Shown here one piece after another: positions 1 through 51,735 of a stretch of DNA of 51,735 nt; the stretch's first letter is position 1, and each line of letters starts with the position of its first letter. Under the pieces are notes generated by a model. That model was not told where the DNA came from. It was given only the letters and a program-made list of their open reading frames with translations, and searched no databases. The stretch covers positions 1 to 51,735 of the forward strand of contig JAJPGX010000019.1 in assembly GCA_021325595.1 (NCBI GenBank), given 5' to 3'. Source of the stretch: Nitrososphaerota archaeon (GTDB lineage Archaea; Thermoproteota; Nitrososphaeria; Nitrososphaerales; Nitrosopumilaceae). A program made the position numbers and the translations under genes.

Positions 1-444
1 CAAGCAGTGATGGATGCCGGAGGTGGTACAAGGCAAGTAGAGAAGCTATCTAATCGCTATGGACCAAGAATGGTAAAATGCACATTCATTACAAGACCTG
101 AAGATCCTTTTGAACTAATTTCTTCTGAAAACAGAGTCAATGTAGATAGAACATGGGGAATTGAAACAATCATCGACTTGATTACAAGACCAGAGACTCG
201 TGCAGACTATCCAAATCCAATTCCAAGAATTTTCATTCCAGCTTCAGATCTTGAGAAAGTAGAGTGGATTATTGATCATTTTACTTGTATAGAGGCAGAA
301 TCAATACAGCTTTCATCAGGAAGAAATTATGTAAGATATACACACCCGGAGGAAACAAATGACGACGCTTTGATGGCTTGTCTCTATGCATATATGGCTC
401 ACTTGGTAAAGAAAGGAAGCGAGTGGAGATGGATTAGAGGTTGA
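1..444 (+). CDS. Terminase-large-subunit-like protein, C-terminal part (5' end outside window)
   Basis: The reading frame is open from the first base, so only the last 147 or so residues are present. The segment begins with an Asp-Ala-Gly-Gly-Gly turn, followed by 'YGPRMVKCTF'. It ends with a 'HPEETNDDALMACLYAYMA' stretch. In viral large terminases (TerL) the RNase H-like nuclease domain has the same order: an acidic residue and Gly-rich turn, a strand beginning 'fG.rv', then a late acidic 'HDDA' helix. I infer a terminase nuclease domain on that basis. It could come from a provirus or be a degraded remnant, but the frame here is intact. The genes to its right are not obviously viral, so the element, if any, lies to the left of the window. 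Confidence 0.6.
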   Translation, partial: QAVMDAGGGTRQVEKLSNRYGPRMVKCTFITRPEDPFELISSENRVNVDRTWGIETIIDLITRPETRADYPNPIPRIFIPASDLEKVEWIIDHFTCIEAESIQLSSGRNYVRYTHPEETNDDALMACLYAYMAHLVKKGSEWRWIRG

Positions 445-601
445 GTACTAACATCTTGATATTTTATAAGATGAAAGATTAACAGTCAAATCTCTCATAA
501 GGAAACCTTTTTCCACTTAGATCATGTCGAAGAAACTTTTCAGTGTGATTGCCAAAATCTACTATAACCAGAAAGAAACCCTTGCTTGGGATACCATCTC
601 T

Positions 602-730
602 TTATGATACCAGGTCATCCTCCCATTCGTATCCTAGAACGGTTCCTTCTCTGCCATCTCTTGTCTTTACCTTGTCTCCCTCCCAAAAACAGATGGGAAC
701 CCCCATGATGGAAGGAAAATTTTGCTTCAT
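602..730 (-). CDS. Small acidic protein of 42 residues, unknown function
   Basis: An ATG-started frame on the minus strand encodes a 42-residue peptide with the core 'GDKVKTRDGREGTVLGYEWE'. The hydrophilic 'GDKVKTRDGREGTVLG' pattern resembles the beta-turn-beta arrangement of KOW/SH3-like barrels, but it is too short to assign. There is no in-frame ATG, GTG or TTG upstream, so ATG at 730 is the best start. The residue composition looks coding, whereas the overlapping plus-strand frame is Ser/Pro/Leu-rich like a shadow. It lies between the terminase-like gene and another mini-gene on the same strand. Function is unknown and expression is unproven. Confidence 0.45.
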   Translation of the reverse strand: MKQNFPSIMGVPICFWEGDKVKTRDGREGTVLGYEWEDDLVS

Positions 731-840
731 ACTCTCATTATATCTGCTCCAACATAAATTAGCTACAATTGATGATCCAGCATTTTATGTATGAAAGCAA
801 GGTTTCGTTAAATCATTTGATGATATACAGAATTTAGTTT

Positions 841-975
841 TCACTTGATCGATTTGTTTGCCTCTCTTCGTTGATTAATACAGTTTTTCATTTCTTCTGA
901 TGTGTGTTCCTTTGTTGGTTTTCCGCACATTGGGCAGGTTGGATTTGGCTGGATGGGTTTTCGTTCAAACTTCAA
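841..975 (-). CDS. Small zinc-ribbon-like protein of 44 residues (TTG start)
   Basis: A 44-residue frame reads from TTG and contains 'NPTCPMCGKPTKEHTSEEMK' followed by an Asn-Cys and a basic C-terminus. The CPMCGKP knuckle is typical of half a zinc ribbon, and the later His and Cys could complete a site. An in-frame TGA sits four codons upstream of the TTG, which makes TTG the only standard start. It is on the same strand as, and directly downstream of, the secreted HNH protein, ending 37 bases before that protein's stop-side boundary on the map. Function is unknown; it may be a small regulatory or RNA/DNA-binding peptide. Confidence 0.45.
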   Translation of the reverse strand: MKFERKPIQPNPTCPMCGKPTKEHTSEEMKNCINQRREANKSIK

Positions 976-1011
976 TATTTCTCAAACCTGTCTTCAAGAC
1001 TATAATCTTTG

Positions 1012-2040
1012 TCACCTGGTAGGTTTGTAAATGTCAGACCAATATTTTTCCCAGTTTGTAGCAATCTCGTTTTGTGCTGTAACAAGGTCCATTGCACCAG
1101 AGCAAACTTGGGCATGTAGATAATTTTCTAGCTTGTCCTTGTCATAGGAACCTGGATTGGTGTTATATGATTCAGGCCACAAGTTTTTGATGTCAGACGG
1201 TGCACCGCCAAGCTCAAGCGGAATTAGGTGATCAAGTTCATAGTTGCTTTTGGAATCTGTATATCCGTATGCTTTCATGCGTTCTGTCTTGATTGGGTCT
1301 GTAACAGAAGTAGATGGCCTTACTGTCTTGGTGTATCCTGGAACGCAAATGGTAGATTGTATGTTGCCTTGAGTGACTCTAGGATCAGCCGCCCCAGGGG
1401 TGCAGTTTGGATCAGGAAGTATGCCGTTTATGGCTTGGCATGTAGATTTTGTCTTGGTGTGAATCACCCCAGTCTGGACAAGATATTGTATTCCTTTGAC
1501 AAATTCAGAATCATCGATTTGTCCTTGGGACCACCATTTTGCATTATTTTTTACCCATGAGGGGATTTGGTTTGAGCTTGAAGAGTTGGAACTTGTTTGA
1601 GGAATTTTTACAATTCCCTGTTCCATTAGATACTGTATTCCTTGGGTAAAGTCAGAATCGGCAAGCTGTCCTTGGGACCACCACTTGGCGTTGTTTTTAA
1701 TCCAAGATGGAATTTGCGTTGTACTTGGTGATGGTGTGGTTGGAACAGTAGGTGTAGGTTGTGTTGGCGTAGGTGGGATAGTGGTAGGTGTAGTTGGAGT
1801 TGCGGTTGGATTTGTGTATGTTACAGTGCTTGAATCTATCGGCATGCTGTTTTTACAATATTGATTGTCAGGACACTCAGAACAGTATCCAGTATCTCCA
1901 CAAATGTAACTTCCAGTGTCAGAAGGACAGCTGTGCCATCTGTGACATCCATTTTGGTGAGCAAATGCTGGCATTTGAGAAATTGATAATATCAGAATTG
2001 CAATTAGTAAAATCATTACAAGTTTGCTTGATCCCATCAT
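1012..2040 (-). CDS. Secreted HNH nuclease-like protein with two WWSQGQ repeats
   Basis: The 342-residue protein has an N-terminal signal peptide (about residues 1-27, ending 'MPAFA'), so it is probably exported. Next is a Cys-rich segment ('GCHRWHSCPSDTGSYICGD', then 'YCSECPDNQYC'), then a Pro/Thr linker (about 72-108). Two copies follow of a roughly 40-residue repeat with the core 'IPSWIKNNAKWWSQGQ', a motif known from thaumarchaeal exported proteins. The C-terminal part (about 240-342) contains 'ELDHLIPLELGG' and 'NLWPE', matching an HNH endonuclease-like family. I infer an extracellular or envelope-anchored nuclease, possibly for DNA scavenging or competition. The catalytic role is inferred from motifs only. 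Confidence 0.8.
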   Translation of the reverse strand: MMGSSKLVMILLIAILILSISQMPAFAHQNGCHRWHSCPSDTGSYICGDTGYCSECPDNQYCKNSMPIDSSTVTYTNPTATPTTPTTIPPTPTQPTPTVPTTPSPSTTQIPSWIKNNAKWWSQGQLADSDFTQGIQYLMEQGIVKIPQTSSNSSSSNQIPSWVKNNAKWWSQGQIDDSEFVKGIQYLVQTGVIHTKTKSTCQAINGILPDPNCTPGAADPRVTQGNIQSTICVPGYTKTVRPSTSVTDPIKTERMKAYGYTDSKSNYELDHLIPLELGGAPSDIKNLWPESYNTNPGSYDKDKLENYLHAQVCSGAMDLVTAQNEIATNWEKYWSDIYKPTR

Positions 2041-2119
2041 TGTTTGAACCGGACTAGTACGATATAGAATTTTTGTTTATATGATAAAAACTACTGTTCA
2101 TAATACAAAAATGAATCTA

Positions 2120-2623
2120 TTAGACACTAGAAAAAACTGAACCCAAATGAAACACATCTAATTTTCCTTCATTGCCTATCTGTTCAGAATCAAGTGTTCC
2201 TTTCTTATCAAACTCCTCATAAATTAGCTTGAGATATTTTCCAAGTGGTAATCGAGGAATGTCATATTGTTTCTCTTTTCCATACCATTCGTACAAGTCT
2301 CTATCGCTTTTTGTCAGATTGCATTTTGAACATGCTTGTACCATGTTGTCTATTGTATCAGGTCCTCCTTTTGATTTTGGAATAATGTGTTCCCAATGCA
2401 AATCTCCTTCAGTACCGCAGTATGCACATTTGTTTGACTCTTCAACTAGTTTTTTGTTTTCTTTTAGAATTGTAGATGGGTGAATTTTTTGTTCCTTTAG
2501 TTGCTCAAAAGTATGCATGACAAAACCATAGTTTTTCCTATTTCCTACTGCACTGCCAGCAATTAGTTTTGCATATTCCCAATAGATTAGCTCACGTACA
2601 GTCTTGATGTTTTTTGGTGGCAT
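2120..2623 (-). CDS. HNH endonuclease family protein
   Basis: This 167-residue protein has no signal peptide. It carries a clear HNH core: CAYCG, then 'LHWEHIIPKSKGGPDTIDN', then 'CSKCNLTKS'. The two CxxC pairs form the structural zinc site and the His in 'WEHIIP' plus the Asn provide the metal-dependent nuclease site. The N-terminal 60 residues are helical and basic. It is divergently placed from the CAP-domain gene, with about 80 bases between their starts, and is a second HNH gene next to the secreted one. Such stand-alone HNH genes are often mobile or defence-associated, but nothing here fixes the target. Confidence 0.85.
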   Translation of the reverse strand: MPPKNIKTVRELIYWEYAKLIAGSAVGNRKNYGFVMHTFEQLKEQKIHPSTILKENKKLVEESNKCAYCGTEGDLHWEHIIPKSKGGPDTIDNMVQACSKCNLTKSDRDLYEWYGKEKQYDIPRLPLGKYLKLIYEEFDKKGTLDSEQIGNEGKLDVFHLGSVFSSV

Positions 2624-2702
2624 TGCTATTTGTACCGTATAAGATTCATTTCAATTTTAGGTTCAGACATACCTATAACCCAGAATTGGTAAAAATGAAG
2701 AG

Positions 2703-4157
2703 TTGGGAACCTGTTCAATCTGTGGCAGACAAGATGTTGATACCATTAGTGGTGTATGTGGCGATTGCATAGGAAGAAATAGAAAGAGAGGCAGACAGAG
2801 AAAAAATGCAGTAAAAGCTGCAATCATAGTATCAATATGCGTAGCTGGAATATTTGGCGTACAACATTTTGTAGGAATAGAAACATTACAGAATCTATTA
2901 CAGAATACATCACAAAAGGTATCAACTACTGCTGGCCAGTTTGAAAAACAGGCAGTGAATTTTTCAGAGTCAATAAAACCCAGATCAATTCCTGAGACCT
3001 CAGTTACCTTTCTGAATAATACAGCATCGCAGATTCGTACATTTATCCCACCAGTACCTGTGAAGCCTGGATCTCCAACAGGGCAGGCACCAGAAAGCAC
3101 ACTACAGAATACACCTAGTGTTTCTGTATTATACCAACATGCCTTGGATGTAATAAATAAGGACCGAAGGGCAAACAACCTTCCACCTGTACAGCTTGAC
3201 AATAACCAGGCAGCACAGATACATGCAGAGGATAATCTAAAGCAAAGGACATTATCACATTACATGAGCACCGGAGAAAAACCCTACATGGTTTACACAA
3301 GATATTCCGGAACAGGATACGTTGCGCAAAATGTTGCAAGCAGAATGTATGATATATCACAATGTCAAAAACCGTTTGTAGCATGTCCTGCAATAGATCC
3401 AGTGCAAGCAATTGATGAGTCAGAAGATGAAATGATGAATAATGACGCTGCATCAAACTGGGGACATCGTGACAACATACTTGACAAGAACCACAATTAT
3501 GTCAGCATTGGAATTGCATATGATCAATATTCATTTTTCTTGGTTCAAAACTTTGAGAACAAGTATATCGATTCTGTAAATCCGGTTATCTATGAAAATG
3601 GCAAGGTCTCAATATCAGGAAATTTAATTGGAAAAACAATTGGCAGTGTAGGAATTGCCTATGATCCATTGCCTACTGGAACGATATACCAGATGCACAA
3701 AGATGACGGATTTTATCTGCTTGATACAACATATGCTGCAGTATTCAAGCCTGCAGAAGGTGGAATGTATTATCTTCCATCACAGTTTTCGTTTATAGAA
3801 GCAGACTCTTGGAGTCAGACTGGAAATAATGTAAACATTTCATTTGATCTAAATTCACTAATATCAAAAGCAGGTGTATATACTGTAGTTGCAAACACTG
3901 ATGACAATGTTCCCTTGACATCATATTCTATTGTGGTATCAAATCCTCAAGTGTCTCAAAGCTCAAACGTACATTATGCCTGCACACAGACTCAGCTAAA
4001 CCAGTTTGATTTGTTACAGAATCAATACCAGACTTTAGCAAAGCAGTATGATGCCATGCCAAGAACTGCAACTTCAGAATCACAGTACCAGCAAGCAATG
4101 CAGATGTACAATCAACTTCAATCACTTGAAACGCAGATGAAGAATTTTAGATGCTAG
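2703..4157 (+). CDS. Zinc-ribbon, membrane-anchored CAP/SCP-domain protein
   Basis: The 484-residue protein starts with a four-Cys zinc ribbon (Cys4, 7, 19, 22), followed by a basic stretch and one membrane helix (about 38-56). The region around 145-285 is a CAP (SCP/PR-1, CxxC-less) domain: 'HALDVINKDRRANNLPPV', 'AEDNLKQRTLSHYMS', 'WGHRDNILDKNHNYVSIGIA'. After it come a beta-rich segment and a C-terminal Gln-rich coiled coil ending in Cys. TTG at 2703 is the only usable start, because TAA is in frame nine codons upstream; the nearby ATG is out of frame. The topology suggests a cytoplasmic zinc ribbon and an external CAP domain. The function of archaeal CAP proteins is unknown. Confidence 0.8.
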   Translation: MGTCSICGRQDVDTISGVCGDCIGRNRKRGRQRKNAVKAAIIVSICVAGIFGVQHFVGIETLQNLLQNTSQKVSTTAGQFEKQAVNFSESIKPRSIPETSVTFLNNTASQIRTFIPPVPVKPGSPTGQAPESTLQNTPSVSVLYQHALDVINKDRRANNLPPVQLDNNQAAQIHAEDNLKQRTLSHYMSTGEKPYMVYTRYSGTGYVAQNVASRMYDISQCQKPFVACPAIDPVQAIDESEDEMMNNDAASNWGHRDNILDKNHNYVSIGIAYDQYSFFLVQNFENKYIDSVNPVIYENGKVSISGNLIGKTIGSVGIAYDPLPTGTIYQMHKDDGFYLLDTTYAAVFKPAEGGMYYLPSQFSFIEADSWSQTGNNVNISFDLNSLISKAGVYTVVANTDDNVPLTSYSIVVSNPQVSQSSNVHYACTQTQLNQFDLLQNQYQTLAKQYDAMPRTATSESQYQQAMQMYNQLQSLETQMKNFRC

Positions 4158-4207
4158 AATTTTTGATGAGATTCTCCGTAGGATACCACTAGCTGTCTCC
4201 CCAAGCA

Positions 4208-4230
4208 ATTAAAACGGAACTTGTTTTAAT
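4208..4230 (+). terminator. 8-bp inverted repeat between the CAP-protein gene and prs
   Basis: ATTAAAAC at 4208-4215 and GTTTTAAT at 4223-4230 form a perfect 8-bp hairpin with a 7-base loop, followed by an AT-rich run. It lies 50 bases after the upstream stop. It could act as a terminator or as a palindromic control site for the operon that begins at 4303. I cannot tell which from sequence alone. Confidence 0.35.
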
Positions 4231-4302
4231 ATTTATTATCTAATCATTAGGTTCTTGATTTTCCTCAAAACTTAAGAATAACTCATCACTCGATGAAGTC
4301 TG

Positions 4303-5178
4303 TTGGCTAGTTACAGTGTCATAGGCGGTACTTCTTCAGAGGATCTAGCAAAGAAAATAGCATCAAAATTAAAATCAAAATTCATCAAGTGTGAATTGCG
4401 AGTATTTCCTGACGGGGAAAGCAAGATCACATTAAAAGGAACTCCAAAAGGCAAAGTTATAGTGGTACAGTCAATTTACCCACCAGTTGATTCTAATCTA
4501 GTTCGGGCACTAGCGCTAGTTTCTCAGGCAAGAAAGCATTCTTCCCAAGTCTTTGTGGTGATACCATACATGGGATATGCAAGACAAGACAGGGCATTTT
4601 TACCAGGTGAAGTAATTACAATGTCACTTGTTGCAAAGATGTTCAAGGCTGCAGGTGCTTCCAAGATAATTGTAGTTGACATACACAGCATGATAGCCCT
4701 TGACCACCTGCAAATTCCTGCAAAAAATGTGAGTGCAATAGGTGAGCTAGTCAAGTATTTTAAAAAATTAAAGCTAAAAGATCCTCTTGTAGTATCACCT
4801 GATAAAGGCGGAATAGAAAGAGCAAGAAACTTTGCCAAATTACTTGGTGTTGACTTTATTGCACTGGACAAACACAGAGACAGAAAGACTGGCGAGGTTA
4901 CTATCAGATCAACAGACCACCATGAGGTAAGGGGAAGAGATGTGATTTTAGTAGATGACATGATAAGTACTGGAGGCAGCATAGTGAAGGCTGCACAGTT
5001 TTTGAAAAAACAAAAGTGCGGCAAGATCTATGCTTCATGTACCCATGCATTATTGATTGCAGATGCAGAAAAAAAGATCAAAAAAGCTGGCGTGACAAGA
5101 ATAGTTAGTACAAATACAATTCCATGCAAGACAAACATTGTAGATATCTCTCCTGTGATTGTAAAGGCACTAGATTGA
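4303..5178 (+). CDS. prs: Ribose-phosphate pyrophosphokinase (PRPP synthetase)
   Basis: The enzyme makes PRPP from ribose 5-phosphate and ATP for nucleotide, histidine and tryptophan synthesis. The 291 residues cover the family length for short archaeal forms. Visible motifs include 'RVFPDGESK' (about 33-41), 'YARQDR' of the ATP-binding loop (92-97), 'DIHS' (126-129), 'SPDKGG' (165-170) and the PRPP-binding loop 'VDDMISTGGS' (217-226). The start is TTG, giving 'MASYSVIGG', which matches the usual N-terminus. It is the first gene of an operon, and its TGA is directly followed by the ATG of the methyltransferase gene. Confidence 0.95.
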   Translation: MASYSVIGGTSSEDLAKKIASKLKSKFIKCELRVFPDGESKITLKGTPKGKVIVVQSIYPPVDSNLVRALALVSQARKHSSQVFVVIPYMGYARQDRAFLPGEVITMSLVAKMFKAAGASKIIVVDIHSMIALDHLQIPAKNVSAIGELVKYFKKLKLKDPLVVSPDKGGIERARNFAKLLGVDFIALDKHRDRKTGEVTIRSTDHHEVRGRDVILVDDMISTGGSIVKAAQFLKKQKCGKIYASCTHALLIADAEKKIKKAGVTRIVSTNTIPCKTNIVDISPVIVKALD

Positions 5179-6108
5179 ATGCATCAAAGTTTTTTTGTTA
5201 CATCAGGAGAGCAAGTTGAACTTGCACGTGATGAGATCACATCAATTGCCAAAAGCTATGACAAAAAAGCTGTCATAAAATCTGATTCGCGACTTGTTAC
5301 AGTAAGATCAAAAATTCCTTATACCAAGATAGCACCCCGTGCAACCTTTGTAAAGATATCAGGAACTCTAATTGGAACAGTTACTGGTATAACACAGATC
5401 AGAGTTCCAGTAGCAAAACCTTCAAGTTTTGCATGCAGAGTAGTCAATTTATCAACAAAGACCGTCAGCTCTTTACATCTGGAAAAAGAGATTGGAACAA
5501 TTCTAAAACAAAAATGGAATTCCAAGGTATCGCTTTCAAATCCACATGTTACCGTATATCTTATTGTTACAAATTTAAGAAAATATATGGGATATTCAAA
5601 AAGACAAGTTGAACCAAAAAGGCCAGAAAAATTGTTAAAGTATCCACACGAGCTTGACTCTAATCTTGCTAGATGCATGGTAAATTTGTCAGGTCTCAAG
5701 CAAGGACAGACACTTTGTGATCCCTTTTGCGGCACTGGAACCATACTTTTAGAGGCAGAGTCCATGGGAATCAATGCAATTGGAATAGATTTTGATCCTG
5801 AAATGTGTGGCATAACAAAAAGAAATCTGGCCTTGAATGGCTTCAAATCATGTGTAATTAATGCGGGGTACCATGACATAAAAAAAATGATGGGAAAAAT
5901 TGATGCGATTGTGACTGACTTGCCATATGGAATTTCATCTAAATCATCAATGGAACCTCAAAGACTCGTCAAAGATTTTGTGTCTGCAATTCCAAAGAAA
6001 AAGAAATTGGTAATGGTATACAAGAAGGGTTTTGATGTTGCCATCAAAGCAAAAAAATACGAGATCTATAGGCATAAGAGCCTGACTAGGGTGATCGTAT
6101 CAAGATGA
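5179..6108 (+). CDS. THUMP-domain tRNA methyltransferase, Trm-G10/Trm11-like
   Basis: The 309-residue protein has an N-terminal THUMP-type RNA-binding region (about 45-150) and a C-terminal Rossmann methyltransferase domain. The SAM motif is '[14 protein letters not shown]', followed by 'GIDFDPEMC', and the catalytic motif is 'TDLPYGISS', a DPPY-type motif for N2 methylation. This matches archaeal tRNA (guanine10-N2)-methyltransferases. Its start codon touches the stop of prs, and its last four bases overlap the RNase Z start (ATGA). Co-transcription with RNase Z fits a tRNA maturation role. The exact target base is inferred from family resemblance. Confidence 0.9.
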
Positions 6109-7004
6109 AACTAGTATTTTTGGGAACATCGGCAGCGCAGCCAACCATACAACGCAATATGACTTGCATCTGTCTAGTCTTGGACAAGGAGATACTGATG
6201 TTTGATGCTGGAGAAGGTGCGCAGATCGCATTTCAAAAAGCAAAGCTTGGTTGGAACAAAAAGATGAAGATCTTTGTCACACATATGCACGGTGATCATT
6301 GTGTTGGAATACTTGGATTGCTCCAGACAATGTCACTACAGAATCGTACAGAGTCAGTTGAAATTTTTGGCCCGCCTGGAATAGACGAGTTCTTGGCAGC
6401 AAACTTGAAAATTCTAAACTTTGGTCTTACTTTTCCTGTCAAGATAGTTAGAATAAAAGAAGGTCTTGCCCATGATGATGCGACTTATTCTGTTCTAGTA
6501 TGTGAGGCTGACCACTCTATTCCAGCATATTCGTATCTATTTGCAGAAAAAGACAAGCCTGGGAGGTTTTACCCGGAAAAAGCAAAGAGTCTAGGCATAC
6601 CTGAAGGCAAGCTTTGGCATGAATTACAAACAGGTAATGAAATAACACTAGAGGGAAAGACCATCAGACCTTCTGATGTTACAGGTGAGAAGCGAAAGGG
6701 AAGAAAGATAGGCATATCAGGTGATACAAGGCCTACCAAAAAACTAGAAGAGTTCTTTTCAGGTTGTGATTATATCACATTTGATTCCACATATTCTGAT
6801 GAGCTAAAAGACAAGGCAAAAGAAAATTATCACTCTACTGCAAAAGAGGCAGCCGAGCTTGCAAAAAAGGCCGGTGTGGGAAACTTGATCCTGACACACT
6901 TTTCAGCAAGATATGATGATTCAGAAGAACTGGTAAAAGAAGCTAAAACTATTCATGATTCAGTTATTGCAGCAGAAGATCTTTTAGAGATTGAAATAAA
7001 ATAG
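6105..7004 (+). CDS. rnz: Ribonuclease Z
   Basis: RNase Z removes the 3' trailer of pre-tRNA. The 299-residue protein is a metallo-beta-lactamase fold enzyme of the usual short (tRNase Z-S) length. 'FVTHMHGDH' supplies the metal ligands His60, His62, Asp64 and His65. 'CEADHSIP', 'SGDTRP' and 'LTHFSARY' supply the remaining conserved metal and substrate motifs. It overlaps the upstream methyltransferase by four bases and is followed after two bases by the sirtuin gene, so all four genes are probably one transcript. Confidence 0.95.
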
Positions 7005-7006
7005 AA

Positions 7007-7726
7007 ATGTTTGAGCAAGTCTCTGATAAATTACGCAAATCTGAAAAAATTGTATTTGTGACAGGTGCCGGGATTTCACAAGAAAGCGGTATTCCTACAT
7101 TTCGAGGAAAAGATGGCCTCTGGAGAAAATATGACGCAATGCAGCTTGCAACAATAGATGCATTTTATTCAAACCCAAAACTTGTCTGGGAATGGTATGA
7201 GGAAAGAAGACGCAACATATTATCAGCAAAGCCAAATCCAGGACATGTGGCAATTTCAGAGCTTCAAAAACACAAGGAGGTTCACGTGCTAACTCAAAAC
7301 ATAGATGGGTTACATCAAAGAGCAGGAAGCAAGAGTGTCTACGAACTACACGGTAGTATAATTACAATAAAATGCACTGCATGTAGTTTCAAGGACAAGA
7401 TAGAATCAAGTTTTTCAGAGATTCCGCCAACTTGTAAGTGCGGCAGTATTTTGCGGCCAGATGTTGTCTGGTTTGGTGAAGCACTTCCTCAGGATGTCTG
7501 GCAAGGCGCAATACAGCAGGCAAGCACATGTGATACCATGATTGTAGTTGGAACCTCGCTTGCTGTTTCTCCTGCAAATCTCTTACCGGTATATGCAAAA
7601 CAAAATGGTGCAACCATGATTGAGGTAAATCCTGAACAAACCATGATGTCTGAAACGATGGATCTTTCTTTGCGAGTCTCTTCAGCAAAGGCACTTCCTG
7701 AAATAATTGATATTGTAACAAAATAA
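7007..7726 (+). CDS. cobB: Sir2-family NAD-dependent protein deacylase
   Basis: The 239-residue protein has all sirtuin motifs: 'GAGISQESGIPTFRG' (about 20-34), 'TQNIDGLHQRAG' (97-107), catalytic His115 in 'ELHGS', and a four-Cys zinc site (Cys123, 126, 143, 145). 'GTSLAVSPA' and 'IEVNPE' complete the NAD pocket. It would remove acetyl or acyl groups from lysines using NAD. The zinc site has an unusual final CxC spacing (CKC). It is the last gene of the prs operon. The precise acyl preference cannot be read from the sequence. Confidence 0.93.
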   Translation: MFEQVSDKLRKSEKIVFVTGAGISQESGIPTFRGKDGLWRKYDAMQLATIDAFYSNPKLVWEWYEERRRNILSAKPNPGHVAISELQKHKEVHVLTQNIDGLHQRAGSKSVYELHGSIITIKCTACSFKDKIESSFSEIPPTCKCGSILRPDVVWFGEALPQDVWQGAIQQASTCDTMIVVGTSLAVSPANLLPVYAKQNGATMIEVNPEQTMMSETMDLSLRVSSAKALPEIIDIVTK

Positions 7727-7835
7727 GATCTGCAATATCTTCAAACCAATTCAAAATCTTTTAGCAAATTTAACTACTCATGATCAATAATTTATCAAAA
7801 ATAGCTAATTCATATATGATAATTATGATTAATTG

Positions 7836-7862
7836 TTAAATATGATGAAAACGTATAATATC
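7836..7862 (+). promoter_or_regulatory. Candidate TATA region for the structured RNA at 7877-7995
   Basis: 'TTAAATATGA' (about 7836-7845) and 'GTATAATATC' (about 7853-7862) are AT-rich TATA-like elements. They lie 15-40 bases before the first hairpin of the candidate RNA, the right distance for an archaeal start site. No protein frame begins here. Confidence 0.35.
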
Positions 7863-7876
7863 TAATGCGGAAAGAT

Positions 7877-7995
7877 GCAAAATCTGACAAATGATTTTGC
7901 GTGACCCTGCGAAAAATGGTACATGGTTAAGTACATAGAATTGTACGAACGGGAGGGAGAATGCTTTTTCCCTATACAGGGTCACGCCTTTTACC
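7877..7995 (+). ncRNA. Candidate structured non-coding RNA, unknown class
   Basis: The gap after the sirtuin gene contains strong nested pairing. GCAAAATC (7877-7884) pairs perfectly with GATTTTGC (7893-7900). An 11-bp helix joins 7899-7909 (GCGTGACCCTG) to 7977-7987. Inside it are a 5-bp helix (7919-7923 with 7942-7946) and an 8-bp hairpin with a 4-base loop (7954-7961 with 7966-7973, one G-U). The structure is followed by pyrimidine runs 'CCTTTTACCCTTTTC', which favours the plus strand. The first hairpin and the long helix share bases 7899-7900, so they may compete slightly. It does not look like tRNA, 5S, RNase P or SRP RNA. It could also be a dense terminator for the operon, but it is much more elaborate than one needs. 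Confidence 0.6.
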
Positions 7996-8017
7996 CTTTT
8001 CTCATTTTTGACTCAAA

Positions 8018-8857
8018 TTATCTTGTGAAAATTCCAGATATTGTAGAATTTTGTATGTTTGATGGCGCATAAACTGATGCATGCAGTGTTCCGTATACGG
8101 AATTATCAACTGTCATCTCGATGATATGCGGAGTGTTTGGGATATCTTTCACATCAGTTGAGAATTTTGAGGAATAAAATGTCCCAGAAAATAGCACCTT
8201 GTCATTATTTTTCATGGTAACTGTAACAGACTTTGTATTTCCTGTGGAGTCTTGATAATTGATTACAACGTTATTTCCTTGATTTTGAGCGCTTAGCTGT
8301 ACAACATTATAGTATGGCGGTAGAGTTGGAAGATTTGAATCAGTGTTGCTTGAATATGGTGTTACCTGAATTCCACTTGATGGATTTACTACCGGGGCGT
8401 TTGGATTTGCTGTAATCGTAGTTACCTGTACTGGTTCCCCCGGGTTCATGGTACATTGATTAAGTTCTATAATGTGGGTAAGCTCTTGTTGTCCATTTAT
8501 CATTTGAGCCATGTCAGGAACTGAAATATCACATGTATTTCCATTTTTTGCAAAGACTTGGCCCGTATAGTTTTGTTTAGTTACATATTGAGGCGACAGT
8601 TCATACAAACTAGAAGGTTGTGTAGTACTGGATTGTTGCGACAAGGACGAGTTCAGAGTGTTAACTAGCTTTTCACCTCCTCCAATTACTTTGTTAAGAG
8701 CTGATGTCGTAGTATTTGATGCATGATCACTTGTTACCTTATCGATTTTGTCTTCTAAAGCATTAATCGAAGATGGGCTAAATACCTTGATTGCACTAGG
8801 TACAAGAATTACTGCTGCCACTATGATAATTCCAATTATGATTAATTTTCCAAGCAA
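8018..8857 (-). CDS. Membrane-anchored secreted protein, unknown function
   Basis: The 279-residue protein begins with one strongly hydrophobic helix (about 4-24), which is either an uncleaved signal anchor or a signal peptide. The rest is hydrophilic and rich in Ser, Thr, Asn and Gln. A helical stretch is followed by a beta-rich C-terminal half with 'SVTVTMKNNDKVLFSGTFYS' and 'TPHIIEMTVDNSVYGTLHAS', which suggests Ig-like strands. Cys residues are few ('TCDISVPD', 'NQCTMNPG'). I do not recognise the family. It faces the structured RNA tail to tail and is transcribed away from the UPF0201/UPF0200 pair with a gap of 76 bases. Confidence 0.75.
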   Translation of the reverse strand: MLGKLIIIGIIIVAAVILVPSAIKVFSPSSINALEDKIDKVTSDHASNTTTSALNKVIGGGEKLVNTLNSSLSQQSSTTQPSSLYELSPQYVTKQNYTGQVFAKNGNTCDISVPDMAQMINGQQELTHIIELNQCTMNPGEPVQVTTITANPNAPVVNPSSGIQVTPYSSNTDSNLPTLPPYYNVVQLSAQNQGNNVVINYQDSTGNTKSVTVTMKNNDKVLFSGTFYSSKFSTDVKDIPNTPHIIEMTVDNSVYGTLHASVYAPSNIQNSTISGIFTR

Positions 8858-8933
8858 AGTGATGTTTTGTCTTTGAGTCTTAATAAAAGAACAAAAACAC
8901 AGAGAATTTGAGCAATTATAGTAAATTTTTAGG

Positions 8934-9347
8934 CTAATCTAGGATTTCAGGCGCAAGCCAGTCAATAACATCTTCTAGTTTTTTTGAGTGCAGTATAACT
9001 TTGATTGGACCCATAGGTGATTCTTCTGCTTCATCGCACAGCGCCAATGTATTCACAAAGGCAGCTTGTTTGTTTAGGTAAAACCAAGTTGTATCTCCTT
9101 TTGTATTAAATCTCATCTGCCTTCGGTACACCCTGTTTACCTTGCGTTTTTTTATGGTTTCATGTATCTTGGAAAGTGATTCCAAGGTGCCTGAAACAGC
9201 TTTGATGCTTCCATCCTTGTATTGGATATTTGCATCAGGAATTACATTTGATACTGCAGACTTTACCTTTTCAGGATCCTCTGACGGATTGACTGCTGCA
9301 TAAACTTCGACTTTACATGCTACCTGTGGTATCTTCACTTTTCCCAA
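8934..9347 (-). CDS. UPF0201 family RNA-binding-like protein
   Basis: The 137-residue protein has the pattern of the archaeal UPF0201 family: 'VEVYAAVNPSEDPEKVKSAV' near the N-terminus, 'GTLESLSKIHETIKKRKV' in the middle and 'SPMGPIKVIL' near the C-terminus. The family is restricted to archaea and is thought to bind RNA, but its activity is not established. Its start overlaps the end of the upstream kinase-like gene by 13 bases, the conserved archaeal UPF0200-UPF0201 arrangement. The two are probably one transcript. Confidence 0.85.
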   Translation of the reverse strand: MGKVKIPQVACKVEVYAAVNPSEDPEKVKSAVSNVIPDANIQYKDGSIKAVSGTLESLSKIHETIKKRKVNRVYRRQMRFNTKGDTTWFYLNKQAAFVNTLALCDEAEESPMGPIKVILHSKKLEDVIDWLAPEILD

Positions 9348-9928
9348 CCTTGTATTATTTGGTATGCCGTGTTTACTAGCTGCTCTATTGTCAAGTTGTT
9401 GTTTGATATGGTTTCATCTGCTAAAGCAATGGACTCGCTCATTCCGACTCCTATTTCACGAGAATCTCTTTTTGTAAAGTCTTCCCTGTCAGATGGTGCG
9501 TCAGATCTTCCTCGTTCTGTAAGAAAGGTGTATCGCCTATCACCTGATGCATGAATTGCTAGAATCTTTACTGTACCAATTTTTTTTAGTACATTTACTT
9601 CAGCAAGTGATCGAAGACCATCTACAAGTATTACATTTGATTTTGATTTTAGGATATCATCTTTGATTAATTCTGCAACAGCTCCTGGGCCGTTTTTTTC
9701 CCGCAGCTCAAGCATTAGTTTGCCAAGGTTTTCACCAGTTGGTTCTATCTTTCGTCGTGCTGCCTCGGCTCGTACAGCATCACCCATTGTTATCTTATCA
9801 AATCCTTTGGATTTTAGAGCATCAGCTATGGTGGTCTTTCCTGCACCTGGCATTCCTGTCAAACATACGATAAGCTTTGGCACATTCACAAAGTCTACAT
9901 TCTGCTCTATGAAGCTACCGGAAATCAT
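9335..9928 (-). CDS. UPF0200 family P-loop nucleotide kinase-like protein
   Basis: This 197-residue protein has a clear Walker A, 'GMPGAGKTT' (25-33), and resembles adenylate and dephospho-CoA kinases. Other family motifs are 'MGDAVRAEA', 'LREKNGPGAVAELI', 'VDGLRSLAEV' and the lid-like 'RGRSDAPSDREDF'. It matches archaeal UPF0200, whose substrate is not settled. The first 17 residues before 'PKLIVCLTG' may be an over-long start, but the next Met lies inside the P-loop. It heads a two-gene unit with UPF0201 and is divergent from thpR with only 28 bases between starts, so the two transcripts share a promoter region. Confidence 0.85.
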   Translation of the reverse strand: MISGSFIEQNVDFVNVPKLIVCLTGMPGAGKTTIADALKSKGFDKITMGDAVRAEAARRKIEPTGENLGKLMLELREKNGPGAVAELIKDDILKSKSNVILVDGLRSLAEVNVLKKIGTVKILAIHASGDRRYTFLTERGRSDAPSDREDFTKRDSREIGVGMSESIALADETISNNNLTIEQLVNTAYQIIQGWEK

Positions 9929-9956
9929 TATAGAGACATGGAACTGAGTTCACTTG

Positions 9957-10496
9957 ATGCGCACATTTGTAGCTGTAGAGATTCACAATGAATCAGTGCT
10001 TGATGCCATAGTAAAATTACAATCTGATTTGAAGATACAGGCAACTCCTGTAAGCAAACAAAATATGCATTTTACATTACTTTTCCTAGGAGAAATTCCA
10101 GATGAGAAAGCTGATGATATCAAAAAAGCACTCTCAAGCATCAGCTTCAAACCTATTGAAGTAAAGTTCACGCAGATAGGAGCATTTCCAAATGCAAAAT
10201 TTCCGCGAGTTGTATGGATTGGAACAGATGAACAGGCCGGAAGGCAGCTGGTAGAGTTGGCATCCAAGGTAGAAGAAGTCTTGGCACCTCTTGGTTTCAA
10301 ATCAGACAAGCCTTTCAAGCCACATCTTACAATATTTAGAATCAAAAACAAGACAAGTGGTATAACAGATGTGCTTGAGCGATTCAAGACCATAGATTTG
10401 GGAAAAGATGTCATAACAGAGTTAAAGTTCAAGAAAAGTATCTTAACACCCAATGGCCCGATATATTCTGATTTGCAGGTGATTTTAGCACAATGA
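9957..10496 (+). CDS. thpR: RNA 2',3'-cyclic phosphodiesterase (2H family)
   Basis: The 180-residue-class protein is a 2H phosphoesterase of the LigT/ThpR type. It has the two catalytic HxT motifs, 'MHFTLLFLGE' (about 37-46) and 'KPHLTIFRI' (about 120-128). The family hydrolyses 2',3'-cyclic phosphates at RNA ends. I start it at ATG 9957; a TTG immediately upstream (9954) is also possible. Its last four bases overlap the CCA transferase start, and thpR-cca pairing is common in archaea, which supports a role in tRNA end processing. Confidence 0.92.
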   Translation: MRTFVAVEIHNESVLDAIVKLQSDLKIQATPVSKQNMHFTLLFLGEIPDEKADDIKKALSSISFKPIEVKFTQIGAFPNAKFPRVVWIGTDEQAGRQLVELASKVEEVLAPLGFKSDKPFKPHLTIFRIKNKTSGITDVLERFKTIDLGKDVITELKFKKSILTPNGPIYSDLQVILAQ

Positions 10497-11824
10497 ATAA
10501 CGTAATAGAAAAGGCCAAAAAATTGTCCATTCCGACACAAAAAGAAGAGGAAAAAATGAAAAAAATATCAGAACAGTTAATGTCGCTTGTAAAAAAAGAG
10601 GTAACAAAATATCCCCAAGTCATATCAGTTGAGCTTGGCGGCTCTTATGCAAAAGGAACATGGCTTGAAAAAATGGATTTTGATATTTTTGTCAAGTTCA
10701 AAAAAGAGACTGATGAAAAACAGTTTGAAGAGATTGGAAAAAAGATCGGCCTTGGTGCTCTAAAAAAATACAGCCCATTTACCAGATATTCAGATCATCC
10801 ATATGTTGAAGCAAATGTAAACAACATACGGGTAAATGTAGTTCCATGCTATGATGTTGAAAAAGGACAATGGAAGAGCGCTGCAGACAGATCATCATTT
10901 CATACCAGATTCATTTTGGAGTCAATGGATAAGCAGAAAAAAAACGAGGTAAGGCTACTCAAAAAGTTCCTAAAAGGCACAGAAATTTATGGTGCCGAGA
11001 TAGCCAAAGAAGGCTTTGGTGGCTATGTATCTGAGGTACTTGTCCATTATTATGGAACTTTTATGGGTGTTATCGAAGCTGCGGCAAACTTTTCCCAAGG
11101 ACAAGTAATTGGAAACCCAACAAAAAAGTTTGAGAGTGCACTTGTCCTAATAGATCCAATAGACAGCAACCGAAATCTGGGAACTGCCATATCAACACAA
11201 AATGTAGGCAAATTCATTTTAGCTGCAAGAGCTTTTCTCAAAAAACCATCGCTTGTATTCTTTACTGGAAAAAAGACTTCACCAAATCCAAAGAATTTGA
11301 GAAATGTTCTTGTGGTAAAATTCAACTACAAATGGCGAAGTCCTGATATAATTTGGGGCCAGGTAAAAAGGGGCACAACTTCACTGGCAGGACAGCTTGA
11401 GCTGGCAGGATTTCAAGTGTTACGCAAGGGCGCAGTCACAGATGAAAAGTCAGAAGCTGCCATGCTGTTTCTTTTAAAATCCATAAACATCGAAAAATTT
11501 CTGATAAAAAATGGTCCTGATGTGTTTAGAAAACAAGATTCAGAAAGCTTTGTTGCAAAAAATTCCAAAAACATGCTAACCTGGGTTGATGAGACTGGCA
11601 GGATTCTGTCAATGCAGCAAAGAGATCTATATGACGCAAAGAAGTTCTTGCAGGCATTGTTAAAAAAAGATCTTACAAAAGCCGGGATACCAAGTGGGAT
11701 AATCACTGACATACGACGCGGTTTTCAGGTGCTTGAAGGCCAAAAAATAACAAGCAAATCCATTAAAAAGGCTCTATCTGAGTTAACCTCTACTGATGGA
11801 CTCATCTTTGGTGCCACTAAGTAA
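10493..11824 (+). CDS. cca: CCA tRNA nucleotidyltransferase, archaeal class I
   Basis: The enzyme adds or repairs the 3' CCA of tRNA. The 443 residues match the archaeal class. The nucleotidyltransferase signature is 'GGSYAKGTW' (about 49-57), followed by the catalytic pair Asp62 and Asp64 in 'MDFDIFVKF' and the third carboxylate strand 'NNIRVNVVPCYDV'. 'GFGGYVSEVLVHYYG' is the conserved central-domain motif. It overlaps thpR by four bases, and the next gene starts 29 bases before its stop, in another frame. The tRNA-Pro gene in this window has an encoded CCA, so repair rather than addition would apply to that tRNA. Confidence 0.95.
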   Translation: MNNVIEKAKKLSIPTQKEEEKMKKISEQLMSLVKKEVTKYPQVISVELGGSYAKGTWLEKMDFDIFVKFKKETDEKQFEEIGKKIGLGALKKYSPFTRYSDHPYVEANVNNIRVNVVPCYDVEKGQWKSAADRSSFHTRFILESMDKQKKNEVRLLKKFLKGTEIYGAEIAKEGFGGYVSEVLVHYYGTFMGVIEAAANFSQGQVIGNPTKKFESALVLIDPIDSNRNLGTAISTQNVGKFILAARAFLKKPSLVFFTGKKTSPNPKNLRNVLVVKFNYKWRSPDIIWGQVKRGTTSLAGQLELAGFQVLRKGAVTDEKSEAAMLFLLKSINIEKFLIKNGPDVFRKQDSESFVAKNSKNMLTWVDETGRILSMQQRDLYDAKKFLQALLKKDLTKAGIPSGIITDIRRGFQVLEGQKITSKSIKKALSELTSTDGLIFGATK

Positions 11825-12557
11825 GCTAGTTCAAGAACCGTATTCCATAATTCTAGGATATCCAAGGGCTACAAAGACCGAACTAAGAAAAAGGCTTGCA
11901 GAACTCAAAAAACTTGGAGTAAAGTATGTCATGCTTGAAGGCCCTACAATTCTCAATAATTTACCTGTGCTAGGCAAAGGGTATGTGGGGGTAGTTGTAC
12001 TGTCACGAATTGGTAAGAAACAGGTTGCTCTTAAGATACGCAGAACTGACTCTAGTAGACTTGAGATGCAAAGCGAAGCAAAGCTTCTAAAGTTGGCAAA
12101 CCAAGTAAATGTAGGTCCAACGATAATCAAAAGTAGTAAAAATTTCATAATAATGGAATACATAGACGGAGAAAAAATAATTGATTGGGCAAGGAAGCTC
12201 AAAGGCAAAGGAAGTGCTGCCAAGCTAAGAGCTGTGATAAAAACAATTCTTGAAGATTGTTATAGACTAGATAAAATTCATTTGGATCATGGGGAGCTAA
12301 GCTATATACACAAACATGTTATAGTTGGAAAAACTGCTTGCATAATAGATTTTGAAAGTGCCAGTACAAACAGAAGAACCTCTAATGTCACATCTGCTAC
12401 CCAATCAATGTTTATTGGATCTGGACTTGCAAATGTCATCAAAAAAATTATCACAGTTCCTGACAAGAAAAAAATTATTCCAGTACTACAAAGATACAAG
12501 CACGATCAGTCACGAAAAAACTTTGATGATATCCTAAAGGTTCTGGTGCAAAAATGA
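11796..12557 (+). CDS. COG2112-type RIO-like Ser/Thr protein kinase
   Basis: The 253-residue protein is a compact atypical kinase. The Gly-rich loop is 'GKGYVGVVVL' and the ATP-binding Lys is in 'VALKIRR'. The catalytic loop is 'HLDHGELSYIHKHV' and the metal-binding motif is 'IIDFESA'. This pattern belongs to archaeal predicted Ser/Thr kinases of COG2112, related to RIO kinases. The start lies inside the end of cca, so the two genes are translationally coupled. Targets are unknown. A separate canonical RIO1 gene is present further on. Confidence 0.88.
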   Translation: MDSSLVPLSKLVQEPYSIILGYPRATKTELRKRLAELKKLGVKYVMLEGPTILNNLPVLGKGYVGVVVLSRIGKKQVALKIRRTDSSRLEMQSEAKLLKLANQVNVGPTIIKSSKNFIIMEYIDGEKIIDWARKLKGKGSAAKLRAVIKTILEDCYRLDKIHLDHGELSYIHKHVIVGKTACIIDFESASTNRRTSNVTSATQSMFIGSGLANVIKKIITVPDKKKIIPVLQRYKHDQSRKNFDDILKVLVQK

Positions 12558-12868
12558 AGTTTGATTTCAACGAATATGTAAAATACCGCGGTAAACAGTT
12601 TGAGAAATTATTCAAGGGGAAAAAGAAGATCACATACATCACAGATCCTAAAAAATGGCTAAAGCTTGTTCCAGAGGATAAAAAAAACGTAAAACAAAGG
12701 GACGGTTTGGCTATAAAAGAAGGCTATGTTTTTGTCAGCCAAAAGATTCCAAGTATTAGCAGGTTAGATGCTGTCATACTTGAGGAAGTAGCTCATGTCT
12801 ATAACTGGAAATGGACTGAACATAGGACAAGAAGATTTGTTAAGAAAGTTTTGGGGTTGAATGAGTGA
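12554..12868 (+). CDS. Small SprT-like or metalloprotease-like protein with altered HExxH
   Basis: The 104-residue basic protein is probably restricted to thaumarchaea. Its C-terminal half has 'LEEVAHVYNWKWTEHRTRRF'. This resembles the HExxH...H helix of small zinc metalloproteins, but the first His is replaced by Glu (EEVAH), and a second His follows 8 residues later (TEH). I therefore read it as a possible inactive or differently liganded relative, not a proven protease. It overlaps the kinase stop by four bases, and the transporter gene overlaps its end by four bases (GTGA), so it is inside the operon. Confidence 0.7.
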   Translation: MKFDFNEYVKYRGKQFEKLFKGKKKITYITDPKKWLKLVPEDKKNVKQRDGLAIKEGYVFVSQKIPSISRLDAVILEEVAHVYNWKWTEHRTRRFVKKVLGLNE

Positions 12869-14223
12869 GTCTTCCAAGCATAAAGACAAATGCATTAAGG
12901 ATCTCGCTTGCCATCATACTTTCTGCTTTCGTGGCAGAGTTGTCTATTGGAATATTTTCCAACAGTCTTGCGCTGGTTACAGACAGTGTTCATGCAGTTT
13001 TGGACTCGATTGTTACTGCGATATTACTTGTAGCCGCAAGATGGTCATCCAAGCCACCTGATAGAGAACACACCTATGGTCATGGCAAAATAGATACTAT
13101 GGGCAGTTTCATTGGAGGAATCATAATTTTGGTGATATCTTGCTTTTTCATATACGAATCAGTATCCAGATTCTACGAACCAAAACCAGAGGTACTACCA
13201 GGAATACTTGCCATTGGAGCTGCAGTCTATACTCTTGGTGCAGATGGTTTCAGGTTAGCGATATTACGAAAGGCTATCAAAAAGATAGACGGACAGACAC
13301 TCAAGGTAGAATTTTATCATGTATTAATGGATATTGCAGCTACTGCTGTTGCCCTTGTAGGAATTCTGTTGGTAATCAATGGTTTCTATCAAGCAGACTA
13401 TGTTGCCGCAATCATCTTAGGTTGTATGCTTGCTGTACTAAGCCTCAAGGTAATTCATAGAGCCGGTCTTGAGCTTACCGATGCAGTCCCAGAAAGCATG
13501 ATTAGAAAAGTACACGATGTTGTAAGTGGAACAGAGGGTGTAATGAAGACTGACTCTGTGCAGATGAGAAGATCGGGCAGCGATATTTTTGCTGAAGTTA
13601 CCATATCACTTAGTGGAGCTTCAAGTTTTGAAGAAGCTCATAAAATCAGTGCCAATGTAGAACAAAATATCAAAAACACTATAGCAAATTCTAAGGTCAC
13701 TGTTCATTTTGAACCAACATGGAAAGATGTTCCAAGAGATTATTTGATATCCAATGTTGCGTCATCTGTCAACGGCGTAAAAGGCATACACAATGTAAGC
13801 TCATCAGAAGCAGGTAACGGACTTTTTATCAGCTTGCATGTGATGGTTGACCGCAATATGTCACTTGAACAAGCTCACAGTGTATCAGATGAGATCGAAT
13901 CTAAAATAAAAAATGCAGTTGATAGTGTAAATCACATAACAATCCACTTGGAACCATATGTATCAATACCGCAAACAACACCTGTAGAGGATCTTACCAT
14001 TGAGGAGCAAGTATCATCTATTATCAGAGAATATCCCAAGGTGAAAAAGATTGGTCGTGTAATCACGCTTCAATTGCAAGATATCTTTAAGGTAGATATC
14101 GATTGTTCATTTGACAAGAATCTTACTGTAGAAGAAGTTCACGATATAATTTCAGAGATTGAAAGTAAGATAAAAAACCAAATTAAAAATGCAATAATAA
14201 CCATACATCCAGAACCTAACTAG
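12865..14223 (+). CDS. Cation diffusion facilitator metal exporter with three C-terminal ZT-dimer domains
   Basis: The 452-residue protein has six predicted membrane helices in the first 200 residues. It has an HxxxD metal site in both TM2 ('DSVHAVLD', His43/Asp47) and TM5 ('YHVLMD'), which in CDF transporters points to zinc-type selectivity. A 'HTYGHGKID' motif follows TM2. The cytoplasmic tail has three successive copies of a roughly 78-residue ferredoxin-like domain (about 205-282, 283-368, 375-452), each ending in a 'HFEP', 'HLEP' or 'HPEP' motif. Most CDF proteins have only one. It likely exports Zn, Fe or Co from the cytoplasm. It starts with GTG. Confidence 0.92.
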   Translation: MSLPSIKTNALRISLAIILSAFVAELSIGIFSNSLALVTDSVHAVLDSIVTAILLVAARWSSKPPDREHTYGHGKIDTMGSFIGGIIILVISCFFIYESVSRFYEPKPEVLPGILAIGAAVYTLGADGFRLAILRKAIKKIDGQTLKVEFYHVLMDIAATAVALVGILLVINGFYQADYVAAIILGCMLAVLSLKVIHRAGLELTDAVPESMIRKVHDVVSGTEGVMKTDSVQMRRSGSDIFAEVTISLSGASSFEEAHKISANVEQNIKNTIANSKVTVHFEPTWKDVPRDYLISNVASSVNGVKGIHNVSSSEAGNGLFISLHVMVDRNMSLEQAHSVSDEIESKIKNAVDSVNHITIHLEPYVSIPQTTPVEDLTIEEQVSSIIREYPKVKKIGRVITLQLQDIFKVDIDCSFDKNLTVEEVHDIISEIESKIKNQIKNAIITIHPEPN

Positions 14224-14225
14224 AA

Positions 14226-14831
14226 ATGAAAACTCATCAAGGCGTAGTTTTTCTCCAAAATGATCCAATATTAGGAAAAATTATCGAGCAGGTTGGCGAG
14301 TTCAAATTAAAAAAACACAATCATCATTTTGCGGTACTGGTAGAATCCATAATATCGCAACAGCTTGCAACAAGTGCTGCCGAGGCTATATTTGGAAGAT
14401 TCAAGGCACTTTATCCTGCTTTTCCCACCTCTGCAGATATTCTTTCCACACGCAAAACAAAATTACGCTCTGTAGGACTCTCAGGAATGAAGATAGACTA
14501 CCTTAAAGACCTCTCAAAACATGTTGAAGAAGGCAGACTTGAGATCAAAAAGTTACCAAAGATGAGTGATGATGAGGTAATATCGCAACTCACGCAGGTC
14601 AAGGGCATTGGAAGATGGACTGCAGAGATGTTTTTGATTTTTTCACTTGGAAGACTAGATGTATTTCCTGTAGGAGATCTTGGATTAAGAAAAGGTGTCC
14701 AGATGGCATTCTCGTTACAAGAGCTGCCAAAACCAAAAGAGACTGAAAAATATGGAGAGAGGTGGAGACCATATAGAAGTATAGCAACGTGGTATCTGTG
14801 GAAAAGTCTCCAGAAATTTGACAAGATTTGA
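14226..14831 (+). CDS. alkA: DNA-3-methyladenine glycosylase (AlkA-like HhH-GPD)
   Basis: The 201-residue protein matches the AlkA/HhH-GPD superfamily. 'VESIISQQLATSAAEAI' forms the DNA-contacting helix, and 'LTQVKGIGRWTAEMFLIF' is the helix-hairpin-helix. Its catalytic Asp is in 'FPVGDLGLRKG'. It removes alkylated bases to start base-excision repair. The start follows the transporter stop by two bases, so it is the last gene of the operon that begins at thpR. The mix of tRNA and metal-transport genes with a repair gene looks like chance clustering. Confidence 0.93.
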   Translation: MKTHQGVVFLQNDPILGKIIEQVGEFKLKKHNHHFAVLVESIISQQLATSAAEAIFGRFKALYPAFPTSADILSTRKTKLRSVGLSGMKIDYLKDLSKHVEEGRLEIKKLPKMSDDEVISQLTQVKGIGRWTAEMFLIFSLGRLDVFPVGDLGLRKGVQMAFSLQELPKPKETEKYGERWRPYRSIATWYLWKSLQKFDKI

Positions 14832-14901
14832 TAATCTTTAGTCTATAATGTAAATAAAACAAATAACGAAGGTATAAGGTACAGCACAACTTAATAAAAT
14901 C

Positions 14902-17088
14902 ATAAGCAAAAATGAAATTTCGTTAAAAATACTAGAAGCATATTCTCGTGATGTTGGTCGAGTCATAGCACGAATCGATGATGACTCTATGAAATCTCTT
15001 GGAGTCTCAACTGGTGATATTTTAGAAATTAAAGGAAAGCGAAGATCCGTCGCAAAATGTTTTCCACTTTATCCATCTGATGAAGGAAAAGGAGTTATAC
15101 GAATAGATGGACTTGGAAGAAACAATACAGGCATTTCAATAGGGGATACTGCAAACATATCCAAGATAAAAACAGTTGTTGCAGATAGAGTAGTTGTTGC
15201 GCCACTTGATTCGATTCCACCGCTAGATGAAAGATATCTAACTGATTCTCTTGAGGGCATTCCTTTGGTAAAAGGCGATAACGTAATGGTTCCATATTTT
15301 GGTGGTAGACTTACATTTCAGGTCATTGGGATAACACCACCTACAGCAGACGCTGTACTTGTAACTTCAAAGACTGTATTTCATGTTGCTGAAAAAGAAG
15401 AAACTTTACGTGGAGTTCCGCAGGTCTCCTATGAAGACATTGGAGGTCTTACAGATGAGATCAAAAAAGTTCGAGAAATGATTGAGCTTCCAATGAGACA
15501 TCCAGAGATTTTCGAGAAACTAGGAGTTGAAGCTCCAAAGGGAGTCTTGCTTTTTGGAGTGCCAGGAACAGGCAAGACACTTTTGGCAAAAGCTGTAGCA
15601 ACAGAAAGCAATGCTAATTTTCTTAGCATATCAGGACCTGAGATTATGAGTAAATTTTATGGGGAAAGTGAGGCAAGACTTCGAGAAATTTTCAAGGAGG
15701 CCAGAGATAATGCCCCATCTATTATCTTCATAGATGAAATTGATTCCATTGCGCCAAAACGTGAAGAGGTATCAGGTGAGGTTGAGAGAAGAGTAGTATC
15801 CCAAATGCTTTCACTTATGGATGGCTTGGAAGGAAGAGGTAAAGTAATTGTGATTGCGGCAACAAACAGGCCAAATGCACTGGACCCTGCCTTAAGAAGA
15901 CCAGGAAGGTTTGATAGAGAAATTGAAATTAGAATACCAGACAAGAAGGGAAGACAGCAGATACTCTTGATTCATACAAGAAACATGCCGCTTGCAGAAA
16001 ATGTTAACTTAGAAAAAATTGCGGCAATAAGCCATGGATATGTAGGAGCTGATCTGGAATATCTATGCAAGGAAGCTGCAATGAAATGTTTGCGAAGGTT
16101 ATTGCCAGAAATCAACCTGGCCGATGAAAAGATTCCAAATGAGACACTTGACAAGCTTGTTGTAAATGACGAGGATTATCAGTTTGCAATCCGTGAAGTA
16201 ACCCCAGCTGGAATGCGAGAGGTCTACATTGAAAAACCTGACGTGAAATGGGATGAAATTGGGGGATTACAAGATGTAAAGCTTGAACTGCAAGAGGCAG
16301 TAGAGTGGCCAATGAAATATCCTATGCTATATTCCAAGATTGGTTACAGAATGCCTAGAGGGATTTTGCTTTATGGTTCAAGCGGTACTGGCAAGACTCT
16401 TTTGGCAAAAGCTATAGCAACAGAAAGCGAAGCTAATTTTATCTCTGTAAAGGGTCCTGAGCTTTTATCAAAATGGGTAGGAGAATCTGAGCGGGGAATA
16501 AGAGAGATATTTCGAAGGGCAAGGCAGGCCTCACCATGTGTCATATTCTTTGATGAGATTGATTCCATTGCTCCAATCAGAGGATCAGGCGATAGTGGTG
16601 TTACTGAAAAGGTCGTAAGCCAGCTATTAACTGAGCTTGACGGTATTGAAACCCTCAACGGAGTAGTGGTCATTGCAGCAACAAATAGACCAGACATGAT
16701 AGACAGGGCGTTAATTAGACCTGGAAGATTTGATAAGATTGTACTAGTACCGATGCCAGACAAACCTGGACGACTTAAGATACTGGAGATTAGCTCAAAG
16801 GAGATTCTGGGAGATGTAACAACTGCAAATCCTGATTATGTCAACCTTGAAAAAATTGCTGACTCTACAGATGGGTTTAGTGGAGCAGATGTTTTCGCAA
16901 TTGCTAACACGGCAGCATCAATCCTGATAAACGAATTCATTGACAAATATCCAGATCCAAAGGAGGCTGAGAAGCAGGCAGATGGAGCGCAGGTCACCAT
17001 GAAGCACTTTGAAGAAGCAATCAAAAAGGTCAGAGCTCAAAAAGATCTAAAGATTGGGCAAAAATTGTCGTTATCACACTTTAGATAA
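14902..17088 (+). CDS. Cdc48/p97-like AAA ATPase with non-standard start
   Basis: Cdc48 unfolds proteins for degradation and complex remodelling. Visible parts are the N-domain, D1 with Walker A 'GVPGTGKT' and Walker B 'IIFIDEIDS', and D2 with 'GSSGTGKT' and 'VIFFDEIDS'. The conserved N-terminal strand '[16 protein letters not shown]' lies upstream of the first ATG in frame (14989). Reading back, the frame continues to ATA at 14902, and an in-frame TAA is at 14875-14877. No ATG, GTG or TTG lies between. '[14 protein letters not shown]' looks like a homologous N-terminus 'MS.NEISLK' with ATA in place of ATG. I choose 14902 as a non-canonical start. The alternative is 14989, which would remove about 29 conserved residues. 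Confidence 0.9.
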
Positions 17089-17202
17089 TTTCAGAAATTA
17101 CTCTCTCGTTTGGATAATCGCTTGTGGGCTTTTCCGCACATATGAACATTGAATTTATAGTAAAAAGGAGAGTTTGATTTCAATAAAATAGTAATAATTT
17201 CA

Positions 17203-17511
17203 TTATTCTTTATAATCAGGAAGATTTTTCAATAGTAGATTTACTTGATCTGTTTTTGGTTGTAGTTCATATTTATCATTTCTTTTATCTACATGCATCA
17301 AAACATATCCAAATTCTTCATCAGTCCAAAGTGCATAAATTGGTTTTTCTGATTTATCTCGTTTACCCTGTTTGATTTCATCAAAAATTCTAACCTGATT
17401 ATTGTACACATCTTTTAAATCAAGATATGAATTCTTACCAAATTCAGTTATTCCAATTCCAATTATTTCTGAACCACTTCTCTTAAGCGATGTTATTATG
17501 CGTAAGCTCAA
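17203..17511 (-). CDS. Hypothetical protein of 102 residues
   Basis: The protein is hydrophilic and charged, with no signal peptide or membrane helix. Visible features are 'SGSEIIGIGITEFGKNSYLD', 'GKRDKSEKPIYALWTDEEFG' and 'YVLMHVDKRNDKYEL'. I recognise no family. It is a single gene between Cdc48 and a run of small minus-strand genes. The start ATG is preceded by AT-rich sequence. It may be a small thaumarchaeal protein. Confidence 0.7.
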   Translation of the reverse strand: MSLRIITSLKRSGSEIIGIGITEFGKNSYLDLKDVYNNQVRIFDEIKQGKRDKSEKPIYALWTDEEFGYVLMHVDKRNDKYELQPKTDQVNLLLKNLPDYKE

Positions 17512-17610
17512 TAATGTCTAGAGTGTAGAAGCAGGATTTAAGGCATGACAAGGTTTTCAGGCTGGAACAGCAGACTCGGATTTACAGTGAAACGTTGATG
17601 ACTCTCATAC

Positions 17611-17715
17611 TCATCGATTCCTGCCCCAATGACAATCGCAGTTGCATCCCTCTTTACATTTTACTCTTTTACAATCAGAGCACATGTTTTGTTTCCAAAA
17701 ATGATCTTGTTCCAT
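17611..17715 (-). CDS. 34-residue Cys-rich zinc-finger-like peptide
   Basis: An ATG-started frame encodes a 34-residue peptide containing CSDCKRVKCKEGCNCDCH. Six Cys (positions 12, 15, 20, 24, 26, 28) and one His in 18 residues are far beyond chance and suggest one tight zinc or metal cluster. The reading frame is closed cleanly with TGA. It is on the same strand as the next small gene and RIO1. I infer a small metal-binding protein, possibly a nucleic-acid binder. Confidence 0.55.
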   Translation of the reverse strand: MEQDHFWKQNMCSDCKRVKCKEGCNCDCHWGRNR

Positions 17716-17769
17716 AAAAATTACTGACACCTACAATCAGGTAGACTTTTTGATGTTATTGTAAAACAG

Positions 17770-17928
17770 TCACTCTTCATCTTCTGTTTCCCTAATCTCT
17801 TCTTGTGCGTCCTGCTCGACTTGCTCTAACTCATGAGTCTCTTCTTTCATTTCTTCTTGTTCAGCTTGGCGATTTTCCTTAGATTCTTTATCTTTGGACT
17901 TCCACATGGTTTTGAAAAAATTCTTCAT
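17770..17928 (-). CDS. 52-residue highly charged coiled-coil peptide
   Basis: An ATG-started frame begins 'MKNFFKTMWKSKDKESKEN' and continues as a Glu/Gln-rich helix with 16 Glu. The charge pattern resembles a single amphipathic coiled coil with a hydrophobic N-terminal patch that might touch the membrane. Composition and a clean stop support coding, but there is no family match I can recognise. It lies just downstream of RIO1 on the same strand, about 66 bases away. Confidence 0.55.
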   Translation of the reverse strand: MKNFFKTMWKSKDKESKENRQAEQEEMKEETHELEQVEQDAQEEIRETEDEE

Positions 17929-17994
17929 TCTTTTTATCTCTGTTATTCATATGTAGTCATACTACTTAAGACATCGGAGGTAGACAATAGAGAC

Positions 17995-18795
17995 TTAATT
18001 TGTTATTCTTGACATTATATCAGAAGGGTGTTCTACAGTCAGGCCCCTTTTAGCAAAGAATCTTGAAATGTTTGTGATATCTCTTTGAAGAAATTCTTTT
18101 GCGTTTTTGTGTTGTATGTCAACAGCTGATCCCAGATCAAAAAGAATCAAACCATTTTCTGTTTTGAAGATATTGTATTCGGAGAAATCAGCATGTACAA
18201 GTCCGGCTTTTTTGTAAAGTTGTGAAATAATTGAAATTGCATTTTTATAGTCAGTTTCATCGATTTCAGATTCTACAAGTGTTTTTGCTGGAACGCCATT
18301 TTTTCCTACAAATTCTAGTACCAAGACATTTTTCAGAACACAAATTGGTTTGATTGATGAAATTCCGTTTTTGACACATTTGGTAAGGTTACGAAATTCC
18401 TTTTGTGCCCAAATCTCCACCATATTCCTTGTTCCTTTTTTTATATGAGAAAATCTTGGATTGTCTACAAGGTAGGGCTTTCTTTTTTTAAAATTTGAAG
18501 CAGTTACCAGATATATCTTGACAGCAACATCCTTTCCATTACGGTCCACTGCCCAGTACATCTTGGCTTCCTTGCCAGAACCAACTATTCCATTGACGTA
18601 TGATATAGTACCCGAACTTATCAACTTGGAAAGAGTCATTATCGAAGTCTTGTCCAAGACATCATCTATTACCTTTTTTTTATCAAAGACTTCTTTTGCT
18701 GATGCTCCTCGTCTTTTATTTTTTAAAAGTTGGTTATCAATACGTCTTGATAATTTTTCCCCAAGATCATCTGGCAATAATGTAACTTCTGACAT
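17995..18795 (-). CDS. rio1: RIO1-family serine/threonine kinase
   Basis: The 266-residue protein is a canonical archaeal RIO1 kinase. Motifs are 'YVNGIVGSGKEAKMYWAVD' (Gly loop), 'VAVKIYLVTASNFKKRKPY' with the catalytic Lys, the catalytic loop 'LVHADFSEYNIF' and the metal motif 'LFDLGSAVD'. In archaea RIO1 is implicated in small ribosomal subunit maturation. It begins with ATG and is divergent from genes on the other strand. The length is normal and all key residues are present. Confidence 0.93.
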   Translation of the reverse strand: MSEVTLLPDDLGEKLSRRIDNQLLKNKRRGASAKEVFDKKKVIDDVLDKTSIMTLSKLISSGTISYVNGIVGSGKEAKMYWAVDRNGKDVAVKIYLVTASNFKKRKPYLVDNPRFSHIKKGTRNMVEIWAQKEFRNLTKCVKNGISSIKPICVLKNVLVLEFVGKNGVPAKTLVESEIDETDYKNAISIISQLYKKAGLVHADFSEYNIFKTENGLILFDLGSAVDIQHKNAKEFLQRDITNISRFFAKRGLTVEHPSDIMSRITN

Positions 18796-18853
18796 CTATT
18801 GTATACGGGTTTGTCACTAATAATGCTATGTAAAGATCATTTATGATAAACAG

Positions 18854-19069
18854 TCAGAGAACCTTTTCACGTCTATACCTGTTTTTTATGTATCTAGTAT
18901 GATATTGCCCATGGGTTAAAATGGATTTCATCAGTCCATCGTAGATCTTTTTTGGTACACCAAAGTACTGATAGGTTCCACCATGGTGAAACTCTATTTC
19001 CAATGTTTGCATTGATTCATCATAACCAACTGATTTTAGATCATTAGACTTGACTCGTATTCTGTACAT
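18854..19069 (-). CDS. KTSC-domain protein
   Basis: The 71-residue protein fits the KTSC domain: 'VKSNDLKSVGYDESMQTLEI', then 'FHHGGTYQYFGVPKKIYDGL', then 'SILTHGQYHTRYIKNRY'. KTSC domains are small and often stand-alone or fused to lysyl-tRNA synthetase-related proteins. Their role is not firmly known. It is a single short gene just downstream-facing of RIO1 with its own spacing. Confidence in the domain is high; function is unassigned. Confidence 0.85.
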   Translation of the reverse strand: MYRIRVKSNDLKSVGYDESMQTLEIEFHHGGTYQYFGVPKKIYDGLMKSILTHGQYHTRYIKNRYRREKVL

Positions 19070-19225
19070 ACTTGATCATGTGTATGGAATCATCTAAATC
19101 ATTGGTTCATGTTATAATTCAGAGTGAAATAATTTTGAATCCACTAGGAATTGTCCAGTAAATTTGACAAGATTGGGTAATGTAGTTCCTGTGGAACCCT
19201 TAAAACACCATCGGAAGTTGGGGAC

Positions 19226-19236
19226 ATATTTTATAA
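19226..19236 (+). promoter_or_regulatory. TATA box for the PLP synthase gene
   Basis: 'TATTTTATAAG' is the best TATA match in the 200-base gap before the synthase gene. It is about 34 bases before the TTG at 19270, which fits a leaderless or nearly leaderless transcript. A 5-bp GTTCC/GGAAC hairpin lies about 40 bases further upstream and has no clear role. Confidence 0.4.
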
Positions 19237-19269
19237 GATCATCTTATCCATCAGTTTTAGAAGATAAAA

Positions 19270-20823
19270 TTGGAACAAAGTACAGCTAATATTGATACTA
19301 ATTTACTTGAGCGTTTTGAGAAAGAGATCTGGAGTAAGGTTCCCCATCTAGAAAACAAGGATGGAAAAGTGGTTAATGCAACACCACTGATTGATATCAC
19401 CCAAGACTTGAAGGAATGTGCAAAAAAAGAATTTAACCTGAGTCTTGATGATAAAGATCTAAAAATTTTTGGCAAGTTTGATTCCCGCTTGTTAGCAGGT
19501 TCGATTAAGGTAAGGCCAGCAGTAAACATAATTCATGATGCCATTGTTACAGGCAAGCTAAAAAGCGGGCAGACAATATTTGAAGCCACATCAGGAAACT
19601 TTGGAATTGCACTTGGACAGTTAGCCAAGATTGGACTGGATGTAGTCGCTCTGGTATCAAGAAAACTGCAGGAAGGAGTGTTTGAGGAATTAAGAACTGA
19701 GAAAATTCGAATCATAAATCTTGACATGGATATATGCCCTGCCCCAGGAATGAAGGACAGCCCAAATGTTTTAGCTGCAAAAGCGACTGCTGCCAATATC
19801 CGCTCACAATTATCCGAGCTTGGGTTTGATCCAACTGTTTTTGATAATGCTATAACAGAGGCACAAGATCTGCTAGCTAAACAGGATATCATAAACTTGG
19901 CAAAACTTCTTGCAAAGATCTACAATTGCTACTGTCCAGAACAATATGACAACAAATCAAATATTGAGATTCACAGAACTGTTACCGCACCAGAGATAGA
20001 TCAGCAATTACATGAAAAAGGACTTTCTTTAGAAGATTTTAGAATTGTTTGCACGTTTGGTACAGGTGGCACCTCTGGAGGCCTGAGCAGATACATGTCT
20101 GAAAAATATGGGAAACAATCCGTGCACGTAGTATTTCCACTTGCAGCTCAAGATGTTGCAGGAATTAGAACAAAAGCCAAGGCTGAAGGGCTAAGGTTTT
20201 ACGAGCCTCACATATATGCAGGACAGCATGAAGTAGATTTTGAGCAGGCAAAGCGCTTGCTAAAGTTTTTTGTAGACAAGGGTCACGACATGGGTGAAAG
20301 TAGTGCCCTTGCGTTATACGCAGTAATGCAGATGGCAAACTTTGGAGGTTTGGGAGGAAAGTTTGTCGTAATAGTTGCTGATGGAATACAAAAATACAAA
20401 AAGAATTTGGAAGCTATGGTAAAGAAAAAGAGCCGTACTCAAGTTTCTCTAGATGAAGCTGTATCAAGTGTAGGTGACTATGATAAAGTAATCTGGATTC
20501 ATACCCAGTATACCCCACGTGAGGAAGGAATAGAGCTAATTGCAAAAACATTGGGTGTTGACAAGAGCAAGATCGTTGTACCAAAGGCAAGAGATGTGGA
20601 ACGATTGTTAATGACACAACAAGTTCCTGAGGATCTGAATAAGGCTCTTGAGGGATCTCACAAATCATTGCTTGTTTGCATGGCAGGCTATACTTCATTG
20701 AATGCTGTTCAAGTACTTGAAAAAAAGGGTATTGTAACTGAAAGTTTGAGTGGAGGAATATCTGCAATTTCTCAAGGAAAAGGCAAGCAAATTTCTGAGC
20801 TAATAAAAATAGCTACTGAATAA
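19270..20823 (+). CDS. Cysteine-synthase-like PLP enzyme fused to rhodanese-like domain
   Basis: Residues 1 to about 390 form a fold-type-II PLP enzyme of the cysteine synthase/CBS family. PLP Lys80 is in 'LAGSIKVRPA', followed by 'TSGNFG' (107-112) and the phosphate loop 'GTGGTSGG'. An insertion around 150-250 makes it longer than bacterial CysK (about 310). The C-terminus (about 400-517) looks like a rhodanese: 'DKVIWIHTQYTP', the loop 'VCMAGYTS' and 'TESLSGGISA'. The combined protein could couple sulfur transfer with synthesis of cysteine or a related amino acid. Start is TTG 19270; TATA spacing fits. The exact substrate cannot be read from sequence. Confidence 0.85.
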   Translation: MEQSTANIDTNLLERFEKEIWSKVPHLENKDGKVVNATPLIDITQDLKECAKKEFNLSLDDKDLKIFGKFDSRLLAGSIKVRPAVNIIHDAIVTGKLKSGQTIFEATSGNFGIALGQLAKIGLDVVALVSRKLQEGVFEELRTEKIRIINLDMDICPAPGMKDSPNVLAAKATAANIRSQLSELGFDPTVFDNAITEAQDLLAKQDIINLAKLLAKIYNCYCPEQYDNKSNIEIHRTVTAPEIDQQLHEKGLSLEDFRIVCTFGTGGTSGGLSRYMSEKYGKQSVHVVFPLAAQDVAGIRTKAKAEGLRFYEPHIYAGQHEVDFEQAKRLLKFFVDKGHDMGESSALALYAVMQMANFGGLGGKFVVIVADGIQKYKKNLEAMVKKKSRTQVSLDEAVSSVGDYDKVIWIHTQYTPREEGIELIAKTLGVDKSKIVVPKARDVERLLMTQQVPEDLNKALEGSHKSLLVCMAGYTSLNAVQVLEKKGIVTESLSGGISAISQGKGKQISELIKIATE

Positions 20824-20837
20824 GATGATTTGGGGGT

Positions 20838-20893
20838 CTGGGTAATTCATGAGACCTGACTACAGATCTTCTTTGTGTTTACTTCCGAGACCT
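20838..20893 (+). repeat. Island repeat copy A (left end)
   Basis: A 56-base unit starting CTGGGTAATTCATGAGACCT and ending GAGACCT. It matches copy B (22348-22403) with two mismatches and is the inverted complement of copy C. The unit starts 15 bases after the PLP enzyme stop and ends one base before the stop codon of the minus-strand membrane gene. I read it as the left terminal repeat of a composite element. Confidence 0.85.
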
Positions 20894-20894
20894 A

Positions 20895-21368
20895 TTACAT
20901 CTTACAGGTGATCTTGACATTCTTTGAAGTATAGTATAATGATACACCGAGTGCTACTATTGCAAGTGTCTTTAATTCAAGACCTTGAAACGGAAGTAGA
21001 GCCAAAGCACCACCCAAACCAAATACGCCTAGCAATGGTGCTGTACATATAGGACATCCAGATGCAACAGCACCCGTAAAAGCACTGCATGCGTTAGAAG
21101 TTGCACCTTTTCCAAAACCCAAACCACCAGTCATTTGTTTTCTGCAAATTACCATAGATGTGTTTATTCCTGTTAGAATCGCTATTGCAGTTCCTAAAGT
21201 TATGGTAGTAACTGTAAACAGTATTCCGTAATTTTGTATGTATGCAGGCAATGGAGTAGGTGTAAAGTAAAATGTAAGAAGCCAGAATAAAACAGATAAA
21301 GTCACAGAGATTATAATTGCGACAAGAGCATAACGAGGTTTTTTTAATACGTTTAAAATTGTACTCAT
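20895..21368 (-). CDS. Four-helix membrane protein with GCPICTAP motif
   Basis: The 157-residue protein has about four membrane helices (about 13-33, 46-66, 97-125 and 132-148). Its centre holds Cys residues in 'GCPICTAPLLGVFGLGG' and 'MVICRKQMTGG', and the last residues are 'KITCKM'. Paired Cys beside membrane segments often bind metals or take part in thiol chemistry, as in Mer-type transporters, but I cannot assign a family. Its stop codon lies one base from copy A, and it is transcribed towards that repeat. It is divergent from the HxlR gene with the finger peptide between. I infer a metal, thiol or redox function under HxlR control. Confidence 0.75.
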   Translation of the reverse strand: MSTILNVLKKPRYALVAIIISVTLSVLFWLLTFYFTPTPLPAYIQNYGILFTVTTITLGTAIAILTGINTSMVICRKQMTGGLGFGKGATSNACSAFTGAVASGCPICTAPLLGVFGLGGALALLPFQGLELKTLAIVALGVSLYYTSKNVKITCKM

Positions 21369-21373
21369 TTACA

Positions 21374-21532
21374 TCACTTTAGAATGGCGTGCCTTGTTAT
21401 CTCAAGAGAACAACTATTGAACTTGCTACAGTGATTCTCACATCTTTCTGCTTGCGTGGAATCTTGGTATCCAAGCAGGCATATTTCACATAGGAAAACT
21501 TTGTCATTATTATGGCTTGATTCTTTTACCAT
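21374..21532 (-). CDS. Zinc-finger-like peptide of about 52 residues
   Basis: The frame contains 'FLCEICLLGYQDSTQAERCE' followed by His, Cys, then another Cys in 'FNSCSLEITRHAIL', so at least five Cys and two His could hold a metal. I place the start at the inner Met (21532) because the 12 residues upstream would run into the palindromic promoter shared with the HxlR gene; ATG at 21568 is the alternative. It lies five bases upstream of the membrane gene start and is most likely co-transcribed with it. This Cys/His pattern appears in small thaumarchaeal proteins of unknown function. Confidence 0.6.
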   Translation of the reverse strand: MVKESSHNNDKVFLCEICLLGYQDSTQAERCENHCSKFNSCSLEITRHAILK

Positions 21533-21538
21533 TTTATT

Positions 21539-21578
21539 ACTATGAAATTCAAAGTATTTAAAATACAAAGTTCATAGT
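21539..21578 (+). promoter_or_regulatory. Palindromic control region of the HxlR/finger divergent promoter
   Basis: ACTATGAA (21539-21546) and TTCATAGT (21571-21578) are perfect inverted arms. Inside them GTATTT (21554-21559), one A, and AAATAC (21561-21566) form a second inverted pair that also looks like a TATA box. A third ACTATGAA covers the HxlR start codon (21588-21595). The pattern suggests a dimeric regulator bound over a shared promoter, probably HxlR itself. Confidence 0.6.
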
Positions 21579-21590
21579 ATAGTAGTTACT

Positions 21591-21947
21591 ATGAAAGATC
21601 AAAGTAATACAATTTGTCTATGTCCACTTGACGGTGTAATAGATACAATAGGAAAAAAGTGGGGATTGCTGATAGTAAACGAGATAGGAAATCATGGACG
21701 ATTGCGTTACAATGAATTAATGTCAGAACTAAAAGAAATAAGCCCATCAACACTGGCTTCAATGCTAAAGGATTTGGAAAAACAAGAGCTAATTGAAAAG
21801 GAAGTTTTCAGGGAGATACCGCCAAGAGTTGAATACTCCTTATCTGCTAGAGGAAGGGAATTAAGAACTGCAATTATACCGCTTATCAAATGGGCGAGTA
21901 AGAAGGGAAATTATTCAGTACACTGTAGTTGTAGTTTGTTCAAATAG
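21591..21947 (+). CDS. HxlR-family winged-helix regulator
   Basis: The 118-residue protein has the HxlR fold: 'CPLDGVIDTIGKKWGLLIVN' at the start, the recognition region 'RLRYNELMSELKEISPSTLA', and the wing 'PRVEYSLSARGREL'. It has Cys at 9 and 11 and a CSC pair at the C-terminus ('HCSCSLFK'), which suggests thiol or metal sensing, as in HypR/YodB relatives. It is divergent from the finger peptide and membrane gene across a palindromic region, the classic layout for auto-regulation. The signal is unknown. Confidence 0.88.
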   Translation: MKDQSNTICLCPLDGVIDTIGKKWGLLIVNEIGNHGRLRYNELMSELKEISPSTLASMLKDLEKQELIEKEVFREIPPRVEYSLSARGRELRTAIIPLIKWASKKGNYSVHCSCSLFK

Positions 21948-21977
21948 ATTAGTTAACTAGAACTATTCTCAAAATCG

Positions 21978-22343
21978 CTATTGTTTACTGGCATTTTGAA
22001 TTAAGGTTATCCATTTGTTATTCCCTTCAATTTTAATTCCTGCCATGTCTGATGGTGTCTTTCGATCCAATGCCATGTGAGAGCGGATGAAGTTATGATG
22101 AATCTGCATACCTGAAAGTATTGGAGAATCAACCTTTTTCAGTGAACGCATTACCTTCTCACGATCACGAATTTCACCGTTCAATCGTTCCATCTTGTTA
22201 TTGTTCTTGTCACCATCAAAGTGAATATGGCGTATGTGTTCTGTTTTCTTGTCTAGAAAGTTTTTTTGCTTGTACTCGTTTTTCCAAGCATCCTGAAAGT
22301 TTCTTGCACCATCTGTAATCAAGACATTTGGCTTCTTTCCTGC
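21978..22343 (-). pseudogene. IS6-like DDE transposase, 5'-truncated fragment
   Basis: The remaining C-terminal part contains 'LITDGARNFQDAWKNEY', then 'NKMERLNGEIRDREKVMRSL' and 'IHHNFIRSHMALDRKTPSDM'. These are the second Asp and the Glu region of an IS6/IS240-type DDE transposase. The frame continues upstream through codons for 'GKKPNV' to about 22343, where repeat copy B begins, and no start codon is present, so the catalytic N-terminal part is missing. A TTG at 22322 would give a 114-residue peptide but it would lack the first Asp. It is inactive and marks the mobile origin of the island. Confidence 0.8.
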
Positions 22344-22347
22344 GGGG

Positions 22348-22403
22348 CTGGGTAATTCATGAGACCTGACTACAGATCTCCTTTGTGTTTACTTCCTAGA
22401 CCT
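22348..22403 (+). repeat. Island repeat copy B (internal)
   Basis: Same orientation as copy A, 54 of 56 bases identical. Its outer edge truncates the transposase frame, and its inner end contains the stop codon of the second membrane gene (22402-22404). It forms an inverted pair with copy C around that gene, so B to C alone could also move as a unit of about 790 bases. Confidence 0.85.
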
Positions 22404-23052
22404 AGTTTCTTTTAGTTTGTTTGTATGCTTCTATTGCTGTAATGGCAAAAGCCCCAGCAAGTAATGATAATGGAATTGATAACCACAAGGCATGTCTAAA
22501 GAATACAAGATTGACTGTTTCAGCACTTAAGATACATGCACTTTCTGCTGTAACTAAAACATAGAGGCTTGTTTTGATTATCTGCTTGAAATCAGATGAC
22601 TTGTGTAACTCGGGGATTTTCCTGACGCCTGTTGCAAAGTTTTTGAAAGTTGTTTTGATATTGGATACAAATCCCCTATGATCATCTTCTAAAACTGAAC
22701 AGCAACCATCACCCACCTTATCCAAGTTGTTTCTTCCAAGTATTGTAGCAAATGTAGTAAATCCTGCAAGACTATAACCCAAAGCGTATGACATTATGAT
22801 TGCAAATGGGGTCTTGAATCCAAAAATAAAGAAACTACTGTTTTGTCCTGTTTCAGCAGACAAAATACAAAGGATCTCAATACCTAATGCAGAAGCATAT
22901 AGTGTTCTTACATTACTAAAGAATTTGATACTTTGTCTTTGTTTAAGATGAATGTCTATACAACAACAATCATCTTTTATACAAATTTCACAATCTTCTT
23001 GTTTTACTTTGTTACAAACTTCAGGCACACAAAGGCAATCTACACACTTCAT
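22402..23052 (-). CDS. Cys-rich membrane protein with metal-binding-like N-terminus
   Basis: The 216-residue protein begins with a cluster of ten or more Cys in 32 residues (including 'MKCVDCLCVPEVCNKVK', 'CEICIKDDCCCIDIH'). It then has a membrane part of about four helices with a duplicated 'ILSAET' motif (around 63-68 and 173-178). The middle loop has another CC pair. The duplicated helices point to an internal repeat. Metal binding or thiol exchange is plausible, but I do not recognise the family. It sits alone between repeats B and C, and its stop codon lies in repeat B. Confidence 0.75.
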   Translation of the reverse strand: MKCVDCLCVPEVCNKVKQEDCEICIKDDCCCIDIHLKQRQSIKFFSNVRTLYASALGIEILCILSAETGQNSSFFIFGFKTPFAIIMSYALGYSLAGFTTFATILGRNNLDKVGDGCCSVLEDDHRGFVSNIKTTFKNFATGVRKIPELHKSSDFKQIIKTSLYVLVTAESACILSAETVNLVFFRHALWLSIPLSLLAGAFAITAIEAYKQTKRN

Positions 23053-23085
23053 GTTTTCAGATCAACGATTTCACTATTAAAACAT

Positions 23086-23137
23086 AGGTCTCGGAAGTAA
23101 ACACAAAGGAGATCTGTAGTCAGGTCTCATGAATTAC
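23086..23137 (-). repeat. Island repeat copy C (inverted, right end)
   Basis: Reverse complement of the core of copies A and B, from GTAATTCATGAGACC to CGAGACCT (52 bases). It carries the CTCC form like copy B at one variable site and the CGAG form like copy A at the other, so it is a third distinct copy. The outer flank differs from A and B, which marks the core GTAATTC as the probable element end. Confidence 0.85.
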
Positions 23138-23171
23138 ATAGAACACGATTTGGATCTAATTTATTAGATAG

Positions 23172-23468
23172 AAACCACATATTCTATGCACGGCATCTGC
23201 ATTAAATCCTGATTCACAGGATGCAATAAGTCGTCGAAAGGAATTCTACACTAGTGAGCATGTTGATATTTTTCTAAAACGGCACGGAGTACCAAAGAGT
23301 AGGCAAGCAATGCACAGCTTTGTTTCAATGGGACTTGGAAAAAACGATTCAAGTGTTGATTGGGATATTGTCAATGTATTATCACATGTGTATTTCCAGG
23401 TTCATCCACAGCAGATTAACATAAGAGACAAGGCAAATGGAAAGATGATTATCTCAATCAGAAAATAA
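23172..23468 (+). pseudogene. 5'-truncated gene remnant next to the island
   Basis: A 98-codon frame is open from 23172 to TAA at 23468, but an in-frame TAG precedes it and there is no ATG, GTG or TTG near its beginning. The peptide ('RKEFYTSEHVDIFLKRHGVP' and 'SMGLGKNDSSVDWDIVNVL') has normal coding composition. It lies 34 bases right of copy C, so its 5' part was probably lost when the island arrived. I do not recognise the original family. A short protein from the inner ATG is possible but unlikely. Confidence 0.45.
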
Positions 23469-23542
23469 GTCTTAAACTAGCAGTTTATCGTTCATGGTAA
23501 TCATGTTCTCATTTTAAATCAAATAGCGTCTCATATTATTTT

Positions 23543-23704
23543 GTGGTATTAATAGATCTAAACCAAGAAGAAGTCAAGAGACTCATAGCAATAATGCAAT
23601 TCTCCATAGCCGCTTGCCCCCTAGGCAGTATCAGCCAAGAGGTTGAGATTGATGCAGACAAGATTGAAAACTTGATTGCTAAAATGGAAAAGGGTTTAGA
23701 ATAG
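23543..23704 (+). CDS. Small helical protein of 53 residues (GTG start)
   Basis: A GTG-started frame gives 'MVLIDLNQEEVKRLIAIMQF' followed by 'ACPLGSISQEVEIDADKIEN' and a Lys/Glu-rich helix. It looks like a compact two-helix protein with one Cys. The frame is clean, and the AT-rich stretch before the GTG could contain a promoter. No family is recognised. It is probably an independent small gene to the right of the island. Confidence 0.5.
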   Translation: MVLIDLNQEEVKRLIAIMQFSIAACPLGSISQEVEIDADKIENLIAKMEKGLE

Positions 23705-23730
23705 AAAATCTTAGTCTGGTAACTAAGTAA

Positions 23731-23829
23731 TTATGACTTGAATTTGTTTGCTATGTTCTTTATAATACCCTTCACTTCATGTGGGGGTCTGTATTTTTCC
23801 AGTTTGATATCAAAACTTGGATTGTGATC
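23731..23829 (-). pseudogene. Possible gene remnant (C-terminal 32 residues)
   Basis: The frame ends with 'FDIKLEKYRPPHEVKGIIKN' and 'IANKFKS', which looks like a real protein C-terminus. There is no start codon in frame, and TAA is directly upstream. It is probably the broken 3' end of a small gene; a frameshift just upstream is possible. Evidence is weak. Confidence 0.3.
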
Positions 23830-23877
23830 TTAAAGATTCCCAATCTCTTTTGAATGCAGACTGTGAGGGTTTGAATT

Positions 23878-23911
23878 AAAAAAATAAAGTGTGTGCTCAC
23901 TTCATGTGAGC
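23878..23911 (-). terminator. Intrinsic-type terminator of the duplicated-domain secreted protein
   Basis: On the minus strand GCTCAC and GTGAGC (23895-23911, 5-base loop) form a 6-bp hairpin across the stop codon. A T-rich run (opposite 23878-23888) follows. A hairpin plus T run is uncommon in archaea, where a T run alone suffices. Confidence 0.5.
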
Positions 23912-25207
23912 ATATACTGTATAGATTCCAAAGAAGGGACAGTTCACAATAAATCCAGCCGGCATTGTGGTTGTCAGATCACTTTTGCTTGTAAGATCGT
24001 GGCTGTTTTCAAGCACAGTTGCAATCGATGGATCTTTCCAAGTGACTACCTGTATTCTCCACATGGGGGAATAGTATGGGTCTCCCTGTTTTACTCCTGC
24101 CACACCTGATTGAAATCCAAGAGGACCACTTCCCTTGATACCATTTGAGAACTGGTATAGGTCAGCTGATGAGCTTCCAGTGATTGTTGCTTGTGTCTTG
24201 TTTGCAAGAACTACACCCAAAGCATCTGCTGGTCCTTTCTGTGATGCATCTGTTGCAATATAGTAAATTGTAGAACCGTCAGGTCCAAACCCACGGTGAG
24301 TCACAAATGTTACTTGCATTTTTTGAGTGTCTATGTTTAGAACTTGGGCATTTCCATAATCTCCTGATTCTGTTATTGCATCTCTTATCTTCATGTGACC
24401 TGCTGGAATAGTTCCTTCCTTGTCTCCACCCCATTGCACTATTGGACAGTTGACAACCACATTGGTTGGCGTGATTGTAACTTTTCCTTGGCTAAATGCA
24501 GATATGATGTCATCGTCTGAGCCAAGCACTGTTGCAGATGTAGGATCCTTCCATTCTACAAAGTTGATCTTCCATAGAGGACTGTATTTTGACTCTCCTG
24601 GAATAGAATCTACAACATTTGGTTGAAAGCCTAGCACTCCTGTTCCCGTTACACCATTTTTAAAAACATAGATCTGAGCTAATGCAGATGCTGGTGCCTT
24701 TCCAATTGCAGGTGCAAATGTTACAGGAAAATTGGTAAATTTTCCAAGATCGTTTGCTACATTGGAATCAGAGGCTTCTGTTGTGATATAGTACACATCC
24801 TTACCATCGTATAATCCTTTGACAAGTGGAATCACAAGTGGAAGGTTTGCATTTGACAGTTTCAGTACAGAGCCGAGATCTTGTGATTGCATCGACATCG
24901 TTTCTGACATTGTTCCTTGCTGTGTCATGTTTGATATCATGGAATTTTGATGCATTGTTGTGTTTGTTTTCTTTGTCTGAGCATCATTAAGCTCTTGTTG
25001 TAGTTTGGAAAATTCTCCAGGTCCACACAAATGATCTCCACATACTACAGTATTTCCATACAGTGCAGTTAGATGTTGATCATTTGGAGAGGTATAGTCT
25101 CTTTTTGTAAGAGCATTTGCAGATGGTATTTCTACATAGGCAGATACAATAGAGATACTAAGCAATGGGAGAATTAACAAAACTCCTAGACTTCTAATTT
25201 TTGTCAT
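23897..25207 (-). CDS. Secreted protein with two copies of a WKDP/VNCP domain
   Basis: The protein starts best at ATG 25207 (436 residues) with a clear signal peptide ('IRSLGVLLILPLLSISIVSA'). ATG 25249 is possible, but would put 14 residues before it. Two repeats of about 150 residues follow. Each has a strand block with 'YYITTEASD' or 'YYIATDASQ', then 'GVLGFQPNV' or 'GPLGFQSGV', then 'FVEWKDP' or 'VVTWKDP', and ends in 'VVNCP' or 'IVNCP'. The repeats look like an internal duplication with one Cys each. The linker near residues 65-120 is Met/Gln-rich. I know this as a secreted family in thaumarchaea without assigned function. It ends in the hairpin terminator. Confidence 0.75.
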   Translation of the reverse strand: MTKIRSLGVLLILPLLSISIVSAYVEIPSANALTKRDYTSPNDQHLTALYGNTVVCGDHLCGPGEFSKLQQELNDAQTKKTNTTMHQNSMISNMTQQGTMSETMSMQSQDLGSVLKLSNANLPLVIPLVKGLYDGKDVYYITTEASDSNVANDLGKFTNFPVTFAPAIGKAPASALAQIYVFKNGVTGTGVLGFQPNVVDSIPGESKYSPLWKINFVEWKDPTSATVLGSDDDIISAFSQGKVTITPTNVVVNCPIVQWGGDKEGTIPAGHMKIRDAITESGDYGNAQVLNIDTQKMQVTFVTHRGFGPDGSTIYYIATDASQKGPADALGVVLANKTQATITGSSSADLYQFSNGIKGSGPLGFQSGVAGVKQGDPYYSPMWRIQVVTWKDPSIATVLENSHDLTSKSDLTTTMPAGFIVNCPFFGIYTVYAHMK

Positions 25208-25361
25208 TGCGGGATTAATTCTAAAATTTGTAAATAAAACTTGTTCCAAATCTATTCCAAATCAGATTCTGTTTATTTGATGTAATGGGTCGCCAGAATC
25301 AGATCTGTGAGAGTCCAGTCTTAGCGAACTTATATTGTAGTTCAAACTTCTTTAGATAAAC

Positions 25362-25383
25362 TAAACAATTAAATAATTGTTTA
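25362..25383 (+). promoter_or_regulatory. 22-bp palindrome before the ArsR-like gene
   Basis: A perfect inverted repeat with arms TAAACAATTA and TAATTGTTTA separated by AA. It ends 14 bases before the chosen start codon. The position and symmetry suggest an operator bound by the ArsR dimer to repress its own operon. Confidence 0.6.
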
Positions 25384-25397
25384 ATTATTATATTGTT

Positions 25398-25712
25398 ATG
25401 GAATCCATCTGGAAGGCAGTCGCAGATGACAGCAGACGCGAGATACTGATGCTGCTTCGAAAAAGGAAGATGACTCCAAGTGAACTGACAGAACATTTTC
25501 ATTTCACAGCTCCCGCCTTGTCAAGTCATCTACGCATACTAAAGAGCGCAGACTTGGTCACTGAGGAAAAACTAGGCAAGAACAGATATTATTCATTAAA
25601 CGAAAAAAAATCTCTTGAGATTATAAATTTCTTTGAAAAAATGTGGGGATACAATCTAAACTCGCTTAAAGAATACATCGAGAACAAAGAAAGGAAAAAG
25701 AGGCATGAGTAA
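25398..25712 (+). CDS. ArsR-family transcriptional regulator
   Basis: The roughly 104-residue protein has the ArsR winged-helix pattern: 'VADDSRREILMLLRKRKMTP', 'ELTEHFHFTAPALSSHLRIL', then wing 'LGKNRYYSL'. No Cys pair for metal sensing is visible, so it is more like the ArsR/SdpR type that pairs with SRPBCC proteins. ATG 25398 gives the usual N-terminus ('MESIWKAVADDSRRE'); a start at 25377 would cover the palindrome. It overlaps the next gene by eight bases, so the two form an operon. Confidence 0.88.
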   Translation: MESIWKAVADDSRREILMLLRKRKMTPSELTEHFHFTAPALSSHLRILKSADLVTEEKLGKNRYYSLNEKKSLEIINFFEKMWGYNLNSLKEYIENKERKKRHE

Positions 25713-26145
25713 CCTAGAAATCAAAAAATCTATTGAAATTGATGCCTCTCCCGAAGTTGTATTCAAGGCTATTTCTGATTCTAATGAATTAATCAACTGG
25801 TTTCCGGATGCTGCAATATTGGAACCCAGAGTTGGAGGGAAAACTAAATTCTCGTATTATAAGGATTCAAAGAGGATTACTACATGTGCAAGAGATCATG
25901 ATAAAACCAATGAAGGAAGGGTTTTAGAATTTGTCAAGAACAAAAAACTTGTCTATACCTGGCAGCACATGGATGTACCGGACTTTCCTGAAACTATAGT
26001 AACATGGGAATTGGAAGAAATAGGTAAGAACAAGACTAGGTTGATACTTACTCATACAGGATTTACAAGTAAGGACCAAGTCAAAGATCATTCCGAAGGC
26101 TGGTCGTTCTTTCTTAACGAACTAGCTTCATATTGTAAAAAATAA
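25705..26145 (+). CDS. AHSA1/SRPBCC-domain protein
   Basis: The 146-residue protein is a START-like fold protein: 'IKKSIEIDASPEVVFKAISD', 'INWFPDA', 'PETIVTWELEEIGKNKTRLI' and 'HSEGWSFFLNEL'. Such proteins usually occur beside ArsR-type regulators and are thought to bind small hydrophobic ligands. The ArsR gene overlaps it, and both are probably controlled by the palindrome upstream. The ligand is unknown. Confidence 0.9.
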   Translation: MSNLEIKKSIEIDASPEVVFKAISDSNELINWFPDAAILEPRVGGKTKFSYYKDSKRITTCARDHDKTNEGRVLEFVKNKKLVYTWQHMDVPDFPETIVTWELEEIGKNKTRLILTHTGFTSKDQVKDHSEGWSFFLNELASYCKK

Positions 26146-26229
26146 AAAATTACCAAATTAGCTGTAGCCATAATTGAACCCATTTTGAAAAATTCAAAAA
26201 AGCCAAGGTTATGGTAAAAATTTCGAAAA

Positions 26230-26349
26230 ACACTACTTGAAAAAAATGATTAAGTAGCGTAAATGATCATCTTGTAGACCAAAATGTACCGATTTCCGCA
26301 GTTTTTCTTGTCCAAAGATCAACACACTAAAACAAGGAATTAAGTAGTG
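26230..26349. repeat. CACTACTT / AAGTAGTG inverted repeats in a 240-base gap
   Basis: CACTACTT (26231-26238) is the exact inverse of AAGTAGTG (26342-26349), and a third near copy, AAGTAGCG, is at 26252-26259. Both right-hand copies begin with (A)TTAAGTAG. The pair at 26231 and 26252 could form a hairpin. The gap has no convincing gene, so the repeats may be regulator sites for the helicase gene. Confidence 0.35.
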
Positions 26350-26382
26350 TATTTTTTGAACGGTAAATCATCCAGAATTAAA

Positions 26383-28068
26383 ATGACTAGTGTACTAGAA
26401 TGTTTTCCAGATGAATATGAGCCTAGAGAAACTCAAAAAGAGATATTGAATGCAATAGAACAACAACTCAGGTCAGGATACAAGACTATAGTTTTGTCAG
26501 CTCCAACAGGTGTAGGAAAATCACTCATAGCTGCAACACTGGCCAGATATTACGGGGGTTCATTTATTGTAACTGCATCAAAACAGCTACAGGATCAATA
26601 TTCTAAAGATCTGAAATTTCTCATGCCTGTAAAAGGAAAGTCAAATTTTGCCTGTCTCAAGTTGATGGAACAACAAAAAATAAAAAAGTTTGATACAAAA
26701 AAGGCAATTCAAATTGGTCTTACCTGTGAGAAGGGGATTTGTGAAGAAACCACAATAAAGCGAGGCAAAAAAAATGTCGAGGTTTGTAAATTCAAGCCTA
26801 AGCTGGGAGAGCTTGAACAGTTCAATGATACTTACTGTCATTATTATGAACAAAAATATCGCGCATTAATGTCACCACATTCAATCTGGAATTATGCTTC
26901 ATACTTTCAATTAATGAAATTTAGTAGAAAAGCATATGCAGAATATATCTCAAAACCAATTGCTATTTTTGATGAGGCTCATAAGATAGAAGATCAGATA
27001 ATTCAATTCATTGGATTAGACATCTACAGTGGAAGTTTAACCGAGTGCGGCATTGAGGTAAAGGCATACAATTTGAATGATATTGAAATGGTTATACAGT
27101 TAGTCGATGATCTAGCAAGAGCATATTCTAAACAAATCAAAGATTTGCAGGAAAGTAGATCATTTCAGTTATATCCAGATTACATTGCACTTGCAAAACT
27201 AGAAAACAAATATGAAAAAATGGCAAATGCCCATGCAGAGATACTTTCAAACAAAGACAATTTCATCATAAATGAACCATTCAGAGACGCAGGAGGAAAT
27301 TTTCGCTCAGTTTCAGTCAAACCGCTTGATATATCAAAATATGTTTCATCTTTCTTTGATTTGGAAAACCAGATCTTCATGTCTGCTACAATAGATAAAG
27401 AAAGTTTTTGCGAAAATACTGGCATGGATCCTTCAAAGGTTGCATTTGTAGATACTCCAAAATCTCCCTTTCTTCCTGATAAAAGAAGAATCAATTTTTT
27501 AAACATTAGAAAGTTGAGCCACTCTACCAGTTTAGATGATGAATTATCTGTAATAAAAAAAATTGATGATATAATGTCAGAGCATGCCAATGACAGAGGA
27601 CTGATACTTACATCATCTGAAAAGCGCTGTTTTGATATAATGAATAATCTCTCAGAGAAAAACAGAAAGCGTATAAGAATTTGTCATAGCAGAAATGAGA
27701 ATGGCATGTCCCAAGATGAGGTATTGCAAGAACATGCCCAAGATGAAAATGGTGTATTGCTTTCATCTTCCTTGTGGGAAGGTGTGGATCTAAAAGATGA
27801 CTTGTCTAGATTTCAGATAATTGCAAAGGCCCCATATCCAAACTTGAGTGAAAAGCGTACCAAAATAAAGATGGGAAAATTTCCACTCTGGTACAAATCA
27901 CAGACTCTGATGAAGTTATTGCAGGGTTTTGGTCGCTCAATTAGAAATGAGGATGACTGGGCAGTCACTTATGTTCTTGATTCTGCAGCACATGATCTTT
28001 TGATTCAGTCAAAAACAATGATTCCAAAATCATATCATGACGTACTTGGGTTTCCAAGTTATACTTGA
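26383..28068 (+). CDS. Rad3/DinG-type superfamily 2 DNA helicase
   Basis: The roughly 561-residue helicase begins 'MTSVLECFPDEYEPRETQKE'. Its Walker A is 'APTGVGKS', and the DEAH box is 'IAIFDEAHKIEDQ'. Later motifs include 'LSSSLWEGVDL' and 'GFGRSIRNEDDW'. Cys residues before the DEAH box ('NFACLKLM', 'LTCEKGICEE', 'DTYCHYYEQ') sit where XPD/DinG enzymes bind a 4Fe-4S cluster, so I infer an iron-sulfur helicase. A GTG start at 26347 would add 12 residues of weak composition. It could act in repair or at R-loops. The Cys spacing departs from classical XPD, so cluster binding is not certain. Confidence 0.88.
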   Translation: MTSVLECFPDEYEPRETQKEILNAIEQQLRSGYKTIVLSAPTGVGKSLIAATLARYYGGSFIVTASKQLQDQYSKDLKFLMPVKGKSNFACLKLMEQQKIKKFDTKKAIQIGLTCEKGICEETTIKRGKKNVEVCKFKPKLGELEQFNDTYCHYYEQKYRALMSPHSIWNYASYFQLMKFSRKAYAEYISKPIAIFDEAHKIEDQIIQFIGLDIYSGSLTECGIEVKAYNLNDIEMVIQLVDDLARAYSKQIKDLQESRSFQLYPDYIALAKLENKYEKMANAHAEILSNKDNFIINEPFRDAGGNFRSVSVKPLDISKYVSSFFDLENQIFMSATIDKESFCENTGMDPSKVAFVDTPKSPFLPDKRRINFLNIRKLSHSTSLDDELSVIKKIDDIMSEHANDRGLILTSSEKRCFDIMNNLSEKNRKRIRICHSRNENGMSQDEVLQEHAQDENGVLLSSSLWEGVDLKDDLSRFQIIAKAPYPNLSEKRTKIKMGKFPLWYKSQTLMKLLQGFGRSIRNEDDWAVTYVLDSAAHDLLIQSKTMIPKSYHDVLGFPSYT

Positions 28069-28081
28069 ATAAAAGTTGGAG

Positions 28082-28387
28082 TTAGTGGGCAACTTGGATT
28101 ACATTTTCAGGTAGCTCATCCAAGGTAAAGACAAATCTTGAACCTTCAAACTCTGTTGTGCCTTCACGCTCCCAGTTTACCTTATATGATTTGGTCAGAT
28201 GGCCTCCCACTATGGAAATTGTCTTTGGCACTGCTTCAAACAGTTTTTCAACTTTGGTCTTGTCGCGTGTCATAAGTAGGGATCTTCGTCTCTTCATGAG
28301 ATACTTGATTGCAACGTTTTTGTGCTGGTGTCCTTCCACCTCAATCTTCTCATTGCCTAGATCTATGATGAATTTTCTTTTTCCCAT
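28082..28387 (-). CDS. Hypothetical protein of 101 residues
   Basis: The basic protein reads 'MGKRKFIIDLGNEKIEVEGH', then 'KYLMKRRRSLLMTRDKTKVE' and ends 'LDELPENVIQV'. It looks like a small alpha/beta protein with a positive surface, possibly binding nucleic acid. No family is recognised. It is tail to tail with the helicase gene with only 13 bases between, and its start is followed by a long AT-rich gap. Confidence 0.7.
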   Translation of the reverse strand: MGKRKFIIDLGNEKIEVEGHQHKNVAIKYLMKRRRSLLMTRDKTKVEKLFEAVPKTISIVGGHLTKSYKVNWEREGTTEFEGSRFVFTLDELPENVIQVAH

Positions 28388-28553
28388 GTTGTTTGCATAT
28401 TGAAGTTTCTACAAAAAATGACTTGACAATTCAACATTAGCAATAAGATTGAAAATTATGACAAAAATTGCATAAAATGGCTGCAAATGTATAAGAACCA
28501 CATACGCATGGTTTATCATGTTCCCTGCTTGATTAGACCATGTTTAATTTTGG

Positions 28554-28967
28554 TCACAGTCTTGACTTATTTATCAATACAATTGCCAGAGTTGCAGCAG
28601 TCATGATTATTGCAGCTACTGGACCAAACTCAGGAACTGATTGACTTGCAGGTACATTATTCTCAGGCGTAGTAAGATCTGTGCCGTTTGCATTAGAACT
28701 TGTAGGGTCTGATAAGTCAGGGGGTGTCAAATCTTGCCCTATCGTATCATTTCCTGTGATATCACTTGAACCGCCAGTATTCGTGGAATCTGGATCAGTA
28801 GCATTAGATCCTGTCTGATCAAAATTTCCGGGATCAGTAGAACTAGCTGGGTCACCAGCATTAGCAGTGGGGTCAGTACTTGTGTCAGGTGTTTGTGCAA
28901 AAGCCGAACTAATCATCATAGTAAAAAAGGCGCACAATGAAAATATGACAAGTTCCTTTCTTACCAA
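28554..28967 (-). CDS. Secreted Thr/Asp/Pro-rich protein with PEFG-CTERM sorting tail
   Basis: The 137-residue protein has a signal peptide (about 1-24, 'CAFFTMMISSAFA') and a low-complexity middle rich in Thr, Asp, Ser, Asn and Pro. It ends with 'VPEFGPVAAIIMTAATLAIV' and a short basic tail. This is the thaumarchaeal PEFG-CTERM signal thought to be processed by an archaeosortase for attachment to the cell surface. The middle probably is glycosylated (many Ser/Thr). No enzyme domain is present. The gene is beside another exported protein on the opposite strand. Confidence 0.85.
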   Translation of the reverse strand: MVRKELVIFSLCAFFTMMISSAFAQTPDTSTDPTANAGDPASSTDPGNFDQTGSNATDPDSTNTGGSSDITGNDTIGQDLTPPDLSDPTSSNANGTDLTTPENNVPASQSVPEFGPVAAIIMTAATLAIVLINKSRL

Positions 28968-29043
28968 TCTTTCAACCTAGCGCAAACTCTACAACTGAAT
29001 ACTTAGGCATTGCGGAACAAAGTGAGTTCAGGTTCACAATGGC

Positions 29044-29052
29044 ATATTATAT
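29044..29052 (+). promoter_or_regulatory. TATA-like box before the Ala-rich secreted protein gene
   Basis: 'TATTATATTTAAC' around 29043-29056 is a strong TATA match in the 160-base gap before 29130. The distance to the start codon is about 75 bases, longer than the leaderless norm, so a second element at 'ATTATATCTTAAA' (about 29098-29110) may be the one used. Confidence 0.35.
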
Positions 29053-29129
29053 TTAACAATTACCCATTATTCTTAGTGTACAAAGTTCCGTAAGGGATTA
29101 TATCTTAAATTTTACATCCATACTAAGAA

Positions 29130-30152
29130 ATGACTACCAATTCTTACAACAAATCTGGTCTGACAAGAATAGCGGCGTTTTCGGTTGTAACGGTGCTGCT
29201 TGCCTCAGTCTTTGCTGGCAATGTTGTGACCTTGTCTGCAATGGCAGATAATGGCAACAGTACCAATACAAATGCAAATGTTACTAATACAAAATCTGGT
29301 TCAAATTCCGGAACAAATGATAAACAAGCTGCAAGACAAACATTGCGCAGCGCCTTAAACCAGAATCAAATTACATACAAGCAAGCAGTACAACAGGCAG
29401 ATCTTACGTACAATAATGCAGTAAAACAAGCACAACTTGCCCACTCACAAGCTATTCAAGATGCAAACACTGCTTACAACCAAGCAGTACAACAAGTAAA
29501 GACTGCATTCAATGATGCATACAAGGCTGCAAAAGGAAATGCAACTATAATTGGTCAGGCCATGGCAACAAGAGATCAAGCTATTGCTACGGCAGAAACT
29601 ACAAAGATTAATGCCATAACTTCTGCAGATGTAATCCGAGACAAGGCAGTACATGATGCGTGGAATGTCCATGAGACAAGTGTGTATAATGCTCTTGCCA
29701 CGCGAGATGGCGCTGATGCAACAGCACAGTTTACATTCTATACATCAATTGGAAATTCAACACTAGCCACGCGTACACAGACAATAGGTCAGGCACATGT
29801 TACTGCTGACAATTCCATATTGAAAGCAAGGCAAACAAGAATTGCTGCAGTTGAGAATGCTGATGTTACAAAAGATCAGGCAATTGGAAAAGCACAGACA
29901 GACTTTGTTACTGCTCAAAGTAACTTGAAGGTAACACTTGACAACTCTTACACCAAGGATGCAAAGACTTGGAATACTGCAATCCAGAATTACTGGAACG
30001 CTCATGCCAATCTCATACAAACAGAAGATAATGCCATAGCACAAGCAAATGCTGCTCAAACTTCCGCAGTAGGAAGTGCAGATGCTGCAAGAGATCAAGC
30101 AATAGAACAGGCCTATTCAACTATGTATGGATCAATTGCGGCAGCATACTAG
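29130..30152 (+). CDS. Secreted Ala/Gln-rich coiled-coil repeat protein
   Basis: The 340-residue protein has a signal peptide (about 1-38, ending 'VVTLSAMA'). It then has a Asn/Thr-rich stretch and a long helical region made of imperfect Ala-rich repeats such as 'AVQQADLTYNNAVKQAQLAH' and 'QAIATAETTKINAITSADVI'. The repeats have an 11-residue-like phase and match a long, extended coiled coil outside the cell. Only one or two aromatic residues per repeat occur. I infer a surface or filament-like protein. The neighbour on the minus strand is a sorted PEFG-CTERM protein. No enzyme motif is present. Confidence 0.75.
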   Translation: MTTNSYNKSGLTRIAAFSVVTVLLASVFAGNVVTLSAMADNGNSTNTNANVTNTKSGSNSGTNDKQAARQTLRSALNQNQITYKQAVQQADLTYNNAVKQAQLAHSQAIQDANTAYNQAVQQVKTAFNDAYKAAKGNATIIGQAMATRDQAIATAETTKINAITSADVIRDKAVHDAWNVHETSVYNALATRDGADATAQFTFYTSIGNSTLATRTQTIGQAHVTADNSILKARQTRIAAVENADVTKDQAIGKAQTDFVTAQSNLKVTLDNSYTKDAKTWNTAIQNYWNAHANLIQTEDNAIAQANAAQTSAVGSADAARDQAIEQAYSTMYGSIAAAY

Positions 30153-30305
30153 ATAGTACAAGACGGCATTTTCTTTTTATTTTTGTAACTTTTTAATATG
30201 AAGTGTTTACCGTTTTGATGTGATTATTAATTTTCGTTATGATATTGATTTCATGTTAATTATCTGATGTAAAAATCATATAGAATTGTCTATACCCCTC
30301 TCACA

Positions 30306-30382
30306 TGGTGGGGCCGGTGGGACTTGAACCCACGACCTCTAGCACCCCAGGCTAGCATCATGCCAAGCTAGACAACGGCCCC
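30306..30382 (-). tRNA. tRNA-Pro (anticodon GGG) with encoded CCA
   Basis: On the minus strand the gene begins GGGGCCG and ends CGGCCCC, discriminator A and CCA. The anticodon arm is CTAGC-loop-GCTAG with loop CTGGGGT, so the anticodon is GGG and reads CCC/CCU (proline). The T-arm is GTGGG-TTCAAGT-CCCAC. The D-arm has GTCT with a loop that keeps the GG pair. No intron is visible. The 3' CCA is encoded in the gene, which is often absent in archaea. A TATA-like 'TTTAATAATTT' lies about 22-32 bases upstream (opposite 30404-30414). Confidence 0.95.
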
Positions 30383-30439
30383 TCAAGTTGCTGGCTATTG
30401 TTGAAATTATTAAATTGTAGGATCCAGTTTTGATAAAAT

Positions 30440-31582
30440 TTAGAGCCACTTTTCTAATCTTTCACGTTCAAATTTTTCTTTCTCTGAAAAATGTTCACCA
30501 GATGCTGGTCTTAGTTCAGTAAGTGGATTTGGAGTTGCAAACATGTCAACTGCAAGATATCCAGCTACTTTTTTTCCTGTTTCTAAAAAGCAACCACCCT
30601 TACCATCAAAGACTGCATTTTGCATCTCTTTTGCTATTTGTGATATGATGTTTCTTGCTACTGTTATTCCCTCTTCTTCTGCAAATATTCCTGCTTTTGG
30701 AACTGCAATCTTGTCTGTTACCATTATTTGATTTACATCTCCTATTGCATAGACATTTTCAAAATTAGTTTTGCAGGTTCGGTCAGTTTCTATAAATTTT
30801 CCAGGCTGCGCAAAACCTGATGCAGTTACAACTGAAGGGGCTTTGTGTGGTGGGACTGTAATTAGCAGATCAAAATCAGTCTCGCCATTTTCAAATTTTA
30901 TTTTATTTGGCTCGACAGATACAGTTTTGTGATTGCCTTGAAATTCTATGTTTTTGGATTTGAGGATCTGTAGTATATCTTCGCTTACTTGAGGGCCGCC
31001 AGCTGGTAGGGTGAGTGGTGCCGGACTGTAAAACTCCATCTTTATAGAATCGCTTGTTCCTTGCTCCTCCAAGACTGACCTTATTAAAAGTGCTGCCTCA
31101 AATGGCGCAGGAGGACACTTGTATGGCATTCCAGTAATGGCCATCACTATCTTGCCTGATTTCATCTGTTTGATGGCATCACGAATCTTTGGTACGTCTT
31201 TTAGATCATACAAAATGAGGCTGTTTTCTTTCAAGCCATGAATCTGTTCTGGAGCAAGCTCTACTCCTAGTGCAATTATTAGATAATTATAATGAAATTG
31301 TCTGTAGCTTGTGCGTACTGTTTTATGTTCAGGATCAATCTTGATAACTTCTTCATTTACAAATTCAATGCCTTTCTTTGTTACATTTTCAAGAGATCTT
31401 TTGGAGGTTTCAAATTCTCTGGTGCCGTTGATTATCCAGAGTTTGACAAGATCCATCATGAACCAATCTTTTTTATCTATAATTGTAATTCTTGCATCCT
31501 GTGGAAGATTTTGCCGTAATTCGTTTGCTGCTGCAAGACCACCAAATCCCCCACCCAAAATTACAATATTTGTAGGATTCAT
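30440..31582 (-). CDS. SQR/NDH-2-like FAD oxidoreductase
   Basis: The 380-residue protein is a two-dinucleotide-domain flavoprotein. It starts with the FAD motif 'NIVILGGGFGGLAAANEL', has 'YLIIALG' at about 103-109, and a second FAD site 'VYAIGDVNQI' near 290-300. 'GMPYKCPPAPFEAALL' keeps the Cys region found in sulfide:quinone oxidoreductases. C-terminal amphipathic residues 'EKEKFERERLEKWL' could associate with the membrane. Whether it oxidises sulfide, NADH or another donor cannot be read. It is 14 bases downstream of the SDR gene, and both are likely one transcript. Confidence 0.88.
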   Translation of the reverse strand: MNPTNIVILGGGFGGLAAANELRQNLPQDARITIIDKKDWFMMDLVKLWIINGTREFETSKRSLENVTKKGIEFVNEEVIKIDPEHKTVRTSYRQFHYNYLIIALGVELAPEQIHGLKENSLILYDLKDVPKIRDAIKQMKSGKIVMAITGMPYKCPPAPFEAALLIRSVLEEQGTSDSIKMEFYSPAPLTLPAGGPQVSEDILQILKSKNIEFQGNHKTVSVEPNKIKFENGETDFDLLITVPPHKAPSVVTASGFAQPGKFIETDRTCKTNFENVYAIGDVNQIMVTDKIAVPKAGIFAEEEGITVARNIISQIAKEMQNAVFDGKGGCFLETGKKVAGYLAVDMFATPNPLTELRPASGEHFSEKEKFERERLEKWL

Positions 31583-31596
31583 TTTCAGAATACCGC

Positions 31597-32337
31597 CTAT
31601 CTTTCTTGGGTAGTTGGTCTAACAGTTATCTCGTTTACATTCATGTGTGGTGGAGATTCTACTGCAAACATAATCGAGTTTGCAATATCCTCTGACCTTA
31701 GTGCTTGAATACTCTTTGAGTGTTTTACAAATGCCTCCAAAGACTTGTCAGTGATTGTATTTGTAAGCTCAGTATCTACTATTCCCGGTTCAATTGTTGT
31801 TACTCGAATATTATTTCGAGTTGAAAGTTCTTGGCGCAGCCCCTCGCTAAATGCACGAACTGCATATTTTGTTGCACAATAAACACTTCCTGCAGGAAAA
31901 ACTATTCTTCCAGCAATAGATGAGATGTTCACAATGTGTCCAGAATTTTGCTTGAGAAGATGAGGTATTGCTGCTGCAGTACAATACAAAACTCCTTTGA
32001 TGTTAACATCAATCATTCTTTCCCATTCATCTACCTTGAGATTTTTTACAAAGCTAAGAGGCATCAAGCCTGCATTATTAACCAAAATGTCGATTTTCCC
32101 CCATTTGTTTACAGCAGAATTTATCAAGTTGTCACAGTCGCTACGTTTTGTTACATCACAAGCAACAGTGATACATTCTCCGCCAATTTTTTCAATTTCC
32201 TTTTTGAGTTTTTCTAATAGCTCAGTTCGTCTTGCACCTACTGCAACTTTTGCACCGGCTTTAGCTAGTGCCAAAGCTGTAGCAAAACCAATTCCACTAC
32301 TTGCACCTGTTACAATAGCTACTTGACCTTTTATCAT
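31597..32337 (-). CDS. Short-chain dehydrogenase/reductase
   Basis: The roughly 246-residue SDR has the classical motifs: 'VTGASSGIGFATA' (cofactor), 'NNAG', 'SSIAG' (catalytic Ser) and 'YCATKYAV' (Tyr-x3-Lys). An Ala-Arg-Arg after the second strand favours NADP. ATG 32337 gives 'MIKGQVAIVTGAS'; ATG 32358 adds seven residues. The substrate cannot be read. It is in a two-gene unit with the flavoprotein downstream. Confidence 0.92.
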   Translation of the reverse strand: MIKGQVAIVTGASSGIGFATALALAKAGAKVAVGARRTELLEKLKKEIEKIGGECITVACDVTKRSDCDNLINSAVNKWGKIDILVNNAGLMPLSFVKNLKVDEWERMIDVNIKGVLYCTAAAIPHLLKQNSGHIVNISSIAGRIVFPAGSVYCATKYAVRAFSEGLRQELSTRNNIRVTTIEPGIVDTELTNTITDKSLEAFVKHSKSIQALRSEDIANSIMFAVESPPHMNVNEITVRPTTQER

Positions 32338-32450
32338 ATGAAAATCATTTTTGATCATCTGTCTTGCGTAAATAAATTTTGTTAATTATTACAAATTTAG
32401 GATAAAATTGTTACCTAAAATTAAATTAGTGTCATTGTTGATAACTGGTC

Positions 32451-32675
32451 ATGGAACAGTTTGACTGTGCATATTGTGGTGAAAAGCAAGACTTGCCTTT
32501 TGAATGCAGTTATTGTAACGACAAGTTTTGTGCCGAACATAGATTACCAGAGGATCACAGATGTGTAAAGCTTTACCAAATCAGAGCAAAAAGATTTGGA
32601 GAAAGTAAGGTTCAAAGAACAAAAGGAATAGGTAGACAGGGTTTTATCAAAAGGCTATTTGGAAAGTTTGGTTAG
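32451..32675 (+). CDS. AN1-type zinc finger protein
   Basis: The 74-residue protein begins with an AN1-like finger: 'CAYCGEKQDLPFECSYCNDK', 'FCAEHRLPEDHRCVKL'. Cys pairs and the His residues match the AN1 spacing. A basic C-terminal part ('RAKRFGESKVQRTKGIGRQG') follows. AN1 fingers in archaea are thought to bind proteins or nucleic acids. It is monocistronic and overlaps the membrane protein gene tail to tail by four bases. Confidence 0.85.
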   Translation: MEQFDCAYCGEKQDLPFECSYCNDKFCAEHRLPEDHRCVKLYQIRAKRFGESKVQRTKGIGRQGFIKRLFGKFG

Positions 32676-32944
32676 TACAGTGCTCTTTGAGGATTAACCT
32701 TGGAAAGTTTTGCTTGATAAAATAGAGCAATTGCTAGTGCTAACAAGACAGCAGCAGTTAGCCAATGGGCCACATGCATCGCAAGATATGCAATTCCAAA
32801 TCCTACACACATCACTGCTTGTGTTAATAACTTGATCCAGTTTGCTATCTTGGTCAACCTGCAAACCATTTCTATAATGAATAAAGCAGCTACTGGATAT
32901 AGTATGATTTCAAAGTATACATCAAGGTCAATTCCATTATGCAT
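32672..32944 (-). CDS. Small membrane protein of 90 residues
   Basis: Three hydrophobic helices (about 9-27, 35-55 and 60-77) are visible, with 'MHVAHWLTAAVLLALAIALF' in the last. It has several His near the membrane faces, but no known signature. The family is not recognised. It is downstream of the GINS gene on the same strand, after about 28 bases, and may be co-transcribed with it. Confidence 0.7.
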   Translation of the reverse strand: MHNGIDLDVYFEIILYPVAALFIIEMVCRLTKIANWIKLLTQAVMCVGFGIAYLAMHVAHWLTAAVLLALAIALFYQAKLSKVNPQRALY

Positions 32945-32972
32945 GTAATTTATGGGAAAATTTGTCTAATTT

Positions 32973-33530
32973 CTAGTCTTCCCAGCTTACCTTTACTGCA
33001 ACTTTCTTGGTAATCAGAGCACGTGCGTTCTCAAATGGTAGCGTGGCTACATCTTCTGCCTCAAATGGCCCATAAGCATGTAGGTCAGTGCCAACTATCT
33101 GGTCTATCGATTTTAGAAATCGTACGGCAACAGATCTTGATCTGTGGTTTTCTGCTAGTGTCTCAAGTAGCTTGAGTCTGCCATTTAATGTTGCAGAAAG
33201 TATTGTGTCTTTTCGTTGTCGCATCTCATCCTCAGAATCTAGAATAAATCTTTCTTCATCAAGTAGATTTGAATAGTCAATTTCATCTGGCCCAATTGCT
33301 TTATCAATTCTAATTTTTAAAAGTAAAGACATCATGTCGCTTATAATTTTTGCAAGTGAGTTTGTTATCTTGGATTCTATTCCGTCATAGTCTTGATTTT
33401 TCAAGTTTCCAAGAAATTCTGCTATGTTAAGATAGAGTTTTGGATCTATTTCCTGAACAGAATCGTTTTCAACTTCGCGAAGAAGAATTGCATACAATGA
33501 ATTTACATCAATTTTTTTTATTTCTGACAT
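32973..33530 (-). CDS. GINS complex subunit (Gins51-like replication factor)
   Basis: GINS joins MCM and Cdc45/RecJ to form the replicative helicase. The 185-residue protein has a helical A-domain and a small C-terminal B-domain with 'DLHAYGPFEAEDVATLPFEN' and 'ARALITKKVAVKV'. That order (A then B) matches the Gins51/15 class. It is divergent from glnA with 35 bases between starts, so the two genes share a promoter region. It is the third replication gene class in this window beside PolD and Orc1/Cdc6. Confidence 0.85.
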   Translation of the reverse strand: MSEIKKIDVNSLYAILLREVENDSVQEIDPKLYLNIAEFLGNLKNQDYDGIESKITNSLAKIISDMMSLLLKIRIDKAIGPDEIDYSNLLDEERFILDSEDEMRQRKDTILSATLNGRLKLLETLAENHRSRSVAVRFLKSIDQIVGTDLHAYGPFEAEDVATLPFENARALITKKVAVKVSWED

Positions 33531-33565
33531 TTACACACCCAACAATACTTAAATCATAGACTCCT

Positions 33566-35050
33566 ATGTGTTATGATCAAGGTGCAAAATTGCCATATAA
33601 AGTGATTGGTGGAGAGCCTGTAACAATTTCTTATTCGGCTGATGAGGTTTTTGCAAAGATAAAACATGATCAGATAAAGTTTATCGATTTGCAATTCTCA
33701 GGACTTAGGGGAAGATTCCATCATACAACAATTTCTGCTAATTTGTTTACTCCACAACAAATGCAAGATGGACTTCCAAAACTTGATGGTTCATCAATCA
33801 CAGGTTTTGCCTCTATTGAAGACTCGGATATGATACTCAAACCAGACCCCAATACCTATGCCATAATACCCTGGATGGAAAAGGCAAAAACTGCCAGACT
33901 AATTTGTGATGTGTATTGGGGAGGAGACAGGGGTAGACTAGATTCTGATCCAAGGGGCATCGCACAGAAGGCAGAGAAATACCTGAAAACCCAGGGATTT
34001 GACTATAGTTATTGGGGTCCAGAGGTAGAATTCTTTGTTTTTGATAAAATCACGTGGGATGTATTGACTCCATACAAGGGCCAGTCATATTCAATTGAAT
34101 CAAAAGAAGCCCCATGGAATGAGGACGGAAAAGGATATCCTATGCCACTCAAAAAAGGATACTATCCAAGCACACCAGCTGATACTCTTACAGAATTTAG
34201 AAATGATTGTGTAGAATGCTTAAATGAATATTTTGGAATACTGTGTGATAACCATCATCATGAAGTAGCAACGGCTGGACAGTGTGAAATTGATATTAGA
34301 TATGATACATTAACAAATTCCGCAGACGGAGCCCAGACATACAAGTATGTAGTAAGAAACATTGCAAAAATGCATGACAAAGTTGCCACAATGATGCCAA
34401 AACCGATCTCAATGGATGCCGGCTCTGGAATGCATACTAATGTTAGTTTATGGAAAGATGACAAGAATGTTTTCTTTGATAAAGATGACAAGTTGGAAAT
34501 GAGCCAAACTATGAGATACTATTGCGGTGGTATAATGAATCATGCAAAAGCTTTGTCTGCAATAGTTGCTCCTACAACAAACTCTTACCACAGACTGGTC
34601 CCTGGCTATGAAGCCCCAGTCTATATTGCTTGGAGTGCAAGTAACAGATCTGCAATAATCAGAATCCCATCTCATTTTAAGGGAGAAAGATATTCAAAGA
34701 TAAAACGAGTCGAGTTTCGAGCTCCTGACCCTTCATCAAACCCATATCTTGTATTTGCTGCTGTTCTAGCAGCTGGGCTTGATGGAATTAAAAAGAAGAT
34801 GGATCCAGGTGAACCAGTACAAGAAGATATTTACAAAATGAGCAAGGTTCAAAGAGACGCAAAAGGAATCAAGGACCTGCCTGCAACCCTAGGCGAGGCA
34901 CTTGATGAACTTGAAAGTGACAGAAAGTTCCTCAATCCAATATTTACAAATGAAACAATTGACAAGTTAATTGAGGTAGAACGCTCCGATGATCATGAAA
35001 TATCAATAAGGCCACATCCCCACGAATTCTATCTCTATTTTGATATCTAA
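33566..35050 (+). CDS. glnA: Glutamine synthetase type I
   Basis: The enzyme makes glutamine from glutamate, ammonium and ATP, the main route for ammonia assimilation. The 494 residues have 'YWGPEVEFFVFD' (metal-binding Glu), 'NHHHEVATAGQCEIDIRYDT', 'GSGMHTNVSLWKD' (substrate His), 'NSYHRLVPGYEAPV' and 'RSAIIRIP', all as in GS-I. 'KRVEFRAPDPSSNPYLVFAA' also matches. The start ATG 33566 gives a leader 'MCYDQGAKLPYK' that may be extra; an inner TTG is an alternative. The upstream gap is short and shared with the GINS gene. Confidence 0.95.
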   Translation: MCYDQGAKLPYKVIGGEPVTISYSADEVFAKIKHDQIKFIDLQFSGLRGRFHHTTISANLFTPQQMQDGLPKLDGSSITGFASIEDSDMILKPDPNTYAIIPWMEKAKTARLICDVYWGGDRGRLDSDPRGIAQKAEKYLKTQGFDYSYWGPEVEFFVFDKITWDVLTPYKGQSYSIESKEAPWNEDGKGYPMPLKKGYYPSTPADTLTEFRNDCVECLNEYFGILCDNHHHEVATAGQCEIDIRYDTLTNSADGAQTYKYVVRNIAKMHDKVATMMPKPISMDAGSGMHTNVSLWKDDKNVFFDKDDKLEMSQTMRYYCGGIMNHAKALSAIVAPTTNSYHRLVPGYEAPVYIAWSASNRSAIIRIPSHFKGERYSKIKRVEFRAPDPSSNPYLVFAAVLAAGLDGIKKKMDPGEPVQEDIYKMSKVQRDAKGIKDLPATLGEALDELESDRKFLNPIFTNETIDKLIEVERSDDHEISIRPHPHEFYLYFDI

Positions 35051-35178
35051 AATTAGAATTTTTATTATAAACAAATATTATTTGGAGCCAAATTGATAGC
35101 AGTTCTACTCCATTCTCTTGTAGATTGCTTTGAAGTGGATCTTAGTTATCTAGTCTGATAAAATATAATTCATGATAT

Positions 35179-35457
35179 CTAGATCCGCCCTATTGCTGCA
35201 TATACCAAGAATAATGCAATTCCTGTTATTACCAAACCAATGATAAGATACGCTTTTTTGTGTTTATCAGCAGTTCCTGCTCGATACAAAATAACAGTTC
35301 CTGCAAGACCTACAAAGAGAATCAAGGTTCCAGATATTACATTGTCCCAGCTTGAATGTGTAATGATTGGATAAAACATGCCAGAAAGCAATGCAAAGAA
35401 AATAATCAGGTAAACGTATTTGGAACCTGTTAGGATCTTGCTACCACTAAACTGCAT
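35179..35457 (-). CDS. Small membrane protein of 92 residues
   Basis: Three hydrophobic helices (about 13-30, 41-60 and 70-88) with short basic loops are visible ('YRAGTADKHKKAY'). No catalytic or binding motif is seen and the family is not recognised. It is downstream of the thermosome gene on the same strand, about 55 bases from its stop, so read-through transcription is possible. Confidence 0.65.
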   Translation of the reverse strand: MQFSGSKILTGSKYVYLIIFFALLSGMFYPIITHSSWDNVISGTLILFVGLAGTVILYRAGTADKHKKAYLIIGLVITGIALFLVYAAIGRI

Positions 35458-35512
35458 ATGACTTGCTATCTAGATTAGTCAAATAAACCTTTGATAGGAA
35501 ATGGATTTTTGT

Positions 35513-37225
35513 TTATTCCATATCCATAGGTGGCATTCCACCCATTCCGCCCATGCCACCCATACCACCGCCCATTCCTCCCATGCCTCCCATACCACCA
35601 CCCATGCCTTCCATTCCTCCTGGTGGTCCTCCGGCACCTTTGGCAACGGCGATGACATCATCAATTCTTAGTATCATTGATGCTGCTTCAGTTGCGGATG
35701 TGATTATTTGATTTTTGACTGATAATGGCTCAAAGATATCAGTAGCATGCATGCTTGCAACCTGGCCTTTCATAACATCAATGCCGGTCCACTTGTTTCC
35801 TTTGAGTTGCTTTGAGCGAAGTGATGCCAATGTGTCAATTGGATCCATCCCTGCATTCTCTGCAAGAGTTATTGGGATTACTTCTAACGAGTCAGCAAAT
35901 TTTTCTACTGCAAGTTGTTCTCTTCCTTCTAGGGTTTTTGCCCACTCTCGTAGCTTTGTTGCAGCATATGTTTCTGGTGCACCCCCACCAGCTACTATCA
36001 TTGGCTGTTCCATTACATCTTTTACTACCATTAATGCGTCATGAGCTGATCTTTCTACTTCATCAACCACTCTTTGTGATCCTCCTCTTAGGAGCAAAGT
36101 AACTGCCTTTGGATGCTTGCATCCTTCTACAAAGACCCATCTGTCAGTCTCTATTTTTCTTTCTTCTACTAGTTCGGCAGTACCAAGATCTTTTTCATGT
36201 AAATCATCAAGATTTGTAATAATTCTTGCTCCAGTTGCCTTGGCAAGTTTTGTCATATCGCTTTCTTTGATTCTTCGTACTGTAAGAATTCCAGCCTTTG
36301 CAAGATAATGTTGAGCCATGTCATCAATTCCTTTCTGGCAGAACAGCACGTTTGCGGTAGATGCAATAACCTTGTCAACCATGTTCTTGATCATTCTGTG
36401 TTCTTCATCAAGAAATGACTTCATTTGTTGCGGGTTTTGGATGTTTATCTTTGCATCAAATTCTGTCTTGTCAATTTCAAGAGCGCTATTGATTAGTGCA
36501 ATCTTTGCATTTTCTATCTTCTTTGGCATTCCGCTGTGAACGACTTCTTTGTCAAGTACGATTCCTTTTGTCAAAATTGAGTCTTTGATAGAACCGCCTG
36601 CTTTCTTTTCTACTTTGATATCATCAATGTCTACTGTATATCCGTCCTCACTCTTCTCAGCTACTGCAATTATTGCTTTGACTATCATGTCTGCAAGATT
36701 TGAGGAATCTCTTCTGACAAGTTTTGTCTGCATGGATGTTCTTGCAATTCTTCCAAGTACATCCTTGTCAGTTGGTGAAACCTTGTCTGCAATCTTTCCT
36801 AAAAGTTCAACTGCTTTTTGGGCCGCCTTTCTATATCCATCAACAATTATGGTTGGATGAACGTCTTGGAGAATCAGACTTTCAGCGTTTTCTAGTAATG
36901 AACCTGCCAGAACAACAGCAGATGTTGTTCCATCACCTACCTCATTGTCAGTTGCCTTTGAGATCTCAACGAGCATCTTTGCCGCTGGATGCTGTACGTC
37001 AATCTCTTTGAGTATAGTAGCACCATCATTTGTAATAGTAACATCGCCTAGGGAATCAACCAGCATCTTGTCCATTCCACGTGGGCCAAGACTTGTGTGA
37101 ACTATTTCTGCAATTAGTTTTGCCGCAGTAATATTATTTTTCTGTGCATCACGACCCTTTGTCTGTGTTGCACCTTCCTTTAGAATTACAACTGGTATTC
37201 CGCCAGCCGAAGATTGAATTGACAT
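35513..37225 (-). CDS. Thermosome subunit (group II chaperonin)
   Basis: The 570-residue protein is a group II chaperonin. It has '[20 protein letters not shown]', '[20 protein letters not shown]' (ATP site), and '[20 protein letters not shown]'. The C-terminal tail is a run of GGM repeats ('[13 protein letters not shown]'), typical of thermosomes. It folds proteins in an eight- or nine-membered ring. It is divergent from glyA. A TATA-like 'TTAAAAAATATCC' is found on the minus strand opposite about 37291-37305. Confidence 0.96.
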
Positions 37226-37319
37226 ATTTGACTTGAGATCGATTTTCCCTTATTATGTCTTATGTAGACCCAAAAGCCTTGACACCTTGAATGGATATTT
37301 TTTAACCAATCGAACGATG

Positions 37320-37327
37320 TTTTAAAT
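37320..37327 (+). promoter_or_regulatory. TATA box of glyA
   Basis: 'TTTTAAAT' lies 23 bases before the glyA ATG at 37350, the usual distance for a leaderless archaeal transcript. A small palindrome, ATCGAACGAT (37309-37318), lies directly upstream and could be a regulator site. Confidence 0.5.
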
Positions 37328-37349
37328 TAGGAAAAAGATCGAACAAGGC

Positions 37350-38669
37350 ATGGCAAGTTCGCCACGTACCGCTTATAATGAAATACTTTCCATGCTAAAG
37401 ACGCATAATGAATGGTTTGCAGATTCAATTCCATTAATTGCAAGTGAAAATATTCCAAGCCCTGCAGTTCGTGAGGCAACAATATCTGATTTTGCCAACA
37501 GATATGCAGAGGGGTGGCCAGGTGAGCGAGTTTATGCAGGATGCATCTACATCGATAAGGTAGAATTCAAGTGCATGGCGCTTGCCAAGAAACTATTCAA
37601 GGCAGAGTTCGTCGATGTAAGACCAATTTCTGGTGTTGTTGCCAATCTGGCGATATATTCTGCATTTACAAATCCAGGCGATGTCATGCTTGCACCATCA
37701 ATTCCTTCCGGAGGACATATTTCTCATGGTAAAAAAGAACATGCCGGTACGGCAGGACTTGTCCATGGTCTTGACATAGAGTTCTATCCTTTTGATGCAG
37801 AAGAGATGTCTATTGATGTAGATAAAACTAAACAAAAAGTCCAAGAGCTTCACAATGCAGGAAAAACTCCAAAACTTGCAATGTTTGGCGGCTCAGTATT
37901 TTTGTTCCCGCATCCAGTAAAGGAGCTTGCAGATTTTCTAAAGGGCTACAATATGTTTGTTAATTATGACGGTGCGCATGTAGCAGGCCTTATTGCAGGA
38001 GGTCAGTTCCAAGATCCTCTAAGAGAAGGAGCTGATGCGATGACCATGAGTACACACAAGACCTTGTTTGGTCCCCAAGGAGGAATGATATGTTCATTTG
38101 AAAAGTATGGAGAGCCAATTAAAAAAGCTACATTTCCAGGAATGACCAGTAATCATCACTTGCATCATATGGCAGGAAAAGCCATTGCATTTGCAGAAAT
38201 GTTAGAGTTTGGTAAAAAATATGCTGTTCAAGTTGTAAAGAACGCAAAGGCGCTAGCAGAAGCACTTAGCTCATATGGATTTACAGTACTTGGTGAAAAA
38301 CGCGGATTTACAAAATCACATCAAATTGTAGTTAATGTATTAGCATTTGGAGACGGTGGAACCATTGAAGCTGATCTTGAGAAAGCAAACATAATTGTCA
38401 ACAGACAACTCATACCAGGAGACATCAAGGCTGGACGCAATTATTTCCATCCAGGAGGAATGAGACTTGGAGTTGCAGAACTTACCCGTCTTGGCATGAA
38501 AGAGTCAGAGATGAAAGAGGTAGCCGAATTTATCAAAAATGTTGTGGTAGATAAAAAAGACAAAAAGAAGATAGCGCAAAATGTCAAGAAATTTAGAAAA
38601 GACTACCAGAAGGTCAGATATTGTTTTGAAAGCAAGACTGGCGGTTACGATTACATCAAGATCCGTTAG
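37350..38669 (+). CDS. glyA: Serine hydroxymethyltransferase
   Basis: GlyA converts serine and a pterin cofactor to glycine and methylene-pterin. The 439-residue protein has 'IPLIASENIPSPAVREA', 'RYAEGWPGERVYAGC', 'VNYDGAHVAGLIAGG' and the PLP Lys in 'TMSTHKTLFGPQGGM'. The sequence is shorter and more archaeal in style than bacterial GlyA. Its last four bases overlap the end of polC on the other strand, so the two genes are convergent. Confidence 0.95.
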   Translation: MASSPRTAYNEILSMLKTHNEWFADSIPLIASENIPSPAVREATISDFANRYAEGWPGERVYAGCIYIDKVEFKCMALAKKLFKAEFVDVRPISGVVANLAIYSAFTNPGDVMLAPSIPSGGHISHGKKEHAGTAGLVHGLDIEFYPFDAEEMSIDVDKTKQKVQELHNAGKTPKLAMFGGSVFLFPHPVKELADFLKGYNMFVNYDGAHVAGLIAGGQFQDPLREGADAMTMSTHKTLFGPQGGMICSFEKYGEPIKKATFPGMTSNHHLHHMAGKAIAFAEMLEFGKKYAVQVVKNAKALAEALSSYGFTVLGEKRGFTKSHQIVVNVLAFGDGGTIEADLEKANIIVNRQLIPGDIKAGRNYFHPGGMRLGVAELTRLGMKESEMKEVAEFIKNVVVDKKDKKKIAQNVKKFRKDYQKVRYCFESKTGGYDYIKIR

Positions 38670-41600
38670 GCAAAGTCAGTAAGTAATGCTTGATTACCCT
38701 CTTCTTTACCAAAGACCAGTTCTAATTCATCTAAGAGAGAAAGCACCCTTCCACGCAGATATGGTTCGATAGTATATTTGTCAAGCATTCTTCTTGCAAG
38801 CTTGAGATATTTTTGAACAGATGGTCTTGTCATGGTTTGGATTAGTTTGTTTTGACACTCAAGACATCTGCCCGTAAGAGGAATTCTTCTGTAGCTTGCA
38901 CCGCATGCTGTACATCGAAATGATTGGCCTGAATATGCTCTAAGGTTGCCCATGATATCAGGAAGCAGATGGGTTGTCATTACCATTGATACTACCTCGC
39001 TTGGATCAACCGCATTTATGATGTCAGCTGTTTTTATCTGCATGTCTAGTTTTTCAAGTAACGAGCCAAGTGTGGAATATGCACTTCTAGATTTTGTCGT
39101 AGTAAGTGTAGATGTCATATGTGTAAAGTTATGATCATAGAATTGTCGTTCTGTCTCAAGTCTTGATTTTAAAACCTCAACGTCTTTTATTTCACTTGCC
39201 TTTTCTTTTTTTAGTGTTGCTTCAAAAAATGACAGCGGGTATTCCTTTGCCACTTCAAAGTTGTGTGCTTGCCTTTGCACCTCTTGTGGTATTACAATTG
39301 GCTGTACCAGTAAAGGTGCATCCATCAGTCCACCTATCCTATCTGACAAGTATAGTCTTGAAAAATTAAGAAGACTGTCCATTAGAAGCATTATCGAGTC
39401 TGCGTCACCATCAGCATCTCGTCTTTTTGCAGAATGCCAGACAGCTGTACCAAGACAGACTTGGGTGTTTGTATACCCAATTATTCTTCCAACAATACCA
39501 ACAGATGTGTGCGGAGCAAGACCGATTATTAGATGCCCTATTAGGTCACTGGTAGTTTTTGCATTGTAAAATGATGGATGCCCAAATAGCTTTGCAAGTT
39601 CTTTGTCAATGTATTGACAAACAAAAACTAGGCTATCTCCACATTCTTTTGGAATTATAACATCTTGTATTTTTAGCTCAACTAATTGTTCTGAATTTAC
39701 AAGTGGCTTGCCGTCAATATCATGAGTATATCCAAGATCAACTAGTTTTTCAGGTGTTGTTCCAATCCATGATGGTTTAAAATGTGATAGTGGAGCGTTT
39801 GTAGCATCAAATCTAATTGTCCCATCTTTGAATACATTGAGTCCATAGCTTTGTCTGATGAGACCTTTCTCAAGTGGTTCAGGCACCTTGTCCTGATTTA
39901 TGAGCTCTTTTACCCCCTTGAACGGTTCTTGGGCCCTAATGCCGGTCCTTTCTTGTGCGGAATAAAGCAAATCCTTTAGAGGAAACGAGCGATATGAGTG
40001 TGCATATGCGTGAGTCTTGCATTTTTCACAATAGTTGCTCTCAAGCTCATCACGACATCTTGGACAAATGAAAATTGCAGTTGTCTTGGTCTTGCATCGT
40101 GGACAGGCTATACTAATTGATGGTATGTTACAGTTTTTGCAGACTCGGTTGAATATGTTACAATAAAAGTTTGGTTGTTTTGCTGCCTTTAGTAAATCAC
40201 GTGAAGCTCCTCCCTTGCTGCCGACCGGAAATAGCGTATGAACAGGTGGTTTCATTTTTCTCAATGATGCCTTTTCTGGCCTTCCTACTCTGACACCTAT
40301 TGAAGTTGAAAACTTGGGGTGTATCTTAATTCCAGATGACTTTGTTATGATATCAGGTACGGAAAGCTCTTTTTCAAGCTGAACTGGTTTCCTAAATAAC
40401 AAGTAGAAAAAGATTCTTGCCTCATTGTCTTTTAGGAACAGAGCATCTCCAGCAACCTCATGAGGCACACCTAGTTTTTCCAGAATCTCTTTTGTCTCTT
40501 TTGGATATACAATTAGATCTGTCTCAGTTTTTGTCGGTTGTAATATTTTCTCAAATTCCTCAATTGTGATTTGATCCCAGTAGTAGAGATAATGTGGATG
40601 AAGGCCTATGCCGAAATTCAATGATATTCTAAATGCTTCCTCAAGATCAGGTACCTTGTTTTTGTAACCAAGTAACTCAGTATCGTTTGGTTCGTATTTA
40701 GTAACCTTGTCTTTTAGCTCTTCAAACCAAAACTCTTCAACATATCCTGTTGGAACAAGCTCTGCGTTATTTTCCAAAAAGTCTCCATAGCTAATCAAAA
40801 TATCCCCAAGATGTAGAATCTTTTCTATCTGAGGTTTTAGATGAATTCCATGTGAGATGTCTTTGATTTTTACAACATTTCCATTGGTTAGTCTTACAAT
40901 AGGAGTATCAATCGAGTCTACAAAAGCAACAGTTGAGGCCTTTCCTGGGACATCTAGTTTAATCTGTGTGCCAACAGCTATCACATGATCTAGGATTTCT
41001 GCCACTACTGGATGAATCCCAATTGAGGCAAATCCTGTATTACATGCCCTGCCATATCGCAGTCTAAATCCACCAAGTTTTTTTGGCATTGAAAGAACAG
41101 ATCTGCCCGTAATCACCTCTCTCATTCTGTGGGCTGCAGCGTCCTCGTCACCTGTCTGGATTGCTCCCTTTAAGTCCTTTAGCCACTCCCAGCCATCTAG
41201 TTTGTATAATTCAATTAGTTTGAGTAGCTTACGAGACCTGCCAATCAATCCATCATTTAGTACACGAAGTGCGCCTCCACGGACCCGGTTGGTGTTTATT
41301 CTTTCCATGTTTCTATGGCTGACAATCTCTACTGGATCTGTGTCTATGCCATTGAGTTCCACTGGCAGATTTGATATGGTCATGATTACATCTTCATCCG
41401 GTACATGAAACTGGAAATTGCCTACCTCTCTTTCATAGAGACGTAGCTCTTCTACAAATCTGCCAGTCTCATCATCAAAAGAATTTGCCTTGTATTTTTC
41501 AAGTCCAGCAATCTTTCTTACATGATCTGCAATCAGCATAGTCGACGCTGCCTCTGTTCCACCGGCAGACCTGATTGGACCTGCAAAAGATACTGAAAGA

Positions 41601-42040
41601 TATTCAGAGCCATCCGAATTTTTCTTGATCTTAACTTCGCTTATTCCTTGTAATGGTGCAATGGTTACTCCTTCTGTAACTATGGCAAGCCCCACACGTA
41701 CCGCAAGATCTAGTCTTTCCTCAAGGGTTGTTTCCTCCCCAGCATACTTGCCTTGTGCTATCTCTTCGGCTAGTTTGAGTGCGGTGAGCTCTTTTGTCGA
41801 GTTTTTCAAAAGCGCCCTTAGGTTCTCAGTGACATCGATATCATGCATCTTTGAGACACGATCTGCCAAATCAAAAGCAATTTTTGGTTCCACCATTCCA
41901 GAGGAGTCAAAAAGAGTGGCCTTGGCAGATGCGGCTTTTTCAAATATTGTAAAGACCACTTCGGATATTTTGGAATAATACTCAAAATAATCCTGAGGCA
42001 TTGGGACCTCCTTGAGTCTCAACGCTACATTCTCAGACAT
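38666..42040 (-). CDS. polC: DNA polymerase D large subunit (DP2)
   Basis: DP2 is the catalytic subunit of the archaeal replicative polymerase D. The 1124-residue protein has the active-site run 'RRDADGDADSIMLLMD' (about 870-885), with paired Asp in DGDAD. Two zinc regions are visible: a multi-Cys stretch at about 630-680 ('CKNCNIPSISIACPRCKTKT') and a C-terminal finger ('CTACGASYRRIPLTGRCLEC'). 'GSKGGASRDL' lies before them. The length shows no intein. The start lies one base after the GGGP synthase stop, so both are one transcript. The small subunit is at 46315-47748. Confidence 0.96.
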   Translation of the reverse strand: MSENVALRLKEVPMPQDYFEYYSKISEVVFTIFEKAASAKATLFDSSGMVEPKIAFDLADRVSKMHDIDVTENLRALLKNSTKELTALKLAEEIAQGKYAGEETTLEERLDLAVRVGLAIVTEGVTIAPLQGISEVKIKKNSDGSEYLSVSFAGPIRSAGGTEAASTMLIADHVRKIAGLEKYKANSFDDETGRFVEELRLYEREVGNFQFHVPDEDVIMTISNLPVELNGIDTDPVEIVSHRNMERINTNRVRGGALRVLNDGLIGRSRKLLKLIELYKLDGWEWLKDLKGAIQTGDEDAAAHRMREVITGRSVLSMPKKLGGFRLRYGRACNTGFASIGIHPVVAEILDHVIAVGTQIKLDVPGKASTVAFVDSIDTPIVRLTNGNVVKIKDISHGIHLKPQIEKILHLGDILISYGDFLENNAELVPTGYVEEFWFEELKDKVTKYEPNDTELLGYKNKVPDLEEAFRISLNFGIGLHPHYLYYWDQITIEEFEKILQPTKTETDLIVYPKETKEILEKLGVPHEVAGDALFLKDNEARIFFYLLFRKPVQLEKELSVPDIITKSSGIKIHPKFSTSIGVRVGRPEKASLRKMKPPVHTLFPVGSKGGASRDLLKAAKQPNFYCNIFNRVCKNCNIPSISIACPRCKTKTTAIFICPRCRDELESNYCEKCKTHAYAHSYRSFPLKDLLYSAQERTGIRAQEPFKGVKELINQDKVPEPLEKGLIRQSYGLNVFKDGTIRFDATNAPLSHFKPSWIGTTPEKLVDLGYTHDIDGKPLVNSEQLVELKIQDVIIPKECGDSLVFVCQYIDKELAKLFGHPSFYNAKTTSDLIGHLIIGLAPHTSVGIVGRIIGYTNTQVCLGTAVWHSAKRRDADGDADSIMLLMDSLLNFSRLYLSDRIGGLMDAPLLVQPIVIPQEVQRQAHNFEVAKEYPLSFFEATLKKEKASEIKDVEVLKSRLETERQFYDHNFTHMTSTLTTTKSRSAYSTLGSLLEKLDMQIKTADIINAVDPSEVVSMVMTTHLLPDIMGNLRAYSGQSFRCTACGASYRRIPLTGRCLECQNKLIQTMTRPSVQKYLKLARRMLDKYTIEPYLRGRVLSLLDELELVFGKEEGNQALLTDFA

Positions 42041-42041
42041 G

Positions 42042-42791
42042 CTATTTCCTTACAGACTGGATGGTTTTTACTATATCTGCTATTGTCTTGAAACTTCCAC
42101 CCTTCTCAATGAAAGTTCCAATTACCAGTGCATCAGCGCCTGCTTTTGTAAGTTCAACTGCAGTTTGTGGACTCCTTATTCCTCCTCCCACAATGAGAAA
42201 GCCTTTGAAGATCTTTCTTACTGCTGCGACCATCTCTGGTCTTATGTTGGTTTTTGCCCCAGAGCCTGCCTCAAGATAAACAAATCTCATTCCAAGATAC
42301 TGGGCAGAAAGAGCATACATAGCAGCCAAGCCAGGCTTGTCAAAGGGGATTGTACGTGCAGAACCAACATGCCATACCGTAGTTCCTTCCCCTATAATGA
42401 TATAGGCAGTTGGAAGTGCCTCTAGGCCAAACTTTAGGACGCTTGGGGCACCCAGAGCTTGAGCTTGTGAGATAAAGTATGGATTATCCGAGTTCAAAAG
42501 CGAGCTAAAAAGTATTGCGTCAGCTCCTGGAACCACACCCGTTACATTTCCTGGAAATAAAATTACTGGAATCTTTACCGCTTTCTTGATATTTTTTACT
42601 ATCTCTGACATCGTAATCTGATCTATGGCTGATGAGCCGCCAACTAGAATTACAGATGCCCCATTTCTCTCTGCCTGCTTTGCAAGTTCAGAGGCAGAAT
42701 GATGTGTATTGTTCTCAGAGTCAATCAATACAAAGAGAAGAGGCCCTTTCTTCTTTCTAGTAGTGTGAAGATAGCTTTCTGTCTTTTGCAT
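42042..42791 (-). CDS. Geranylgeranylglyceryl phosphate synthase
   Basis: GGGPS makes the first ether bond of archaeal membrane lipids from sn-glycerol-1-phosphate and GGPP. The 249-residue TIM-barrel protein has 'KKGPLLFVLIDSEN', 'GASVILVGGSS', 'ILFPGNVTGVVPGADAILFS', 'FVYLEAGSGAK' and 'LIVGGGIRSPQTA' with the conserved phosphate site 'ALVIGTFIEK'. It is the first gene of a unit with polC. Linked lipid and DNA-polymerase genes are probably a chance clustering that is kept in the lineage. Confidence 0.95.
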   Translation of the reverse strand: MQKTESYLHTTRKKKGPLLFVLIDSENNTHHSASELAKQAERNGASVILVGGSSAIDQITMSEIVKNIKKAVKIPVILFPGNVTGVVPGADAILFSSLLNSDNPYFISQAQALGAPSVLKFGLEALPTAYIIIGEGTTVWHVGSARTIPFDKPGLAAMYALSAQYLGMRFVYLEAGSGAKTNIRPEMVAAVRKIFKGFLIVGGGIRSPQTAVELTKAGADALVIGTFIEKGGSFKTIADIVKTIQSVRK

Positions 42792-42838
42792 ATGGACTGG
42801 TTGAATACCTATTGATTAAAAGTTTAATTGAATATAGT

Positions 42839-42854
42839 TATACAGATCTGTATA
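42839..42854 (+). promoter_or_regulatory. 16-bp palindrome next to a start codon
   Basis: TATACAGATCTGTATA is a perfect palindrome that ends three bases before ATG 42858. A shorter outer pair (TATAG/CTATG) partly extends it. It lies where the transcript would start if leaderless, and could block transcription when a dimer binds. Confidence 0.55.
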
Positions 42855-42857
42855 GCT

Positions 42858-43220
42858 ATGAGCAAACCTTTAGATGAAAATTTTAGTAAAATTATAAGAC
42901 AAATAATACAAAAATCTCTATTTACTGAAAGACAAATTGAAATTATTTTAAAACGAAAGAACCTTGCTGACTACCAGTTTACTATCAGTAAAGGCGCATT
43001 TTATCGACAAGTGACACAGTCAAAGGAGAAGTTAATTGCTTTATGCTATTCGTGGATTCTTCTCAAGGGTCTTGGAGTATTCACAGATGAGGATATAGAT
43101 GTGATAAATCGCCTCTCAGAGCAGGTTTCCGTGATAAAAAACAGTGATGTATTCCCAGAACGTGAGAAAGAAGTGATGTTTGTGATACAAGAACTGCTCA
43201 ATAGAACTTGTGAATTGTGA
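42858..43220 (+). CDS. Possible small DNA-binding protein of about 120 residues
   Basis: ATG 42858 gives 'MSKPLDENFSKIIRQIIQKS' and then 'LFTERQIEIILKRKNL'. The next part, 'ISKGAFYRQVTQSKEKLIAL', and a hydrophobic helix follow, then a charged helical tail. The protein is all-helical and may be a helix-turn-helix family member, but I cannot match a family. GTG/ATG starts further upstream (42828) would run through the palindrome, so ATG 42858 is preferred. The palindrome directly in front suggests auto-regulation. Confidence 0.7.
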   Translation: MSKPLDENFSKIIRQIIQKSLFTERQIEIILKRKNLADYQFTISKGAFYRQVTQSKEKLIALCYSWILLKGLGVFTDEDIDVINRLSEQVSVIKNSDVFPEREKEVMFVIQELLNRTCEL

Positions 43221-43353
43221 TTTTTGGTATTGTTTTATTATTGATTTACGAATAAATCTATTACCAGTTGTGATAGTTGTGTTCGATGTTGATGTGTAAT
43301 GTGTAAAATAATTTTACTCAAATATGATAAATCACATTGCTTGACGTTGTATA

Positions 43354-43923
43354 GTGATGTTAGTAGATATTGATGTAGGTGTGATTATAGGTGTATTAGC
43401 ATCATTTGTTACAGGCCTTGCTGCTGTAACAATCTACAATAAGATCAAGCCACGCCTATTTTCAGAGTCCAGTAATACAAAAATTCTCACAGAACGCCTC
43501 CAATATTATGAAAATCTACTAATAGATATGAAAATTCGGTTAGATTCATTAGAAATCGAGCAAGAATCTCAAGAATTACCTCAGGCACAAGTTCCAAAGC
43601 CAAGAGAGGAAAAGATGCAGCAAGAGGTGCCAGTTGTAGTTAAAGAAGAGAAACCAAAGGAGAGAGTACCCAATATGAATTTCAGTAGCGCAACTGAGCA
43701 TGTACTGCGATTAATCACAGAAAAGCCCATGACATCACGTGACATCCAAATCACAATAAAACGAACAAGAGAACACACATCACGTATGATGAAAAAGCTG
43801 TTTGAAGATGGTTTAGTTGAAAGGGACATGTCAACTAAACCTTTCACCTACAAGATTACTGAAAAAGGTCTTGCTAGGATAGGGATTCTAAAAACTGCTC
43901 CGGTTCAGCAAGGATCTTTTTAG
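43354..43923 (+). CDS. Membrane-anchored winged-helix protein
   Basis: The protein of 188-189 residues has one N-terminal membrane helix (about 8-29), then a coiled coil (about 40-70), a Pro/Glu/Gln-rich linker, and a C-terminal winged helix (about 108-175): 'ATEHVLRLITEKPMTSRDIQ', then 'RTREHTSRMMKKLFEDGLVE' and 'PFTYKITEKGLARI'. It is a MarR/PadR-like DNA-binding domain on the inner face of the membrane. Start is GTG 43354 or ATG 43357. Such anchored regulators could link envelope state to transcription. The target is unknown. Confidence 0.8.
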   Translation: MMLVDIDVGVIIGVLASFVTGLAAVTIYNKIKPRLFSESSNTKILTERLQYYENLLIDMKIRLDSLEIEQESQELPQAQVPKPREEKMQQEVPVVVKEEKPKERVPNMNFSSATEHVLRLITEKPMTSRDIQITIKRTREHTSRMMKKLFEDGLVERDMSTKPFTYKITEKGLARIGILKTAPVQQGSF

Positions 43924-44081
43924 ATCCTAGTTTTGTTGCATAAATTAAAGATTTGACAAGGTATTGTTTCTACTTTTTTTATCGGTTTTCTATTAGTTTT
44001 CTGGAGTCAACAAAAATAATCATATATTATTAATTATATTAAATTATAAATTCTTAAATTCTTGAAATTATAAATGCCTAC

Positions 44082-44234
44082 ATGACAGAGGAACAACTAA
44101 TTAAAATAACTACTGCAGGAACAATTTCCATACCAAAGGACTTTAGAAAATATCTAGGATTACAAAAAGGAGATTATGTTAAGGTCTTGATTGATGGAGA
44201 TCATTTGATAGTCAAAAAGGCAGTAATATCCTAA
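44082..44234 (+). CDS. AbrB/SpoVT-type small DNA-binding protein (50 residues)
   Basis: A 50-residue frame reads 'MTEEQLIKITTAGTISIPKD', then 'FRKYLGLQKGDYVKVLIDGD', and ends 'HLIVKKAVIS'. This is the swapped-hairpin AbrB/MazE fold: 'TTAGTISIPKDFRKYLGL..GD.V.V'. Single-domain AbrB proteins in archaea act as DNA-binding regulators or as antitoxins. No toxin gene is beside it. It ends in a four-base tail overlap with the gene at 44231 on the other strand. It lies near the replication origin, which may be incidental. Confidence 0.75.
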   Translation: MTEEQLIKITTAGTISIPKDFRKYLGLQKGDYVKVLIDGDHLIVKKAVIS

Positions 44235-44626
44235 GTAGAGTTTCTTTCACGTTGGGCTACTTTCAATACCTGATATGCCCACTCTTTTCCTTGCCTTTCT
44301 CTTGCCACCCTACCTTTTGTAGCAAACCTTGAGAGATAGGTGGATATGACACTTAGCTTGATTGGTTCGCCATACTCATCCTCATATTTTTCCAAAACCA
44401 TTGAGGATGTAAACTTGCCAATAGGATAGTGCTTGTCTACAATGTTCCAGAGCTTAGCCCCTATGGAATCAAGTTGAGTCACCTCGTCCTGCTCTTCAAT
44501 GTTCATAAGGTCCATTAGCTCGAATATCTTTAGCATCTTCTCACGGGTAACGTTTCCTTCTAGGCTAAAGTTATACTTGGCACCTTCCGAGTCCTCCAAG
44601 TCTATCCTAATTCGTTTTCGAGCCAT
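44231..44626 (-). CDS. Hypothetical protein of 131 residues, near the origin
   Basis: The protein begins 'MARKRIRIDLEDSEGAKYNF', then has a helical middle ('MLKIFELMDLMNIEEQDEVT') and a C-terminal part that looks like a winged helix ('FTSSMVLEKYEDEYGEPIKL', 'ISTYLSRFATKGRVARE'). The wing-like 'SVISTYLSRFATKGRVARERQG' region suggests nucleic-acid binding. It is divergent from orc1/cdc6 with the origin-like region between. I infer a role at the origin or in its control, from position only. Confidence 0.75.
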   Translation of the reverse strand: MARKRIRIDLEDSEGAKYNFSLEGNVTREKMLKIFELMDLMNIEEQDEVTQLDSIGAKLWNIVDKHYPIGKFTSSMVLEKYEDEYGEPIKLSVISTYLSRFATKGRVARERQGKEWAYQVLKVAQRERNST

Positions 44627-44785
44627 TGTTGATCGATCCGGTTAACACCTTAACACTTGAACAGATCAAAGAAGAATTGTTAACCACTGGGTTTGTTAAC
44701 ATTCACTGCGTAGCCCATGAATGCTTTCGTTTTTCATATTAACACCCTTTACGGTTTTTATATTCAAAAACACCCTAATTTCATG

Positions 44786-44807
44786 CCTGGAGTGGAAATA
44801 AAGGGGT
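44786..44807 (+). repeat. ORB-like origin repeat 1
   Basis: A 22-base unit with core CTGGAGTGGAAATAAAGGGG. It is identical to repeat 2 and has the TGGAAA and G-run parts known from archaeal origin-recognition boxes. It lies on the orc1/cdc6 strand. Confidence 0.8.
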
Positions 44808-44847
44808 AGGATTTGGCTTGTTAACAATGTTAAGGACCTTCTTCACT

Positions 44848-44869
44848 CCTGGAGTGGAAATAAAGGGGT
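44848..44869 (+). repeat. ORB-like origin repeat 2
   Basis: Identical to repeat 1 over all 22 bases. The repeats are 62 bases apart, centre to centre, about six helical turns, so bound proteins would sit on the same face. Confidence 0.8.
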
Positions 44870-45100
44870 CATTTTTGGCCTTTTTGGATTAGAGATTAAC
44901 ATAAAGTTCACGAATTGTTAACTTCATTTTAGGCAGACCCACACACCTATACTTCCACTCTAGCTTTATTAAAAAAATTTTTTTAAAAGAAAATAAAAAT
45001 AATTAATGATATACTAAATTTGGTTTAGTTATTCTATTCTAATCTAATTAATTTGGTAGAGTCAATATGTTTACAGAGGGGAAACATTGGTGTGTGGGTA

Positions 45101-46312
45101 ATGACAAGAGATCCAATTGACAAACTATTAGATGATGCACAAAGTGGAAAATCCCTTTTCAAAAACAGGGAGGTATTACATTTTACATTTATCCCTGATG
45201 TAATTTTACATAGAGAAGATGAGCAAAAAAAAGTCACCCAATCCCTACTACCTTTACTAAAAAAGGCGCGTCCATCAAACTTGCTAGTTTATGGAAAGCC
45301 AGGAACCGGCAAGACCTTGGTAGTCAAGAAGGTTCTAAACAAAATCCAAGAAAGAGTAAGAGAAGGTTCGTTTCCTATACAACTACTTTATGCTAACGCG
45401 AAGGAGGAGACTACACTTTATGGTTTATTGATAAAACTAGGCAGACAACTAATAGACAAGGGAGCACATAAAGAATTCCCAACAACCGGACTTTCAATTA
45501 GTGAGGTATTCAACCGCATCATATCTGCCATTGATAAAAATGGACTTAACACAGTATTTGTTGTAGATGAAATTGACTATCTAGCCGAGCTTGTATCAAA
45601 GACAGGCAAGGATGTATTTTATTCATTAACAAGAGCAAATGAGAGGCTCAAAAAAGGCTCTCTAACATTGATTGGAATTTCTAACGACCTTACCTTCAAA
45701 GAAAGACTTGATCCACGGGTCCTCAGCAGCTTAAGCGAGGAAGAGATTGTATTTACTAACTATACCGTAGGCCAGATCAAGGAAATTTTGGAAGAGCGCA
45801 TCAAGGTAGCCTTTATCCCAAACGCAATAGAGCAGTCAGCAATAAACCTCTGTGCAGCAATGTCTGGCCAAGAACATGGCGACGCAAGACGAGCAATAGA
45901 CCTACTAAGAATTGCAGGAGAGATAGCCGAGCGCGAACAGTCAGAAACTGTAAAAGACGAGCACATCAGACGGGCTTCCCAGAAGATGGAAGAAGACAAG
46001 GAAACCACGGCATTAAACTCCTACCCACTACACGAAAAACTATTGATTCTATCCGTAATGAAGGCAAATGGTAGCACTACAGGTGAGATCTATCAATCAT
46101 ACAAAAACCTCTGCAAGACTACACGACAAAAAGAACTAACACAACGACGCATTACACAAATGTTAAGTGAGATAGAGATGACCGGACTGATCTCAGGCAA
46201 AATAATCCATCAAGGGATGCATGGACGCACCAAAAAATATTCACTTACATTAAACTCTGATACGGTAAAAAAAGCATTCAAAGATGATCTAGCACTACAA
46301 GATCTGCTATAG
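45101..46312 (+). CDS. cdc6: Orc1/Cdc6 replication initiator
   Basis: Orc1/Cdc6 binds origin repeats and loads the MCM helicase. The protein from ATG 45101 (about 403 residues) begins 'MTRDPIDKLLDDAQSGKSLF'. It has Walker A 'YGKPGTGKT' (about 64-72), Walker B 'VFVVDEIDYL', sensor I 'LIGISNDLTF' with 'RLDPRVLSSL', and a C-terminal winged helix from about residue 305. An earlier TTG (45053) would run into sequence with weak coding character. It reads away from the origin region, as usual. Confidence 0.95.
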   Translation: MTRDPIDKLLDDAQSGKSLFKNREVLHFTFIPDVILHREDEQKKVTQSLLPLLKKARPSNLLVYGKPGTGKTLVVKKVLNKIQERVREGSFPIQLLYANAKEETTLYGLLIKLGRQLIDKGAHKEFPTTGLSISEVFNRIISAIDKNGLNTVFVVDEIDYLAELVSKTGKDVFYSLTRANERLKKGSLTLIGISNDLTFKERLDPRVLSSLSEEEIVFTNYTVGQIKEILEERIKVAFIPNAIEQSAINLCAAMSGQEHGDARRAIDLLRIAGEIAEREQSETVKDEHIRRASQKMEEDKETTALNSYPLHEKLLILSVMKANGSTTGEIYQSYKNLCKTTRQKELTQRRITQMLSEIEMTGLISGKIIHQGMHGRTKKYSLTLNSDTVKKAFKDDLALQDLL

Positions 46313-46314
46313 TT

Positions 46315-47748
46315 CTAACTTGAGTTTTCAGTAAAATCTCTTGTAAAAACCTTCATTGTTGCAAGATTAACTATCACTGCAATTCCTGGAGTTGGGTTGA
46401 TGCCAACACTTGCCTGAAATGGAGTCTGACTTTGCCAAGCCCCGGAATTTACAATCAAGGTTCCCTTGTACATGTCAAGATCAACCACATGAATATGACC
46501 AGAATGATAAATGTCAGGAACATCCGAGATTACCATAAAGTCTTCAAGCTCTGGTGCAATTGGAGTTCTCTTTCCATATATTGGACTTAGATGTCTTGTT
46601 CTCAGTAATGCTCTCATAGCCCTTGCAGGTTGTGCATAACTTAGTCCCGGTGTAGTACCCACAACATCATCCAAACTCTGACCATGAAACATCAATATCC
46701 GTACTCCATTGAGCTCAAGCAGAGATGGATTACCTAACATGAAAAAGTTCTCACGGTTCCAAAGATGCATGTTATGTTTTTCTGGAATGGCCGGTTGAGG
46801 AAGAGCTCTTCTTCCAGGATCATGATTTCCTGGTATGATGAAAACCTTGATGTGTTTTGGAATCTTGTCTAGAAGTTCGGCAGCCTTTGCCATCTGCTCG
46901 TTAACATCCATAAGCAAAAGTTCCTTGTCTTGATTAGGAAAGATGCCTATACCATCTACAATATCACCACAAACCAATACGAATCTAACCTTTCTTGCAA
47001 TAGGATCGGGGCTTGAAAGCCATGAGACAAACTCCTTGAACTCTTTTTCAAGGAAATATTTACTACCTACATGTAAATCAGATATCAAAACAGCATAAGT
47101 CTCTGTCTTTGAGCGGTTTGTTATGTGATCAGGTATGTCTGGCACCAACAATTCTCGTACGATAAAACCACCATTTTTGCCAGAGGCAATTGAAGCCATT
47201 AGAAACTGATCCATTAACAACGAGTTTGCAGTTTCTTGAGTCTCTTTATTAAAAACCAATACTTCAATAGAACCAGTAGGGTCGTCTATTGTTAATTTGG
47301 TAACATCTCGTTCAATCTTTCTATCCATTAAAAGACCAGCAATGTATGTCTCCTCCCCAAGTTTTCCATTTGTTATGTTTGATATAGAAGTGAGTTTTTT
47401 TGACTGGGAACGCTGCGTCATTATTTTCATAAGTTTTGAATACCTATCTGTGAAAAGTGCGGTAAAACCATCAATTCCCTCTGCAGATGTGACCTTTTTT
47501 GTAGGATCAAACAATATTACATGATTATCCTCTGTGGTGCTGTCCATATCAGACTCGATGAACATCTTTAGATCGCTTTGATTGATCAAAAACAAGTTTT
47601 GTTTTGCTTTTTCACGAACAATTTGTTTGATTACATTTTGTAACTCCTTTACATCTATTTTTTCAAGTATTTTAAACGCATCAGGATGAATTTGAAATCC
47701 TTTGCTTAATGCATAACTGATGGCAGAGGAAACTTCTTCTCTCAACAA
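46315..47748 (-). CDS. polB: DNA polymerase D small subunit (DP1)
   Basis: DP1 is the exonuclease and scaffold subunit of polymerase D. The 477-residue protein has a DNA-binding OB region and a C-terminal calcineurin-like phosphoesterase with 'LISDLHVGSKYF', 'VLVCGDIVDGIG', 'FIIPGNHDPGRR', 'LMFHGQSLDDVV' and 'DIYHSGHIHVVD'. All metal ligands (Asp, His, Asn, His) are present, so 3'-5' exonuclease activity is likely. It is convergent with orc1/cdc6 with two bases between stops. Confidence 0.95.
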   Translation of the reverse strand: MLREEVSSAISYALSKGFQIHPDAFKILEKIDVKELQNVIKQIVREKAKQNLFLINQSDLKMFIESDMDSTTEDNHVILFDPTKKVTSAEGIDGFTALFTDRYSKLMKIMTQRSQSKKLTSISNITNGKLGEETYIAGLLMDRKIERDVTKLTIDDPTGSIEVLVFNKETQETANSLLMDQFLMASIASGKNGGFIVRELLVPDIPDHITNRSKTETYAVLISDLHVGSKYFLEKEFKEFVSWLSSPDPIARKVRFVLVCGDIVDGIGIFPNQDKELLLMDVNEQMAKAAELLDKIPKHIKVFIIPGNHDPGRRALPQPAIPEKHNMHLWNRENFFMLGNPSLLELNGVRILMFHGQSLDDVVGTTPGLSYAQPARAMRALLRTRHLSPIYGKRTPIAPELEDFMVISDVPDIYHSGHIHVVDLDMYKGTLIVNSGAWQSQTPFQASVGINPTPGIAVIVNLATMKVFTRDFTENSS

Positions 47749-47824
47749 AAGGTTTCATAATTCATCTTTTAATTAAGTCTGCTCCAACTGCCCAACCCTC
47801 AAATACCGTACCAATAAAAAAGAG

Positions 47825-48364
47825 ATGTTGTTCAAAAGAAAAAGAATTTTAGTGTTTTTAATATTTATTGGAGTTTTTTCGGCAGCGTATTCAGTTGGAA
47901 GCTCAAGTAATGTATCAAATGAAGACGCCAAATCATTTCTAAAAGAATTTGAAAAAGCAGTTGAAGGAATAGATGCGATAGGAATCTTTGCACACAACAC
48001 ATCTGTTGCCCTTCCAATGTTTATCCCAGGCGTTGGAATAGGCTGGGGTGCCTTTGCCGCTTATTCTACAGGAATTGCCTTCAAGGCACTTGTATCAACA
48101 ACCCCGATGTTAGATAAAGTGCCCCCACTTGCCTTGTTGTATTTGTCTCCATTTGGAGTAATGGAGCTTGCAGCTTATTCTATTGCAATGTCCCGCAGCT
48201 TCCTTCTCATTAATGCAATAATCAAGAAAAGACCACTAAGGCCTGAGATACGTCCAATTGCAATAGAGATAGGAATGGTTATCGCAATACTTCTTGCTGC
48301 AGGATTTATCGAATATGCAATGTTACAAGAATTTGGTTCTAGTTTTTCAAAACTAAATAGTTAG
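47825..48364 (+). CDS. SpoIIM-family membrane protein
   Basis: The 179-residue protein has one N-terminal helix and about three more. The family motif is 'FAHNTSVALPMFIPGVGIGW' plus 'YLSPFGVMELAAYSIAMSRS'. These match the SpoIIM (DUF95) family, which in bacteria takes part in membrane remodelling and in archaea is of unknown role. It is divergent from polB with 76 bases between starts. The ATG gives a short basic N-terminus before the first helix. Confidence 0.85.
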   Translation: MLFKRKRILVFLIFIGVFSAAYSVGSSSNVSNEDAKSFLKEFEKAVEGIDAIGIFAHNTSVALPMFIPGVGIGWGAFAAYSTGIAFKALVSTTPMLDKVPPLALLYLSPFGVMELAAYSIAMSRSFLLINAIIKKRPLRPEIRPIAIEIGMVIAILLAAGFIEYAMLQEFGSSFSKLNS

Positions 48365-48400
48365 ATTCATTTTTATCTTAAATCAAGATACGCAAATAAT

Positions 48401-49135
48401 ATGTTGGGATTAAAAATTCACAATCTTCCAAAATTAAAAAATCCAAACATGATTGCAGCCTTGCCAGATATGGGAAATGTTGCAGGGCTTGGAATGGACT
48501 TTCTTGTAAAAAAACTAAAAGCAAAACTTTTCGCAGAAATTTATGCCTATTGGCCACCAGCAACATCATATGAAAACGGTCTGGTAAATTTTGAGCAGTC
48601 AAGCTACAAATTTCATTATTGTGAGAAAGAAAATCTTGTTTTATTTTCAGGAGAATTCAACCCATCTGATCCAAGAAGACTCTATGAGTTGTGTTACCAA
48701 GTAGTTGAAATGGCAAAAAAACTCAAAGTAAATACACTCTATTCTATTGGTGCAGCACTAAGACAACAAAATCCTGCAAACCCAAAAATATTTGGTGCCG
48801 CATCAACTCCAAAACTTGTTTCTATGATCAAAAAAGAAAAAATTGAGATCCTAAATGGAAAAGGACAGATTACAGGATTTAATGGATTGATATTGGGAAT
48901 TGCAAAAGAAGAACAACTTGGCAGCATATGTATTCTTGGAGAAATCGATAATCCAAACATCATTCAACCAAAAACGGCACAGCTTATTCTTACTACACTT
49001 CTCAAACTTCTAAATCTAAAACCAATGGACATGAAAGAACTTGAAGAAGAAGAGAAGAGAAAAAAATTCATGGAACAACAAGTAAGTTACATGAACGGAC
49101 TTGCTAAAAAAGACAGTCAACCGGGAATTGCCTAA
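48401..49135 (+). CDS. PAC2-family protein (proteasome-assembly-chaperone-like)
   Basis: The 244-residue protein matches the archaeal PAC2 family: 'MIAALPDMGNVAGLGMDFLV', 'EIYAYWPPATSYENGL', 'LVLFSGEFNPSDPRRLYELC', 'VNTLYSIGAALRQQ' and 'QITGFNGLILGIAKEEQLGS'. A charged C-terminal tail follows. The family is linked with proteasome assembly in eukaryotes; archaeal roles are uncertain. ATG 48401 lies 36 bases after the SpoIIM stop, so the two may share a transcript. Confidence 0.88.
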   Translation: MLGLKIHNLPKLKNPNMIAALPDMGNVAGLGMDFLVKKLKAKLFAEIYAYWPPATSYENGLVNFEQSSYKFHYCEKENLVLFSGEFNPSDPRRLYELCYQVVEMAKKLKVNTLYSIGAALRQQNPANPKIFGAASTPKLVSMIKKEKIEILNGKGQITGFNGLILGIAKEEQLGSICILGEIDNPNIIQPKTAQLILTTLLKLLNLKPMDMKELEEEEKRKKFMEQQVSYMNGLAKKDSQPGIA

Positions 49136-49191
49136 GAGCGTAGATAAATTATACCTAGTAATTAAATAGAGATTTGGAGATTAGCTATTTA

Positions 49192-50877
49192 ATGAAACGC
49201 CGATTCCTATCCCTAATGTTAATTGCAGTGCTTACTTTTACTCTTGTTCTACCCAATGCCTATTCTGATTTCTCACCTAATCAAAAATATCTTGTTCAGG
49301 CCTCAGGCTATCTTATCGGGAAACAGAACATCTATGATTCCACAGTTGCAGTACAGCTAAGTACCGGTGCTACAAGTGGAAGCAATATGTTTGGTACACT
49401 AGAAAACGCACTTGTCACAATAGGTGACAATAACTATCTGAACACCGGAGTATGGCAAGCCTCGTTTTTGCGTGATGGCAAATACTTTGTACTTCAAGGA
49501 GATGCGCAAAACCAGAACGGCGATGTTATTCATGTCAATATATTTGGCAGAATCATTGACAGCAACCAAGACGGTTCCTTGTTTAGCATCACTGGAAAAA
49601 TAACAGGAACTGAAACTCTAAAAGTGATCTATAGCGCCAAGGTATCATCACTTAGTGCCATTACAACACAACCAACTACAACTCCAACACAAACTCCAAC
49701 CCAACCCACACAAACTTCGACAGTTAGCATACACATCGTATCAGGCGCACATAATATTGATAACCAACAATTCTTTTCTCCCTCATATCTAAAAATCAGT
49801 CCTGGTACAACTGTTGTCTGGACCAACGATGATACAGTTTCACATAGAATAATGAGTGGTATCGCATCAGCTACAATTAGCTCTACACCTGGAACAACAA
49901 CTGCACCCAGATTTACTCCCGACGGAAAAATTGACAGCGGAATAATTCCACCAGGTAAATCATTTCAGTATACTGTAACAGGTTTTGATACTAGATCCCT
50001 TAGCTCATCTCTTGCAAAATATCTAAACCTTGATCCAAACCAAGAGGTGGGTGATATCACATTCTTTGACCAAAACTATACCTGGATGGTAGGTGTTCTG
50101 GCTCCTGCTGTTCCTGTACAACAAACTACCAATACCCAAATAACCATATTTAACGGTGCGTCAAACATTAACAACTTTCCATACCTGTCATCAGCTTCTA
50201 TTCAAATCGTTGCTGGTTCTACTGTAACATGGCTAAACAATGATGTAGTATCTCATAGAATCTTGAGTGGTCAAATACAAACAGGAACACAAGGAAGCGC
50301 TGGTGCAACAGTCAAATCTGCACCTCTTTTTACTCCCGACGGAAAAATTGACAGCGGTGTTATTGCGCCAGGTCAAACATATACTGTAACAATATCAGGA
50401 GTGGGATCTACACAGTTTTATGATCCAAATTATAGTTGGATAAATGGTCTGGTAATTTCTTCATCACAACCAATCAAGATACAACCGGCAGTCAAAATCA
50501 GCATACAACCAGGCTCATCAACAAAACAAGGCTCTGCTACACAACAGCAATTTAACCGATACAACAACTACTATGCGCCATCTGATATCCAAATAGTGCC
50601 TGGAACTCCTATAATCTGGACTAATGATGATACAGTAGCTCATAAAATTTACAGCGGAGTCAGCACTCAAAGAAACGACAATCCATTTACACCAGATGGA
50701 AAAATAGTAAGTGGAAACATTGCACCAGGCACTTCATTTCAAGTGATAATCAACGAAACTGGAATCATAAGATTCTATGACCCCAATTATACATGGATGA
50801 ATGGCATGATCGTATCTATACCATCCTCCTCGTCACGTGTAATAGCAGCGCCCTCAATGAATCCTGGGCTACATTGA
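49192..50877 (+). CDS. Secreted triple-cupredoxin-like protein with altered copper sites
   Basis: The roughly 561-residue protein has a signal peptide ('MKRRFLSLMLIAVLTFTLVL'). A beta domain of unknown type (about 27-160) follows, then a Thr/Pro linker and three plastocyanin-like domains. Each has the 'VVWTNDDTVSHRIMSG' style strand with one His, and 'GKIDSGIIPPG'. The place where blue-copper proteins have Cys-x-x-His-Pro-Trp-Met is FDQNYTWM, YDPNYSWI and YDPNYTWM here. Cys and the second His are replaced by Asp and Tyr in all three, and Met by Ile in the second. Type-1 copper is therefore unlikely. ATG 49192 is preferred to an upstream start at 49174. Confidence 0.85.
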   Translation: MKRRFLSLMLIAVLTFTLVLPNAYSDFSPNQKYLVQASGYLIGKQNIYDSTVAVQLSTGATSGSNMFGTLENALVTIGDNNYLNTGVWQASFLRDGKYFVLQGDAQNQNGDVIHVNIFGRIIDSNQDGSLFSITGKITGTETLKVIYSAKVSSLSAITTQPTTTPTQTPTQPTQTSTVSIHIVSGAHNIDNQQFFSPSYLKISPGTTVVWTNDDTVSHRIMSGIASATISSTPGTTTAPRFTPDGKIDSGIIPPGKSFQYTVTGFDTRSLSSSLAKYLNLDPNQEVGDITFFDQNYTWMVGVLAPAVPVQQTTNTQITIFNGASNINNFPYLSSASIQIVAGSTVTWLNNDVVSHRILSGQIQTGTQGSAGATVKSAPLFTPDGKIDSGVIAPGQTYTVTISGVGSTQFYDPNYSWINGLVISSSQPIKIQPAVKISIQPGSSTKQGSATQQQFNRYNNYYAPSDIQIVPGTPIIWTNDDTVAHKIYSGVSTQRNDNPFTPDGKIVSGNIAPGTSFQVIINETGIIRFYDPNYTWMNGMIVSIPSSSSRVIAAPSMNPGLH

Positions 50878-50879
50878 TT

Positions 50880-51581
50880 TTATTTAAAATTAATATAAGA
50901 TTCTAATCTAGTCTGATCAAAGACCATCACTGAAAGATCAGAGAATTGTTTTCCTTCCAGATCTTTTACTGTTCCAACAAAATGAGTCTCTTTATCAGTT
51001 GTTAAAAATTCAAAGACATGAACTTTGAGTTTTGAAGTATCAAAATCTTGTTCCCTCAAGTAGATAGCTATCTCTGATTGCATAAAGTGCTTTGATGGAT
51101 CTTTTGGCCAAGGTCTTGGAACTAGAACTACACTATATCCATCTATGAGTGCCTTTTGCAGCTCAAGTTTTTTCTCTTCAATACTAGTTGATACGTGCAT
51201 CGTGATTACCTTACTTTTGTCAAGAGGAACTCTGGCCTTTGATGCAGCTACTTGAATTGAGCTTATTCCTGGAATGATTTGTACATCTCCGAAAATTTCA
51301 ATTAATCTATCTACTACTTCAGATTCTGAAAAATTCACATCACCAGTAAACGGAACTAAACAAGTCCTATCACCTAGAGTCTTTGCTACTTTTTGATAAA
51401 CTGATTCTTGATCCTGCATTGTTATTTCATGAACTTCTTTTCCTTTAAGAAAGGCTTCGATTGTTTTTAGTGTATACTTGTAACCAATTACAATATCTGA
51501 GCTTTGTATGGCATCTTTTACTATATCTGTGATATATTTTGGCGAGCCAGGACCTACACCTACTGCAAAAACTTTGCCCAT
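50880..51581 (-). CDS. cbiE: Cobalt-precorrin-7 (C5)-methyltransferase-like protein
   Basis: CbiE methylates C5 of the corrin ring in cobalamin synthesis. The protein of about 233 residues has the tetrapyrrole methylase motifs 'VGVGPGSPKYITD' (start), 'LVPFTGDVNFSESEVVDRLI', 'VQIIPGISSIQVAASKARVP' and 'VVLVPRPW'. ATG 51581 gives 'MGKVFAVGVGPGSPKY'; the ATG or GTG at 51605 adds eight residues. Thaumarchaea make cobalamin, so the context fits, but no other cobalamin gene is in the window. Its last bases are two from the cupredoxin-like gene stop, convergent. Confidence 0.85.
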   Translation of the reverse strand: MGKVFAVGVGPGSPKYITDIVKDAIQSSDIVIGYKYTLKTIEAFLKGKEVHEITMQDQESVYQKVAKTLGDRTCLVPFTGDVNFSESEVVDRLIEIFGDVQIIPGISSIQVAASKARVPLDKSKVITMHVSTSIEEKKLELQKALIDGYSVVLVPRPWPKDPSKHFMQSEIAIYLREQDFDTSKLKVHVFEFLTTDKETHFVGTVKDLEGKQFSDLSVMVFDQTRLESYINFK

Positions 51582-51674
51582 TAATTGTGCTTTTTTGATG
51601 ACCAATATAATTCAGTAACGAGTGCTTATATCACAAAATCTGAATTTTGAGAAGAAATTAGAAAGATTAGATTA

Positions 51675-51735
51675 TCAAGGTTGTAGAACAACAAGTTGTC
51701 CTCTCATCGTAGGCTGGTGGAATGTACATATGTAA
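51675..51735 (-). CDS. Cupredoxin, C-terminal end (5' part outside window)
   Basis: The last 61 bases read on the minus strand encode 'YICTFHQPTMRGQLVVLQP' and TGA. The Cys-x-x-His-x-x-x-Met spacing with the following Arg-Gly-x-Leu-Val-Val is the C-terminal copper-binding loop of plastocyanin and multicopper-type cupredoxins. The Cys, His and Met ligands are all present. The gene enters the window from the right edge. It is distinct from the altered triple cupredoxin nearby. Confidence 0.7.
   Translation of the reverse strand, partial: YICTFHQPTMRGQLVVLQP

Follow-up and report, generated by a model that had tools for sequence, protein, structure and literature searches.

What are the three similar repeats that bound a short run of cysteine-rich membrane genes in an archaeal genome, and has the DNA between them moved? 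The window in which they lie is the whole stretch of DNA that was analysed, 51,735 nucleotides of contig JAJPGX010000019.1 from a Nitrososphaerota archaeon, whose draft genome is an assembly of 50 contigs. It contains three related repeat copies of ~62 bp each, A and B in direct orientation and C inverted (Table 1), which agree pairwise at 55-58 of 62 positions. A chance origin of the three copies is far outside expectation. A repeat-model search of the archaeon's own 1.64-Mb genome recovered A, B and C (E-values 4e-20 to 1e-18) and no further copies. The initial annotation of the locus had recognized this arrangement, but gave the repeat length as 52-56 bp. It had also noted that each membrane gene on the minus strand stops at a repeat copy or within one, which is confirmed for both genes. 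All parts of the cargo that it listed are present, except that the last membrane protein has 13 cysteines in translation rather than ten.

Table 1. Features of the island and of a related insertion site; positions refer to the window unless a locus is named.
Feature	Position	Strand	Basis or remark
Left target-site duplication, TGATTTGG	20826..20833	.	just past the PLP-enzyme stop codon (20823)
TIR A (assigned), outer left end of element	20834..20895	-	repeat comparison and model search
157-aa membrane protein, GCPICTAP motif	20895..21368	-	translation
Small Cys-rich finger-like ORF, 64 aa	21374..21568	-	true start probably an internal ATG
Palindrome between divergent genes	21538..21579	.	inverted repeat, 12-nt arms 92% complementary
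HxlR-family regulator, N-terminal CLCP motif	21591..21947	+	PF01638, 82 bits, E 2e-23
Truncated IS6/IS240-like transposase, C-terminal third	21978..22343	-	86% identity to residues 251-370 of the G032 protein
TIR B (assigned), end of putative nested cassette	22344..22405	-	tip is the first base past transposase homology
216-aa membrane protein, 13 Cys	22402..23052	-	translation
TIR C (assigned), outer right end of element, common to putative nested cassette	23084..23145	+	repeat comparison and model search
Right target-site duplication, CGATTTGG	23146..23153	.	flank comparison
Shared S25-like upstream site, insertion or remnants	L055 4151-6373; L289, L290, L309, L312, L317

The repeats as transposon ends

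A repeat model was built from sequence only and then run against the genomes of congeners, about a dozen of which contained related copies. In genomes G034 and G032 these copies formed inverted pairs, each flanked by an exact 8-bp target-site duplication (TSD). The G034 element is 2223 bp long, lacks a transposase and is flanked by GAAATTCT, while the G032 element is 5424 bp long, is flanked by TAAAATAA and has ends that are identical along 60 bp. The tips of the congener elements begin GGTGCTG and GGCTCTG. The G034 element is inserted upstream of a gene that we named ribosomal-protein-S25-like from its sequence. At the orthologous site, genome G018 contains GAAATTCT once only and therefore represents the empty site; when the G034 flanks are joined over one TSD, they align to G018 without a gap at the junction. 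The inverted pairs with TSDs and the empty site show that the repeat is a transposon end, and we assign A, B and C as terminal inverted repeats (TIRs) of an IS6-like transposon. The search for the repeat at other loci and for empty sites, which the initial annotation had proposed as a check, thus returned congener loci with 8-bp TSDs and one empty site.

One site in the promoter region of the S25-like gene is occupied in several Nitrosotalea species, by an insertion or by what remains of it, and is empty in G018. Elsewhere in the genus, TIR copies are mostly solo remnants, and partners for nine solo copies were looked for in the congeners and not found. Repeat matches inside coding genes (loci L014 and L017) were set aside as chance.

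In several genomes, most copies lie directly behind a stop codon and face the same way with respect to the gene (read from the sequence). Such a placement would also suit a host regulatory or RNA element at the 3' ends of several unrelated genes, for example a terminator, a stability element or a small RNA. This is extremely unlikely. Folding of the repeat is mostly not better than that of shuffled sequences, and a transposon end accounts for the empty site and for the exact TSDs of the inverted pairs. Together with the lack of an Rfam match and of a consensus structure, the TSDs and the empty site largely refute a 3'-UTR RNA element. The layout of a gene followed by a repeat, with unrelated genes at different copies, further resembles integron-like gene cassettes, in which the repeat would be an attC-type recombination site. 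Next to no probability remains for this explanation, which is refuted by the inverted pairs with 8-bp TSDs; in addition, the copies form no arrays, have GG..CC tips and enclose a DDE transposase in complete units. For repeats that are TIRs, the position at gene ends arises because the passenger genes reach right up to them.

A decayed and probably nested element

The family tip sets the outer bounds of the window element at 20834-23145. Its flanks, TGATTTGG and CGATTTGG, agree at 7/8 positions, and the calculated chance of a match of at least 7/8 is ~4e-4. One position of the TSD differs between A and C, and the tips at both outer ends are degenerate. TIR B begins at 22344, exactly where the transposase breaks off. 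The segment from B to C (22344-23145) encloses the Cys-rich membrane gene only and has no matching TSD of its own. We consider it very probable that the segment from A to C is a decayed, nested transposon, and that its family consists of passenger-carrying IS6-like elements.

As sequence comparison in congeners shows, an autonomous member of this family comprises a DDE transposase of ~370 aa and unrelated passengers between TIRs of ~60 bp, and duplicates 8 bp of its target on insertion. Members without a transposase were presumably moved by a transposase acting in trans, as their shared ends suggest. In the history that we propose for the window, an autonomous element with the HxlR/finger/GCPICTAP module would have inserted past the PLP-enzyme gene. 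A cassette with the Cys-rich membrane gene as its only gene between two TIRs would then have inserted into the transposase gene, after which recombination between the right TIR of the cassette and the outer right TIR may have deleted the transposase N-terminus. Three such steps would leave the repeats in the order A-B-C, with matching outer TSDs beside A and C but no TSD beside B.

Since A and B are direct copies, and IS6-driven structures typically contain IS copies in direct repeat (PMC7986276), the island could alternatively be a pseudo-compound transposon of the IS6 type or a product of IS6-type amplification. A and B would then bound a translocatable unit of 1.5 kb, and C would be a separate insertion. 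We regard this as unlikely, given that A and B are single TIRs rather than whole IS copies, that the TSD match flanks A and C and not A and B, and that the start of B coincides with the transposase break. A further explanation is that near-identical repeats joined unrelated pieces of the draft genome during assembly. The assembly consists of 50 contigs, and in none of the relatives examined do the two flanking genes lie side by side. Such an artefact is nevertheless very unlikely: repeats of ~62 bp are shorter than usual reads, the flanks on the outer sides form a TSD match, the tip of B falls precisely on the transposase break, and the join of the membrane gene to a TIR is seen again in G026.

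The PLP-enzyme gene of the left flank is present in 25 other congeners, and the island is absent wherever sequence downstream of it exists. The initial annotation had named the presence of the segment at the same place in all relatives as one of the observations that would together speak against its reading, and the congener PLP-enzyme genes show the opposite. The description of the island as mobile and composite in the initial annotation agrees with this absence, as well as with the TIRs of an IS6-like transposon and the congener loci with TSDs. In G024, G012 and G021, the right-flank gene is preceded by a glycosylase gene of AlkA type, a name given from its sequence. In the window, the AlkA-like gene is located at 14226-14831, ~8 kb from the small right-flank gene (23154-23468), with the island at one border. 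The locus is rearranged, in the lineage of either the window or the relatives. Since the relatives examined do not have the flanking genes next to each other, an empty site of the window island is not demonstrable in them, and the exact site was not found.

A transposase related to IS6

The transposase of the G032 element, encoded at L056 6165-7280, has 371 aa and contains a SWIM finger, a four-Cys ribbon and a DDE core of the IS240/IS6 type. The same element also encodes a zinc-ribbon-like protein and restriction-modification functions, namely a D12 DNA methyltransferase and an HNH endonuclease. Against the curated NCBIfam model for IS6, the transposase scores 117 bits (cut-off 125), and IS6 is by far its best model. 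The transposase is 25-27% identical to IS1216 and ISS1. These comparisons suggest a transposase that is related to IS6 without being filed as a standard member. The first catalytic Asp is missing from the fragment in the window. A search of the archaeon's own genome gave no intact transposase of this family, and the sole other match there is likewise a fragment. Given the truncation and this search result, the island looks immobile by itself at present.

Many congeners keep just the last ~90 residues of the transposase (from about residue 281), often in an open frame, for example at G026:C8:36779-37048 and G034:C24:1124669-1124926. The G026 piece sits within a TSD-flanked mini-element of 944 bp (L126 8658-9601). 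These C-terminal pieces reflect either repeated decay or the retention of a C-terminal piece. Transposase and TIR divergence were only weakly correlated (r 0.23, with at least one permutation higher), and we therefore make no claim of co-evolution between them. Single-sequence structure predictions, with mean pLDDT values of 58 and 38, were too poor for use.

Passenger genes and their probable role

The HxlR regulator resembles the redox regulators RrpA and RrpB beneath the cut-offs of both models (RrpB-like score 64 bits, cut-off 175). It has an N-terminal Cys in its CLCP motif and a divergent neighbour gene (read from the sequence), and the palindrome between the divergent genes is a candidate HxlR operator. 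The finger-like ORF matches DUF7128 weakly, under the curated cut-off. A survey of 300 genomes of the order found homologues of the GCPICTAP protein with 73-77% identity in no more than three congeners, with remote ones elsewhere. A divergent module of an HxlR gene, the finger ORF and a gene for a GCPxCTAP membrane protein is conserved in G006, G019 and G030, and in G019 it includes a thioredoxin-like gene. No copy of the window TIR was detected near these three modules. A second HxlR gene in the window's own genome (contig C45:8344-8703, L124) shares 79% DNA identity with the passenger HxlR gene and lies in a different setting.

Nine of the 13 cysteines of the 216-aa membrane protein, as counted from the translation, fall within its first 31 residues. 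Its homologues are scattered, being present in 41/300 genomes of the order, and a separate scan of named genomes with this protein gave no match. G026 encodes a homologue with 73% identity, and a TIR copy follows directly after the gene. In some genomes the homologues have cation-diffusion-facilitator-like, CsoR-like or metal-exporter-like neighbours, types that were assigned by reading the sequences and not by a family search. The passengers probably serve in metal or redox stress under a Cys-sensing HxlR repressor. A putative metal or thiol role is supported by the regulator like RrpA/RrpB in a conserved module, by the thioredoxin-like gene of G019 and by the neighbours of metal-transport type; in this context, a stress function is a reasonable reading.

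Related elements in other archaea

A search of named genomes with the G032-type transposase identified 192 loci that encode relatives, 80 of which were kept. Most of these belong to Thaumarchaeota, Bathyarchaeota, Methanoperedens and Methanoregula, with single Asgard, Thermoplasmata and nominally bacterial records. Inspection for complete elements covered 81 loci, including three from viral contigs, and 41 of the 81 yielded complete elements with exact 8-bp TSDs and lengths of 1970-5663 bp (median 3322 bp). None of the 41 was of bare-IS size, in a search that allowed elements down to 900 bp. In a subset of 57 loci, 39 passed a combined TIR and TSD test, compared with 0-1 when the TSD position was displaced.

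The ends were analysed in a set of 45 elements, from which duplicates were removed and to which elements of the window's genus were added. The tip GGNN[C/T]TG was found in 89/90 ends. The end word at positions 16-27 recurs further in, mostly at a distance of 26-27 or 35-36 bp, with a mean best match of 7.84/12; when words were permuted between elements, the mean was 6.7 and the maximum 7.11 in 500 permutations. This internal recurrence makes the ends bipartite. In many elements the ends are similar out to ~60 bp.

Elements in G032, G012, G007, G018, G035 and G026 contain a transposase and passengers between TIRs with a TSD, and nearly all complete transposase-bearing elements carry 1-5 passenger ORFs. 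Among 153 passenger ORFs of at least 70 aa (mechanical calls), 122 had no BLAST homologue in another element. The passenger families include methylases and restriction functions (N6 and Eco57I-type methylases, type I specificity proteins, GmrSD domains and HNH) as well as AbiV-HEPN, MazE-type antitoxins and proteasome-like hydrolases. The latter were an unexpected cargo and made up 4/149 scanned passenger proteins (for example, L102 6267-7247). We lean towards the view that archaea hold a large undescribed clade derived from IS6, with regular passengers, bipartite ends and passenger turnover, that acts as a general vehicle for defence and stress modules; the window would then contain two such elements fused.

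Two contigs classified as viral in IMG/VR (L245 and L246) contain complete elements of this IS6-like family, and phages or proviruses may be carriers. Transposase relatives are also present in two bacterial-labelled records, the gammaproteobacterium BBSC-SA02 (L196) and a bacterial MAG with a complete element (L232), which reflect either cross-domain transfer or contamination.

Comparison with known systems

A 2019 survey of thaumarchaeal mobile DNA describes the IS-like transposons as having 1-2 genes and states that none with a diverse passenger cargo had been detected in archaea (PMC6563490). The elements described here would fill this gap in several archaeal phyla, and are recognizable by their ends and target duplications. 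Their cargo of restriction-modification, antitoxin, proteasome-like and redox or metal-type genes would represent a concrete route by which archaea, ammonia oxidisers among them, exchange genes, and the intact elements at hand provide a set for transposition tests. Our literature searches, whose scope excluded most subscription papers and ISfinder, returned no description of this archaeal family. We provisionally consider these widespread passenger-carrying archaeal IS6-like transposons to be new and apparently undescribed.

Like IS6 (IS26/IS240), the elements have a related DDE core, GG tips with a CTGT motif and an 8-bp TSD. IS6 elements are ~0.8 kb long, with inverted repeats of 15-20 bp and 8-bp TSDs (PMC7986276, 2021). 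In contrast, the elements here are 2-5.7 kb long and carry passengers, their bipartite ends span ~60 bp, and their transposase of ~370 aa has SWIM and four-Cys fingers, compared with ~230 aa in IS6. The presence of transposition-unrelated passengers inside TIRs is shared with tIS, of which ISDsp3 is the IS6 example. However, the IS6 review lists a single passenger-carrying member (PMC7986276), whereas every complete transposase-bearing element found here is of the passenger size class. The G034 element and the B-C segment of the window resemble mobile insertion cassettes (MICs) in being TIR-bounded passengers without a transposase of their own. Unlike MICs, they are found in archaea and have the ends of an IS6-like family. 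Their shared ends suggest that they may be mobilised in trans. Finally, thaumarchaeal IS-like transposons and casposons occur in the same host group and likewise have TIRs and TSDs (PMC6563490), but casposons use a Cas1 integrase, whereas the elements here encode a DDE transposase.
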